Made by a program: the position numbers and the translations under genes. From assembly GCF_029633865.1 (NCBI RefSeq), contig NC_079216.1, positions 16,714,505 to 16,778,504 on the forward strand: DNA of 64,000 nucleotides, in the 5' to 3' direction. The notes beneath the pieces were generated by a model that was given only the letters and a program-made list of their open reading frames with translations, searched no databases and was not told the DNA's origin. Positions 1-64,000 of this stretch are shown here, piece by piece; position 1 is the first letter of the stretch; each line of letters opens with the position of its first letter. The stretch is from Lampris incognitus. Taxonomy: Eukaryota; Chordata; Actinopteri; Lampriformes; Lampridae.

Positions 1-129
1 CACACATTACTATTCAATATTGTGAAACTCTATGAAATGACTTTTTAATACTATTTATATGATCTTAACCTCTCTTAAATGAATTTATTTTCCCAATAAT
101 ATGACATTATTTATTCTCTGCATTTTCAA

Positions 130-2165
130 AGCCTGATATATTTAACCAGGGCTACATCTGTTACTCCCCCCCAGCTCTCTGACCACTATTTCATGTCCTC
201 CTCTCTCCCTCTCTTCACCCCCCTCAGCCCCTTCCCCTACCCACATGGTTTCCACCCGTAGATACCTCCGCTCTCTCTCCGCCACTGATCTTTTCTCACC
301 ACCCGGTTAGTGCTGTTTGCACTATCCCACCCTCTGCATCCTCCCTCACCTCTCCATGTCCCACCCTATCCCACCTCGCTCCCCTCTCCCCCGACGAGGT
401 TCTAAACCTCATCACATCCAGTCCCCCCACCACATGCTCCCTTGACCTGGTCCCCTCCCCTCTTCTTTAGCCTATAGCACCTGAACTCCTTCTCTATCTA
501 ACCCACCTCATCAACACCTCCCTCCAGGCAGGATGCTTTCCATCTGCCTTCAAGACTGCTAGAGTCACCCCCCCTTCTCAAGAAACCATCACTTACCCCC
601 TCTGACGTCAAAAACTACAGACCGGTTTCCCTTCTACCCTTTCTATCCAAAACTTCCGAACGTGCAGTCTTTAACCAACTTTTTTTGTACCTCCACCAGA
701 ACAACATCCTGGACCCCAATCAGTCTGGGTTCAGGGTGGGTCACTCGACAGAGACGGCCCTCCCTGCAGTGACAAAATCGCTGCACTCTGCGAGAGCAAA
801 CTCTCTCTCCTCTGTCCTGATATTCCTGGACCTGTCAGCTACGTTCGACACAGTGAACCACCAGATCCTCTTCTCTACCCTCGAGGGGCTGGGTGTCACA
901 GACTCTGCACTCTCAATGTGTGCAACCTACCGGACAGGTCGCTCCTACCAGGTGACATGGAGGGGATCTGTGTTGGGGCCTCGCAGACTGACTACAGGCA
1001 TTCCACAGGGTTCGGTTTTGGATCCTCTCCTTTTCTCCCTGTACATGACATCCCTGGGTTCTGTTATTCGCTCACATGACTTCTCTTACCATTGTTATGC
1101 CGATGACACCCAGCTGATCTTGTCCTTCCCTCACTCTGACACACAAGTAGAGACACGCATTGCTGCGTGCTTGGGCATCTCAGAGTGCACGGCGACACAC
1201 CACCTGAAGCTCAATCTGGACGAGACAAAGCTTATGTTCCTCCCGGGGATAGGCTGCCCGCACCGAGACCTGGCCATCACCATTGACAACACCATGGTGA
1301 CGCCAACTCGGACTATGAGGAATCTGGGTGTTATCCTGGATGGCCAAATGTCGTTTGCTGAAAACGTTGCATCGGTTGCTCGCTCCTGCAGATTTCTCCT
1401 CTATAACAACAGGAGGATTCGCCCATTCCTCACCGACGAGATGGCACAGGTGCTCATCCAGGCTCTGGTCATCTCCCGGCTGGACTACGGCAACTCCCTC
1501 CTTGCTGGCACCCCGGCGTCGGCCATCAGACCTCTGGAGCTTGTTCAGAAAGTTGCAGCTCGTCTGGTGTTCAACCGCCCTAAGTTCTCCCACACAACTC
1601 CCCTTCTCATGTCCCTACGCTAGCTCCCAGTAGCTGCTCGCATCCAGTTTAAGACTCTGGTGCTAGACTACAGGGCAGTGAAAGGTACAGCTCCTTCCTA
1701 TCTCCAGGCCATGGTCAAGCCCTACACCCTCGCCCGACCACTTCGCTCTGCTACCTCAGGACGCCTGGTTGCCCCGTCGCTCAGAGGCCCTTGCTGCCGA
1801 TCGACCCGGTCATGGCTCTTTTCTGTACTGGCCCCACAGTGGTGGAATGAACTCCCCACTGATGTTAGGACAGCGGAGTCGCTGCCCACCTTTCGGCGCA
1901 GGTTGAAAACTAACCTCTTTAAGAACTACTACCCTGTTACTTGTTCTTAGCACTTATTGTATTCACTCATTAAAACAAAAACAAAAAAATCTCTTTCTTG
2001 CACTTTTACTTTAGCACTGGTTTTGCTCTTAGATGCTCGTTTAGATGCACTTATGACCTCTGATGACTAGTAGTTCTCCTGATTTCCTGCGTTAAATGCA
2101 CTTATTGTAAGTCGCTTTGGATAAAACCGTCGGCTAAATGACTGTAATGTAATGTAGTGTAATAA
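130..2165 (+). mobile_element. L2/CR1-type LINE, 5'-truncated copy
   Basis: The copy runs from a C-rich, poorly coding 5' part through an ORF2 remnant to a 3' tail that includes TAAGTCGCTTTGGATAAAA and ends in short TAATGTA-type repeats. The same tail recurs at 12382-12445 behind a second copy, which fixes the 3' boundary near 2165. Nothing host-like is seen. Decay is moderate: the coding frame is broken upstream of 685 and again at 1621. Confidence 0.85.
470..1950 (+). pseudogene. Reverse transcriptase (ORF2) of the L2-type LINE, inactivated
   Basis: This is the reverse transcriptase half of a non-LTR retrotransposon ORF2, which would copy its own RNA at a nicked target. An out-of-frame upstream part (470-680) still spells the fingers region with a KNYRPVSLLPFLSK block. 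The main frame, 685-1623, carries QSGFRVGHSTETAL, the first catalytic Asp block FLDLSATFDTVNH, the GIPQGSVLDPLLF block and the catalytic CYADDTQL box near 1096-1107. At 1621 a TAG replaces the Trp codon of the conserved LHWLPV motif. The frame then continues 1624-1950 through the C-terminal WWNELP block and RRLKTNLFKNYY. The catalytic Asp pair is retained, but the stop and the broken 5' end make it non-functional. The second copy at 9556 still has the TGG at this position, so the stop is private to this copy. Confidence 0.87.
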
Positions 2166-3257
2166 TTCGCTGGCCACTCTTTCTCAGACTTTGAAAGAAA
2201 CTTGGGACCCTCAAGCCAACTGTGGTTCTTTAGAAAGTCAGGCACCTTCATGTCTCTGGATGCAGCGTCTGCTAGATTGTCTTTGGAGTCAACATGCCTC
2301 AATTGAGAAAGGCTTGACTATTCCTTGTGCCACTGTGGGTTATTCACAAACTTCCTCCTCAATCCAAGTATACTTTGCTTAGCCACTGCAAAGTTGTTTG
2401 GTAGGAAGACATTGGGTTTCTTAAGGGGCAACTTCAGGCAGTACCTCTTTTCCTGTAGTGTTGCAGAGGAGTCCATGATTTCCATAAATCTAAAGTCTTC
2501 TCTAGACACCTCTTTGTCCTCTGAGGTCTTTTCATTTAAGTCGTGGTTATACGGATTTTTCAGTATGACCTTCAAGTTAGATACAGAAATTCTATTCACC
2601 ACAACAGAAAGAAGCTCCATGTCAAGATTGCTGCCATTGACCCATCCCAACTGTTCTTATAGCATATGGGCCATCTCCACAGCTGTTGACAATTTCCCAA
2701 GGTTCCAATATCTTGGGAGTATTGGTTCCTATCAACATGTCAACATTACCCTTTATGCTGGGGATATGAACCTTTGACAAATAAAGCCACCTTTTCAAGT
2801 CTGCAGCAATAGCAATGTTTTATGCAATGACTGGCATTTGCTTGTGTGAGGACCTCTGGGAGAGGATAAAAGTTATTTCCATCAAGACCAGACACCTCCA
2901 CCCCATATAAGGAATATGCTGGAACAACCTTTTCCTGTCCCATAGTTTTCAAGAGAAAATTAGTTCTTTTCCTGTAATGTTCAACTTGTGCATGAGATCC
3001 TCTGAACAGAACGTAGCTGTACTACCAGGATCCAAAAATGCATAGGTCTGTATGACCTCAATTCCCTTAGTGAACTTGACCTGCACTGGAACAATGGAAA
3101 GAATACAATCATCCTTTCTGGCCCCTGTACGCCCACATGTCTGAGGGAGAGTTGATGGTTTAGCTCCTGGTGGCTCATTTATTTGCTTGGACTCCACATT
3201 TTCCTTCTTGATATGAAGCACAGTGGGATGCTGTTGATCACAAACCTCACAGATCAA
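2102..3257 (-). pseudogene. BEL/Pao zinc knuckle, aspartic protease and pol remnant
   Basis: The 3257-2949 frame starts with a Cys-rich knuckle fragment (ICEVCDQQHPTVLH) and contains the protease active-site block AFLDPGSTATFCSEDL, in which the Asp-Pro-Gly-Ser form is typical of BEL/Pao proteases. Frames 2952-2746 and 2650-2318 hold the linker before RT, with the motif RYCLKLPLKKPNVFLPNN and a C-terminal LRRKF. Frame 2302-2102 holds VDSKDNLADAASR and WLEGPKFL, which belong after RT and before integrase. About 1 kb of RT coding sequence is therefore missing between 2318 and 2302. An aspartic protease of another LTR class is unlikely given this linker. Confidence 0.75.
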
Positions 3258-3270
3258 GCACTTATTAGAG

Positions 3271-5282
3271 TCATGGCTTATGTGTCCAATACCTAAGCAT
3301 CCGAAACAAATCCCTTTCTCCTTTAGAAGGCGAATCTTGTCTCTGTGCTTTTTTACCTTTAAATTGTTGGCATTTCTCTAAATGGTGAGAATGTGAATAG
3401 CTCTGTTTCTTTGTGCTATTTGACATAGTTCTATCCTCAGCAGAATCCACTGGTGTTACTGTAGCAGCAAACCTACTTCCTTTCACTCTGTTCTTTGACT
3501 GTAGCTTAAACTTGTTGGGAGGTTTTAAGACAACTGTCATTTGAGATACATCCTCAATATTTCCAACATTCGGGTTGGAAAGGATTCTCACATGCTTCTC
3601 AAGAAATATAACGACGTCAATGAAATGAGCCCTGTTGTTGGAGGCTTCCATAATGTCATGAGCTTCAGCCCTCCATCGTTCCCTGAGTTTGAATGGCAAT
3701 TTAAAAATGACCATATCCAACTCCTGCACGTAATGAAGCTCTTCCATTGCATTACAACATCCACGCAAGAATAAAGCATAGGCTTGTAGGGCTTTGGCAT
3801 CCTCACACTTTATTGTTGGCCAAGCTAAAGCCTTTTCTATGTATGCAGTAGCAATCTTGTACTCGTTTCCAAAATGTTCTTGCAGAAGACCCTTCGCCAC
3901 AATGTAGTCATGTTCAGGAGCCATGCACTGGCAGCTAAGAACCAATTCCTTTGGCTGTCCTCTGGTGAACGGTCCGAAGTAGTACAAGCAGTCAGCTCCA
4001 CTAGCGTTGTCCTCCACTCCTTGTTCAAATGCTTTAATGAAAGCTTTATATTGAAACAGATCTCCTTCAAATATAGGAATGTCATGTGTTGGCAGAGACA
4101 GTAAGCGCGCTGGTGAAAAAGGGCAGCTGTTATCTCATTTCGCTTGTACATGATAATGACAACATCTCCAGATGGAATTTGATAATTTTGTTGATGATTT
4201 ATGTTGCCTATTACTTTGATTTGCCCAAGCAGTTGTTGCAAAACTTGTGATGTTTCCCCAATGGTGTTGATCATGTGTATCAACCTCTCGCTTTGATGCA
4301 CTTGAAACCTGCCTTTCAGTTTGCTTTGGTTTGATGTCCATTGCTGTCAGTTTGTTCTGTGGCAATGACCACTCCCTTTGCTGTGGTTTCCATGCTGCAG
4401 GCTCATATTCCTTTGCCATAGGGTCAAGAGTGTTGAATGGTGCCAGTCCCCTCTTTTCCTTTTCAAAATAAGAGTTCAGGCCGTTTGTCGCTGCATGAGA
4501 GGAACATTGTCCATCTGAAGCCCACAAAACTGCCAACTTAGCAGTAGATGCAGCCATCTCAGTTTCCAAATCGAGCTGTTCTTTCCTCCTCCTTATCTGT
4601 TGTTCCTGTTCCTCCAACACATGCCGTTTCTTTAAAGCTGCCACACGAGCAACAAGTGCACCTCTTTCTGCCGCTGCTTTAATTTGTGCAGAAGAAGTGG
4701 TACTTGACTTATTACTGGTGTCACTTTTGTTTGAATGTTTAACCATATTGGAAACACTGTCATTGGGATTAATATCATCATAATTACCACCATCGATATT
4801 AAAATCACCAGTACCTTCATTTTCAGACACATGCTATTCAATGCTTAACACCAACTCTTGTGTATTGGCAATACATTTATCATTGAACATAATTTTTGCC
4901 TTAAACCATGTTTCATGTCTTTCTTTTTCCTCATGTGGCAATAAACCCATTATGGAATCATGCATACACCTTATTTCATCACACAATTCAATGTAACCAT
5001 CAAAGAGCATTTTGTATCTATGGATTTTTACCATTTTGCGTTAAACCTTGTATCATTTTTTCTTAAATTGCTAGCCTTATTTAGCTTAGCTTTTCTACCA
5101 CTTTGCCATCTGTCCAACCTATCAGACAGTGCTTTTGCAGAAAGTTTGACCACCCGCTCGCTCGTTTGTGTTTCACTACAGCTGGCCACACTGTCCTGTT
5201 TGCCAGCAGTAGGCACACTCGCACCTGACCGTATGTCCATGTCCGCAACGGACTCTTCCATATTTAAAAGTCTGACAGCCAA
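3271..5282 (-). pseudogene. BEL/Pao gag polyprotein remnant
   Basis: The capsid-precursor part of the element is split over frames 5282-5028, 5034-4834, 4830-4135, 4301-3837 and 4017-3271. The segment beginning near 4830 has an acidic, Ser/Asn-rich start followed by a Lys/Glu/Arg-rich helix (LEEQEQQIRRRKEQLDLE) of the coiled-coil type seen in BEL gag. The 4017-3271 segment has a Trp/Arg-rich capsid-like helical region followed by a basic, Ser-rich tail leading into the zinc knuckle. At least four frame changes are needed to join these, so no protein can be made. The assignment rests on domain order and on the protease and pol pieces downstream. Confidence 0.7.
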
Positions 5283-5289
5283 CAGACTG

Positions 5290-5464
5290 CAAACAAATCA
5301 ATTGATACGAAGTTTATTGTTCATCCTCTTCAGCAACCAATGCATTGGAATTACGTCCTTATGTGTGCACACAAACTTAGATGGCCATCTTAACGGTGGT
5401 AGCACTACACATACCTCCTTAAGATGAATGCTGCTCCATGACTCAAGTGGCGAGAAGCTCCACA
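5290..5464 (-). repeat. Candidate 5' LTR or leader of the BEL/Pao element
   Basis: On the minus strand this stretch starts with TGTGGAGC exactly where the tandem-repeat arm stops, contains an AATAAA polyadenylation signal (plus-strand TTTATT near 5312) and lies just upstream of the first gag frame. It is short for an LTR, and no partner copy was found at the other end, so the call is tentative. Confidence 0.4.
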
Positions 5465-5875
5465 TCGAGGTAAAGTTGTTTTCATATTGGACATTCAAAA
5501 GACATTCATATTCGGCATTTTGTGCCTTAGTTAGGGACCGAGGTAAAAGTACAATCATAATCAGGAAATGAATCAATAACTTTGCCAATATTTGACATAG
5601 ACACCTCAAAACAATTGCAGATTATTCTAGTAATATATATCCATCTATGACAGCTTTTAGTTTTCATTGATTAGCAATTCTTTAAAATTCAAGCAATCAA
5701 TAAAAAATACATTTAAATGCATTTAGATCAATAACTTTGCCAATATTTGCCATAGACACCTCAAAGCAATTGTAGATTATTCTAGTAATATATATATACC
5801 CATCTATGACAGCTTTTGGTTTTCATTGATTATTATTAACAATTTTTTTAAATTCAAGAAATCAATAAAAAATAC
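5465..5875 (+). repeat. Left inverted arm made of two ~155-bp tandem units
   Basis: The block ATCAATAACTTTGCCAATAT recurs at 5572 and 5727 (period 155), each time followed by the same CACCTCAAA, TTATTCTAGTAATATATA, TCTATGACAGCTTTT and CATTGATTA blocks. The reverse complement of the whole arm, including the outer GAGGTAAAG and GCATTTTGTGCCTTAG segments, is found at 19131-19771. It may be a terminal inverted repeat of the MULE-type element between them. The outer end was cut or moved by the BEL element. Confidence 0.75.
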
Positions 5876-6153
5876 ATGTGGCATAGAAAGATGTGGAGGA
5901 GCAGGATGTGGCAGAGGAGGGTGTGGCCAAGAAGGATGACCATTCTATACTAGATGAGAAAAATACATAAAACAAACAAACAAGACCAGTACCCAAGACA
6001 TTCCACATTCAAATAAAAAGAAAGAAATGGGAAAATATTATGCCACTGCCTGGCACCTACCAGCTCTGAAAACCTTGGACTGACATATTTTATAAGTCAT
6101 TCTGGAAGATTAGTCCTTGCTGCACCCTAATATTCCAATATCAACATGTTACG

Positions 6154-7990
6154 GTGAAGCGGAGCCGAAAGAAGCAGTGTCCCTACCTCACAGTGAAGGT
6201 GGTTTGTTCTTTCAAGTCATGTAAAGCACGCTACATCTTTAACATAAAAAAACACAAAAAAACAGCCAAAAGGTGTGAGATGGTTCAAATAGATGTTGGC
6301 TGTGTAACACATGAGAAAGGGGAAGTAAGGTCACACCTTGCCACCTACCTAAAGAGGGGCAAAATAGCCAAAGCCCTTCACAAAGGTGTCAGCAACACAT
6401 ACTATTCTAAACTTAGTAAGACACCAGTGGATGAGTTGCTGGCAGACAACAAGGCAAGAAACATCTCAAAGAATGTGCTTAAAGTTATCAGCTCGGAAGT
6501 CCATTGTAGCATACATCTACACAATGACATAATTTTGGAATTAGTCCTTGCACAAAGGATCCAACGAGTCAGACAACCACATGTTCTGTCCTGGATACAT
6601 CCAGCACCTTCAGGTAGATCCCTTTGCTGTACATCTCTACACAGGTTGCAGCTTTGGGCTTGCCATCCACCACTTATGGACCAGAAAACCAGTCACCATG
6701 TTCCTAGATGTTACTGGAGGGATAGTCAGCAAAATACCCAACCAAGACAAAAGGGTATTTTATTACTGCCTTACCCTGCCTGGAGAAGGAAGAGACAGGC
6801 CCCCTCTGCCCATGACAGAAATGATCACCAATGATCATGCGATCCCAAACCTTTCATTTTGGTTGATGCAGACCATCATGAAAATATCTAAATTGACAGT
6901 CAGAAGGGTCCACCAGGTAGAAGTCGACTACAGTTGGGCCTTAATTCAAAGTGCCCTTCTGGCCTTTAATACGGAAAACATTGTCTACATCGAGAAGGCA
7001 CACCTCATGATCCATGGCAGACTCACCAGGAGGAAAATGAGGAAGCGTACCGTTCTCCACCTCTGCTCTGCCCACGTGGTAAAGGCTGCGTCTGAGGCTT
7101 TCAGCCGGAAGACCACAGACACGGCGCTGAGTGAGTTTGCCACTTACTGCTTTGCACAGCTGTTGAACAGCACAAACCTGTTGGCTGCTTTGACAGTCGT
7201 TCACCACATCTCTGTGGTGTTTATGGCAAAAGACTCCTCAGAGGTGGTGAAAAAGAGTGTCAGTGTCCTACAAGGGCTCATAGCCAAAACGGGCATACTG
7301 CATGTCGACTCTGGCGCTACCGCCAAGCCTCTTCTCGAACGGACTGATCCTCCTGCAGATACCATCTTTGCAATGTCACCTTTCACATTGGAGTTCCAGG
7401 GAGTGTTTGAGACTGCTTGTGGTGAAATCCAGATGGAGAGTAACCAACAAGCATGTCCAAACCAGTACCACTGTCCTGAGCTTTTAGATGTGCTCTTCAA
7501 GGACTACCTGGGAATCTTCTCACTGTGGAGTGGTATTCTCCTGGGTGACCTTTGCCGTTATGCTTTGGAGGGAGGACAGGAAGACACAAAGGAGAAGACA
7601 ACTAGGCAAACTAACACCGATGTGGAGCAGTGGTTCGGCATCCTGAAGAACTCCATTCTGAATATAGAAAAAGCTCTTCGCCCTGCAGCCTTTATCAATG
7701 GGCAGTATGCCTCCCTACAAGGACGGTATAGGGAGCACATCATCAATAATGGAATGCCTATGGAATTGCTTGAGAGGCCAATTCGGTTAACAAGGCATGT
7801 TAACGAGTGCACCATCTACAACTCCAAGGAACAGTGGGCCAAAAGATCAGAGACCACCAACAAAACAAAAAAAATCTAAGTATTTTGACCCCCTCCGAAA
7901 TGCCATCACTAAAGCGTCCAAAAACAGGGAAGAAAACCGGGATGACTGTGACCAAGAACTGCTCCACAAGCACCTTGAATGCTCCTGTGA
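6154..7990 (+). pseudogene. Mutator-like (MULE) DDE transposase with N-terminal zinc module
   Basis: This would be the DNA-cutting and strand-joining enzyme of the transposon. The first frame (6154-~6560) holds a zinc-binding region of GCM/WRKY/FLYWCH type: CPYLTVKVVCSFKSCKARY followed by THEKGEVRSH. A one-base shift near 6548 then moves to the frame ending at 7879. This carries the first catalytic Asp in MFLDVTGGIVSKIP, the second acidic block QVEVDYSWALIQSALLAF, the Cys/His pair of MULE enzymes in LCSAHVVKA, and the candidate third acidic residue in TDVEQWFGILKNSIL. A second one-base shift in an A-run near 7865-7875 leads into SKYFDPLRNAITK and ends at a splice donor after CSCEG. Assignment to MULE rather than hAT or KDZ rests on the D, CxxH and E spacing and on the N-terminal zinc module, and has not been tested by search. 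Confidence 0.7.
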
Positions 7991-8007
7991 AGGTATCATT
8001 AACTACT

Positions 8008-8030
8008 ACTACTACTACTACTACTACAGT
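8008..8030 (+). repeat. (TAC)n microsatellite
   Basis: Eight TAC units just inside the first intron of the MULE gene. The run of Tyr in the overlapping open frame is due to this repeat and is not protein. Confidence 0.95.
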
Positions 8031-9555
8031 ACTATTATAATATATATCACACTGAACATAGTCTCTTTTAGTAATACCTTATCCATGATTTCATAACATT
8101 TTGTTCTTTACATGCATTTCAGGTTCCCCAGCAAAGACCTCAAAAGACCAGCAAAACTGATCAAAATCGGACGACATACATGTAAAAGCCTCTAACAAAG
8201 ACCACAAGATGGCGCTAACAGAACACAAACCACGGTACACAAGCCACTATCTGTACTACTTCTACTGTGATTGATAACGCAACATAAAATAATTTGATGA
8301 CAATTACAATTCTCCATTGAGGTTTGAAATCATAATATATACACACAACAAAACACAAACTCATGCTCTACACAAAGCAGGTATGACAAATACGTATATT
8401 TAGTGTTATGTTGTCTATAGGTGCGAAATGGTATGCATCAACTTTAACTCCAACTAATGTGTTTCAGATCAAGTCTCTCTGGGGGAAGAAAGACAGAGGT
8501 GTGGTGGTTGCTGTCATCTGGTCCAAAGAAAACAAAAATGTGTCCTATACCCTTCACCACGAAGGGTTCCTGACACTGAAGCCTCACCACTGGCTGGCAG
8601 GGAAGGTAACCAAGACTAACTTCATTTTAAAATTATGGCCATTCTAGTTTAACATCATACAGGATAGAGTTAAAAGAACAATTGATCATTTGAAATTTCA
8701 AAACAGTTATTGCTAAACATTTTCTTTTTCAGGTAATGGAATCATATCCCCAGGTGCTGCTCAATGGAAGTGGTCATGGCAAAATAATCTTTTAGCTTAA
8801 CCACTGCAGCGGTAGTGTTATCATTCACGGGCCCAGAGATAATATGAGTCATCATAGTCTACGGAAGGTATTGTATCTGGTCAACAACAAAATTTCTCAT
8901 TTCTCTCATGTGGCAAAGACCCTCATCCACTAATTTATTTTCCCTTCACCTGCTGTGTTCCATCTCTTACTCAAAAGACAGGAAACACATCAGCTCTATC
9001 CCATGTGCATGTATCAACACCCCTCAAAGCCTTTTGCATTCTATCTGAAATAAAAAAGAAAAAGAAAAAACCCACAGACATCCAAACACATATTTTCATA
9101 TATTGGTCTTCCCTGTTCCTTATCTCCCCTCTTACCTATTTAGATTCCTAGCCCTTGTGACTTGCCTTCACCACAACCTTTTCCTACGTATTATTTTGTA
9201 TTGATGGTTTTTGTCTTAGCTTTTAGTTAATGCTGGCCACATTCTTCTGAAAAGCCCTATCTATATGGAATACTAAGTATCTTCCATTTCAGGTTACATT
9301 CAGTGACTACAATGCAGTGATAGGATTCGTTAATATCCAGAACCTGCACTGGATGATACTGCTGAGATCATCTTTCCCAGTCACTTCACCACACACACAC
9401 TTACTCATGTAATTGTGCTTTTGTGTTAAATTAAGTGTGTGGTGAAACAGGGTTATGATTTCTCACAGTACTTTCAAGCTGCATCAGTGAATGTTTTCCT
9501 TGTGGCTCCATCTGGAGGACAGGAGCAGAGGGCATCTGATAATGCTGCCTCAAGA

Positions 9556-12445
9556 TTGTGGTTGCTCGCACCGAGACCTGGCCATCACCACTGACAACAC
9601 CGTGGTGACGCCAACTCGGACTGTGAGGAATCTGGGTGTGATCCTGGACGGCCAAATGTCGTTTGCTGAAAACGTTGCATCGGTTGCTTGCTCCTACAGA
9701 TTTCTCCTCTATAACAACAGGAGGATTCGCCCATTCCTCACCGACGAGATGGCACAGGTGCTCATCCAGGCTCTGGTCATCTCCCGGCTGGACTACGGCA
9801 ACTCCCTCCTTGCTGGCGCCCCGGCGTCAGCCATCAGACCTCTGGAGCTTGTTCAGAAAGTTGCAACTCGTCTGGTGTTCAACCACCCTAAGTTCTCCCA
9901 CACAACTCCCCTTCTCATGTCCCTACACTGGCTCCCAGTAGCTGCTCGCATCCAGTTTAAGACTCTGGTGCTAGACTACAGGACAGTGAAAGGAACAGCT
10001 CCTTCCTATCTCCAGGCCATGGTCAAGCCCTACACCCCCGCCCGACCACTTCACTCTGCTGCCTCGGGACGCCTGGTTGCCCCGTCGCTCAGAGGTCCCT
10101 GCTGCCGATCGACCCGGTCACGGCTCTTTTCTGTACTGGCCCCACAGTGGTGGAATGAACTCCCCACTGATGTCAAGACAGTGGAGTCGCTGCCCATCTT
10201 TCGGCACAGGTTGAAAACTCACCTCTTTAAGAACTACTACCCTGTTACTGGTTCTTAGCACTTATTGTATTCACTCATTAAAAAAAAACTCTTTCTTGCA
10301 ATTTTACTTTAGCACTGGTTTTGCTCTTAGATGCTTGTTTAGATGCACTTATGTCCTCTGATGACTGGTAGTTCTCCTGATTTCCTATGTTAGCTCATCA
10401 TCCGTGCATCTCGATGGGTGGTGGGGGGCGAAAGGTCCAGGAATGGCCTGCGTCTTCCACCAATCCGGGCGTACATGGATGACTTGACCACCATAGCAAC
10501 AACAAAACCATGCACCAGACGCCTGCTGCAGAAACTCCAGGAGAACATCAAGTGGGCACGAATGGAGTTTAAACCAAGTAAATCTCGCAGCATCTCCATT
10601 GTCAAAGGCCAACTAGCAGATGAATGGTTCTGCATTAGTGATCAACCAATCCCCACAGTCCGGGAGAAGCCCATCAAGAGCCTCGGACGGTGGTACAATG
10701 CAGACCTCAAAGACACCCAGCAACTGGAGCAACTTCGCCAGGATACAATCAGTGGCCTCAGGCAAATCAACAACACTGCACTGCCCGGGAAGTTAAAGCT
10801 TTGGTGCTTTCAGTTTGGGCTGCTACCCCAACTCATGTGGCCAATAACCATGTATGAAGTCTCACTATCTCATGCCAATCGCTTGGAGAGGCTAGTGAAC
10901 TCGCAGGTGAGGAAGTGGCTTGGACTGCCAAGGTGCCTCAGCAGTGTTGGACTCTACGGCAATGGAGCCCTCGCACTGCCAATTTCCAGCCTGGTTGAGG
11001 AATTCAAATGTGCCAAAGTGAGGCTGGACATGTCCCTCACAGAATCCCGAGACCCAGTAGTGAGAGGAGTTGCTCCAACCCTAGCAACAGGGAAGAAATT
11101 GACCCCGGCTGCAGCTGTACTGGAGGCGAAATCTGCCCTCCGCCACCGAGACGTAGTAGGCCATGTTCAACAAGGCAGAGGTGACCTTGGCCTGGGAACA
11201 AAAACACCTACCTGGCAAAAGGCGACTACTACCGAACGGCGAACTATGGTGGTTGAGGAGGTCCGCCGACAGGAAGAAGCAGCCAGATGTGCTAAAGCCG
11301 TAGCACAAGCCAAACAGGGTCGCTGGATGAGGTGGGAGGGTGTTGAAAAGAGGAAACTCACATGGAGTGAGCTCTGGAGCATGGAATCAAACAGGCTGAG
11401 TTTCATCATCAAGGCCACATATGATGTCCTGCCCTCTCCCATAAATCTAAATCTCTGGCTTGGAGAGAATCCATCTTGCTCCCTGTGAACAGCCCCAGCA
11501 ACCCTCAAGCATATCTTGGTTGGCTGCAAGACCAGCCTTACCCAAGGCAGATACACCTGGCGACATAATCAGGTGCTTGGCAGCTGAACTCGATTGCAAG
11601 AGGGTTTCCATCAATGCCCAACCCTTCAACAACCAGGAAGAGCGCCGGCGGTTTCCAGCTTTCATTCGAGAGGGGGATAAACTGAAGGCCAACCCTTCAC
11701 TTCCCAACTTAGGCTCACTAAACTCAGCCAGGGATTGGGAAATGCGAGTGGACTTAGGCCAGAAGCTCATCTTCCCGACAGAGATCACAACAACCACCTT
11801 GCGACCAGACCTCGTCCTCTGGTCCAATTCTAACCAGCTCGCTTACATCATTGAGCTCACAGTCCCCTGGGAGGATGCAGTCGATGAAGCGTAGGAGCGT
11901 AAAAAGCTGCGGTACGCCAACCTAGCAGCCGAAGCAGAGGACAGAAGCTGGAAGGTGAAGGTGCGCCCTGTGGAGGTGGGTTGTAGGGGCTTTGTTGCCA
12001 GCTCCACAGCAAAACTCCTGAGGGAACTAGGAGTCAGGGGGCAGGCCCACAGGAGAGTGATCAAAGAGCTAGCCAACACTGCTGAGAGGACTAGCCACTG
12101 GATCTGGCTCAAAAGGAGAGACGCCGTCTGGGCTGCCAGGGTGAACAGCTAACCACAGGTCACGCACCCAGGACCGATCGACCTGTGGTGGGCCTGCCTC
12201 AGCGGAGGGTGTCTTGTGATAAAAGGCCGAAACACCCTGTGATGCTGAGGTACACAACTGATGATGTGTCCTGGTGGTGGCAATGTCACCTTGGCAGACA
12301 TCTCCAGTTTGATCTCCACTGAATCTGTTGCAGTGCAAACACTAGGGATTTTAACAACCAGTCCTTTTTTGAATCTTGTTAAATGCGCTTATTGTAAGTC
12401 GCTTTGGATAAAAGCGTCGGCTAAATGACTGTAATGTAATGTACA
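9556..12445 (+). mobile_element. Second L2-type LINE copy, 5'-truncated, inserted in the MULE protease and interrupted
   Basis: From about 9556 the sequence matches the 3' half of the LINE at 1250-2165: LAITTDNTVVTPTRTVRNLG through WWNELPTDVKT to KNYYPVTGS, ending at a TAG at 10258. The 3' UTR is cut at 10392 by another LINE and resumes at 12377 with GTTAAATGCGCTTATTGTAA, ending in TGTAATGTAATGTA near 12445. The frame is open from 9491 only because it fuses by chance to the protease exon. The copy lacks the palm motifs, so it was dead on arrival. Confidence 0.88.
10393..12381 (+). mobile_element. Non-LTR retrotransposon with restriction-like endonuclease, nested in the L2-type LINE
   Basis: The insert is bounded by TGTTA at 10388-10392 and 12377-12381, a likely target-site duplication. 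Frame 10418-11488 begins inside the RT palm (RAYMDDLTTIATT, with the DD pair) and continues through a thumb/linker. A zinc-knuckle block then starts Cys-Ser-Leu, but its second Cys codon is TGA (11486-11488); in the same frame KHILVGCKTS supplies the His and last Cys. After a frame change near 11580 the frame ending at 11894 carries RPDLVLW and IIELTVPWED, the PD-(D/E)xK core of a restriction-like endonuclease. A stop at 11892 interrupts the C-terminal helix. RT, CCHC, then RLE is the order of R2/NeSL/Hero-type elements; the clade is not decided. Confidence 0.82.
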
Positions 12446-13000
12446 TTTGCATAATTTGCATGTATTATTTATGCATCAATAAGCTTGTTTTTATTTTGAA
12501 TTGATGGCTAAATCCTTCATGTAGGGACCAATACAAATTTGTTCCCCATACAGTGAGTACTTCAAAATGCGCTTCAACAGGCATAGGAAGACTGACTGAG
12601 TGGGGCTGAACTGGAAAGGAGCAACCATCAACCACACCCAACAACAGGATGGATTCAGCTGTGAGGTGTCTGTTATGGAGGTGAACAAAACATGATGTTT
12701 GCATATCCTCTACTCTTTGTCACATTTGATAACCAATTTTGACATTGTGTAGTCGGAAAGTCATACAAAACATTTAAATTCATTGTTAATATCTAGATGG
12801 CAAGACACATCATTGACAACCTACAGAACATCCCATCACATCTGACCTTAGACCCCTCCAAGAAGGCCATGTTGCTGAAGAGAGGAGAGTTTGCTGAGAA
12901 GATTTTGGATGCATCAGGTGTGCACAAAGAAATGAACAGGAACACAATGTATTAATGCTATTACCCAGAGTGTGAGATTTTATAGTAGGTTTTCTTACAG

Positions 13001-14236
13001 TCTTCAGAGTCGACAACTGCTGCTTCATGTGTGGATCCCATTCTATACCCAGAGGATCTGCACTTGTGACTAATTGGGTTCATACTTTTGTTTCACTTAA
13101 AATTCTGTACGGTTTATTATTCTCTATGACACGTTATATATCGCTGTTTGGTAGATAACACAGTGACACTGCACTTGCAGTATTTTTTTTTTTTTGGTCA
13201 TTTCACAGCTGCTTTTATCCAAACCCTCACGCTCTGCCATGATAAAAAAGAGCTGTTTTTTTTTCCTTGGAAAGCCTGTCTGCTGTTATAGCACATGCTT
13301 GTTTTAACAGGCTCGAATGTCAACTTCATAGTGCTCGGTTCTCAAGTTAATCACGCCACAGACACACAGACTGACACAGACTTAAGTTCTGCCTTTATTG
13401 TTAGATGTTTATTTGTAGACTATAAATTAGATTAAATTCACTTTGAGTGCAACATAATTCAAAGAAAAAAAGAATGGTTGTAATGTTTTAAGGCTCATTA
13501 GTTAATAATAGGAAGTGATCCACATTTTCATGAATTAACATTATTTGATTAGCAGCTCAAGTTGGTTCCTTTACAACTGGCACTTGTTGGGGTGAGAATC
13601 AATTATCTGGGAGAAGCACACAGATTACCTTTCTACAGTACCAGTTTTTCTCAGCAACCTCTGAGGAGGGGTAAAAAACATCCCCATGTGGCGAGTAGAT
13701 CAAGCCTCCAGGAAGTTTGTCATGACAGCCTCAGCTCATGTAGAATGCCTGAACACACCTGGTGTAGAACATCTCAGTCTGAAACCCTATTCAGAGGCTT
13801 ACTGCAGCACAACCACAGTAACAGCTAGTACAGATACAATTTGGTCATTTAGCAGGTGCTTTTATCCAAAGCGACAGTATGATGAGATAGTGTTGGGGTT
13901 ATGTGCTCAAGGGCACTATTGTAAGGAAATGTTATGGCAATGATCATCAAGTGTCCTGGCCCTTTCAGTCACTGGTCAGGTGATCTAACCACTGGGCTAC
14001 CTACCGTCCAGTATTCAATCTTTATGATGGGTTTCACTAATGATAGTGATGTGTAATCATACAGTAGTTTGAATCTAGTATCAAGTGCTACTTTCATTAA
14101 TATTTTTCCGATTTAAATCCGGCAGATTGCTTGCTCTGTGTGCATGAAGTGGTTCCACTCGGAGTGTCTCAGTATGACGCAGAGGGAATTCAATATTCAG
14201 CAAGGCCAAGAGTGGAAGTGCCGTCTCTGCAGTTAA
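13001..14236 (+). pseudogene. PHD finger encoded by the last two exons of the MULE gene
   Basis: An exon starting at 13001 after TTTCTTACAG reads FRVDNCCFMCG, giving the first CxxC pair. The exon 14126-14236 after a CAG acceptor reads IACSVCMKWFHSEC, then WKCRLCS and a TAA. Together they give a Cys4-His-Cys3 pattern: CxxC, CxxC, x4-His, xxC, CxxC, with the aromatic residue before the last pair. PHD fingers usually read histone H3 tails, so in a transposon this could steer integration or chromatin binding; that role is inference. The 1 kb intron between the two halves contains other repeats, and the donor of the first half is uncertain (a GT follows ...GSAL near 13066). Confidence 0.7.
13180..14020 (+). 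repeat. Short repeat fragments with the fish TTTTATCCAAAGCGAC motif
   Basis: 13838-14010 reads like a dispersed fish element: GGTCATTTAGCAGGTGC, TTTTATCCAAAGCGACAGTA, CTCAAGGGCACTATTG, ATCTAACCACTGGGCTACC. A weaker partial match lies near 13198-13225. They sit in the intron between the PHD halves. No coding capacity is seen. Confidence 0.5.
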
Positions 14237-14239
14237 CAA

Positions 14240-15340
14240 GGGTAAACTCAGGTAGGAATACAATGTATATCATTAAGCCCCTTGACACAAGGAAAAACAA
14301 CTTCCTCTCACTGACAAAACTGTAAGACATGGCCTTCCCAAATAAGACTCTAACACAAACATTTTATCAACAGGCGGCATTGGAATGTTTCCCGAGCCCT
14401 ACTACAGCCTTGTGTTGTGGAATGGAGCCTGTCACTTTTGCCAAGTGTAATGTTTATTTGTTTTTTGATTTTGTACATATTTCCGGTTACATGTGTAGCA
14501 TGGTGTTACTTTTTGTAAATGAACCCCCTTTTGTTATACATTTTTCTCATCTGCCTCCTACTTCATCACCTCTGTGGTCTGGCTTTCTGACAAGAAGTTA
14601 AATAAAATGTCAGGAGATATATTTCCACAAAAGGTCTGAATAGGTCTGCTACTGAAAGAATATGGACTACTTGCAATTCACATTCATACCTTGTATTTAG
14701 GGGCCAGGCAGCTCAGCTGCTGGTCCTGCTTGTTATTGCCAATATTCTGCTTCTGAATCTTCTTCTTGGAAATTTGCCTTCCCATTCATGAAAAATCACC
14801 AATTTTGCACATAGCTCCAGGCTCAGCAGGCATTGTGGGCCAGTAGTCCTGATGGTGGCACTACGGTAACTATCTCAAGTTTAAAACTTTGGCTGTGTGC
14901 GCTATCACTTTGCAACCACCACCAAAATGTAGGCCCAAGTGAGTGGAAATGTTCATATGCTTTGAGCTGGCAGGAATTATGAAGTCCATCCCTGTTTTTC
15001 TCAAAAACTGTAAAACCTATCAAACCCATCTCCTCCCACATTTTTTTGGTCAATTCACACCACATTTGCTATACTGCATCTCCAGAGACTGTCCTCCTCA
15101 AACTCTCCTTCCAGGATTTTTGAAATATCAAAAATGGAGCCCACAGTGCATCAAAAATGTTTTACTGTAAACAGTGCTGTATGCAGCTACTGTAAATTCT
15201 TGCTCAGTAAATCTCCAATGTTTACGTTTCATGACATGGTAAGTGCAGCATGCCATTTTTCAGAATTTTATCTCAAAAACGTAATTCTGTCCTTACGTAA
15301 ACGATTGCTTTAGATGCAAAAGAAATACACTACCCACAAC
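14240..15340. other. Non-coding stretch, probable ancient repeat
   Basis: Downstream of the PHD exon I find no splice-supported coding exon. 14820-15180 has the look of a dispersed non-coding repeat (GAGTGGAAATGTTCATATGC, TTCTCAAAAACTGTAAAACC, ATTCACACCACATTTGC), but I cannot assign it to a family. Confidence 0.4.
14601..14606 (+). promoter_or_regulatory. Candidate polyadenylation signal of the MULE gene
   Basis: A canonical AATAAA lies 365 bases after the stop codon of the PHD exon, in the same orientation. It is the first such hexamer downstream of the stop that I noticed. Confidence 0.4.
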
Positions 15341-15354
15341 CCTATAAAATCAGA

Positions 15355-15960
15355 ATGGGTTTTTATTGCCAGGTAAGTTTACACATACAAGGAATTTGTT
15401 TTGACAGTGGTGCATAACACTAAAATAGACAACAGTAGACAAGGTGCAAGGGGGCAAGACAGGGCAGTGCAAAAAGGCAGGACAGTGCAAAAACCTCAAA
15501 GAGCAAATTATGCAATGTAGGCCTATGTACAATATGTGCAGGGTGATGTCTGCAATGTAGTCCTATATGCTATACTGTACAATCAAGTGTCATGTAAAGT
15601 GCAGTGGTGCTGCAGGGCCAAGGTCAGAGTTTGCCGTCGGGAAGAAGAAGCTGTTTTTGTGGTGAGAGGTTTTGGTCCTGAGGGGAGTGGCTGAAAGAGT
15701 TTGTGACTGGGGTGGCAGGGCCCTGGAGGCGTACAGGTCCTGAAGGGATGGCAGGTTGCAGCCGATCACCCTCTGAGCAGAGCGGGTGACAGGCTGCACC
15801 CTGGCCTTGTCATTGGCTGTGGCAGGGGCATACCAGATGGTGTTGGAGGAGGTGAGGATGGACTCAATGATGGAGGTGTAGAAGTGCACCATCATTGTCT
15901 TTGGCAGGTTGAACCTCTTCAGCTGTCTCAGGAAGTACATCTTCTGCTGTGCCTTCTTGG
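15355..15960 (-). mobile_element. LINE 3' end, RT C-terminus
   Basis: On the minus strand 15940-15590 reads MYFLRQLKRFNLPKTMMVHF, IIESILTSSNTIWYA and SAQRVIGCNLPSLQDLYASR, the C-terminal thumb/connection region found in many fish LINE ORF2s. It continues to RTKTSHHKNSFFF and a Cys-poor 3' UTR with GCACTG and TTTTTGCACTGTCCTGCC repeats down to about 15355. The catalytic domain is absent, so this is a 5'-truncated copy. Confidence 0.8.
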
Positions 15961-16190
15961 TGAGGGATGTAACAGTGAGCGAATTTGTGTATTTGTGGTC
16001 TTCCCTGTCCCCTGGGTTGCCACAACATGCAAACCTGGTGATTGCCTAAGTCATACTGTGAAGCCATCTCGGGGGTGAGGGATGTAACAGTGAGCGAGTG
16101 TGTGTATTTGTGGTCTTCCCTGTCCCCTGGGTTGCCACAACATGCAAACCTGGTGATTGCCTAAGTAATACTGTGAAGCCATCTCGGGCT
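15961..16190 (+). repeat. Tandem duplication, two copies of 115 bp
   Basis: The block starting TGAGGGATGTAACAGTGAGC occurs at 15961 and again at 16076, and the two 115-bp copies are nearly identical to the end (AAGCCATCTCGGG). The first copy begins inside the RT fragment boundary, so the duplication happened after, or together with, insertion of that LINE. Confidence 0.9.
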
Positions 16191-16269
16191 TTTCACTTGG
16201 CAGGTTGCTCAACAAGATCATGAATTGCCCTTGGTGTCTAAGATTGTGAGTTCAAACCTTGAGTGATGC

Positions 16270-19130
16270 AGAACAAACATGCGAATGCCTACTCAGGCAT
16301 TGTGCTGTGGATTCAAGATATATATGAAGCAGGCAGTGTCCAAACACTCTGCCAGCTCTAAACTGGCCACTGGTGGCATTCCCCCTGGTGCTGTGTCCCC
16401 CACACTGGCTGGGAGCCCCCATCCACTGGTGTATGATGGTCAGGTGCGCTCTTCTACTGCACCCATTCCACAGCCACCTTCTGTTCTGATTGTGGGTGAT
16501 TCTATTATCAGGGACGTCAGGTCGAACACAGCTGTAACACACTGCTTTCCAGGTGCCAAGGTAAATGACATTCTGGTAGAGCTTCCTAGTCTGCTATCCC
16601 AATATACCTCTGTTGAGAACGTTGTCATTCACATTGGCACAAATGATATTCCATGGCAGCAGTCAGAGCTTTGAAAATCGGATTTCATCCATCTTTTTAA
16701 CCTTTTAAAACTTAGTATGAAGGAAGTTTTTATCTCTGGCCCACTTCCTACTTTTGGTCGTGGCATTGGTGGTTTTAGCAGACTTTTGCAGCTTCACGCC
16801 TGGCTTCAGTCACAGTGCTCTCTTTTACGATTTGGTTTTATTGACAATTTTAATCCTTTCTGGGAGAGCTCTTCTATTTTTAAACGTGATGGACTCCATC
16901 CAAATCGAGCTGGCTCACGAAGGCTGGCTGAAAACGTGTTTTATTCCATCGTCTCCAACTCTCATGTTTGTGCTATCGACAATAACGTTTGGGGTCTGCA
17001 CCTGTGTGAGGACAGTTCTGTCACTAACTGACATCCACAGGAGCAGAGTGGTTTCAATTTTGGTTCCGTTGTAAACCATACTTATTCAGGTCCTTTGGTC
17101 ATACCAATGACCGTCACCCTGCCATACTAATTCCTGTAATAATAAACCATAGACACAGACCCCGTAATCTTCCTGTAACATACAGGGAGCTAAACAATTT
17201 GTTGCCAGTTCGGACTTCAATTATCAGTCCCCCACAAAGCCATGCACCTCAGACAATAAAAATGGCTTTATTAAACGTCAGGTTACTAACTAACAAGCCA
17301 TTTTTAGTTAATGATCTCATAAGTACCTATAACCTGGAGTTCACCCTACTGACCGAGACTTGGCTGGATAGAAATGGCGCAGTCACGCTTATTGAGACTG
17401 CACCTCCTGGCTTCAAATTTATCCATACCACCAGATCTGATAAGAAAGGCAGTGGAATAGCTGCTGTCTTCTCTGATTCCTATAGCTGCAAGGAAATCCC
17501 CCTCGGGAAATTCATGTCTTTTGAATACCTTGCTTTTACTATACATTGTAATGCTACGATTTTAATAATTACTGTCTATTGGCCACCAAAATCCAAACAT
17601 GGCTTTCTTGATGAATTTTCAGGAACTACTGTCTATGGTTTCCACTGATTATGATTGTTTCATCATCCTGGGTGATTTTAATGTTCATGTTGACAATCAA
17701 ACAGACCCCAATGCTAGAAACCCAATTAATTAGCTTACTGGAGGCATTTGCTCTCACTCAGCATGTTTCTGGACCCACCCACAATAAGGGGCATACTCTA
17801 GACTAGACTTAGTCATATCAAAAGGACTTAATATTACTGTATCATGTGTCATGGATGTTGCTATCTCTGATCACTGTTGTATATTTTTTGATGTGTCTGC
17901 TCTTCCTATACAACAGAAGAGCACTCGAATGATCAAAAAAGGCTTCATTGATAATAATACAATTGAAACCTTTCAGAAAACTGTAAATGAGTTGTCGCCG
18001 TTCATGCCATCACAAGCTGAGGATCTTATAAACAACTTCAACTCAAAAATACAAAATATCTTTGACAACATTGCACCTGTTAAAACTAAAAACATGGAAA
18101 AACAAAAAGCCCCCTGGAGAGATGGAGTGGTTGTTAGGCAGCTTAAGTGAGAGTGTCGCCAGGCAGAATGACAGTGGAGAAATACTAAACTTTAGGTTCA
18201 CCATGAAATTTACAAGGATAGACTGAATACAGCAAAGAAATTAAACAGGCCAGACAGTCTTTTTTCTCTGAAATCATTAATGAAAATATTAACAATAGTA
18301 AAGTGCTTTTCTCTACTATTGAGCGACTTATTAATCCACCATCTCCAAACCCATCAGAGATACTGTCCACTGAAAAATGTGTGCAATTCACTACTTTCTT
18401 CAATAACAAAATTACTGCCATTAGACAGAACACTAGTGCCTCAAGATCCAGTAATGAACCTACCCTCCAGTTCTCCAGAAATATCACTGGCGCCATGTCT
18501 CACTTTGACACTCTAGACCTTCTAAGTCTAGACAATATTGTTAAGCAGCTCAGGTCGTCCACCTGCTGCTTGGATCCTCTCCCCACCAGATCTTTTAAAA
18601 ATGTTTTTAATTGCATAGCACATGACGTTTTAGAAATTATTAACTACTCTCTTCAGGCAGGTATATTTCCTGCAGCACTTAAGACAGCTGTCGTTAAACC
18701 ACTTCTGAAGAAGAGTAATCTTGATGCGACAGTTATTGCCAACTACAGGCCCATCTCCAACTTACCATTCCTCAGCAAAATCCTTGAAAAAACAGTTTAT
18801 TCTCAAGTTAATAACTATTTAATATCTAACAACCTTCTAGGCATTTATCAATCAGGTTTTCGATCTCACCATAGTACAGAAACAACACTTACCAAAGTTG
18901 TGAACGATCTGCGTATGAACACAGACTCTAATAAATTGTCTGTTCTTGTGCTCCTGGATCTCAGTGCTGCTTTCGACACTGTTGATCATGATATTTTGCT
19001 AGAGAGATTAGAAAAATGGGTTGGCCTTTCTGGCCCAGTTCTCAACTGGTTTAGAAAATACCTTTAGGACAGGCAGTTCTTTGTGTCTATTGGAGACTTT
19101 TCCTCGGACAAAGTGGGTATAATGTGTGGG
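16270..19130 (+). mobile_element. CR1/L2-type LINE with esterase-like ORF1, 3' truncated
   Basis: ORF1 remnants at 16279-16674 and 16717-17031 encode an SGNH/GDSL-esterase-like domain: [12 protein letters not shown] carries the Gly-Asp-Ser nucleophile block, VVIHIGTNDI the GxND block, and DGLHPNRAG the Asp-x-x-His block. ORF2 starts near 17262 with an AP endonuclease region (MALLNVRLLTNK, LLTETWLD, then LGDFNVHVD in another frame near 17670). It continues with RT fingers (NYRPISNLPFLSKILEK), QSGFRSHHSTET and the catalytic VLLDLSAAFDTVDHDIL. The sequence stops at 19130, just before the PQGS and YADD boxes, where the inverted arm begins. Several frameshifts are present. Its 3' end was removed by a rearrangement rather than by normal insertion, since LINEs lose 5' ends. 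Confidence 0.85.
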
Positions 19131-19771
19131 CTAAACACGTTTAAATTTATTGATTGCTTGAATTTAACAAAATCGCTAATCAATGAAAACCAAAAGCTGT
19201 CATAGACGGATATATATATTACTAGAATAATCTACAATTGTGTCAAATACTGGCAAAGTTGTTGATCTAACCACATTTAACTGTATTTCTTTATTGATTT
19301 CTTGAATTTTACAAAATTGCTAATCAATAATCAATGAAAACCAAAAGCTGTCATAGATGGGGTCAGACCCGTTAGCTAGGGACTAACGTGTCTTATTAGT
19401 AGTTTACACTACAATTGGTTTGAGGTGTCTATGTCAAATATTGGCAAAAGTTATTGACCTAAACACATTTAAAGGTATTGTGAAAGTGTGAACCTACGGT
19501 CTTCCCCGTTCCTTCGGCTCTACAGTATTATTGATTTCTTGAATTTTTAAAAATTGCTTATCAATAATCAATGAAACCAAAAGCTGTCATAGATGGATAT
19601 ATATTACTAGAATAATCTACAACTGGTTTGAGGTGTCTATGTCAAATATTTGTAAAGTTATTGATTTATTTCCTGATTATGATTGTACTTTTACCTCGGT
19701 CCCTAACTAAGGCACAAAATGCCGAATGTGAACGTCTGTTGACTGTCCAATATGAAAACCACTTTACCTCG
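19131..19771 (-). repeat. Right inverted arm, three tandem units
   Basis: This is the reverse complement of the arm at 5465-5875. Unit starts marked by ATTGATTKCTTGAATTT lie near 19145, 19294 and 19529; the larger last spacing is due to a 46-bp SINE-2 scrap (19367-19412) and an extra GTGAACCTACGGTC segment. The outer end ACTTTACCTCG at 19761-19771 mirrors CGAGGTAAAGT at 5466. The chance frame at 19628-19834 is the counterpart of a minus frame at 5609-5298, and neither is a gene. Confidence 0.75.
19367..19412 (-). repeat. SINE-2 fragment inside the right arm
   Basis: GGTCAGACCCGTTAGC followed by ACTAACGTGTCTTATT matches the end of the tRNA-type repeats at 20045-20205 and 41556-41715. The fragment interrupts the second tandem unit of the arm. 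Confidence 0.6.
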
Positions 19772-20044
19772 GTAAGCTGCTCCACAGCGTCCTTCACAAC
19801 GTTCCCCGCTCACGGTGTGCCGAGCAGCAGATGAGCAGACGAGACGCAGCTGTCGAAGCGCTCCGAACACCCAGCCCCCCGTCCGGCTCCCTCGTCGCCG
19901 CCGTCATCAAACATGCAGAAACTCGTCTCCAAACTCCCAACGAAGTAGAGGCTAAGCCGACGTTATAAGCCACTGAGGTGTTGCACAACAGATGGCGTAA
20001 TTGACGCACTAATTGCTGAGTCTGATGAATCAAAGTCCGAGACA

Positions 20045-20205
20045 AACTGTAGCGAATTCGGGGGACAACGCAACCGCAGGAACTGCCGCGGCCGGGAAGC
20101 GAACCCGTATCGCCCGCACCGCAGGAGACGTCGCTAACCGCTAGACTAAAGGGTCAGACCCGCGAGCCAGCGTGTCTTCTTATCCATGCACGTTACAGGA
20201 TTTCC
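20045..20205 (-). repeat. tRNA-derived SINE-2 copy
   Basis: Read on the minus strand it has TAGTCTAGCGGTTAGCGACG, an A-box-like segment, and GGGTTCGCTTCCC, a B-box-like segment, spaced as in a tRNA, followed by a GC-rich body ending CCCGAATTCGCTAC. A related copy lies at 41556-41715. It is a retroposed tRNA-like sequence, not a working tRNA gene. Confidence 0.7.
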
Positions 20206-20665
20206 ATGACAAACAAACAGTAAAAGCCAGACCCACAAGTAACGACTGCAGCAACACGCTGCCTCAGCACGTGTCTCTGGATGTGTGCGGTCAAAAACGA
20301 ATAACCTTCCGGGCGGAACACCTGACCAGACAAAGATTGGTTCCTATTTATACAATAGCGCGCTACTTGGCTCCGACAGCTGTAATAACAGGGATGATCG
20401 GTGACTCGTTGTGCAGATATGAATTTGATAAGAAAGGATCTGCAGGGGTAGCTGAAGTTGAAGAGCTAATTTTGTTTATGATCTCAACCTTACTGCAGAA
20501 GTCTAGAAACTCATGGGCCATGAATGGCGACCAGCTAATAGATGGCTGCTTTTTGGTAAACTTAGCTAGTGTCAAAGAGAACTCTGGGGTTGTGTTTATT
20601 AATATCAAGCAAGAGACATACGCCGCTTTTGCAGCAGATAAAGCACGCTTGTATTTCAATAAACA
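20206..20665. other. Unassigned stretch between two SINEs
   Basis: An open frame covers 20172-20870, but it starts inside one SINE and ends inside another, and its middle shows no domain or splice support. I therefore do not call a gene here. Confidence 0.4.
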
Positions 20666-20667
20666 AT

Positions 20668-21085
20668 CATGCCAAAGGGCATCCGGGGATCGCCGGTTCG
20701 AATCCCCGCGTTACCTCCGGCTTGGTCAGGCATCCCTACAGACACAATTAGCCGTGTCTGCGGGTGGGAAGCCTGATGTGGGTATATGTCCTAGTCGCTG
20801 CGGTAGCGCCTCCTCTGGTCGGTCGGGGCACCTGTTCTGGGGAGAAGGGGAACTGGGGGAAATAGCGTGATCCTCCCACGCGCTACGTCCTCCTGGCGAA
20901 ACTCCTCACTGTCAAGGGAAAAGAAACGGCTGGCGACTCCCCATGTATCGGAGGAGGCATGTGGTAGTCTGCAGCCCTCCCCAGATCGGCAGACGGGGTG
21001 GAGCAGCGACCGGGTCAGCTCAGAAGAGTTGGGTAAATGGCCGAATACAATTGAGGAGAAAGGGGAGGGGGGATAAAAACAAAAA
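20668..21085 (+). repeat. SINE-1 copy (tRNA-derived, ~410 bp) lacking its A-box region
   Basis: GGGCATCCGG is followed directly by GGATCGCCGGTTCGAATCC, so about 40 bases that carry the A-box-like segment in the sister copies are missing. The B box, the conserved body (GGTAGCGCCTCCTCTGGTC, CTGGCGACTCCCCATGTATC) and an A-rich tail are present. Confidence 0.85.
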
Positions 21086-21129
21086 AAACAAAAAACACTC
21101 CCGCCAAGATGGGTGAACAACTTCCAATT

Positions 21130-21730
21130 TTGATTTTCGCCATTTATGTTCCAGTCTCCTGCAGGCCCACATAAGAGCACGTGTCTCGTCGTTAAACCAG
21201 GGTGTAGGCCTCTTTAGTCCACTCGCTCAGGTAGTGAGAGGTGCAACTGAATCGAGGAAACTAGAGAGGGTCACATTTAAATTATTAGTGAAATTTTCAA
21301 GAGTCTGTCTTTACAGTGAAAGTAGCAAAGACTTCAGGCAGCTGCTGGCCAAATGCAACGGCAGTAGACCAACCAGTGCAGCAAGTGGCCATTACATCTG
21401 TGCTGACATTAACAGGACAAGCCAATAATGCCTCAAATTTAATGAGAAAATAATCTGACAGAAGATGTGTTTGGCAAGACAGTCAGATCAGAAATAGCTA
21501 TCCCTTTAGATAAAACCAAATCAAGGGCGTTACCACTGCAGTGAGTTGACTCGAACAAACTGGGCTAACCCAAAAGTACCAACAAGTGCCAGAAAGGCTT
21601 TATTCAGATGAATATTGAAATCACCAAGAATTAGGATCTCATCAGAATGAGTAACGAGGCCTGAGATATATTCTCCAAATTCTTGAAGAAATAGAAGGGC
21701 CAGGAGGTCAATAGAGTATCACAATGTGGA
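21130..21730 (-). mobile_element. LINE ORF2 endonuclease fragment
   Basis: On the minus strand the sequence from about 21660 reads LGDFNIHLNKAF and then FGLAQFVRVNS, the late AP-endonuclease region of L2/CR1-type LINEs. Near 21210 it reads TPWFNDETRALMWACR, the linker before RT. Frame breaks are frequent, and neither the RT core nor the 3' end follows. Confidence 0.7.
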
Positions 21731-21867
21731 CTGAGCAGAGTCTGTTTGTGGCTGAGGGAGATGGACTTAAAACAAGAGCCTAAAAGGATCTGAATCGTTC
21801 TAATTTTTTTTTAAATTTTAATTAAAACCACACTGTTTGTGCCAGGGGATCCGATCCTTGGGGTGGA

Positions 21868-21897
21868 CCAACTTCTGGTGCAGCGCTGCGCCAGAAG
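21868..21897. repeat. Near-perfect 28-bp palindrome
   Basis: ACTTCTGGTGCAGCGCTGCG followed by CCAGAAGT is its own reverse complement except at one mirrored position pair. The surrounding sequence (21780-22690) has no coding signal that I can support. Confidence 0.6.
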
Positions 21898-22704
21898 TTC
21901 AAGAAACTACTTGTTTTTAAAGCTGTGCTCTAAAACAACTAATATTAAGTAACCTGTATTTACACCTGCAGTTTATACCAGTTAAATCATGATTCTCTGG
22001 TTGGTGAGTTGATTCTATCAACAACAACCCCTCCTCCCTGTTTCTGGAGTTGTATCTACTACCAAACTATCCTGTTACTTTTAACTCGCAACAGAGAGAG
22101 TGTCTCAACAAGAGTAAAGGTGGTATACCATCACTTATTTTTTCATTGATGAGGGATCAGTCATGTGGTCGAGAACATCCCTGCAGAAACAGGGCTAAGG
22201 AAGAGAAACAAGCCAGTGATGTACACAATCAGCCCCTGCACATACATTTCTCTCCAAACAAACATAAAAAAGAATTAGATCAGGGGATCAAATGTTAACA
22301 GTTTTTTGCTTTGATATTAGATTGTAAAATGACTGTAAACATCAACAGACTGTAAACTGCTGATTAACACCGTCGATATGCCCGATGGCACGACACAGAG
22401 AACAAACACTACCACACAAGTACCTTTCTGTGGTGGATGATTGAGGTAACAGTCAAAGTCAGTGATGTAGTGGAAAATAAAATCGTAGGTAAACCATAAT
22501 CTTCAGTTAGTGACCATCGTCAAGCTGCCAAATAGCAGTATGGGTGATATTTTCAGGGAGAAAAAAAAACGACTAATTAATTTTCAAGAACTTACATCTG
22601 TTTGATACAATTTTCTTTGATGTATAGTATGAACTGATGTAATGAAGCTTTGTCAGACGTGAAAAAAAAGTGGGTACACTGTAGTCTACAAATAAAAAGG
22701 TAGG

Positions 22705-23111
22705 AGGGCATCCGGGCAGCGTAGCGGTCTATTCCGTTACCTTCCAACATGGGGGTCGCCAGTTCGAATCCCCGTATTACCTCCGGCTTGGTCGGGCATC
22801 CCTACAGACACAATTGGTTGTGTCGGGTGGGAAGCCGAATGTGGGTATGTGTCCTGGTTGCTGCACTAGCGCCTCCTCTGGTCAGTCGTGGGGGGGGGGA
22901 CAGCATGATCCTCCCACGCGCAACGTCCCCCTGGTGAAACTCCTCATTGTCAGGTGAAAAGAAGCGGCTGGAGACTCCACATGTATTGGAGGAGGCATGT
23001 GGTAGTCTGCAGCCCTCCCCGGATCGGCAGAGGGGGTGGAGCAGTGACCGGGACAGCTCGGAAGAGTGGGGTAATTGGTCAGATACAAATGGAGACAAAA
23101 AGGGGGGGGGG
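22705..23111 (+). repeat. SINE-1 copy with 13-bp target-site duplication
   Basis: A full-length tRNA-type head (GCAGCGTAGCGGTCTATTCC, GTTCGAATCCCCG), the common body and a G-run tail are present. It is flanked by ATAAAAAGGTAGG at 22692-22704 and 23112-23124, which fixes the insertion limits. Confidence 0.92.
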
Positions 23112-23124
23112 ATAAAAAGGTAGG

Positions 23125-24004
23125 GAACTGTGTTCAGATGCGTTCATCCTCCACTCCACTGGTCAAAGCAGACAGCTGCTAGCAAAGGTTTGAGGTTGTG
23201 TTTACCTACATAGAAAACAAGACGTAGTGAAAACCTCGATTTTTACACCAACATAATGCTATAAGGTTGTAAAAATAAAACAAAACTCTGCACACCCCAA
23301 CCAAGTCTACATCAACAACTGAGAGAGTCAATTAAAATCAGTGTTGAGTCACAGTAATACTATTTACCTGTAAAGTGTGACGTGCAACAGAACAAATAAC
23401 TATTTTAATTCCAGCAAAAGAACTGTAACAGACTCCTATTTACATATTCACTTTTCACACAACTGGTAAATCTTCTCTCGCTTTACTCAGGGACTATCTG
23501 AGCCAGCTTGGTGTAGAGTAAAAAGAAATGCTTTTTTCACTGGGTCATGATTTTCTACTAGTTTGATTACACCATACTAAAGGATGACAATGACACTGGA
23601 GATACACATTATTCTTTTACCCTGACCGGCAAAACGTTGTACCAACTTTTGAATGAAAGGGAAGGAATGACTGTCTTAACGGGATGCACAGGCAAATTAC
23701 TACCATGAGTATTGTTATGACTCTTCCCAAGGAGTCGTGAGTATGATAGCAAGTATTCAGTAGCAAAGTATTAAGTATTGAGTAGCAAAGAATTACTTTT
23801 GAAAAGTGAAAATGATTAAGTGTTTCTTCTTGAGTAACAACCCCAACACCTGAAATAACATACGAAATCAACATCACGGCTTAAAGTTTTCTGTAAAAAT
23901 AGAGCACAGGCCAGGTCTAAGAGTGCACAGGGTGACCACGCACACCATATAAACTCCAAACCGGGAACGGGAGGGTCAAGCAGGAACATGTGGAACATCT
24001 GTCT
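23125..24004. other. Region downstream of mlkl, no gene recognised
   Basis: This includes the presumed 3' UTR of mlkl (below 24005 on the minus strand). I found no clear AATAAA on the minus strand within it and no coding exon. Confidence 0.4.
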
Positions 24005-24054
24005 TTAGTCCTCTTCTAACTGCTCCACCACTTTGCGCAGTTTGTCCACCACCA
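24005..24054 (-). CDS. mlkl: mlkl coding exon 10: last helix and stop
   Basis: A 50-bp exon after CTCTTCTGCAG, reading [16 protein letters not shown] and TAA. It joins exon 9 in phase and makes the total coding length divisible by three, which is the main support for linking it across the 9.9-kb intron. Confidence 0.9.
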
Positions 24055-27000
24055 CTGCAGAAGAGAGAAGGACAAAGAATGAAAGCATCAACAGGCTGAA
24101 GCAAAGGCAAAAGACAAGAAACGACTATCCTTCTTTCACTTTGCCCTGAACTTTTATAGTAAGTCTTGTAAAGACCTCCTGCACTGAACCATGCATCAGA
24201 CCATACTGTGAAAGTCTGTTTTTTTTTTCAGCCTCATTATAATCAGTGGTATATGTTCAGACAGGGACAGACCAAATCCTGTGTACCTCTCAAGATAGGT
24301 GCTCTCTTAATTTCAGCCAAACTGAATTATCTTTCATTTGGTAATTGTTTCCAGTAGGATTCTTCCCCTCTCACACCCTGTGAGATGACCGCCCTTCTAT
24401 CATTGTACAAGATGCTGTACATGTCTTTGAGCGGGGGTCAGGGTTATCTGAACACTGGAACACAGTAGTTGATAACAGCATAATGATTCTCGTTTTGAAT
24501 ACTAATTTAAAAAAGCATGATAGAAACAGCAAATACAGCATCCAGGTGGCGTGGCGGTCTATTCCGTTGTCTACCAACATGGGGATTGCTGGTTTGAATC
24601 CTTGTGTTACCTCTGGCTTGGTCAGCTGTCCCCACAGAAACAATTGGCCGTGTCTGCAGGTGGGAAGCCGGATGCGGGTATGTGTCCTGGTTGCTGCACT
24701 AGCACCTCCTCTGGTAGGTTGGGGCGCCTATTCGGGGGGAGGAATGACTGGGGGGAATAGCGTGATCCTCCCATGCGCAACGTCCCCCTGGTGAAACTCC
24801 TCACTGTCAGGTAAAAAGAAGTGACTGGCGACTCCACATGTATCGGAAGAGGCATGTGGTAGTCTGCAGCCCTCCCCAGATCGGCAGAGGGGGTGGAGCA
24901 GCAACCAGGACGGCTCAGAGAGTGGGGTGATTGGCCAGGTACAATTGGGGAGAAAAAGGGGGCAAACTAAAAAAAAAGAAAGAAAAAAAAGAAAGAAACA
25001 GCAAATACCAAATAGATCCCCAAAATTCACATAAAGGTTTTTATGGTCGCCTGAGGTGGATGAACTTTTCATTCAATAAATATAAGTATGATAAATTGCA
25101 GTGGAATTGCATCTGCTGAATGGAAAAACAAAATTCAAATTGAATTCAATCACATGATCATCTGTCTCTTAATTGTAACGTCACATGGGCACCGGCAGAT
25201 ATTAAAAGGTGAACAGAGGAAAAGAAAATGTTCCCTTGTCTGATTTAAGAAAGCAAGGACACAGTGTCATCGATGTGAAGCATCACTGTTGTGAACTGAA
25301 CGAGACAAAATCATTGTGTTAAAGGGACCCAATGTAGTCGTCCTTGTAAACATGTTTGGTTTTGTTTGCATTCAACATTTCTGACCTGACCACCTTGTGT
25401 GTGTTCTTGGAGCCTAATAAACGTGTTTCACACAAAGATTTATTATGTAATGTTTTGAAACCGGCATTATTTACAACCGGTTGATTTGTTGAATATTGTT
25501 GAATTGTCAAGTTAAATTAGTACACTACTACCACCAAATGTCGACTTGAGTGTGACCAAGTGAAATGAGTATAAAACCTTATTAACCATTCTTTTAATTG
25601 ACATCAAGTAGTTGAGGAAAATACACTTTATCCTGGTTGGCTATCAGACAATTTGTTGTGTGGCTAGCAACAAGATGTTTTCAGCAAAAGTAATATCATA
25701 CGAAGTTAGTGATCATGTACCCGGCTAACGCCAGCTGCAGTTTATTGCTCAAAGTATGTAAATTAGCCCATTTAGTATTACTACTAATTAACCCAGCCAC
25801 TGAGAATGTACAAGTCAGCATATTCTTAGTGCTGATCCCAAGCCTGGATAAATTGGGAGGGTTGCGTCAGGAAGGGCATCCGGCGTAAAACCTTTGCCAA
25901 ATCAAATATGTGGATAATAAATCAGATTTCCATACCGGATCGGTCAAGGCCCGGGTTACCAGTGCCTGCCAACGGTACTGTTGGCCACTGTGAATTTTGT
26001 GAAAAGGATGGACATAGCTGTGGTGAAACCGTGAATACATATATTTCAAGAAGAGGGAGAAACACAAGGTGACATATAAGAGTGGAGGAAGGTGCACACA
26101 GGTGGACTATATCTTATGCAGCAGATGCACAAGTCCTTAATGCACTAATGCGAAGGCCACAGAATCACATACAGACCCCAAATCACCATGACGTAATATA
26201 ATCAAATCAATGATGTAATCAATGTCATCAAACAGGCAATTCATAATATAGCAGAGTTCCCAAATATGGTAGGAGCAATCGAAGGGACACATGTTTTTAT
26301 GGCACTGGTGACATTTAGATTAACAAGGCTGCGCTTGTGCCACTATCTTGCCCAGCTTTAGTAGATACTGCACTAAATTGGCCACCCCCATGAACACTTA
26401 TTCGGTCAACCCACTTTAACCCTCTTGCATTCCCTCTCCCATGGCTGACTACACTAAGATTGAATTTACACTGGATGGAATTACAATGGAATTTTCCCTC
26501 TGTTGGAAGGCAAAATAGAGACACACGTCAAAATAGAGGCAAATGGCAAAATAGAGACATACGTCGGTCTAACAGAGAGAACATTCAAAAAAAGGTTTAA
26601 TGCACACATGTGTAGCTTTAGAAACAACAGTTTAAAGAATGTAACATCTTTAAGCCGTTATATATGGTAATTGGCGGATGGAAATATTAATTATTCAACC
26701 ACCTGGAAAAACCCTCTCAAAGAACAGGGCATATTCAACCAGTAGTAAAATGTGCAACCTATGTCTCACTGTAAAGACGGCTACATTAAATAACAGGAAT
26801 TAATTTGCCAGCAGTTGCAGACATATATATAAGCATCTATTTTGTAATTATAAATAAATAATGCCGATAGAAAAATACCGTTAACATTATATGTAACCCC
26901 CCACTGGATGGTTAGCGATCACATGTTTTTGAATTTTTGGATGTAGGCACATCCCCCTTCCCCATTGGACGTTGTGCACATGATGTGCATGACGAGGCAG

Positions 27001-27844
27001 TTAATATGTTATGTTATGTTATGTTATGTTATGTTCTTTCCCGTGTGCTTTATTGACAGCTGATGATTGCTTATGGAATGAAGCAGGCTTGTACTGTCAA
27101 TTAAAGAATTTCTTGAATCACTGGATTTTATGTAAATGTACTAGAAGAACCCCGCTACATTGTAGCGGTTTGGTTATCCACCCATCTAAATCTACCTCCT
27201 CTTCATCCTGCCAGCTAACCGCCTTCCCCCTGCCCCTAACCCCCCCCCCACTCCAACTCCCTCCCCCCAAATGCTCAGAATCATCTGAAATGCCGAGAAA
27301 AGTGGTTTACCCCCCCACTCCAACTCCCTCCCCCAAATGCTCAGAATCATCTGAAATGCCGAGAAAAGTGGTTTTTAGCCATTTTTAGAACATGCATATT
27401 TTGCATAATTATGCATAATTATTATAATTACATTTTAATTTTCTGCTATTTTTCTGGTCCTCTCTGAAACAATACCTACCACCTCCAAAAAAATTAGGAT
27501 CATAAGTGCATTTTTGCAAAAATGCATATATTTTGCATAATGCCAAAACATTTCGAAGTCCCAGAAATTTTTTATATAGGTGAAAAAAATCAAAGATGCT
27601 CAGAATCATCTGAAATGCAGAGAAAAGTGGTTTTTAACCATTTTTATAAAAATGCATATTTTGCATATTTATGCATAATTATGCATTTTTAATTTTCTGC
27701 TATTTTTTATAGGTGCCCCTGATCATCCCCAATAACCTCCCAAAAGAATCAAGGCCCCAAGTGCTTTAGTTTGGCCATTTATAGACTCTCACACAGACAC
27801 ACACCACACACCAGACACACATTGTGAAAATACAGGGGTAGATA

Positions 27845-27914
<70 letters not shown>

Positions 27915-30900
27915 ACACACACACACACACAATGAAAGACAGGCCCTGGTTGAAGAAGTATAGCAAGATGTCCATAAGTGAGGCCCTGGAAACTGCCAAA
28001 CAAAGGCTTACAGCTCTGGCCATCAGGCTGAAGAGATACACTAGAGATGTAGAAGCCGAAAGAGTAAATGGCCTGTTTCTCAAAGAACCATCCAAAGTGT
28101 ACTCCCAGCTGCAGAGTAACAAGGGAAAAACTTCAGACCCACACAGAGCAGAGACTGAGCGATAGTGGAAGGATATATGGGAAAAGGAGGCATCACACAG
28201 CACCAATGCCCAGTGGCTGGTGGGCCTAAGAGCAGACCAGAGTATTATCCCAGAACAAAAACCAGTTATCATCACAACCGCCACCATCCAACAACAAGTC
28301 TCAAACATGAAGAGCTGGACTGCACCAGGCCCTGACATGATTCACACCTACTGGTTGAAGAAGCTAATGGCACTCCATGAACGCCTGGTGACACAGATGA
28401 ACCAGCTGCTAACACACACTAAGGGCTGAGGGAAGAACTAGATCCGATGTGGAAGGTAGTCCCAAAGGTAATAGGAGCACTAGGGATTGTGATCTCCAAA
28501 CTGGGACAGTGCCCCCAGCAGATTCCAGGGACAACATCTGAGGTCTCTGTCCAGAAGAGTACAGTCCTAGGAACAGCTAAGATACTGCATAGAACCTTCA
28601 AACTCCCAGGCCTCTGGTAGAGGACCTGAGCTTGAGGAAGACAAAAACCACCCAAAAAAGGGTGAGAGAGATTTTCTTTGATGAGGTGAGGCGGATGCTG
28701 CAGGCACGCAAGATCGTGTACGCCCTGCGATATCCAGCCACGAGGACCTTAACGCTTAACAAGCGGCGACACGAGTTCTCCAGCCCGGCGGAAGCTAAGC
28801 TCTTTCTCAGCCGCCTGGGAGATAAAACAGCGGCCTCTGCGGAAAGAGGTGCGCTCACTGATGGCGAGGATTAATTTGGGATTTCGAGACCTTGGCTAAC
28901 TGACATTGACATTGAATTGACATTGATACAGCAACAACTCTTATTCGTTTGGTGTAGAGAGCACCCGCAGAAAACAGGACCACGATGTCACCATGTCTGG
29001 GCGGGACTGTATTGAGTGGAAAGCCCAGCAAAAGGTAGGCAGCCTAACCGGTGGACTTCATTTTTCTTTGCTGCTGACCAGCATGACAAGATGTGGGTAA
29101 CGTAAAGTTTGTCCTCCCTCTACAGGTTAGCTGGGTAGCTTACACTACAAGCATTGTATTTGCTTATACTTGTAACGTGACAGTTGAGTTCATAATTATT
29201 ACCGGTAGACCATGTCTTGTTTTTTTGTTTTTTTTTTAATCATGTCATTATTTCCACCGGCATGTATAAATAGCTACGGTCTATGGTAGGTGGGGGGCAA
29301 AAGAGATAGGAAAGCCTATAGGGGATATTAACTGGGGCTCTCTGGTATTAATCTGAGGTCGTTGCTGTAGGTCTACTTGTTTATAGAAACAGGAATATGT
29401 TAGCCAGGAGGTAGGGACTAAGGACAATCAATCATTTTGCAGCCTGAGTAGGCCTGCCAAACATTATGCAATCACTAAGTTGTGTGTTAAGGAGTGAGGG
29501 TTGAGTCAGTTGGCTAGCCAGTAGTGGAGCCTTCGATGGGATCAACCAGTTCCATGGACTCACTAAAGTTAAACTATGGGAATGACTGGCATGGGGGCCA
29601 GCTAGTTTTCAGTTTTGTTTTTCTTTTTTTGTCTGTTGTGTCTTTTAGTCTTGTAGGTTATGCTCATGTTATGTGTCCGATGTCTAGCCATAATGAGTCT
29701 ACTAATACAGGCAGTAGGCCTACTAATTGCAATGCAAGTAGGCTATATATTTTTCAGATCCGAGGGATAAATGCATATAGGGCAACTTTTATTTTTTATG
29801 GGGATACTTCAATAATTCAGTATGGGTTTACTTAAAATTGTATCTTGGAATATAGCGGGGTGCACACATGTTATTAAAAGGAAAAAAATCCTAACATTTC
29901 TCAAACAGAAAAAGGCTGATATATATTCAGGAAACACATTTGAATGAGAAGGAATATGGCAAATTGAAATGAGACTGGGTGGGACAGGTTTATTACAGCA
30001 CATTTGCTGCTAGGAAGAGAGGGGTGATTATTCTTGTTAAGAGGAACGTAGACTTCCAAGTGCTGAAGCACATCTCAGATAAAGAAGGTAGATGGGCCAT
30101 CTTAGATGCTATAATGGAAGGCTAAAGAGTGACAGTGACTAATATCTATGGTCCGAATTCAGTATCGCCAGACTTTTTCCATGATGTCTGCAATATAATT
30201 AGAAATGTGGGGAATGACAATATAATTATAGGGGGAGAATTCAACCAGGTTAGAGATCTGAAACTGGACAAATCCTCTCAATCAAGCCGACCCAGCTATA
30301 GGTCTGCATCAATGGCCGCAATAGAGTTGATGATGGAAGAACTGGGACTTATTGATATATGGCGGTTATTACACCCACAAGAAAGAGAGTATACTTTTTT
30401 CTCTCACCCCCATGCCACATATTCTAGGATTGATTATTTTCTTATATCTAGGGCTTTCGTTAACCAAGTGCTTAGTGCTACAATTGGCAATATAGTTTTG
30501 ACGGATCATGCACCTGTGGATGTAGTTATGTCCCCTCAAGAAAATGAGGAACGGGTGTTAAGGTGGCGCTTTGATAATTTCAGGTTAAATGGAGAAGAAT
30601 ATTGTACATTTGTTAAGATGGTGATGTGTGAATTCTGGGAATTTAACGAGGGCTCAATTTCAGACTCCAGGATGATGTGGGATGCCTTTAAAGCATATGT
30701 AAGGGGGCGTCTTATACAACACAGTGCGCTTGCTAAAAGAGCAGAAAATGAAAAGATGCTTAAACTAGATAAAGACACAAAAAAGCTTGAGAAATAGCAT
30801 ATACAGCAACCAGACCCAGAAACGTGGCGTAAACTTAATAAATTAAAATTTGATTTGAATAACATTTTACAAAGGAAGGCCACATTAGCGTTGTTTTATG

Positions 30901-33900
30901 CGAAGCAGAAATACTATGAACAGAGGGTGGGCAAATTATTGGCACATAGAGTAAAACATAGGCAAACTCAAAACATAATTTCTTCAATATATAATAAAAG
31001 TAATGAATTGATCACGAATAAAAAGGGGATTAATGGGGTGTTTAAGACATTTTACCAAGAACTTTACACATCACAAGGGACGACGGATGAGTCTAAGCTG
31101 AAGAGCTTCCTCTCAACAATTAACATGCCAACCTTAACAGAGGCTCAGAGAGACACTTTAGAAGGAGACGTCACTATTGAAGAAATTCAGCAAGCAGTAC
31201 TTAATCTTAGTTTGGGGAAAGCGCCGGGATATGATGGGTTTACTTCTGACTTTTATAGGAAGTTTATCGACTAGTTAGCCCCGAGACTGCAAACTGTCTA
31301 TCAAGATGCTTTACAGAAAGGTAAACTCCCGGAAAGCATGAGATCAGCAGTAATCACTTTACTTCATAAGAAAGGGAAGGACCCGCAGTACTGTGGTAAT
31401 TTTCGACCAATCTCACTTATCAATGTGGATGAAAAAGTGTTGGCCAAGATTCTAGCAACCAGACTAGAGGATGTTATTCCACTTCTAATACATCCAGACC
31501 AAGTTGGATTTGTAAAGGGGAGGAGTTCAGTTGATAATTTACGCAGACTCTTGCATCTGATGTGGAAAACGAGAAATGGAGAAGACCCAGTGGTTGCCTT
31601 CTCTCTAGATGCAGAGAAGGCCTTTGATAAGGTGGAGTTTTCCTTTTTGTTTTCTATTCTAGAGAGATATGGGTTTGGACCATCGTTCCTACAATGGGTT
31701 CAACTAATGTATACAGATCCGATGGCCACTGTTCTCACCAATGTCATCATGTCACCCTCTTTTAAGCTGAGCCGTGGCACTAGGCAGGGCTCGCCTGTCT
31801 CGCCTCACATTTTTGCTCTTTTTCTCGAACCATTAGCACTGGCCTTATGCGCGAATAAGGATATAGTGGGAATACAAGCGGGTTGGGAAGAACATAAACT
31901 TTTTTTATATGCTGATGACATCCTAGTGGTATCCAGTAATCCTGAATTGGCTACATCAGAAATTAATTTAGTAATAGACTCTTTCTCTGAGATATCAGGA
32001 TATACAATCAATTGGACAAAATCAGAAGCCATGCCACTATCCAAATTATGCCCAGCAGCCAGTAGAGAAAAATGGCAGTTCAAACGGATGCCGTCCTGCC
32101 TAACATATCTGGGGATTAAACTAACGCCGGGTCTGAATAAGATAATGGAATCAAATATAGCTCCTATTATTCAAAACATTCAATTTCTGTTGCAGAATTG
32201 GACTAAGATGAATATATCACTGTTGGGTAGAATAAACCTAGTGAAAATGATTATAGCACCTAAAATAAAATACATTATATATATGCTACCCTTATCATTC
32301 CCACGCTTGTTGTTAAAACAGTACAACACAGTAATTGAGCACTTTATCTGGATGGGAAAAAAGCCCTTATTTAACCGTACTAAGTTATATGCAGCTAAAG
32401 AACGGTGGCTGGTATCATTATGCCTTCTCACTCTCCCAACTTTCTAAAATTAATGTTCCTCCAGACCAGGCTCCTGCTTGGGTAAGGATAGAAGAAGAGC
32501 TAGTATATCCTTCCTACCTAGAGGCATCTCTGACACAAATGGGGAGAGCAATACCATTCAGGAACCCAGTGTTATCTTTTGCTCAGGAATCTTGGAGAGT
32601 TGCACATCATATTATGAAATCCAATACATATCTCACACCTAAAGCATCCATATGGTACAATAAGAAGCTTCTCATAGGCAAGAAGACATTCATGTGGGAA
32701 AGGTGGGTTAGGTAAGGTATACATCTCCTTGGAGATCTGTTTGGGAAAGACGGAATGAAATCCTTTGAGGAAGTGAAGACAGAATATAATCTAGACAAAT
32801 CAGACTTTTGGAAATTTTTGCAAATTAGGCATTGTATATTGGGCCAGGTAAAATCTGAATCCACAAACTAGAATACAGGATCTACTCCATACAACATGGA
32901 TGGGAAAAGGGGGGGCATCAATATTTTATGTGCATATTAGGGAAGCACACAAGCCACAACTAGAGGGCTTGAAAATGTGTTGGGAAAAGGATGTTGGGGG
33001 GGAGATTTCGACAGAGATCTGGGAGAAGATTGTTGCATCGTGGCATAAATGCTCACGTGAAGCACAGTCACAACTCATTTATTATAAGGTGATCAATAGA
33101 AGCTACTGGACTCCATGTAAACTGGCCAAACTGCAACTAAGGGACAATGATGCTTGCTGGAGATGTGGGAAGGAGTCTGGGACTTTAGTACATCTACTGT
33201 ATTATTGTGAGAGGACAGTATGTGGGACAACATTGTTGTTTTTCTGAACGGGATGTTGAAGTTATCACTGATTAAAACCCCAGCACTGTGTATTTTGGGA
33301 CTGTTACCAGAAAATGTCAGAATGTCTAATCGTATGAAACTATGGGTACAGCTGGTTCTGATAACTGCCTGTAGAATCAATCTGAGACACTGGAAATCCT
33401 CTGCTCCTTCAACCTACAATGAATGGATGGAAACAATGTATAAGATGGCAACATATGAACGAATCACTTATAGAGTGGCGGGTAGAGAGAACATGTTTAA
33501 GGAGGTCTGGGGCTTATTCTTCACAGAAACGGAATGTGGACATTGAAATAGATGATTACTCTGCATGAATATTCATATGGACTGGACTCTATGGCTGTGT
33601 CTTGTCTAATTGTTTTGTTTTTAATTTGTGTATGTTTAATTTGTTTGTTTTTTTTGTTTGTTTTTTTTGGGAACTTGTTTGGGTGTATGTTGTTTAAAAA
33701 CAGGAAAAGAGGACAGTTGAGTTTGTTTGATACTTGTGTTATGATGCATTCTGTTTGTGGATGTAATTGTTGATCTGTCCAGAAAAATATTAAAAAAAAA
33801 GAAGTTTGTGTTGTCTGCTGTCTGTGACTGAGAAACACATTCAGTCAAATTTTAAACCTGACAAAATGTGTACCTACAAATTTGACTCAAAATTTTGAAA

Positions 33901-36900
33901 ACTTATGAGCAAATGAAAAAGATAACTCTGATTGTGATTACCTCCTGCTGACGGCCTATTGAAACATTTACAGGAGCGACAGGCATTAATTAGCTCCCCC
34001 AGTTTTTTTGGGCAGTCATCAGGTAGTGGCTCTTGGTATTTGTCTTCACATACTCTCTTGTAGATCACTTCACGTGAACAATCTGTCAAAAGTCGGAGTG
34101 AAAATTAGTCAATATAACAGCAAGAGAAGATGATTAAAGTTGTGTTGGCAACCTTGATTTTACTGTGTGGATGTGAATTTTACTAATGTTGATAGTGAGT
34201 GTTGCCTTTTGGAAACATACCTTCAAAAGGCTTCTTCCGGGTTGCGATTTCCCACAGGACAATCCCAAAACTGAAAAACAGGATTTCAGAAGGAATGATC
34301 ATTCATTTGTTAGAAGCAAACTGTTGACAGGAAGTGTTCAGGTCTGCAAACCAACAAAGAAGTCAACAAGACACACTTTCTATAGAACTAAGAACTAAAG
34401 AACTATGATGGAGTTGCATCTGAGAAAGGTGCTAATCTGTCCAGTGGAGCTGCTTTGTGGTTGAAAGTGGAAGACTGCTTTGCTGGACAGCTCACAATGT
34501 CCAGCTTTTGAGGAACATGGTTGGCTGGGATAGGCTCCAGCATCCCGTGACCCCTATTGGGATAAACGGCTTGGATAATGGATGGATGGACGGGCCAGTC
34601 ATAGCGGTCAACATCAGATGATTGGTTATATTGGACACCTCGGAATGCCCAACTTTAGATGACTGTGGTGTACTGGGAGCTCCCAGGTGTAAATATGCAG
34701 AATTGTATGAATGTGAGCCAGGGCTTGCTGCAAAGTTAGATGATGCTCAGTCAATTGAATAAATAATTTGATTTGATTTGTTTTTATTTCGAACATGTAA
34801 AAAAACAAAACAATAATATTAAATTGAAATGAACAATAAACCTATACAACAAACTCAATAAACAAATTCTCATAAACACAAATTAAATATTACATGTTCA
34901 AAAAGGAGTAGGAGGAAGTAAACACTTATTTATTTCTACCCCTTCTCTACTACTCATCAGTTAATTCATTATCTTTATCTTATATACAATTTCTAAACAA
35001 TTATCCCAGTTCTATTTACAAACCCAAATATCACTAAGTGTCAATACTATCAAGCCTAAACCGGTATCACAACTCTCCCTCATCCTTGTACCTCTTAAAA
35101 ATAATCTTTGTACATCTTTTTGAACTAAATCATTTTTCTACTTTGCTTGAGTTTTCCACATCCAAACCCTTCCACAAATTCACCCCACAGATCGAAATAT
35201 ACACTCTTCATAGTTGTACGAACACAGGGTTTCCTTAAATTAAACTTTCCTCTCAAATTATAACCCCCCTCTCTGTCAAACAACATTTTTTGTATATGAC
35301 CTGGTAGTAAATTATTTCTTGCTTTATACATTATTTGTGCTGTGTTAAATTCTACAATCCATGAACTTCAAGGCATGTGACTTAAAAAAAATAGCGTGTT
35401 AGTGTGTTTGCGAAAGCCTACATTGTTATCCTTATGGCCCTTTTTTGCAGTATGCATAATGGATGTAGGTTGCTTTTGTAGGTGTTACCCCATACCTCCA
35501 CACAGTAATTAACATATGGTAATACAAGTGAACAACATAGTGTGTACAATACTTTATGATCCAGAATGGGCCTTGTTTTTCCCGAGACTGCAATGTTTGC
35601 ACATATTTGATATGTTTCCAGCAGATTTTGTGGTCTATTATAACACCTAGAAATTTATTTTCTTAACACTTTCAATGTTGACATTTCCTATCATCACTTG
35701 TCCTTGAGTGTTTATTTTACAATTTCCGATAACACAGTCTTTGTTTTTGTCAAACCACCTTTTTAATAATCTCATTTATGTTTTGATTGTCTAGTTGTTT
35801 ATAGGTACCTTTATGCTGGCTGACAGTCACGAGCCTTGCTGCATCCATTTCTAGTCAATTCCTACTTTTATTAGTTGTCCCTATACAACAGTCCACAAAT
35901 AACAAAGGTTTCTACTTTTGTATATGACCTAATACTACAGCCCCTTTCTGAGATAAAAGTATTTCAAACTTTTCAACACAAAAAAGTTTTTTAAGTTTCA
36001 ACACATTTTCTACCTAGAAGGGAAGGGTAGACAGCCCAAACCCTTATACTGTGCGAAGATTATTCTGCCCCATATCTCACTCTGTGTTCTCCAAAGGTAC
36101 CAATGCCTACATGTGCAAAGTTCTTTAGGTACCCTGGAGGCCTTCTCACTCTGGATGGGTATCTGCTCTCAAACACTGGACCCGGCTGCTGCTGACACTG
36201 ATCCTGGGCCTCTGGTGTGAGAAGTGTCCTCGCGGCATCTGGAGTGGTGCTCACCTCTGTTGATGTCTCAGGTAGGTTGGTTGGAGTCTCAGCAGCCACT
36301 GGAGCTAGAGATGAAATCTGTTTCTTCGCAGGGTGCCTCCGGGTGTCTCCACAAGGTAAGACCTTGGTGTGCCTGCTGCTGACACCACTGTGCCTCGCTC
36401 CATTGTGTCTCTGATCCACACGTTCACCAGGTTAGAGGTGTGACATGCCATTTGCTCTGTGTCTTTTACTGTAGTTCTGTTTCTGGTTTTGTCTGAATAT
36501 ATGTTCTGTCTTTCTCAGCTTCTCCATGTCCGTACATCTTGGGTTGAGCTGGGATGGAATGACAGGAACGGGTAGTTTTTCTTCCCATGAGGAGTTCAGT
36601 GGGACTATATCCATTTGGCAGCGGAGCAGCGCGGTAGGCCAAGAGAGCGAGGTAGGGGTTGCTTGACTTTTTAAGCTGAGTTTTGATTTTTCTCGCTGCC
36701 CGCTCTGCCTCCCCGTTGCTTTATGGAAAATAAGGAGTGGACGTTACATGGCTAAAGCACCAGTCCTGTGCAAATTTGCGGAAGCTCTCTGATGCAAACT
36801 GTGGGCTGTTATCTGAACTCACTACTTCTGACATTCTGTGACAAGCAAATTTTTTTTTTTGGAACATTTTATTTTTCATTTTCAGACCCATTTTAACAAC

Positions 36901-39900
36901 CATACATAACACAAAACACTAAAGAAACCCCAATTTCCTACCCTTCCTATACACAGAAGACAGGGGGAAAAAAATAAGATTCAGCACATAGAGTGAAATA
37001 CAGAGACAGTGCACTGACACAGTGTTATATCCTTTAAAGAGGCCTTCTCATTAACCAGAAATGATCACATCCCTATGGTGGCGTCAGTGATGTGCCTATA
37101 TACTCGAGGTAAGGCTGACAAAGTTTCAGAAAGGTGTTGTATCCTTTTCTATGACTATATGTGATCTTTTCAAGAGGAATACAACTGTTCATTTCTGAAG
37201 ACCATCTATCAATGAGGAAAGGGGAATCAGATTTCCATGTCACTGTTATGCATTTCCTGCCCACACATAAATCAATTTCCATAAATTTAATTTACAATTG
37301 GTTGGAGATCTACTGACACTTGTTACAATTCCCCAGTAAGCAAAACTCAGGATCTAATGGAAAGGTAACTCTGTGATCTTGGTCCAAGCATCAAAGTCGT
37401 CGTCTATGGCATTTCCAATGTTAAGTTAGCATTAATCCTGATGTTAGTTAGCTGTAGTGCTAATCAGTGATAATCCCAGCACATGTTGAGGTGTGTTTGT
37501 GTTGTGCATAACAATTAATGACTCAGTGTTTGTTGATGTGAAAAGAAGAGTCAAACACATTACAAATTGTAATTTTTATTTTTTATTTCTGTATTTCAGT
37601 TTCACAGTGCTTTTTACAGTAAACATCCTAAACTTACCTGCTGTCTCCTGGATGTTTATCAAGGAACCTGTTTAGCGACCTGCCAAGCCAGCAATCACAT
37701 CCACGTCCTAGTAAGGGCAGAATATCCAGTTTATCATATTCTGTAATTCTTGTTGTTTGCCATTCATCATTATCTCCAGACAGAGATGAATTACTTCTTT
37801 CAGAACTTGTCTAAGTGTTTACTGCTCCAAATCCGCCACCCGGTTCTCCAGGAAGATGATCCTCTTTTCATTCTCAGTGTTTTGTAGCCTCAGGGCCTTG
37901 ACTTCTTTCACCAGGTCCAAAATCATTTTCTGCTGTAGTCTGACCACTGCAACCTCCTCCGTCAGAAAGTCGAGTGATCTTTTTATATTGTCGACTTCCT
38001 CAGCTGCGGGATTCTGTTTGGTTCCATGGCGTTTTGTTTGTGCCAGCTAGTTAGCTTAGCCAGCCACCGACTCAGCCGGCACATTTTCAGTCCAAACTTC
38101 CAAAATTCAGCATCATAACACAGACAGCGGTCAAAGCCAAATATCTCTGTTGTAGATAGTCCTGTTGTAGATAGTCCGTATTCCAAAATCAGTAGTCAAT
38201 TACAATTTTTTTTTCAAAAACCAAGGAAAAAAGAGACACGAGCGAGAGAATAGTTTCAGGAAGTCATCAAACACAACTTGACCAAATGTATTTGAAAAGA
38301 AAGCGAAGTAAAAGAAAAGAAAAAAAGAAAAGTAAAATGTTCCTGTGTGAACAACTGATATCTTACCTGTACATCTCGGACTCCTTGTTGTAGATATAGT
38401 TGACGTCAGCCATCTGCTGAGGGGAGCAATAACACAGGGAGCTACTCTTCCTCTCCTTGCTCCTCCTCAGTGATGTCTCTGTTTTTGCCAGCTCCAAACC
38501 ACCCAGCTGGTACCAAAACCAACAACATAACTTTAACCATTTGGTTTGAGCCAAAACCCAAAAAGTGTTCAAACCATTCAGTAGGTACCAAAATGAACAA
38601 CAGGATAAAAGATATTCAAGTAATCGAATATATCAAATCCCCCATTTCGAACAAGAGTTTTGTTTGATAGTGTAATTATCTGCAGTTTTTAAGAACTGAG
38701 TCATGAATGTTAGATTACATTTTCCTTCATGTCCATATACATGTCCATATCTGTAGAACACAATCTTTTCTACTGATAATGGTAAAAGAAAACTAGCATT
38801 CCTTTCAGGGCCGCCGCTCCCATAATGCACATCATGCACTGTGCATAGGGCACCAACTGCCGGAGGGGGCACAAAAATTATTTATTTATTTATCATTTTT
38901 GTAATGATTAATTATTTAAATTTAAGATGAAGCACAATTATAATTGGTATCATAAGACCATTATAGGTAATACAAAGATACACATATTTCCCCGAAATAA
39001 TAAAATTAATTATGGTGCCCCCCTACTCCTCCTTCCTATGGTCTGTGCAATTGCGCCTAACAAACTCAAGCCTGGCGCTAACTTAAACATTAGCTACACA
39101 CTATGGCTTCAATAAGGCAACAGGAGTCAGGAGCAGAGAAGCAAAAAAAGAAGAAGCAGCGGGATGACACTCGTGCATCACTTGCAGGTATGTTTTAGAA
39201 GTGTTAATTCTTAAAATACTGTTAAGTGCTTAAATGTTAGCCTTGGAGTGCATAACATACATAGCCTAATGGTAGGAAACATCTTGAGGCAACTAGCTTG
39301 CTAAAGTTAGCAAGTTAAAGATATTTTTCCCCCCTGGGGGATTTGTGGGGGTGGGGGTGTTGCTGGCAGTTTGTGCACCACCACTCGGCGGGGGGGGGGG
39401 CACAAAGCAATTACGCCTAGGGCACCCAAATGGCTAGTAGCGGCCCTGATTCCTTTTCCTACTGTGGGTCTTCAGATTTAGTATTCTCTTACCTTGACCC
39501 TGTAGCCTTCTGCCACCAGGAACTTGCTGCTGTTGATGCTTCCATGCAGCTTGAATTTTTCCTCAGTCTGGTGCAGTCTAGAGGAAACATCTGTGCTCAT
39601 TAGTACTAGGGTTCAATTGATACATTACATTAGTTCTCTGACATCAGGCCATTATTAGCCTTTTTATTATTATTATCAGAGTTATCAGGCCAATGTTAGC
39701 CTTGTTTTGATTATCAGAGATCAGCCTGCCCATGTCTGCCTTTGCTGATATGAAAGAGGCTCTATCCCTGTCCTCCATCCTAGCACAGACAGAACGTTAT
39801 TCTGAGTCTAATTTCCAGAGAACACTCAACACACGATTAATAATTCAAATTATTCAATCATTTAATTGTTAATTAAATTATTCGTTATTCTTTTTTTATC

Positions 39901-42900
39901 TTACTGACAATATACTATTATTTATATTTCTATAGATAGTGGCTTCAGAAAGTTTTCAGACCCCTTCTCTTTTTGCACTTTGTGTTGTAGATTTGATTTT
40001 AAATGGATAAAATTGCCATTTTTGCCCATTAATCTACACTTAATGACCCATAATCACAAAGTGAAAAACATGTTTTTAGAATTTTTTTTGTTTTTTTTTT
40101 TGCAAATTTGTTAAAAATAAAAACTAAAATATAATTTACATAAGTATTCAGACCCTTTGCTGTGGCACTCCAAATTGTGGTCAGGCACATCCTGTTTGCT
40201 TTAATGATCCTTAAGATGTGTCTAGAACTTGATTGGAGTCCACCTGTGGCAAATTGAATTGATTGGAAATAGTTTAGAAAGGCACACATCTGTGTATATG
40301 AGGTCCCACATTTCACACAACATGTCAGGCCAAAAACCAAGCCATAAAGTCCAAGGAACTCTCTGTAGACCTCCATAATAAAATTGTGGTATAAAACCAT
40401 TTCTAAAGTTTTGAGTGTTCCCATGAGGACAGTGGCCTCAATAATTGTGCAATAGAAGAAGATTGGAACCACCAGGACTCTTCCAAGTGTTGGCTTTCTG
40501 GCCAACTGAGTAACTGGGTAAGAAGTGCCTTGGTCAGGGAGGTGACCAAGAACCCAACGGTCACTCTAATAGAGCTTCAGAAGTCCTCTGCAGAGATGGA
40601 AGAACCTGCCAGAAGGACAACCATCTCAACAGCACTCCATCAATCAGGCCTTTATAGTGGAGTGACTAGATGGAAGCCACTCTTTTTTTTAAGATTTTTT
40701 TTCTCCCCAAATGTACTTGGCCAATTACCCTATTTTCTGAGACATCCCGTTAATTTCTCCACCCCTTCTGTTAAGCCGGGGAGGGCTACAGACTACCACA
40801 TGCCTCCTCCAATACATGTGGAGTTGCCAGCCGCTTCTTTTCACCTGACAGTGAGGCGTTTCGCCAGGGAGTGTAGCGCGTGGGAGGATCAGGCGCCCTG
40901 AATGACCAGAGAAGGCACTAGTGAAGCGACCAGGACACATACCCACATCCGGCTTCCCATCCACAGACATGGTCAGTTGTGTCTGCAGGGACGCCCGACC
41001 AAGCCGGAGGTAACATGGGGATTCGAACCAGCGAATCCCCGTGTTTGTAGGCTGCGAAATAGACCACTAGGCTACCTGGATGCCCGATGGAAGCCACTCT
41101 TGAGAGAAAGGCATATGACAGCCTGCTTGGAGTTTGCCAAGTGGCATTTAAAGGACTCTGAGAGCATGAGGAAAAAGATTCGCTGGTCTGTCAAGATAGA
41201 AATTGAACTCTTTAGCAGAACTCAAAGCACTCTGTCTAGTGAACACCAGGCACTGCTCATCACCTGGCTAATACCATCCCTACGGTGAAGCATGGTGATG
41301 GCAGCGTCATGCTATGGGTTGTGTCTTGGCGGCAGTGAGAGGTAGACTGGTCAGAATTGAGGGAAGGATGAATGCACCCAAATGCAGGGTGGTCCTTGAA
41401 GAAAACCTGCTCTAGAGTGCAACCTCAGACTGGGACAACGGTTCACCTTTCAGCACAACAGTGACTCAAAGTGATTCAGCATATCAGCTCCCTCATGCCT
41501 CTGGGCGCACGCGCTTCCGATGACCTCAAGGTCTCACCATCCCACTCCTGACACCAATGTAGCGAATTCGGGGGGCAGTCTGGGAGACTGTCGCCACTGC
41601 CGGGACGCGAACACACGTCTCCCACACTGCAAGCAACAACGTTAATCAGTTGACTAAAGGGTCCAACCCGTTAACCAAGGGCCAACATGTCTACTTATCC
41701 ATGCACGTTACACATAGAACAACTGTGGATAGACCTGAAGATGGCAGTTCACAGATGCTTCCCATCCAATTTGAATTTGGGAGGATCTGCCAGGAGAAAT
41801 GGGGCGAACTGCCCAAATCCAGGTGTGCAAAGCTTGTAGAGACTTACTCAAGAAGGCTTGATGCTGTAATTGCTGCCAAAAGAGTTTCTATAAAGTACTG
41901 AATTAAGGGTCTGAATACTTTATATAAATGAGAGATTTCCGTTTTTGAATTTTTTTTTTATATATATAAATTTTGCAACATTTTTTCACTTTGTCATTAT
42001 GAGTTATTGACTTTATAGACTTATGGACAAAACTGGCAACTTTATCCATTTAAAATTAAATCTACAATTGTGCAAAAAGTGAAGGGGTCTGAATACTTTC
42101 TGAAACCACCGTATTTTAACATATAATTATACCTGGCCCCAAAATGGTGGAATGAACTCGTCTTCTATCAAAGCTGTAGACTCACATATGGCATTCAACT
42201 TTGCTTTTCCAGGCCTATATTAATCCGTAGATGGCCTCGAATTATAACTGATACTGATTTGTGGTATTGTCCAGCTAGAAATTGGAATTAACTGAATATT
42301 GATGATCTAACTATTGCACACTAATATCCCATGACATAACTTGCATTATTGGCTATGATATGATAATTATCCAGTGTTCTCAGATGCCTGTAGGTCGACA
42401 CAACAATATATCTGCTAATTGCTGATTCTCCAAAAAGTTGCTTTGTTGAAATTGTCTGCTGAATGAGATCATGTACATTTTTGTTTCATTTTTCAAAAGA
42501 CTTCATAAAAGTTGTTTTGAAAAGCACTTTATGAAGTTTGTCATTATTGTTGTTATTACATTATTAGTAGTAGTTAGTAGCAGTACTCATAGTAGCCATA
42601 CTACATTACATCAGGTAAAAATTCTGATATTTGAAAACATACCCAGCGAATAATCAGGTACTAATACTCAAATATCTATTATTCTGTACAGGGGTAAACT
42701 ATCATTCCATGCATTTTCCAGTTTTACTGAAATGATGAGACTATTAGCTCTCAGGTGACTAAATAATCTTTTTTTTTTCCTCCACAATTGTATCCGGCCA
42801 ATTTCCCCACTCTTCCGAGTGGTCCTGGTCACTCCTGCACCCCCTCTGCCGAGCCGGGGAGGGCTGCAGACTACCACATGCCTCCTCCAATACATATGGA

Positions 42901-45900
42901 GTCACCAGCCACTTCTTTTCACCTGACAGTGAGGAGTTTCACCAGGGGGATGTAGCGCGTGGGAGGATCACGCTATTCAGCCCAGTTCCCCCTCCCCCCT
43001 GAACAGGCACCCCGACTGACCAGAGGAAGCACTAGTGTAGCGATCAGGACACATACCCACATCCGGCTTCCCACCCGCAGACACAGCAAATTAATTGTGT
43101 CTGTAGGGACGCCTGACAAAGCCATAGGTAACATGAGGATTCGAATCAGTGATCCCCGCGTTGGTAGGCAACGGAATAGACCGCCACGCTACTCGGATGC
43201 TGAAGAATCATTCATAATACTGCAGTTGATTATTGACAATAAAGTTGAACTTGAGACATTGAGCTTAATTTAAATTGATTTAAATTTTCTTTTGCCTTCA
43301 TGATTTACAGTATAAAATTGCTTTTCTTTTGTGTTTCTTTTTTCTACGTTTGACTATTTATAAAATCCTGTGTTAGACTCTCACCTGTAGAGGCCTTGTG
43401 CTGCATCCAGACATATGCGGGCCTTCCTGGTCCAGGGTAATTTACACTGAGAGTCCAGCACCTGTCTGAGGCTGCCCTTCTCACAGTACTCCATGATAAT
43501 GAGGTAGTTTGGACTGGGCCCTGCAGGCAATGACAAGGACACCTCAATGTCACAACATGATATTAAACCAGGCTTGGATCCTGGTCTGTGATTTGTTTAA
43601 ATTTATTTTTTTTAAAAAGCCATGTTCATTTGCAAGGGGGGAGATGAAAAACACAGGTGTAGTTTCCATTTTACATGTTAGGCATTTAGCTGAGGCTCTC
43701 ACCTCAAGGTCAAGGGTCAGAGCCACAAAACAGCAGGAGTAGATACCACAATCAGCTTGTACTTACAGATCACTTAGTTATGAGCTCAAGTTTGGGAACT
43801 GTGATATATCATGTCAGACCTTGGAAAAGTAGAAATAAACTAATGTCATAAATGTTCTAGTGATAAATAGGGATAATACTGAAACCACTAATTTACTTTT
43901 TCACCATTCTCAAACATCCATACTCAAGAAAAAAATACTCTTTTTGTAAAAAAAAAAAAGGCCAAATAGTCTATAATTAACCAAACCAGAACTCTTGATC
44001 CCCCTTCAAAATGCAAAAACAAGGCACGCAAACAACAATGTACTGTGGTAGGTGGGGCAATTTGTCTTGGTTGTAGAATGGGAAATCTCATAAATTCAGC
44101 CTGGAGGTGATTTATTATCTATACTCATGAAACGGTGAGACCTTTTTAACACATAAAAAAAAGCTTTTGAATAAGTTCCACCTCAAACACTTAGACAGCA
44201 AGACTAATTCCAACCACCCCCTACTCGCCTTCCCTCTAAGCATTTCTTCAGCTGTCCTTCCTCACTCTCTAGACGCCACAAAACCTAACAAATAACCAAG
44301 TATACTTTTTGAACTTGTGCCAATGTCACAAGACCCCACCCCTCCTGCCGGCTGCACTGGAAAAGAAGCCCCAAAGTGGGGGTTTGATATTCACCACATT
44401 CGCTGTATCCCTTCATTGTGACAGTCATTTAATCCTATAACTCACCGGCCCGAGTCTTTTCATCACTTAAGCCGGCCCTGCCAACATCTATGGGCACTGT
44501 AGCATCCACTTTGTCAGCTTTGGGCCCTCTCTACTCTCACCTGTACTCAACAGCCTGAAGTATGTGTCAATAAATCAACTTAAGCACTCAATTTAAACAC
44601 ATATTTGAAGTTCAATGTAGCAGAATAACCACCACTGCTTAATAATAAAGTGCACATGCCGTATTTAAAAAAAATGTAAATACTGCCATGCATGGGCATC
44701 CAGGTAGTGTAGCAGTCTATTCCGTTGCCTACCAATATGGGGATCGCCGGTTCGAATCCCCATGTTTCCCCGGCTTGGTTAGGCGTCCCTATAGACACAA
44801 TTGGCCATGTCTGCGGGTGGGAAGCTGCATGTGGGTATGTGTCCTGGTCGTTGCACTAGCACCTCCTCTGGTCAGTTGGGGCGCCTGTTCAGGGGGGAAT
44901 AGCATGGTCCCCCCATGTACTACATCCCCTTGGTGAAACTCCTCACTGTCAGGTGAAAAGAAGTGGCTGGCGACTTCACATGTATTTAAGGAGGCATGCG
45001 GTAGTCTGCAGCCCTCCCCGGTTTGGCAGATGGGGTGGAGCAGCGACCGGGACCACTCGAAAGATTGGAGTAATTGGACGAATACAATTGGCAGAGAAAA
45101 ATGGGGGGGGGGGGCAAAAATAAAAAAATGAAAAATAAAAAACTATCATATGCTTTTGAAAACGGTTGGGAGTAATAAAGCATGTATGATTTGTAGTAGC
45201 CTAACTGGGTAAAAACATGCAAAAACCCTGACATGACGTGTTTAGGAAATCTGACATCATCAAACAGAAAAATATACTCCGTGGTCTGTGTTGCATGACA
45301 ATCGCCTCTGGTGGTTGAAACAGGAGCAACCTGTTGTACCAGCTAAAGAGGAATTACGCTGAGCATTGTTACAAGGGACAAAAGATGTGGTTCAGCTGTC
45401 CAAAAACATGGGCTGAGCAAAACGAAAGCAACACCTCAGAAATTACAATTTCAGTTTTGGTTTGTGGTCATCTTTGAGTTGTTGTGCAAGTTTCAAATAA
45501 AGAGGGAATAATCTGATGGGATGAAGTACACCTTTCATTTTTCACGTATCCAGTTCACTGAAGTAGCCAAAAATTTGGCATTAATAATGTCATTATTTCA
45601 TATATAAACCATTTATTAACTGAATTTCCAGAAAAACTACTATATTGTCATAAAGACTGTTAGTGTGACATAAAATTACATAAATAGCAAAAGATTTTGG
45701 TCATATTGCCCACCCCTAAAAGGTAGGACAGAGGACAGGGGAACACAGGAGTGGGATGATACAGGAAATCATAGGAAATTGGGGGGAGGGGAATATGATA
45801 AATAAGGCTTTCTACTTTCCTCTACATGTGATTGAGCCTACTCACCGCTCTCATCCTGGACACAGATTCCAAACATTCGCAGGATGTTGGGCGACTCAAA

Positions 45901-47295
45901 GCGCCTCATTGTTTCCACCTCCTTCCGGAAAATTTGCCTCACCTCACTTTTAGGGAAAAAACACATCACATGACAATACTGACTTACAATGGAGTTATCA
46001 TATGTAAACACACTGTGGTCAAACACAAAAATGACTCCCTTCCCAAAGATTGAATTTGCTTTGATTTTTTTTTTTGCATTTTTGTATAGTGTTAAAATGT
46101 GAGCCAATAATGTTCATTGTCATAAAACATGTCCAACAGGAGGAAGTGTGCCTTACTTTGGAGAGGTGGTAATGGGATAGGTGTATCTTTTAATGGCCAC
46201 AGTGAATTTGTTGTACTCTCCTCTGTAAACTTCTGAGATGGGGGTTGTCATGAACGGTCGTTTGGGAAGTTCATAGGTCAACTCATCTGGTTTGATCTCT
46301 CGGATGTCCTGAGGGATGATCCTGGGTTTATTTACTGTGGAAACACGAAAATATCACTGACAGAAAAAAAGAATCCAGATTTATTTGAAAGACTCTCATC
46401 CAGATATAATAAAATCTTAATCCATAGGGATATTTTTTTTTCTTCAGTCAAATTTGTAAACTCAATCTTAATTCTACAACTGGACAGACCCTGAAGTGTA
46501 GCATCTATTAAAATGACAAGAAAGTTGAATCAGTTCATCTGGACACAACATTTATTGAGTGAAACGTTTCATCACTCATCTAAGTGACCTCTTCAGTCTC
46601 AAATGACTGCAGGTATCCCCACCCTTATAAACAATACAGTGGCATAACGACAGAAAACAATGATCAGTTTAATATGCAAATTATGGTGACTATTAACTAC
46701 AGTTACAATGGCCATCTGTCCTGGGTAAGATGCTAAACTTCAACTGCAGGCCGTAGAGGAGTAGCACCTTACCTCAGCAAGGGCCCTTTGGCTAAGGACG
46801 ACATCCCTACTGATAGCTCTGGTCCTCCTGCATGTCTGTATGGTACTTCCCATGGTGCCAAGTCCAGCCAACACATTGGGATAGGAGAAGGGAAGTCTAA
46901 TTTCAAATCCACCTGCTGCCTTGTACGTTGATGCCTCTTTAGGCAAAGGCTAGGAGGAGGTAACTCTGTATTCAAATACCCGGGCACAGTCTACCCAGCT
47001 GTCAGTACCTGGAAAGTGTAAACCATGGCAGCTCCGCTCAGTCAATTCGGCAGCGGTTCCGGCAATCGGCAGATCTGTTTGTCAACTCAGCAGCAGTTCT
47101 GGCAAAAAGCAACAGGATTCTTCTGCAGCCATCTCAGCTCCGCTGTGCCACCGAACGACAGAAAATCTTGCCAAGGGACACTATAGAGCACCAAATAGTG
47201 TCATCATCTAGGGTGCAGCCTCACATTTGAATATGGAGATAGTGAATCATTACTGTCTTTCTATTAAATTTTGTTTTTACTCGTTTCAGGTGAAG

Positions 47296-47386
<91 letters not shown>

Positions 47387-50300
47387 GGCCATGTGAACTA
47401 TTCACAGAGGACTGGGGAATAGTTGCCATCACAACATTGTAAGATGGTAACAGTTGTATTCTTAGGCCCCCCTCCTCAGTTCAGGGATAGTCGTTCCCTC
47501 TTCACATAGATGGCCTCTTTGACTCCGTTCAAACCAGCGTTCCTCCCTATCAAGATCCTCATCCTTGAAAGAGTGGCCACTGGCCTGTAGATGGGTGTAG
47601 ACTGCAGAGTCCTGCCCTGACGTGCTAGCTCTTCTGTGTTGTGCCATCCTCTTTGCCAGTGTTTGTTTGGTTTCACTGATGTACCTGACCCAAACAAATA
47701 GAAAGATTGCTGACCTTGAAGAAGATGTTCGACGACTTTCTGATGAACTCCATAAGAAAGACTCCCTTTTGACCAGCTTCATGGACATGGCTTCTGGACA
47801 GTCCAAACGGATTGCATCTCTCAGTGCAACCATCCATGACACAGTTCTATGGGACCCCGCCACTTGTCCACGGCTTTCATCCTGCTCGACACCTAACCAG
47901 CAGTCGTCCTAAGCCGAAGTGGTGGCCCACGGTCACAAGAGAGACTAGACGGAGCTGCCCCCCCCCCCCCCAGGCTTCTCCAACCACTATGCAACCCTGT
48001 TTGATGACACTCCGGTCCACCCAGCTGATGTTCCTGCAGTTCCGACGCATCTTGATCTGGGCCCTTCTGAGAAAATGGTGGCTGGCGGCACTTCAGCTAC
48101 CCCACTGGTGGCTAGCAGTGTTCAGATGGCCATCCCACTGTGAAACCAAAACAATAGCCCTCATCCTGGGTGATGACCTCCTCTTTCCGTCATAAGATCC
48201 TGAAAGAGGCTGTGATTAGACACTCTCGAAGTCTTCCTTGCAGAGAAATCCATATTCAGAGCTGATGTCACTGCCTCGTCACAACACCTGCTTGCTCAGA
48301 CACCACATTCCCAGTAGGCGATTGCAACACAGTGTGGATCATGCACTCTCCTGCTATGAGAACCCACAGACAATATCCCCTCATCCTCTTTTCTCCCCAG
48401 CCACATTAATTGTTGGAGATTCCATAATCAGGAATATCAGTTTTCTCAATGCAGCCACTCGGTTTTCTCACCGAAGCCACTCACTGTTTCCCTGGAGCCA
48501 TACCCTGATATCCTGGATAAGCTCCTGGCATTGATCCACCCCCTCCCGTGCTCCACTAATCGGGTGATCGTTCATGTGGGGAAAGTATCTCAATTATTTT
48601 TAAATAAATAAAAAAAATGCTTGACCAAATTGCACCATTTAAAACTAGGAAACAAAAATCAAATAACCTCCCCTGGCTGAACAATCACACTCGCGCCCTT
48701 AGTAAACTCTGTGGAACGTCTGAACGACAATGGAATGTCAACAAGTCCGAATTAGCACATAACACCCTTAAAAACCAAATGTTAATTACCAGAAGGCAGT
48801 TAAGGATGTGAGATCAGCATACTTCTCTGAATTGATATCTAGAAATAACCACAATCCTAAAGTTCTCTTTAGGGTAATTGATTCTCTTACTAATGGTCTC
48901 TCCACTTTTTTTTTTTAACCTGATGTTGAGCTGTCTGAAAAATTTCTCACTTGTTTTGTAAATAAAGTGGAGAATATCAGGTCCCAAATCCCGCCTGGCC
49001 CTTGCATTCTTTCCATTCCCCATGTTAATTCTGCCTCTTTTACCCAGTTTCAACCAATTACAATTTCAGTGTTAGAGTACAGTCTCCAATATGAACTCCT
49101 CTCCCTGTATCTTAGACATCATTCCCACTAAGCTGCTCAAGGAGATATTTTCAACTGTTAGCCTCGTTATTCTGCAAATTCTTAATAATTCTTTGGCCTT
49201 TGGTTCTTTTCCAGACAGTTTTAAGCATGCTGTTGTTCACCCATTGCTGAGGAAACCTAATTTACATCCCCTGTCCTTAAGTAACAGAACAATCTCCAAA
49301 TTGTCTTTTTTCCCAAGGTTCTGGAGAGAGTAATTTCATCTCAGTTGATTTCTTTTATGAACACTAATAGTGTTTTTAACAGTTTCCAGTCTGGTTTTAG
49401 AGCACTTCATAGTACCGAGACAGCTCTAGTTAAGGTTACTAATGACCTACTGTTGACTGCAGACAGAGGTGACTTCTCGAGTTTAGTTCTTTTAGACTTA
49501 ATTGCTGTCTTATACACAGTCAATCACAGTATCCTCTTACATTGCTAAGAGACTTGAGTTGGTATCAAGGGCTCAGCTCTTAGTTTATTATGCTCTTACC
49601 TCTCCAACAGAACTTTTTCTTTTGTTCTGGGTAACTCTGCTTCCTCAATGGCTCAGTTGAGTTGTGGTGTCCCTCAAGGCTCAGTTCGTGGCCCCCTACT
49701 GTTTTCTGTATACATGCTGCACCTTGGCGAAGTCATTCAAAATCACGATGTGCTTTACCATTTTCATGTTGAAGATACTCAATACATGCCACTAAAACCC
49801 ACAGATCCTTGCGGCCAAGCAAATCTCACAACTTGCCTCTGACAATAAATCCTGGATGCCCTAAAATTTTCTTAGACTTAATGATGATAAATCTGAGGTC
49901 ATTCTTTTTGGTCCCGAAAATTCCATCACCGTTTTTATTACTAATCTTGGTGGTCTGTCAAGTAGTCTTAAGCAGGCTGCACGGAATCTTGGGGCTCCCT
50001 CCACCATCTGCAGCTGGTACAAAATGCTGTTGCTTGGCTCATTACAGAGACAAAAGGCATGACCATACCACTCCTGTGCTTGCTCCCTACACTGGCTCCC
50101 TGTTATATTTCGGTTTGATTTTAAAATTTTAATGTTCACATTTAAGGCCATAAACAGTCTTGCTCCTACTCAAATTTCCACACACCCTCTTGACCATTAT
50201 GATCTGCAGATGGAGCCCTGCTGGTTATTCCCAGGTCTCAGTTTGTCACAAAGCATGGTGAAGCTTCTGCTGTTAGAGCCCCCACACTATGAAACTCCCT

Positions 50301-51088
50301 TCCTGTTCAGCTAAAACAAACCAAGTCTCTAGCTTCTTTTAAAACTCATCTTAAAACTTTTCTTTTTATGAAAGCTTTTAAAAATGTTGATATTTGTTTT
50401 TATTTATTTAGTGTTTTTATATTTACTCTTATTTTATGGTTTTATTTGTTGGTACTTTTTGTTTTATTCTCTTATAATGTTTTTCTTTTTGTATGTGTGT
50501 CATTTTAAAAAAAAATTATCCTGTTCTGTGAAGCACTTTGTAAACTTGCTTAGAAAAGTGCTATATAAATAAAGTTTATTATTATTATTACGACCAAATG
50601 CACTGCCTGAGATCCTCGGGCAAAACTCGATTATCCGTTCCAAAGTTACCGCTAAAAACTAAAGGTGATTGTGCATTTGCTGTTAGAGCCCTCAGACTTT
50701 GGAAAGTCCTGCCTGAGGAGATCAGGCCTTCTGAATCAGTCCGCCTTTTTAAGTCACTCCTCAAAACACACCTGTATAAAGCTTCTTTTAATTCTTTCTG
50801 ATTTTTTTTAACTTATTCATTATTTTTTGTTTTATTTATTTATCTATTTATTGTCTTATATTCGTATTTGTAATTGCCCTGTAATTCTTGCTTTGCTAAC
50901 TGACACATTGTCTTTCCCCCCATGTCTTTTATTACTTTTTATGAGTATTTATATGTATGTACAGCAGTTTTTACCTCTGTTTTGAAAAGCGCTATAGAAA
51001 TAACGTTATTATTATTATTATTATTTGACAGGTGGTCATAATGCTTTTGCTCATAAGTGTGTTTGTGTGTGTGTGTGTGTGTATATAT

Positions 51089-51139
<51 letters not shown>

Positions 51140-51872
51140 AGAAGTTGTCTGCACTGTCACCAAAGTTAGAACTTTGCTTTACTCACTGGTTTCGATCATT
51201 GTCCTCATGTTCTGTTTGATGTCTTGTACTTCTTTAAGTGTTGTGTCCTGTGTCTCTTGCATGGTGTCCATCTTCTCACTGAGCACTGAGAAACAGAAAA
51301 ATACTCCAAAGCTTAACATTCTGAAAACAGTCAAGCCTTTGCCTCGCCTCTGCTGTGCTGTCATACCTCTACACGTCACTCAAAACTGCTTATCTTTAAA
51401 GGACAACAAAGTTTCTTCCCTTACATTCTTGTAGCTCTGCATGATCCTCCTTCCTGTCTTTTTCATCCTCTGCTTGTCGGGAGGTGATTTCAAACACCTT
51501 GTGTAGTTTATCTCCATGGTCCACCTGAAGAGACAGAGAAAGCACCTGGTACGCATCGTTGAGACGCTCGTTCAAAACGCCAAACTCTTCACCGTGGTTG
51601 TAGGCATTGATGATACGATTGAGGAAGCTGGAAGAAGTGTACTTGGTGATCAGCTGCTCAGCTGATTCCAGCGTGATCTTCAGTTCCCTGAGAGCTCTGT
51701 TCACGTCTGGAATGGTTTGGTCAGGACCCTTCAGTTTGACAGCCATCACCAGTTCTTCCAGTGCTTTGACACGCTGGGCCACACGCTGGCAGCGTCTCTT
51801 GTTGCCCTTCACCTCCTGAGACAGCCTGTGGATCGATAACGCCAAGGATAAGATCCGATCGATGAAGTCCAT
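24005..51872 (-). CDS. mlkl: MLKL, mixed lineage kinase domain-like pseudokinase (necroptosis executor), complete
   Basis: Ten coding exons, joined 51872-51425, 51285-51187, 46334-46157, 45946-45846, 43520-43385, 39577-39493, 38506-38367, 34270-34221, 34082-33942 and 24054-24005, total 1,428 nt with matching phases and GT-AG borders: 475 residues plus TAA. Residues 1 to about 130 form the four-helix bundle that in MLKL permeabilises the plasma membrane after RIPK3 activation; about 131-182 form the brace; about 200-470 form the kinase-like domain. VAIK Lys is residue 231. The usual HRD is HGS (332-334) and DFG reads GGL/GLE (351-354), so catalysis is not expected, as in known MLKL. The activation segment holds T358, T360, S361 and S370-372, candidate RIPK3-type targets. 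A splice acceptor 6 nt upstream of the ATG implies an untranslated first exon, not located. The coding part is 5% of the 28-kb span; the rest is TE-filled introns. Confidence 0.95.
24537..24993 (+). repeat. SINE-1 copy with 15-bp target-site duplication, in mlkl intron 9
   Basis: Head GGTGGCGTGGCGGTCTATTC, B-box GGTTTGAATCC, the common body and an A-rich tail are present. It is flanked by AGAAACAGCAAATAC at 24522-24536 and 24994-25008. It lies antisense to mlkl. Confidence 0.92.
25010..25845. other. Intronic stretch, nothing recognised
   Basis: AT-rich intron sequence of mlkl without splice-supported coding potential or a repeat that I can name. Confidence 0.4.
25846..26000 (+). repeat. Dispersed fish repeat fragment (GGAAGGGCATCCGGCGTAAAA type)
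   Basis: GGAAGGGCATCCGGCGTAAA, then CATACCGGATCGGTCAAGGC and GGTACTGTTGGCC, form a widespread fish repeat whose parent element I cannot identify. It probably belongs to a LINE 3' region. Confidence 0.5.
26190..26310 (+). pseudogene. PIF/Harbinger-type transposase fragment
   Basis: The plus strand near 26213-26300 reads [20 protein letters not shown] then THVF. This is the block around the first catalytic Asp of Harbinger nucleases (usually GxxDGTH); here the Asp is Glu. No further transposase is recognisable, so it is a small remnant in the last mlkl intron. The call rests on one motif. Confidence 0.5.
26315..26995. other. Intronic stretch, nothing recognised
   Basis: No coding exon or namable repeat. 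Two short near-repeats of CAAAATAGAGACA occur at about 26512-26565. Confidence 0.35.
27000..27035 (+). repeat. (TTATG)n short tandem repeat
   Basis: Five to six copies of TTATG run up to the point where a dispersed repeat begins. Confidence 0.85.
27050..27140 (+). repeat. Dispersed repeat end shared with 52430-52515
   Basis: GACAGCTGATGATTGCTTAT, then GCAGGCTTGTACTGTCAATT and AAGAATTTCTTGAATCACTGG. The inverted counterpart at 52430-52515 carries TTTACGAGACAGTACAAGCC and CAATCATCAGCTGTC. This type of end is often attached to Penelope-like or hairpin elements; here only the end is present. Confidence 0.55.
27240..27700 (+). repeat. Irregular tandem repeat with the block ATGCTCAGAATCATCTGAAA
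   Basis: The 38-bp block starting ATGCTCAGAATCATCTGAAA and ending AGAAAAGTGGTTT occurs at 27271, 27337 and 27596. The first two lie in a C-rich 66-bp unit, while the third is followed by ATGCATATTTTGCATATTTA runs that also occur at 27390-27425 and 27520-27540. Confidence 0.8.
27850..27950 (+). repeat. (CA)n microsatellite
   Basis: About 45 CA units with a few interruptions, next to a short (TA)n. The long VCVCV open frames on the minus strand here are artefacts of this repeat. Confidence 0.97.
27932..28660 (+). mobile_element. LINE remnant, RT N-terminus joined to C-terminus by an internal deletion
   Basis: 27932-28429 reads [40 protein letters not shown] (across a TAG at 28162) and [20 protein letters not shown], the linker and fingers of a LINE RT. 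It then passes directly to [20 protein letters not shown] and [17 protein letters not shown] at about 28455-28618, the extreme C-terminus. The whole palm and thumb are missing. The 3' UTR piece GAGCTTGAGGAAGACAAAAA closes the copy. It lies in mlkl intron 9, antisense to the gene. Confidence 0.75.
28665..28874 (+). pseudogene. L1 ORF1 C-terminal domain
   Basis: [20 protein letters not shown], then [20 protein letters not shown] and a stop at 28872. The [11 protein letters not shown] and [11 protein letters not shown] blocks match the C-terminal RNA-binding domain of L1/Tx1-type ORF1 proteins. The N-terminal coiled coil and RRM are absent because of the 5' truncation. Confidence 0.7.
29827..33546 (+). 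pseudogene. L1 ORF2: AP endonuclease and reverse transcriptase, inactivated
   Basis: ORF2 begins ATG at 29827 with [15 protein letters not shown] one-base shift near 29922 leads to [14 protein letters not shown] with the catalytic Glu. After a stop at about 30124, [12 protein letters not shown] and the GGEFNQV block (usually GDFN) follow, and SRIDYFLIS and LTDHAPVDV complete the endonuclease. Stops at 30797 and 31272 interrupt the linker. From 31338 the RT reads [60 protein letters not shown] and [11 protein letters not shown], so the palm is intact. Frame 32335-32715 follows a shift near 32440, and the C-terminal Cys/His region [18 protein letters not shown] ends near 33210. At least five lesions make it dead, but it is the best preserved ORF2 here. 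Confidence 0.87.
33942..34082 (-). CDS. mlkl: mlkl coding exon 9: C-lobe end
   Basis: From residue 413, [36 protein letters not shown] and FNRPSAG. The Arg-Pro-Ser motif of kinase subdomain XI is present. The donor is GTAATC, followed by a 9.9-kb intron that holds the L1-type LINE. Confidence 0.95.
34221..34270 (-). CDS. mlkl: mlkl coding exon 8: alphaF region
   Basis: A 50-bp exon, residues 396-413, [16 protein letters not shown]. It matches the kinase alphaF/alphaG block and is bounded by TTTTTCAG and GTATGT. Confidence 0.95.
34440..34750 (+). repeat. Fish SINE-like repeat end (GGATAATGGATGGATGGA type)
   Basis: GGCTGGGATAGGCTCCAGCA, then GGATAAACGGCTTGGATAAT and GGATGGATGGA. The reverse-oriented counterpart is at 58515-58600, in the longer repeat at 58510-58905. 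Confidence 0.55.
34760..35800 (-). mobile_element. LINE 3' half, RT thumb and C-terminus, in mlkl intron 7
   Basis: On the minus strand from 35790 it reads [65 protein letters not shown] and at 35331-35125 [20 protein letters not shown]. These blocks follow the YADD box in a LINE RT. The 3' UTR runs into an AT-rich end near 34760. It is 5' truncated and has several shifts. Confidence 0.8.
35810..36846 (-). mobile_element. Ty3/gypsy integrase C-terminus and 3' LTR remnant
   Basis: 36846-36721 reads [38 protein letters not shown], the integrase core after its second Asp. 36614-36432 reads [15 protein letters not shown] and [11 protein letters not shown]. 36419-36060 ends in [17 protein letters not shown], the typical end of gypsy pol. 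A purine tract CTCAGAAAGGGG near 35955-35944 precedes TGTAGTATTAGGTCATATAC, a likely LTR start with AATAAA inside. The GPY-like middle and upstream pol are missing. It lies in the same orientation as mlkl. Confidence 0.75.
36847..37330 (-). mobile_element. L1-type LINE 3' end inserted into the gypsy integrase
   Basis: Frame 37282-37073 reads [40 protein letters not shown] and [11 protein letters not shown], the extreme C-terminus of an L1 ORF2. The 3' UTR ends in an A-run at 36849-36860 (T-run on the plus strand), exactly where integrase coding stops. Heavy 5' truncation is normal for L1. Confidence 0.75.
37810..38065 (-). pseudogene. Coiled-coil fragment, LINE ORF1-like
   Basis: The minus strand reads [60 protein letters not shown]. 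It is a strong heptad pattern ending in a stop near 37820. Such N-terminal coiled coils precede the RNA-binding part of LINE ORF1 proteins in fish, but I cannot exclude another element class. No flanking domain is visible. Confidence 0.5.
38367..38506 (-). CDS. mlkl: mlkl coding exon 7: degenerate DFG and activation segment
   Basis: Residues 350-396, [20 protein letters not shown] then [26 protein letters not shown] stands in for DFG. The loop carries the Thr/Ser cluster where mammalian MLKL is phosphorylated by RIPK3; the positions correspond by alignment only. Confidence 0.94.
38806..39448 (+). mobile_element. Non-autonomous hAT transposon with 8-bp TSD, in mlkl intron 6
   Basis: Terminal inverted repeats CAGGGCCGCCGCT at 38806 and its near-complement AGTAGCGGCCCTG ending at 39448 are flanked by ATTCCTTT at 38798-38805 and 39449-39456. 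An 8-bp duplication is the hAT signature. The 643-bp body keeps what looks like the first coding exon of the parent transposase: ATG at 39103, [29 protein letters not shown], then a GT donor at 39188. Internal deletion removed the rest. The TIR sites are intact, so the copy could in principle be moved by a related transposase. Confidence 0.9.
39493..39577 (-). CDS. mlkl: mlkl coding exon 6: degenerate catalytic loop
   Basis: Residues 321-349, [20 protein letters not shown] then [11 protein letters not shown] replaces HRD and Lys replaces the metal-binding Asn, so the exon itself shows loss of catalytic residues. Confidence 0.94.
40684..41085 (-). repeat. SINE-1 copy in the Tc1 element, 15-bp TSD
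   Basis: It is inverted relative to the copies at 22705 and 24537: T-rich tail at 40684, B-box complement GGATTCGAACC at 41020, head at 41085. Flanking GATGGAAGCCACTCT occurs at 40669-40683 and 41086-41100. Removing the SINE restores the Tc1 sequence exactly. Confidence 0.95.
41556..41715 (-). repeat. SINE-2 copy in the Tc1 element
   Basis: GTAGCGAATTCGGGGG, GGGACGCGAACACACGTCTC and ACTAAAGGGTCCAACCCGTT match the repeat at 20045-20205, including the CTTATCCATGCACGTTAC end. It has B-box-like GTGTTCGCGTCCC on the minus strand. Confidence 0.7.
42768..43200 (-). repeat. SINE-1 copy, in mlkl intron 5
   Basis: T-run at 42768, body complement (CTTCTTTTCACCTGACAGTG) and head complement GAATAGACCGCCACGCTACT near 43175-43195. 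A convincing target-site duplication was not found. Confidence 0.88.
43385..43520 (-). CDS. mlkl: mlkl coding exon 5: hinge and alphaE
   Basis: Residues 276-321, [20 protein letters not shown] through [13 protein letters not shown]. The hinge MEYCEKGSL and the alphaE helix before the degenerate catalytic loop are clear. Confidence 0.95.
43540..44690. other. Intronic stretch, no gene
   Basis: mlkl intron 4 sequence. No splice-supported exon was seen on either strand and no repeat I can name. Confidence 0.4.
44692..45117 (+). repeat. SINE-1 copy, in mlkl intron 4
   Basis: GGGCATCCAGGTAGTGTAGC, B-box GGTTCGAATCC at 44750, the common body and a G/A-rich tail. It lies antisense to mlkl. The flanks are too A-rich to define the duplication. 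Confidence 0.9.
45846..45946 (-). CDS. mlkl: mlkl coding exon 4: alphaC helix region
   Basis: Residues 242-276, [20 protein letters not shown] then [13 protein letters not shown]. This contains the alphaC-helix Glu region and the strongly conserved FESPNILR block that identifies MLKL among kinase-like proteins. Confidence 0.95.
46157..46334 (-). CDS. mlkl: mlkl coding exon 3: start of pseudokinase, VAIK lysine
   Basis: Residues 183-242, with a Pro-rich linker, then [18 protein letters not shown]. The glycine-rich loop is poorly conserved (TPISEVYRG), as expected for a pseudokinase, while the nucleotide-pocket Lys (231) is kept. Confidence 0.95.
46716..47383. mobile_element. Unclassified insert in the Penelope element, 9-bp duplication
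   Basis: AATGGCCAT occurs at 46707-46715 and 47384-47392, and removing one copy plus the insert makes the Penelope sequence continuous. The insert ends in (TG)n(TA)n. Its body (CACCTTACCTCAGCAAGGGC, GGTACTTCCCATGGTGCCAA) is not one I recognise, and it has no coding frame with support. Confidence 0.65.
47295..47383 (+). repeat. (TG)n(TA)n microsatellite
   Basis: About 13 TG units pass into about 30 TA units at the right end of the insert. It may be the 3' tail of that insert. Confidence 0.95.
47700..50580 (+). mobile_element. CR1/L2-type LINE, decayed, in mlkl intron 2
   Basis: ORF1 pieces: a coiled coil [20 protein letters not shown] (about 47705-47765) and an esterase block [11 protein letters not shown] at 48409. 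ORF2 pieces: [20 protein letters not shown] from 49120, [20 protein letters not shown] at 49388, then the first catalytic block reads [19 protein letters not shown], with the catalytic Asp replaced by Tyr. [18 protein letters not shown] (49659) is followed by [10 protein letters not shown], with the first Asp of the ADD box replaced by Glu. The 3' end is GCTATATAAATAAAGTTTAT with (ATT)n. Both catalytic-site losses and many shifts show an old copy. It lies antisense to mlkl. Confidence 0.85.
50585..51030 (+). mobile_element. LINE 3' end, separate copy
   Basis: Frame 50598-50801 reads [53 protein letters not shown], the extreme C-terminus of another LINE ORF2 family. The 3' UTR ends in GCGCTATAGAAATAACGTTA with (TTA)n. 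It is heavily 5' truncated and sits directly behind the (ATT)n tail of the previous LINE, a common landing place. Confidence 0.8.
51055..51137 (+). repeat. (TG)n-(TA)n-(CA)n inverted microsatellite
   Basis: TG units, TATATATA, then about 22 CA units. The arms can pair. It lies 50 bases downstream (gene sense) of the mlkl exon 2 donor. Confidence 0.95.
51187..51285 (-). CDS. mlkl: mlkl coding exon 2: brace helix
   Basis: Residues 150-182, [20 protein letters not shown] onward. It is a heptad-like helix connecting the bundle to the pseudokinase, bounded by a TTTCTCAG acceptor and a GTGAGT donor. The intron before it is only 139 bp; the one after is 4.85 kb and holds LINE and Penelope copies. 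Confidence 0.93.
51425..51872 (-). CDS. mlkl: mlkl coding exon 1: four-helix bundle
   Basis: Starts [20 protein letters not shown] and ends ...HAELQE plus one base (residues 1-149). The exon itself begins at 51878 after CTCTTCCAG, six bases upstream of the ATG, so the start codon is the first in this exon. Helical, Lys/Arg-rich patches (KGNKRRCQR, residues 22-30) fit the lipid-binding face known for this domain. The donor is GTAAGG. Confidence 0.95.
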
Positions 51873-52144
51873 AGCTGGCTGGAAGAGAGAAGCGGGGGGT
51901 AAGTAGCGAGCAGCAAAATTGGCCCAAAGTTTAAAATTGATTAAAAGGATTGTAAATGAACTGAACCAGACTGACGTTAAGGGACTACAATCATCTTGAG
52001 TTGAAGTTACACTGATACCACAACTCCTGTGTAGCTTCAACTACCTTTTCCTACAGTAGTACCAGAGACCCAACGCTGCTTAACCACATTAAAAGCATTT
52101 CAAAATCAATCAGATTTAATTCTATAGTAAACATAAGCCATAAA

Positions 52145-52400
52145 ATATACAGTACTGTGCAAAAGTCTTAGGCATCACTAGTTTTTTAAAATAATTTTTG
52201 CCTTTTCTGCATTAATAAGTTAGTAGCAAAGAGCAAAGTTTAGATTTCCAAACATTAATTTTCCCAAAAATTAAATGCAACAGAGTATTTTTTTTTATTT
52301 CTTTAAAGAAAGTAACATATTGTGTAATAGACCACTTTTCAGATATAAACTTTAATGTGTTACATATATATATACAGTATACCCACACAAACACACACAC
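52145..52400. repeat. Tc1-type terminal fragment
   Basis: TACAGTACTGTGCAAAAGTC followed by TTAGGCA at about 52149 is a well-known form of Tc1-type inverted repeat end in fish. The following 200 bases are non-coding and the partner terminus is not obvious. It lies upstream of mlkl coding exon 1. Confidence 0.55.
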
Positions 52401-52429
52401 ACACACACATATATGTATAATCCAGTGAG

Positions 52430-52520
52430 TCAAGTAAATTCTTTACGAGACAGTACAAGCCTGTTTCATGCTATAAGCAATCATCAGCTGTCAAGATTGA
52501 CAGCTGATGATTGCTTGACA
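52430..52520. repeat. Dispersed repeat end with perfect 18-bp hairpin
   Basis: GCAATCATCAGCTGTCAA at 52478 and TTGACAGCTGATGATTGC to 52515 are exact reverse complements with a 2-bp spacer. The outer part (TTCTTTACGAGACAGTACAA) matches the repeat end at 27050-27140 in inverse orientation. Confidence 0.75.
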
Positions 52521-52544
52521 GTATTGAGAAGGAGAAGAAGAAAG

Positions 52545-53532
52545 AAGAAGAAAGCCACTTCATTTTGTCATTGTAGTTTACAATGAAATTTGTTTTCTGC
52601 ATTTAATCCATCCTACAGTATAGGCAGCTGCAGCGCCTGGGGACCAACTCCAGTTCTTCTTTCCATCGCCTTGCTCAGGGGCACAGACAGGAGTATTAAC
52701 CCTAACACACATGTCTTTTTGATGGTGGAAGGAAACCGGAGCACCCGGAGGAAACCCACGCAGACACGGGGAGAACATGCAAACTCCACACAGAAAGGAC
52801 CTCGGACGGCCCGGGGTTCGAACCCAGAACCTACTTGCTTCTTGCTGATTGACTATTGCAAGCTGTTCTCTTCTCTCACACATCTTTTCTCTCCCTGTGA
52901 ATGATGTGCTCTCCTTTCTCTTCTTGTGTGTGTGTGTGAATGGTGTGATGCAAGTCTCCCTTGTGTGCAGGTGCAGTCTGTCCTCCTCCCAGGTCTCCAT
53001 GGTGATCGCCACCTGGACACTGCATGGCATCCCCCTCATCAAATTTTCTTTTTATATATCTTGAAATTCCATATAATTTTGTTGTCCTGTTTCAATGTTG
53101 TATCCTTCCCTCACTAAGATGTGTGACTCTTTTTTTTTTTTGTCTGCATGGTGGTGCTGGTCACATGGCTCGGGTCCAGGGCTGTTCTGGTGGCATCTGC
53201 ACACTGATTGGCATCCTCCTCATCATATATTGTATAATTCCATTGTAATTCTGTTACGTTATTGTGTAAACACATTGCACGTTGTCCGTCTTGGGAGAGA
53301 GATCCCTCCTCTGTTGCTCTCCCCGAGGTTTCTTCCTATTATTTCTCCCTGTTAAAGGTTTTTTTTTTAGGGTGTTGTTCCATATCCGATGTGTAAGGAC
53401 AGGATGTTGTGTTGCTGTAAAGCCCCCTGAGGCAAATTTGTAATTTGTGATGTTGGCCTATACAAGTAAAGACTTGACTTGCCTTGCTGTGAGGCAACGG
53501 CGCCAACCACTGGGCCACCGTGCCGCCCTCAG
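52545..53532. mobile_element. Fish SINE-like repeat split by a second repeat
   Basis: 52560-52845 (CATTTAATCCATCCTACAGT, CACGGGGAGAACATGCAAAC, GGGGTTCGAACCCAGAACC) and 53484-53532 (GTGAGGCAACGGCGCCAACC, CACTGGGCCACCGTGCCGCC) are the two parts of one repeat whose uninterrupted form is seen at 58700-58905. Between them lies a 640-bp repeat with CTTGGGAGAGAGATCCCTCC and GGCCTATACAAGTAAAGACT near its end, a common unclassified fish element. Confidence 0.65.
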
Positions 53533-53539
53533 TATTGCG

Positions 53540-55730
53540 GGTCATTACACAACCTCCTCACATCACTTCCACCTATGTGAGACTCTGAGCCCACACAGAG
53601 CAGATATGTTGTCCTGGCTCATGTTAAACCACGCTTTTGAAAAGGAACTGAAACTTCCATATCCAACAGAACACAAACCGTTCTGAGCTTTTCTGCGTTG
53701 ACAGGGGAACTGCAAATGAATTCATCATCGTAGAACCAGCGTCTAATCAGGTTCTGTTTTATCTGAGGAGCAAGTTTCTGCATCAATAGGAATTCGATCC
53801 AATTGTGCGCCTCATTTTGACACACAAAATCCAAGAAAAATCAAAGAATTAAAAGGTGGTATCGGTAAAAAAAAGTAAAAAGTAAAATAAAAGGTCAGTC
53901 AAAAAGCAACATGAACCATTGTGAATCCTAGTACTAGCACCGAGTCTCTGAAATTATAAGATCATTACAGTAAATTGGTCTCTGAAGACCATGACGGAAA
54001 ACATAATCCCCAAACAGACAAAGACTGCTTATCATTCAACTGGACGGGCTTGCCAACAGCTCCGGTCTCAGAACCTATTCCATCTTCTACCTTTTATCTT
54101 TGCAGGATTGAGTTGTTTCCATAAGACTTCTTAACACCCCATTGACATTGATACAGTTCTACACTTCCATACCTGAAAGTAGCTCAGAACAACCAGCCTG
54201 GGCGTAGCAGTGGTGACCGTCTGGAAAATAAGCTACACATGACTCTGAACACACTGGATTTGCTAACCTACATGGACGGATGAGTCAGTTTTGACAAAGT
54301 AAAAACCAGTAAATATCACCGCCACGACAGCTAGTTTTGTTTTGTTTTTTTCCCCCCTCTCGGAGTGAAATTTTTCTTGTCGCCTTCCTTGGTTTGTTTT
54401 TTTCTCTATCACACAATTGTGTGTCTTATCTCACATACTGTTTTGTATACACACAAACTAAACCCAAATGTAAAGCCTCAAGGAGCCTCATGAAATGATC
54501 TTAACACTCACAGGCAGCTCTCACTTACACAGAGACACACTGACACCATGTCTTCATGTTGTCTCCAAACCTCTTGGTGGAACTTCAAGAGAGAAATGTG
54601 ACCCACGTAGAAGGCCAAATGGTACAACAGCACCGGCAAAAAGATGACTGAACAAAAGATCAAACTGTCCCTGCCAGTCTGCTTCTCCGCCATCTATCAG
54701 CTTGTTGGTCTCTTTCTCTTAATGTATGTGTATGTCTCTGTCTGTCTCTTCATTTCCCCCCCCCCCTCCACTGATCCACAGCAGTTGTGTTCAGCACAGA
54801 GTACACGGCATATATGCTGCCTGCTCATAGATAAAACAGGAAGTGGCTCATGACAGCAGAAAGAAGGGGAGCCAATAAAACAATTATATATTCCATTTGC
54901 AGTCGAACAAGTCCTGAAAGATGGTTTACCTGCAGCGGATGTTGGTACAAGCTGCCCGTTCCAGCCGAGGTCTGCTGAAAATGAAGCCAAAGCCTACATC
55001 GACTCCTCCTGCCGCTCCACTTCCTTATTCCTCGAATGGGTTGTTTCCCTTCACTGATCTCCATCTGCTGCTAACATCCCCTCGCTCTGACACACCAGGC
55101 AGGAGTCATTTACCCTCTGACCCATAAATCATCTTGGAGGGAATAAATTACAGGGCACATAGATACCTCCACACAGACCCGACAGCCTACAACAGCACAT
55201 CCTACCAACAATGCAGAACCTAGAAATGGGCAAATAACCAGTTTATTCTCAACATACTTACGTTCATTTAATTACCGTTTAGCATGACTCCTATTGAGAA
55301 TGACTTACAAAAGGAGAATAAGATTCAACTCCCAGTTAACCAAAGTCATGTTCATTTTGGGCATTTTTTTTTCTTCAATAAACTGGTCCCTCGTCAAGAC
55401 TGACTTACAATAAGCATAGTGTTAATAAAAACGGACAGTAGCCACAAGCAGCAATTGGCAGGGTCCAAGCACTATGGCAATTGTCGATGTACTTAGTACT
55501 GATCAAGTTTTGTAAATATTCGAGTTTGCATTTAGTAGTAATGGTGTATTTTGTCAATTAAGCGTCAGGTGCTGAAACTGATAGGAATACAGTGGCCAAA
55601 TAAAAAGATTTTGACTTAAATACATTACTTAACTCATTAACTATATAAGCACCCATTATGATCTATTATACAGCCGATCACTATGTCATGACATCATAAT
55701 GAGTACTTTGAAAGTTGAATGGGTTTTGTA
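53540..55730. other. Intergenic stretch upstream of mlkl
   Basis: The untranslated first exon and promoter of mlkl are expected somewhere here, but no splice donor could be linked to the exon at 51878 and no promoter motif stood out. I see no coding exon on either strand. Confidence 0.4.
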
Positions 55731-55734
55731 TGGA

Positions 55735-56880
55735 AGCGCATTGCTGTCATGCCAGAAAAAGGAAAACGGATCAGTGTCACGTTATAACATGAAAAGTTTG
55801 TTGTTATAACAAGGTGTTTTTCATGTTATAGCGAGATATTTTCACGATCTATCGTGATAACAAAACATTTCGCGTTATAACATGAAATTCAAGTTTGAAT
55901 GGGGAAACGGTGTGCGAAGAACAGATAAACTGAGGAACATGCCTCATTTACATGATTTGATTAAGTGCTTAGGTTGAGATGTGTGAGATTCTGCCGTTAT
56001 TGAGTACGGTGGATGATGTTGTGATAAGGATTTTAAAATGCAGGGGGATATACAGAAGAATGAGTCTGATTCTCACGGAAGTAGCCTCATTTCTCCTTGA
56101 TCAGCTGGAGGGGCACAGAAGGCTCCATGGATACAAGCTACACCTCCACATCAGGCAAGCTCTCAGTCTTTGCTCACACCATGGGGGTCTAGAAACTTTA
56201 ACAAATGCCTCACTGTACTTTGGGTCCCACATACCCAGCTTGGATGCAGCCAAGATAGTGTCGCTCGTGTCCATGGAGCCTTCTGTGCCCCTCCGGGTTG
56301 ATCAATGAGAAATTTCTGTGAATGTTCTCATTCATCCAGGTCATGGTTATCCAAAGGAGTTGAATCAAGTGCAACTGGACTTGGTATATATCCGTGAAGA
56401 CGTTTCGCCTCTCAGAAAGGCACGAACTGAGGAAGCCTCTTGGATGAGAGGCAAAACGTCTTCACAGATATATACCAAGTCCAGTTGCACTTGATTCAAC
56501 TCCTTTGGATATCAATGAGAAATGAGGCTACCTCCATGAGGGTAGGACTCATTCTTCCTTCTGTACATCTCCATGCATTTTAAAGTTCTTCTTGGAGTAT
56601 GCATACCCATCACAATATCATCCGCCGTACTCAGTAACAGCAGAATGTTGCCATGTTGCAACCCAAGCATGAAGAACTTAATCAAATTATGTAAATGAGC
56701 CATACTCCATAATCCATCCTTTCTATGCACATTTCCTCATTCAAACATAAGTTTAACATTATAACAGTATGAGTTATCATCACACTATAACGTGAAACTA
56801 TCTTGTTATAACAAACTTTTCACATTATGTGAAACGGATCCGTTTTTCTTTTTCTGGCGTGGTAGCAACACGCTGCCGTA
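55735..56880. mobile_element. Fold-back element with long nested inverted repeats
   Basis: The arm 55735-56103 is repeated in inverse orientation at 56512-56880. Outer ends CATGCCAGAAAAAGGAAAAC and the complement of TTTTTCTTTTTCTGGCGTGG match, as do ACGTTATAACATGAAA-type blocks near 55790-55880 and 56760-56830, and AAATGAGGCTAC/GTAGCCTCATTT. Inside is a second inverted pair (GAGGGGCACAGAAGGCTCCA at 56109 and its complement at 56272-56292) and a third (56349-56510). No transposase is encoded. The flanks do not give a clear duplication. Confidence 0.8.
56349..56510. repeat. Hairpin of ~65-bp arms inside the fold-back element
   Basis: ATCCAAAGGAGTTGAATCAA ... GACGTTTCGCCTCTC at 56349-56413 and GAGAGGCAAAACGTC ... 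TTGATTCAACTCCTTTGGAT at 56446-56510 pair almost without mismatch around a 32-bp loop. It looks like a separate miniature element that landed in one arm or loop of the larger palindrome. Confidence 0.85.
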
Positions 56881-56884
56881 GTTC

Positions 56885-58095
56885 TGTACCGTTTTCAGTG
56901 GTTGAGTTACAAATACCGTGGAAATCTCTGAGAGTCTCCTTTGTTTAATGTAAAGTTCAAACATTTACCAAATCCTAATCTTATTCCTAAAGAAACCAGA
57001 TATTGTTCTGGTAGACAGAGAAATATTGTCAAATATTTTCATCGGGTTAGATGAAACATTCCGGTTATTACTGGATATAGTACATATTACAGTAAGACAT
57101 TTATATGACTGTGGCCTCAATTTTTGACATTTTTGACTTGCTGACTGACTAGAGTTGGGCAAAGTTTCTTCAAATATTGTTGCAAAACAAATCAACTCCC
57201 TTAGAGATGTTATTAATTTTTGAAGTTTTGAGAGCAATATCTGTGGAAATTTGATTATTTTGTAATTAACCTCACCCACTTTCACCAGTCACTACCAAAT
57301 TTCATTAGTCTACTTCAGCGAGACCATAGAGCAATAAAAAACATATAATAAAAACCCATATGGTCAAATGTGAGATATAATTTTTTTGAATTTGCATTTG
57401 GGAGTATATGCTTTCAAGTACTCGGGTTGAGGAGATGAATGGTCAGCGAAGTATGGACAATTTTGTGCTAGACCATTGATTGCTGAAAGTTAATTAATTG
57501 ATAATAGCCAAACCAGTTATCAGTATGATTGATTTGTGGAGGCCGAACCCTTGGTAGCCCACACCAAGTGTTGTGTGAATCAGATGAACAGGCTAGAAGG
57601 TGCTGTGAAAAAACAGTTTTGGACAAAATCCAAAATGGCAGAAAATCAGGTTAGAAAGAAAGGGGCTTTGAACACTGTGTATAGCTTGGTCTTGACCTAA
57701 GGACTCCAGGGGAAAGGGAATTTGGTGTCCACAATTTACAGTTTGGAAGTTACACGCGAAAACATGACATTGTTTGTTATAGCACCACCATTTTTCATGA
57801 CTGAGTTGCCTCAGACTTTGACTCTATCTCTATTTGGTTGATGTAGCTCTTATTGTTTTTATGAATCCAGATACTTTTAGGGCGTGAGAATAAGAAGCAG
57901 AATAGAAATAATACAAACAAAAACAATAGGGTTCTCAGTACTTGGTGCTTTATGTTTGGATTAAATGCCTTTTTCTTGTGGTAAATATCTGCCTGCGCCA
58001 ATTAACCAATAAAATGGAAAAGAGAATACAGTCATCATCACTAAGGTCATGGTTTTTGAGATCTAAGCTTGAAACAAGAGGGTGTTAGTGGGCTG
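56885..58095. other. Intergenic stretch between fold-back element and tmed6
   Basis: No coding exon seen. 57540-57730 has repeat-like wording (CCAAAATGGCAGAAAATC, GACTCCAGGGGAAAGGG), but I cannot name a family. The tmed6 3' UTR should occupy the right end. Confidence 0.35.
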
Positions 58096-58100
58096 GGTTT

Positions 58101-61442
<3,342 letters not shown>

Positions 61443-61639
61443 TTAGGGTTGAACCCACTGCGGTGCTCTGTTGATTCTTCGATATCAAGTTGTGGAAAAT
61501 AATTAACCACTTCACGCAGGCATGGGCTTCTTAATGTTACAAACTCGATAAAATTGCTATTCTTGGACCAAAAGATCAGGCTGCAGCAAGTCAGGTTATC
61601 ACAAACAATCAAAACCTTTGTGTATTTTATGCACTGCCC

Positions 61640-61805
61640 ATGTACAATATCCGTCCACCCATTATCTCTACCTGCTTAAATCCACTTCATGGTCATGGGG
61701 GTCTTGAGTATATCCCAGCAGGCTTTAGGCAGGGAGACACTATAGACAGGTCACCAGTCCATTGCGGGGCTGACATACACAGTCACTCACACAACATACC
61801 AATGA
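61640..61805 (+). repeat. Fragment of the SINE-like repeat seen at 58510
   Basis: CCGTCCACCCATTATCTCTA, CAGGGAGACACTATAGACAG and GTCACCAGTCCATTGC correspond to the middle of the 58510-58905 repeat, with moderate divergence. Confidence 0.55.
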
Positions 61806-62339
61806 AACACATAGTAATTCTGTTTTGCCGAATGCTCAATAAATACATTGTTCATTTTGCTTTTTTACTTGATGCATTGGTGATAATTATTGGTCTGATA
61901 TACATTCATATATACACAAACCTACTTGTATGTTCTTATGTCATTTATTTATTGCTCTAATGTCTAATCCATTTGGTCCAACATCTTTGGTATTCCAACT
62001 CCTGATTCCTTATTCTGTAAAGGGATCTTTCCGTTTCTAGCATTTCCAGTATTGTTGAGTTCCAGTTTTGAATTGATGGTAATGTGGGTTTTAGCCAATT
62101 CCTGGTCTCCTGATTCATGGCTGCAACTAAATATTCTATATAAACATTTATCTGTTTCTTGGGATAATTCTGATGGTGATATTCCTAAAATGATGCATTT
62201 GGGATTCGCTGTTCAACAGCAGCAGCGCCAGAAAATGTCTGTTGAAAAACATAAAAGCACTGTCAGGTTAAAAACAAACTGCAAATAACACTAATTAGCT
62301 TTACATAATTAACATCTCTTACCGAATCGTTCAGAAGGG

Positions 62340-62660
62340 AGGGGCGATGGTCTCCAAGGACAAAACGATTTGGCTGATTTGTCACCAGGATGTAGTGCTC
62401 GCAAAAAAGGGTAACGTGGAGTGGCACCACAACACCATCCACCCCAAAGTTCAGACACCTGCCCGCTAAAGAGCATGCTTCGTTCAAAGAAAGTTGACGA
62501 GCTCAAGTCTATATTGAAAGCACAGCAGTTGCTTTTTACCAAACCAACAGCTAAAAGTAAGGCTGCAACAGAGGCATCCTTCCATGTCAGCCATCTTTTG
62601 GCTAAACATAACAACCCGTTCACCAATGTTGTGTCTGTCTGTCTTAATACATTCAGTTAG
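62340..62660 (+). pseudogene. hAT/ZBED-type transposase N-terminal fragment
   Basis: The plus strand reads TIWLICHQDVVLAKKGNVEW, HHNTIHPK, then after one frame change HLPAKEHASF and KVDELKSILKAQQLLFTKPT, AKSKAATEASFHVSHLLAKH. This is the zinc finger plus following helix block of hAT-derived proteins of the GTF2IRD2/SCAND3/ZBED group. The first Cys of the expected CLIC pair is Trp here, so the finger has lost a ligand. A TAG at 62658 ends the frame and no catalytic domain follows. It is a transposon remnant, not a host gene. Confidence 0.65.
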
Positions 62661-62689
62661 ACCAATAGACATAGTGAATTAAATCATAC

Positions 62690-62830
62690 TCGTGACACAG
62701 ATGTATTCAACTCTTTGCTCCCTTTATCAGAAGAACTCCCGGCATACAATGCGTCTTCTCGTGACGTCCTCACTATGGGTACTGACAGGTGTCACACAAC
62801 TAACCAATACATGACATCCCCCTCTTCCTT
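62690..62830 (-). repeat. Polypurine tract and 3' LTR candidate
   Basis: On the minus strand AAGGAAGAGGGGGA (62827-62814) runs into TGTCATGTATTGGTTAGTTG. A purine tract directly before a TG start is the usual 3' LTR border. The LTR seems to run to about 62690. It may or may not belong to the integrase fragment to its right. Confidence 0.5.
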
Positions 62831-62984
62831 GGGAACAAACTTACAATTTACAAAACAGTTGTCAACAGTGGCATTGCAAAAATAATTTTTTTCTGCTCAC
62901 AGACATCTTACAAACCTGTGTCTTTCCAACAACGCCACAAAGTGTTCGGGAGGACTATTAAAGACTGTATAGGTGGTTGTTTGT

Positions 62985-63500
62985 TTGTATAGCTAGCGTT
63001 CGCCCCATGGCGTCGGTGAGGACACAGTACACGGAGTGTAGATTATAGTTTAATCCACTTTATTCCAATGCATAAAGGCATGGTCATTCTTCATTGGTCT
63101 CGCAATCATTTACATGCTGTGTGATCTGTAACACATTACAAATCATATTAACATTAGTAAACGAACAGATCTAACATTCAAGTCAAAGTCAAACATCAGG
63201 CTATGACGTTATTAGACTATAGCTGACGACAACAGATGATCTGAAAGTATACATAATCTAGCTCAGTATATAGTCTAGCTCATCAAATATGTAGCTCGTA
63301 CACAAAGAATAACGCTCATAACAAATACATCAATAATGGGCCCGATAGGCTAGGATCCATAACGTGTCCCGAACGATCTAGCTAAATACTGTGACTAAAG
63401 GAGGCTAACGGCTCTGTTGCTAGTGGACACTTACAGCTAATCTAAACAACATAAAATAGGCTAACATTATCTCAGCAAATGAGTCACTGTTGTGCACTAA
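62985..63500 (-). repeat. Non-coding LTR-like stretch with polyadenylation signal
   Basis: On the minus strand this follows the integrase fragment directly, has a GTAAGT at 63532 just after the last coding block, is coding-poor, and carries AATAAAG at about 63063-63057. It may be LTR or untranslated sequence of the element at the right edge. Confidence 0.35.
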
Positions 63501-63529
63501 AGACAAGGGGGGGAACTTACAAAGAAGTC

Positions 63530-64000
63530 CATTCCCGTGGAGTGGAATGCAGGCTTAAAGAGACGCAAGCGAGCAGGGGGCAAGTCCGCCATCTTGGGGA
63601 CAGCCGGTCGGGCCTTACAACGTCGGCATTCAACGCATGTGCGTTGGTAGCGGCAGATAGCTTCATGCCCACACAGGATCCAGAATATGCGGTGAAGCTC
63701 AGCAAACACTCTCTCAGCCAGGATGGCACAGCCGGCTATCAATATCCTGGATCAGGAGTTTGGTGGATGGGTGACTAGGGTCTAGGACAACAGGGTTCAC
63801 AGTCGCTTGGCCCAAATCTTCTGCTCGACGGAGTCTGCCTCCGACATGGATGAGCTCGATGGCTTCATCAAACTCGGGGGCTAAGGTAAGTAGTCGGCTG
63901 CTAGATGGAATGGGTTTGCCTGCTTTCAGAAGTCGGAGCTCCTCTTGGAAGCTATCCTGCTGGCCTCTCTTGTAGATGAGTGTCTCTACATTGTGGTAAT
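63530..64000 (-). pseudogene. BEL/Pao pol fragment, integrase zinc region, runs off the right edge
   Basis: The minus frame from 64000 reads VETLIYKRGQQDSFQEELRL, LLTLAPEFDEAIELIHVGGR, LDPSHPSTKLLIQDID, and after a shift near 63740 FAELHRIFWILCGHEAICRY, TCVECRRCKARPAVPKMADL and LRLFKPAFHSTGMDFF. This is the region before and including the integrase HHCC finger and the start of the core of BEL/Pao elements. It stops at the first core Asp (GMDFF). It is a different copy, and probably a different family, from the one at 2166-5464. The rest lies outside the window. Confidence 0.75.

What the first reader, a model, noticed from the sequence alone, without database searches (positions are those of the whole stretch)
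6130..14606. MULE transposon gene that fuses a DDE transposase, an Ulp1/C48 protease and a PHD finger
Separate exons with AG/GT borders spell, in one direction, a GCM/WRKY-like zinc module, a DDE transposase with a CxxH insert, a C48 protease with HW ... QxxxxxC, and a Cys4-His-Cys3 PHD finger, then a stop and AATAAA. Ulp1-bearing MULEs are described in plants (Kaonashi type); I do not know of an animal MULE with Ulp1 and PHD in one intron-containing gene. If supported, the element may couple transposition to SUMO removal and histone reading.
Basis: partly seen in the sequence, partly recalled or inferred. Interest (0 to 1): 0.9.

Follow-up and report, generated by a model that had tools for sequence, protein, structure and literature searches.

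The report
Fish Mutator-type jumping gene, broken copy
This stretch of a fish genome holds a dead copy of a Mutator-type jumping gene whose enzyme was fused to a SUMO-type protease and a PHD (often histone-reading) finger; whole-looking relatives with the same order occur in other fishes, which bears on the open question whether such elements exist in vertebrates.

Summary
Exons at 5.9-14.2 kb spell a DDE transposase (D6707, D6926, CxxH, E7625), an Ulp1/C48 protease and a PHD finger, in one direction. The copy is dead: stops, frame changes, Ala at the protease's Asp position, and a LINE insertion in the protease part. The order is not private: annotated proteins of Gymnodraco and Misgurnus, and one 1139-aa frame from an unnamed source, carry transposase-Ulp1-PHD; 5 of 13 other loci read in the same genome keep transposase then Ulp1. 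A relative's transposase model is closest to ISCth4 (IS256 family, bacterial kin of Mutator). So this is a MULE in the wide sense, 14.3 kb with insertions; Rehavkus, a MULE kin with a PHD finger, may be its nearest named group and could not be compared. Ulp1 in hydra and lancelet Mutator and Ulp1+PHD in a hydra Ginger1 are in print; a vertebrate MULE with both was not found in my searches. What Ulp1 and PHD do in transposition is inferred.

The parts
5455..5463 (.). left target site duplication AAGCTCCAC
   Evidence: the right copy carries a 3-bp indel
5464..5877 (+). left terminal inverted repeat, with a repeated subunit of about 155 bases
   Evidence: blastn against 19282-19771 minus, 378/490 identities with gaps counted; related ends on C25. 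Tandem Repeats Finder lists no array over the subunits
5891..6567 (+). acidic stretch and N-terminal zinc-like module (Cx4C...H), one frame, stop at 6067; left border approximate
   Evidence: tblastn of P0001, P0030, P0007 from 5974 on; translation
6575..7876 (+). DDE transposase core: D 6707, D 6926, C 7064 and H 7073 (CxxH), E 7625 (first base of each codon)
   Evidence: fold of relative P0007
7872..7992 (+). end of transposase exon in another frame, up to a GT at 7993
   Evidence: by eye against P0001
8468..8605 (+). Ulp1 exon, N-terminal lobe
   Evidence: tblastn of P0030 and P0034
8733..8867 (+). Ulp1 exon, stop at 8793
   Evidence: tblastn of P0030
9293..9355 (+). Ulp1 exon with catalytic His-Trp (His codon 9347); 3' end approximate
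   Evidence: tblastn of P0030
9469..9540 (+). Ulp1 exon; Ala codon 9505 at the catalytic Asp position; 3' end approximate
   Evidence: translation aligned by eye to P0030
9541..12434 (+). nested LINE material (weak RVT_1 fragment, UnaL2 3' end at 12381-12434); left limit approximate
12554..12680 (+). Ulp1 exon with Gln (12642) and catalytic Cys (12660); stop at 12597
   Evidence: tblastn of P0030 and P0034
12797..12917 (+). end of Ulp1 domain and linker, tentative
   Evidence: frame resembles P0030 about residues 1062-1098 by eye only
13001..13065 (+). first PHD exon, ligands Cys 13021 and Cys 13030; 3' border approximate
   Evidence: by comparison with P0030
14126..14236 (+). second PHD exon (Cx2C, HxxC, Cx2C) and stop codon 14234-14236
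   Evidence: PF00628 32.2 bits, E 1.1e-7
14601..14606 (+). AATAAA
   Evidence: sequence
15590..19100 (.). further nested retroelement-like sequence inside the element; limits approximate
   Evidence: RVT_1 E 1.2e-13 at 18222-19064; frames
19282..19773 (-). right terminal inverted repeat (a further related subunit reaches inward to about 19147)
19774..19785 (.). right target site duplication AAGCTGCTCCAC, 3-bp indel against the left copy
   Evidence: 33 of 200,000 random window pairs meet the same loose criterion

Best explanation
The locus is a dead copy of an intron-bearing autonomous Mutator-like element of fishes (MULE in the wide sense that includes its kin Rehavkus). It has long inverted ends with repeated subunits and made a 9-bp target duplication. 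Its gene encoded a transposase chain ending in a SUMO-type protease and a PHD finger. Most likely the N-terminal zinc-like part binds the repeated subunits of the ends, the DDE core cuts and joins, the Ulp1 domain removes SUMO (from the transposase itself or from silencing or repair proteins around it), and the PHD finger tethers the complex to histone H3 tails. Shown here: domain order, catalytic residues in relatives, folds by prediction, ends and duplication. Inferred: end binding, SUMO as substrate, histone reading. The confidence given is for what it is; for the proposed use of Ulp1 and PHD it is about 0.35.
Against: None of 26 family proteins scanned against Pfam, nor the window's own frame, reached PF10551 (MULE) or PF00872 at E <= 1, and the window is not among the 127 PF10551 matches listed for its own genome (150 of 227 candidates scored). 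hhalign probability is moderate, and against a shallower MULE alignment 22.7, 20.9 and 0.6; 1 of 100 column-shuffled controls scored higher (137.8) over 14 columns at an edge, the other 99 at most 23.0 against 51.6. The helix with the last acidic residue has low model confidence (pLDDT about 48-64), and the ISCth4 match has a high rmsd. The right duplication needs a 3-bp indel. No whole copy with its DNA could be read, so ends and a whole gene were never seen together. No SUMO or histone data.
Confidence: 0.85

Rival explanations
1. The Ulp1 and PHD exons belong to a neighbouring host gene (a SENP-like gene) and gene predictors fused them with a transposon by error.
For: P0030 and P0034 come from genome annotation; P0031 holds the end of the transposase, Ulp1 and PHD but not the core. 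In the own genome 4 of 13 loci show only Ulp1 (2 of them with PHD) pieces (L048, L049, L053, L054).
Against: P0046 is one uninterrupted 1139-aa frame on a 4120-base contig with the same order; P0041, P0042 and P0029 join transposase and C48 likewise. 5 of 13 own-genome loci keep transposase then Ulp1 on one strand. The inverted ends enclose both parts in the window.
Confidence: 0.04
2. It belongs to the Rehavkus lineage, a kin or outgroup of MULEs that carries a PHD finger, rather than to MULEs proper. It would work in the same way.
For: Rehavkus: 9-bp TSD, TIRs of 26-400 bp, PHD finger, minisatellite near the 3' end (PMC6446971, Table 1 passage and section 8). Here: 9-bp TSD, TIRs of about 0.4-0.5 kb with repeated subunits, PHD finger.
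Against: Rehavkus is reported only from insects and annelids there; Ulp1 is not mentioned for it; the PHD is said to lie in the transposase domain, here it follows Ulp1 at the C-terminus. No Rehavkus sequence was on hand, so nothing was compared.
Confidence: 0.3
3. The element belongs to another superfamily with the CxxH insert (hAT, P, Kolobok or Dada) and only resembles a MULE.
Against: The 9-bp duplication (Kolobok makes TTAA, same passage) and ends of about 0.4-0.5 kb fit MULEs: Aedes MULEs have 8-9 bp TSDs and 12 of 14 families have TIRs over 100 bp (PMC5225508, passages; the subterminal tandem repeats there are only 9-15 bp). hhalign to MULE proteins is in register.
Confidence: 0.08
4. 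It is a domesticated fish gene family rather than a transposon.
For: Introns that look conserved in position between the window and L048 (before EYFKMR, and inside the PHD); long conserved chains in several fishes.
Against: Broken or fragmentary copies at 13 further loci read, two divergent copies in one species (Culter P0001 and P0015; tree), inverted ends with target duplication and a short derivative element.
Confidence: 0.04

Closest known systems
Mutator elements of hydra and lancelet with Ulp1 (Repbase reports cited in PMC2836005)
   Same: animal Mutator-type transposon encoding an Ulp1 domain
   Different: I saw only the citing passages and the legend of Figure 1e, not the sequences; PHD in the same protein is not stated for them in what I saw; these hosts are not vertebrates
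Rehavkus (PMC6446971, Table 1 passage and section 8)
   Same: MULE-like, 9-bp TSD, TIRs up to 400 bp, PHD finger
   Different: reported from arthropods and annelids, Ulp1 not mentioned, PHD placed in the transposase domain; sequences not compared
Ginger1-9_HM (hydra Ginger1; PMC2836005, Table 1 passage)
   Same: transposase with C-terminal Ulp1 and PHD, introns
   Different: core of the Gypsy-integrase type (paper); the core here resembles IS256/MULE with a CxxH insert
Kaonashi MULEs (KI-MULE, Arabidopsis)
   Same: MULE carrying an ULP protease
   Different: non-TIR MULE with the ULP in reverse orientation (PMC2528002, passage); here same strand, same chain, long TIRs
Muta/Phantom MULEs (PMC5225508, PMC6446971)
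   Same: long TIRs, 8-10 bp TSD, DDE, short derivatives
   Different: 'Ulp1' does not occur in the main text of PMC5225508, nor in that of PMC13359780 on arthropod MULEs; different transposase sequence
IS256 family, ISCth4
   Same: best structural match of the catalytic part, CxxH
   Different: bacterial; 31-bp TIRs and 8-bp TSD; no protease or PHD (recalled)

Membership tests
MULE superfamily | RNase H-type DDE core with alpha-helical insert and CxxH | tested here: met
   D 17/18, D 18/18, C 18/18, H 17/18, E 18/18 rows; model m251589b37a72 best to ISCth4; its last-acid helix is of low confidence
MULE superfamily | terminal inverted repeats, often long | tested here: met
   5464-5877 and 19282-19773; related ends on C25
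MULE superfamily | 8-11 bp target site duplication | tested here: met
   C25 element: TATCTACAT on both sides, exact (11 bp if the outermost A/T of the ends are counted); window: AAGCTCCAC against AAGCTGCTCCAC, 33 of 200,000 random pairs as good
MULE superfamily | sequence kinship with known MULE transposases | tested here: inconclusive
   hhalign E 2.9e-5, prob 73.6, motifs in register (controls 77, 78); shallower alignments 22.7, 20.9, 0.6; no Pfam MULE hit at E <= 1
MULE superfamily | N-terminal WRKY/GCM/FLYWCH-type zinc domain | tested here: inconclusive
   Cx4C...H and four strands at 109-166 in the model but no such Pfam hit; the fold lists barely test this part
Rehavkus | 9-bp TSD, long TIRs, PHD finger | tested here: met
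   features from PMC6446971
Rehavkus | Rehavkus transposase sequence; minisatellite before the 3' TIR | not tested
   no reference sequence on hand; subunits inside the TIRs are not shown to be that minisatellite
Ulp1/Peptidase_C48 | fold and His-Asp-Gln-Cys | tested here: met
PHD finger | Cys4-His-Cys3 and Pfam PF00628 | tested here: met
   window exon 14126-14232 32.2 bits over cut-off 24; eight ligands; P0030 36.1 bits
Kaonashi MULE | ULP in opposite orientation, no TIRs | tested here: not met
   same strand, TIRs present; definition from PMC2528002
Ginger1 | Gypsy-integrase-type core | tested here: inconclusive
KDZ/Zisupton | its own transposase signature | not tested
   no reference sequence on hand

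The most novel reading that the evidence does not exclude
An old lineage of animal MULEs fused its transposase to a SUMO protease before the fish and arthropod-like elements parted, and the PHD finger is equally old in part of it. The element would carry its own chromatin kit: it strips SUMO marks that help silence transposons and docks on H3 tails, so that it acts in, or opens, chosen chromatin. That would make a self-contained anti-silencing transposase in vertebrates.
Probability: 0.25. Interest if true: 0.8.

Novelty: new variant of a known kind. Interest (0 to 1): 0.6.

Why it matters
[quoted passage not shown] Here a fish element shows ends, a 9-bp duplication and an IS256-like DDE core, and whole-looking proteins sit in other fish genomes, so the question becomes directly testable. 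The fused SUMO-type protease and PHD finger offer a tractable test of whether transposons carry their own tools against chromatin silencing.

Tried and rejected
Direct Pfam and NCBIfam scans for a MULE or zinc-finger hit gave nothing usable. Two scans of viral contigs, with A1 and A2, found no relative. An inverted-repeat search restricted to 5000-15500 found no convincing ends (25 of 45 pairs shown), because the right end lies at 19.3-19.8 kb; a genome search with 5450-5990 showed it. Inverted repeats in four other loci (L043, L044, L046, L050) gave no credible ends: the pairs L046 I2 and L050 I2 lie in repeats shared with many of the other loci; the L043 pair and L050 I1 were not followed up. 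L041 and L042 are 99.5% identical over 9.9 kb and count as one locus. I considered a host SENP gene, hAT/P/Kolobok membership, Rehavkus and domestication (see rivals). A second locus with both TIR and gene is suggested on C17 (coding match 22490155-22490382 +, TIR pieces 22495289-22495804 -), but the piece of its end that I read (L061) lacks the outer terminus, so I do not count it. The tree leaves WINDOW at an unresolved fork; long branches (P0047, P0048) make deep placement unsure.
Full report
What is there. The window lies in a 1.48-Gb genome; the homologues that bear an organism name are fish, but for one ant, and I take the genome to be a fish's (inference). Searching proteins with the open frame 6545-7876 gave 29 matches at E <= 0.001, best Culter alburnus (48% identity), among them the ant protein, named as an Ulp protease. 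Searching with residues 430-696 of the Epinephelus match gave 12. Mapping five relatives back on the window shows parts of the chain in order on the + strand, from 5974 to 12689; a further Ulp1 exon (9469-9540) and the PHD exons were placed by eye and, for the second PHD exon, by Pfam.

The copy is dead. In-frame stops lie at 6067, 8793 and 12597; the frame changes near 6567-6575 and 7870; the catalytic Asp position of the protease reads Ala (9505); LINE sequence with an UnaL2 3' end lies between about 9541 and 12434, and more retroelement sequence lies at about 15.6-19.1 kb. The DDE triad, the CxxH, the His, Gln and Cys of the protease and the eight zinc ligands of the PHD finger are still readable.

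The fusion is real and shared. P0030 (Gymnodraco, 1158 aa), P0034 (Misgurnus, 995 aa) and P0046 (unnamed source, 1139 aa in one frame on a 4120-base contig) have transposase, Ulp1 and PHD in this order. For P0034 and P0046 the PHD score is below Pfam's cut-off (16.5 and 17.0 against 24). P0041, P0042 and the ant protein P0029 end with C48 and show no PHD hit; P0043 aligns there with its Ulp1 residues but has no Pfam hit. P0048 has the same transposase with a different C-terminus. In the own genome I read 13 distinct further loci (16 stretches fetched: one is the window's flank, and two pairs count as one locus each). Of these, 5 keep transposase then Ulp1 on one strand (L039/L040, L041=L042, L046, L047, and L051 weakly, Ulp1 part E 0.004), 4 show N-terminal or transposase parts only (L043, L044, L045, L050) and 4 Ulp1 parts only (L048, L049, L053, L054), two of them with PHD pieces, in L048 on the opposite strand. 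None shows all parts; stretches were 10 kb, so parts beyond were not seen.

Ends and duplication. A genome search with 5450-5990 matched the window itself in reverse at 19282-19771, two facing arms on C25 about 90 bases apart, and pieces on C17. Aligned, the window arms are 378/490 identical with gaps counted, contain repeated subunits (Tandem Repeats Finder does not list them), and share the outer sequence ACCGAGGTAAAG with C25, with one change in the left window arm and one in the right C25 arm. The C25 element is flanked by TATCTACAT on both sides, exact. The window copy is flanked by AAGCTCCAC and AAGCTGCTCCAC, i.e. nine bases with a 3-bp indel; 33 of 200,000 random pairs of window positions meet this loose rule, 8 of 200,000 an exact 9-mer. 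Long TIRs, 8-10 bp TSDs and short derivatives are MULE features (PMC5225508, passages). So the element is 5464-19773, 14.3 kb with its insertions.

What is known. Ulp1 in Mutator elements of hydra and lancelet, and Ulp1 with PHD in Ginger1-9_HM, are in PMC2836005 (passages). KI-MULEs of Arabidopsis carry ULP in reverse orientation (PMC2528002, passages). PMC6446971 (passages; section 8) judged the vertebrate MULE sequences it examined misidentified and left the question open; it also describes Rehavkus, a MULE kin of insects and annelids with 9-bp TSDs, TIRs of 26-400 bp and a PHD finger, which may be the nearest named group and could not be compared here. Against an absence in vertebrates, Repbase lists MuDR (Ricksha) in human (PMC5753468, passages) and another paper counts 437 human MULE-MuDR fragments (PMC9004415, passage). 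PMC13359780 (2026, arthropod MULEs; term counts and passages) has neither Ulp1 nor PHD in its main text. I found no paper on a vertebrate MULE with Ulp1 and PHD in searches of an open-licence library; Repbase, Dfam and subscription papers were not searched, so such an element may already sit there.

How it works. Shown: order, residues, folds by prediction, ends, duplication. From general knowledge (recalled): DDE enzymes of this fold cut and join transposon ends; SENP-like proteases cleave SUMO; PHD fingers often bind H3 tails. Inferred: that the N-terminal module binds the TIR subunits, that the protease acts on SUMO near the transposition complex, and that the finger tethers it to chromatin. 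The tree (22 rows chosen from 48 proteins and the window, rooted at the midpoint) puts P0046 and the arthropod-like rows on one side and all named fish rows (with P0048) on the other, and Ulp1 occurs on both sides, so the fusion is probably older than that split, unless Ulp1 was captured twice.

Noticed in passing
own genome, e.g. L010:1192-2388 minus: 127 matches to Pfam MULE (PF10551) in this genome (150 of 227 candidates scored), many in a repeated 399-aa frame; the one scanned also has a FLYWCH finger: a second, canonical MULE family in a vertebrate, unlike the one in the window.
   Followed up: partly
G000:C25:8519513-8520423 (L059, L060): A short element that seems to consist almost only of two facing arms of the same terminal repeat, flanked by an exact 9-bp direct repeat (11 with outer bases): a non-autonomous derivative. 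Only its outer ends were read.
   Followed up: partly
P0048 (846 aa, unnamed source): Same transposase but a different C-terminal region instead of Ulp1/PHD (LPDGTYYMSNTCPVDNLLMF...), with no Pfam match at E <= 1; perhaps another swapped C-terminal module.
   Followed up: no
window 3274-4134 minus: Retroelement-like frame with a weak DUF1759 match (E 1.9e-4, 21.9 bits, below the cut-off 25.4), outside the element's left end; BEL/Pao-like by recall.
   Followed up: no
window 15593-16045 minus: Frame matching Pfam ALKBH8_N (E 3.9e-15) inside retroelement-like sequence; the Pfam name probably reflects a retrotransposon-derived segment (inference).
   Followed up: no
G000:C17:22490155-22495804: Coding match to P0030 residues 177-252 (+) and pieces of the same terminal repeat in minus orientation about 5 kb downstream: maybe a second copy of the window's own family.
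   Followed up: partly
window 5876-5938: Tandem array of a 15-base unit, 4.2 copies, coding the acidic stretch just inside the left terminal repeat.
   Followed up: no
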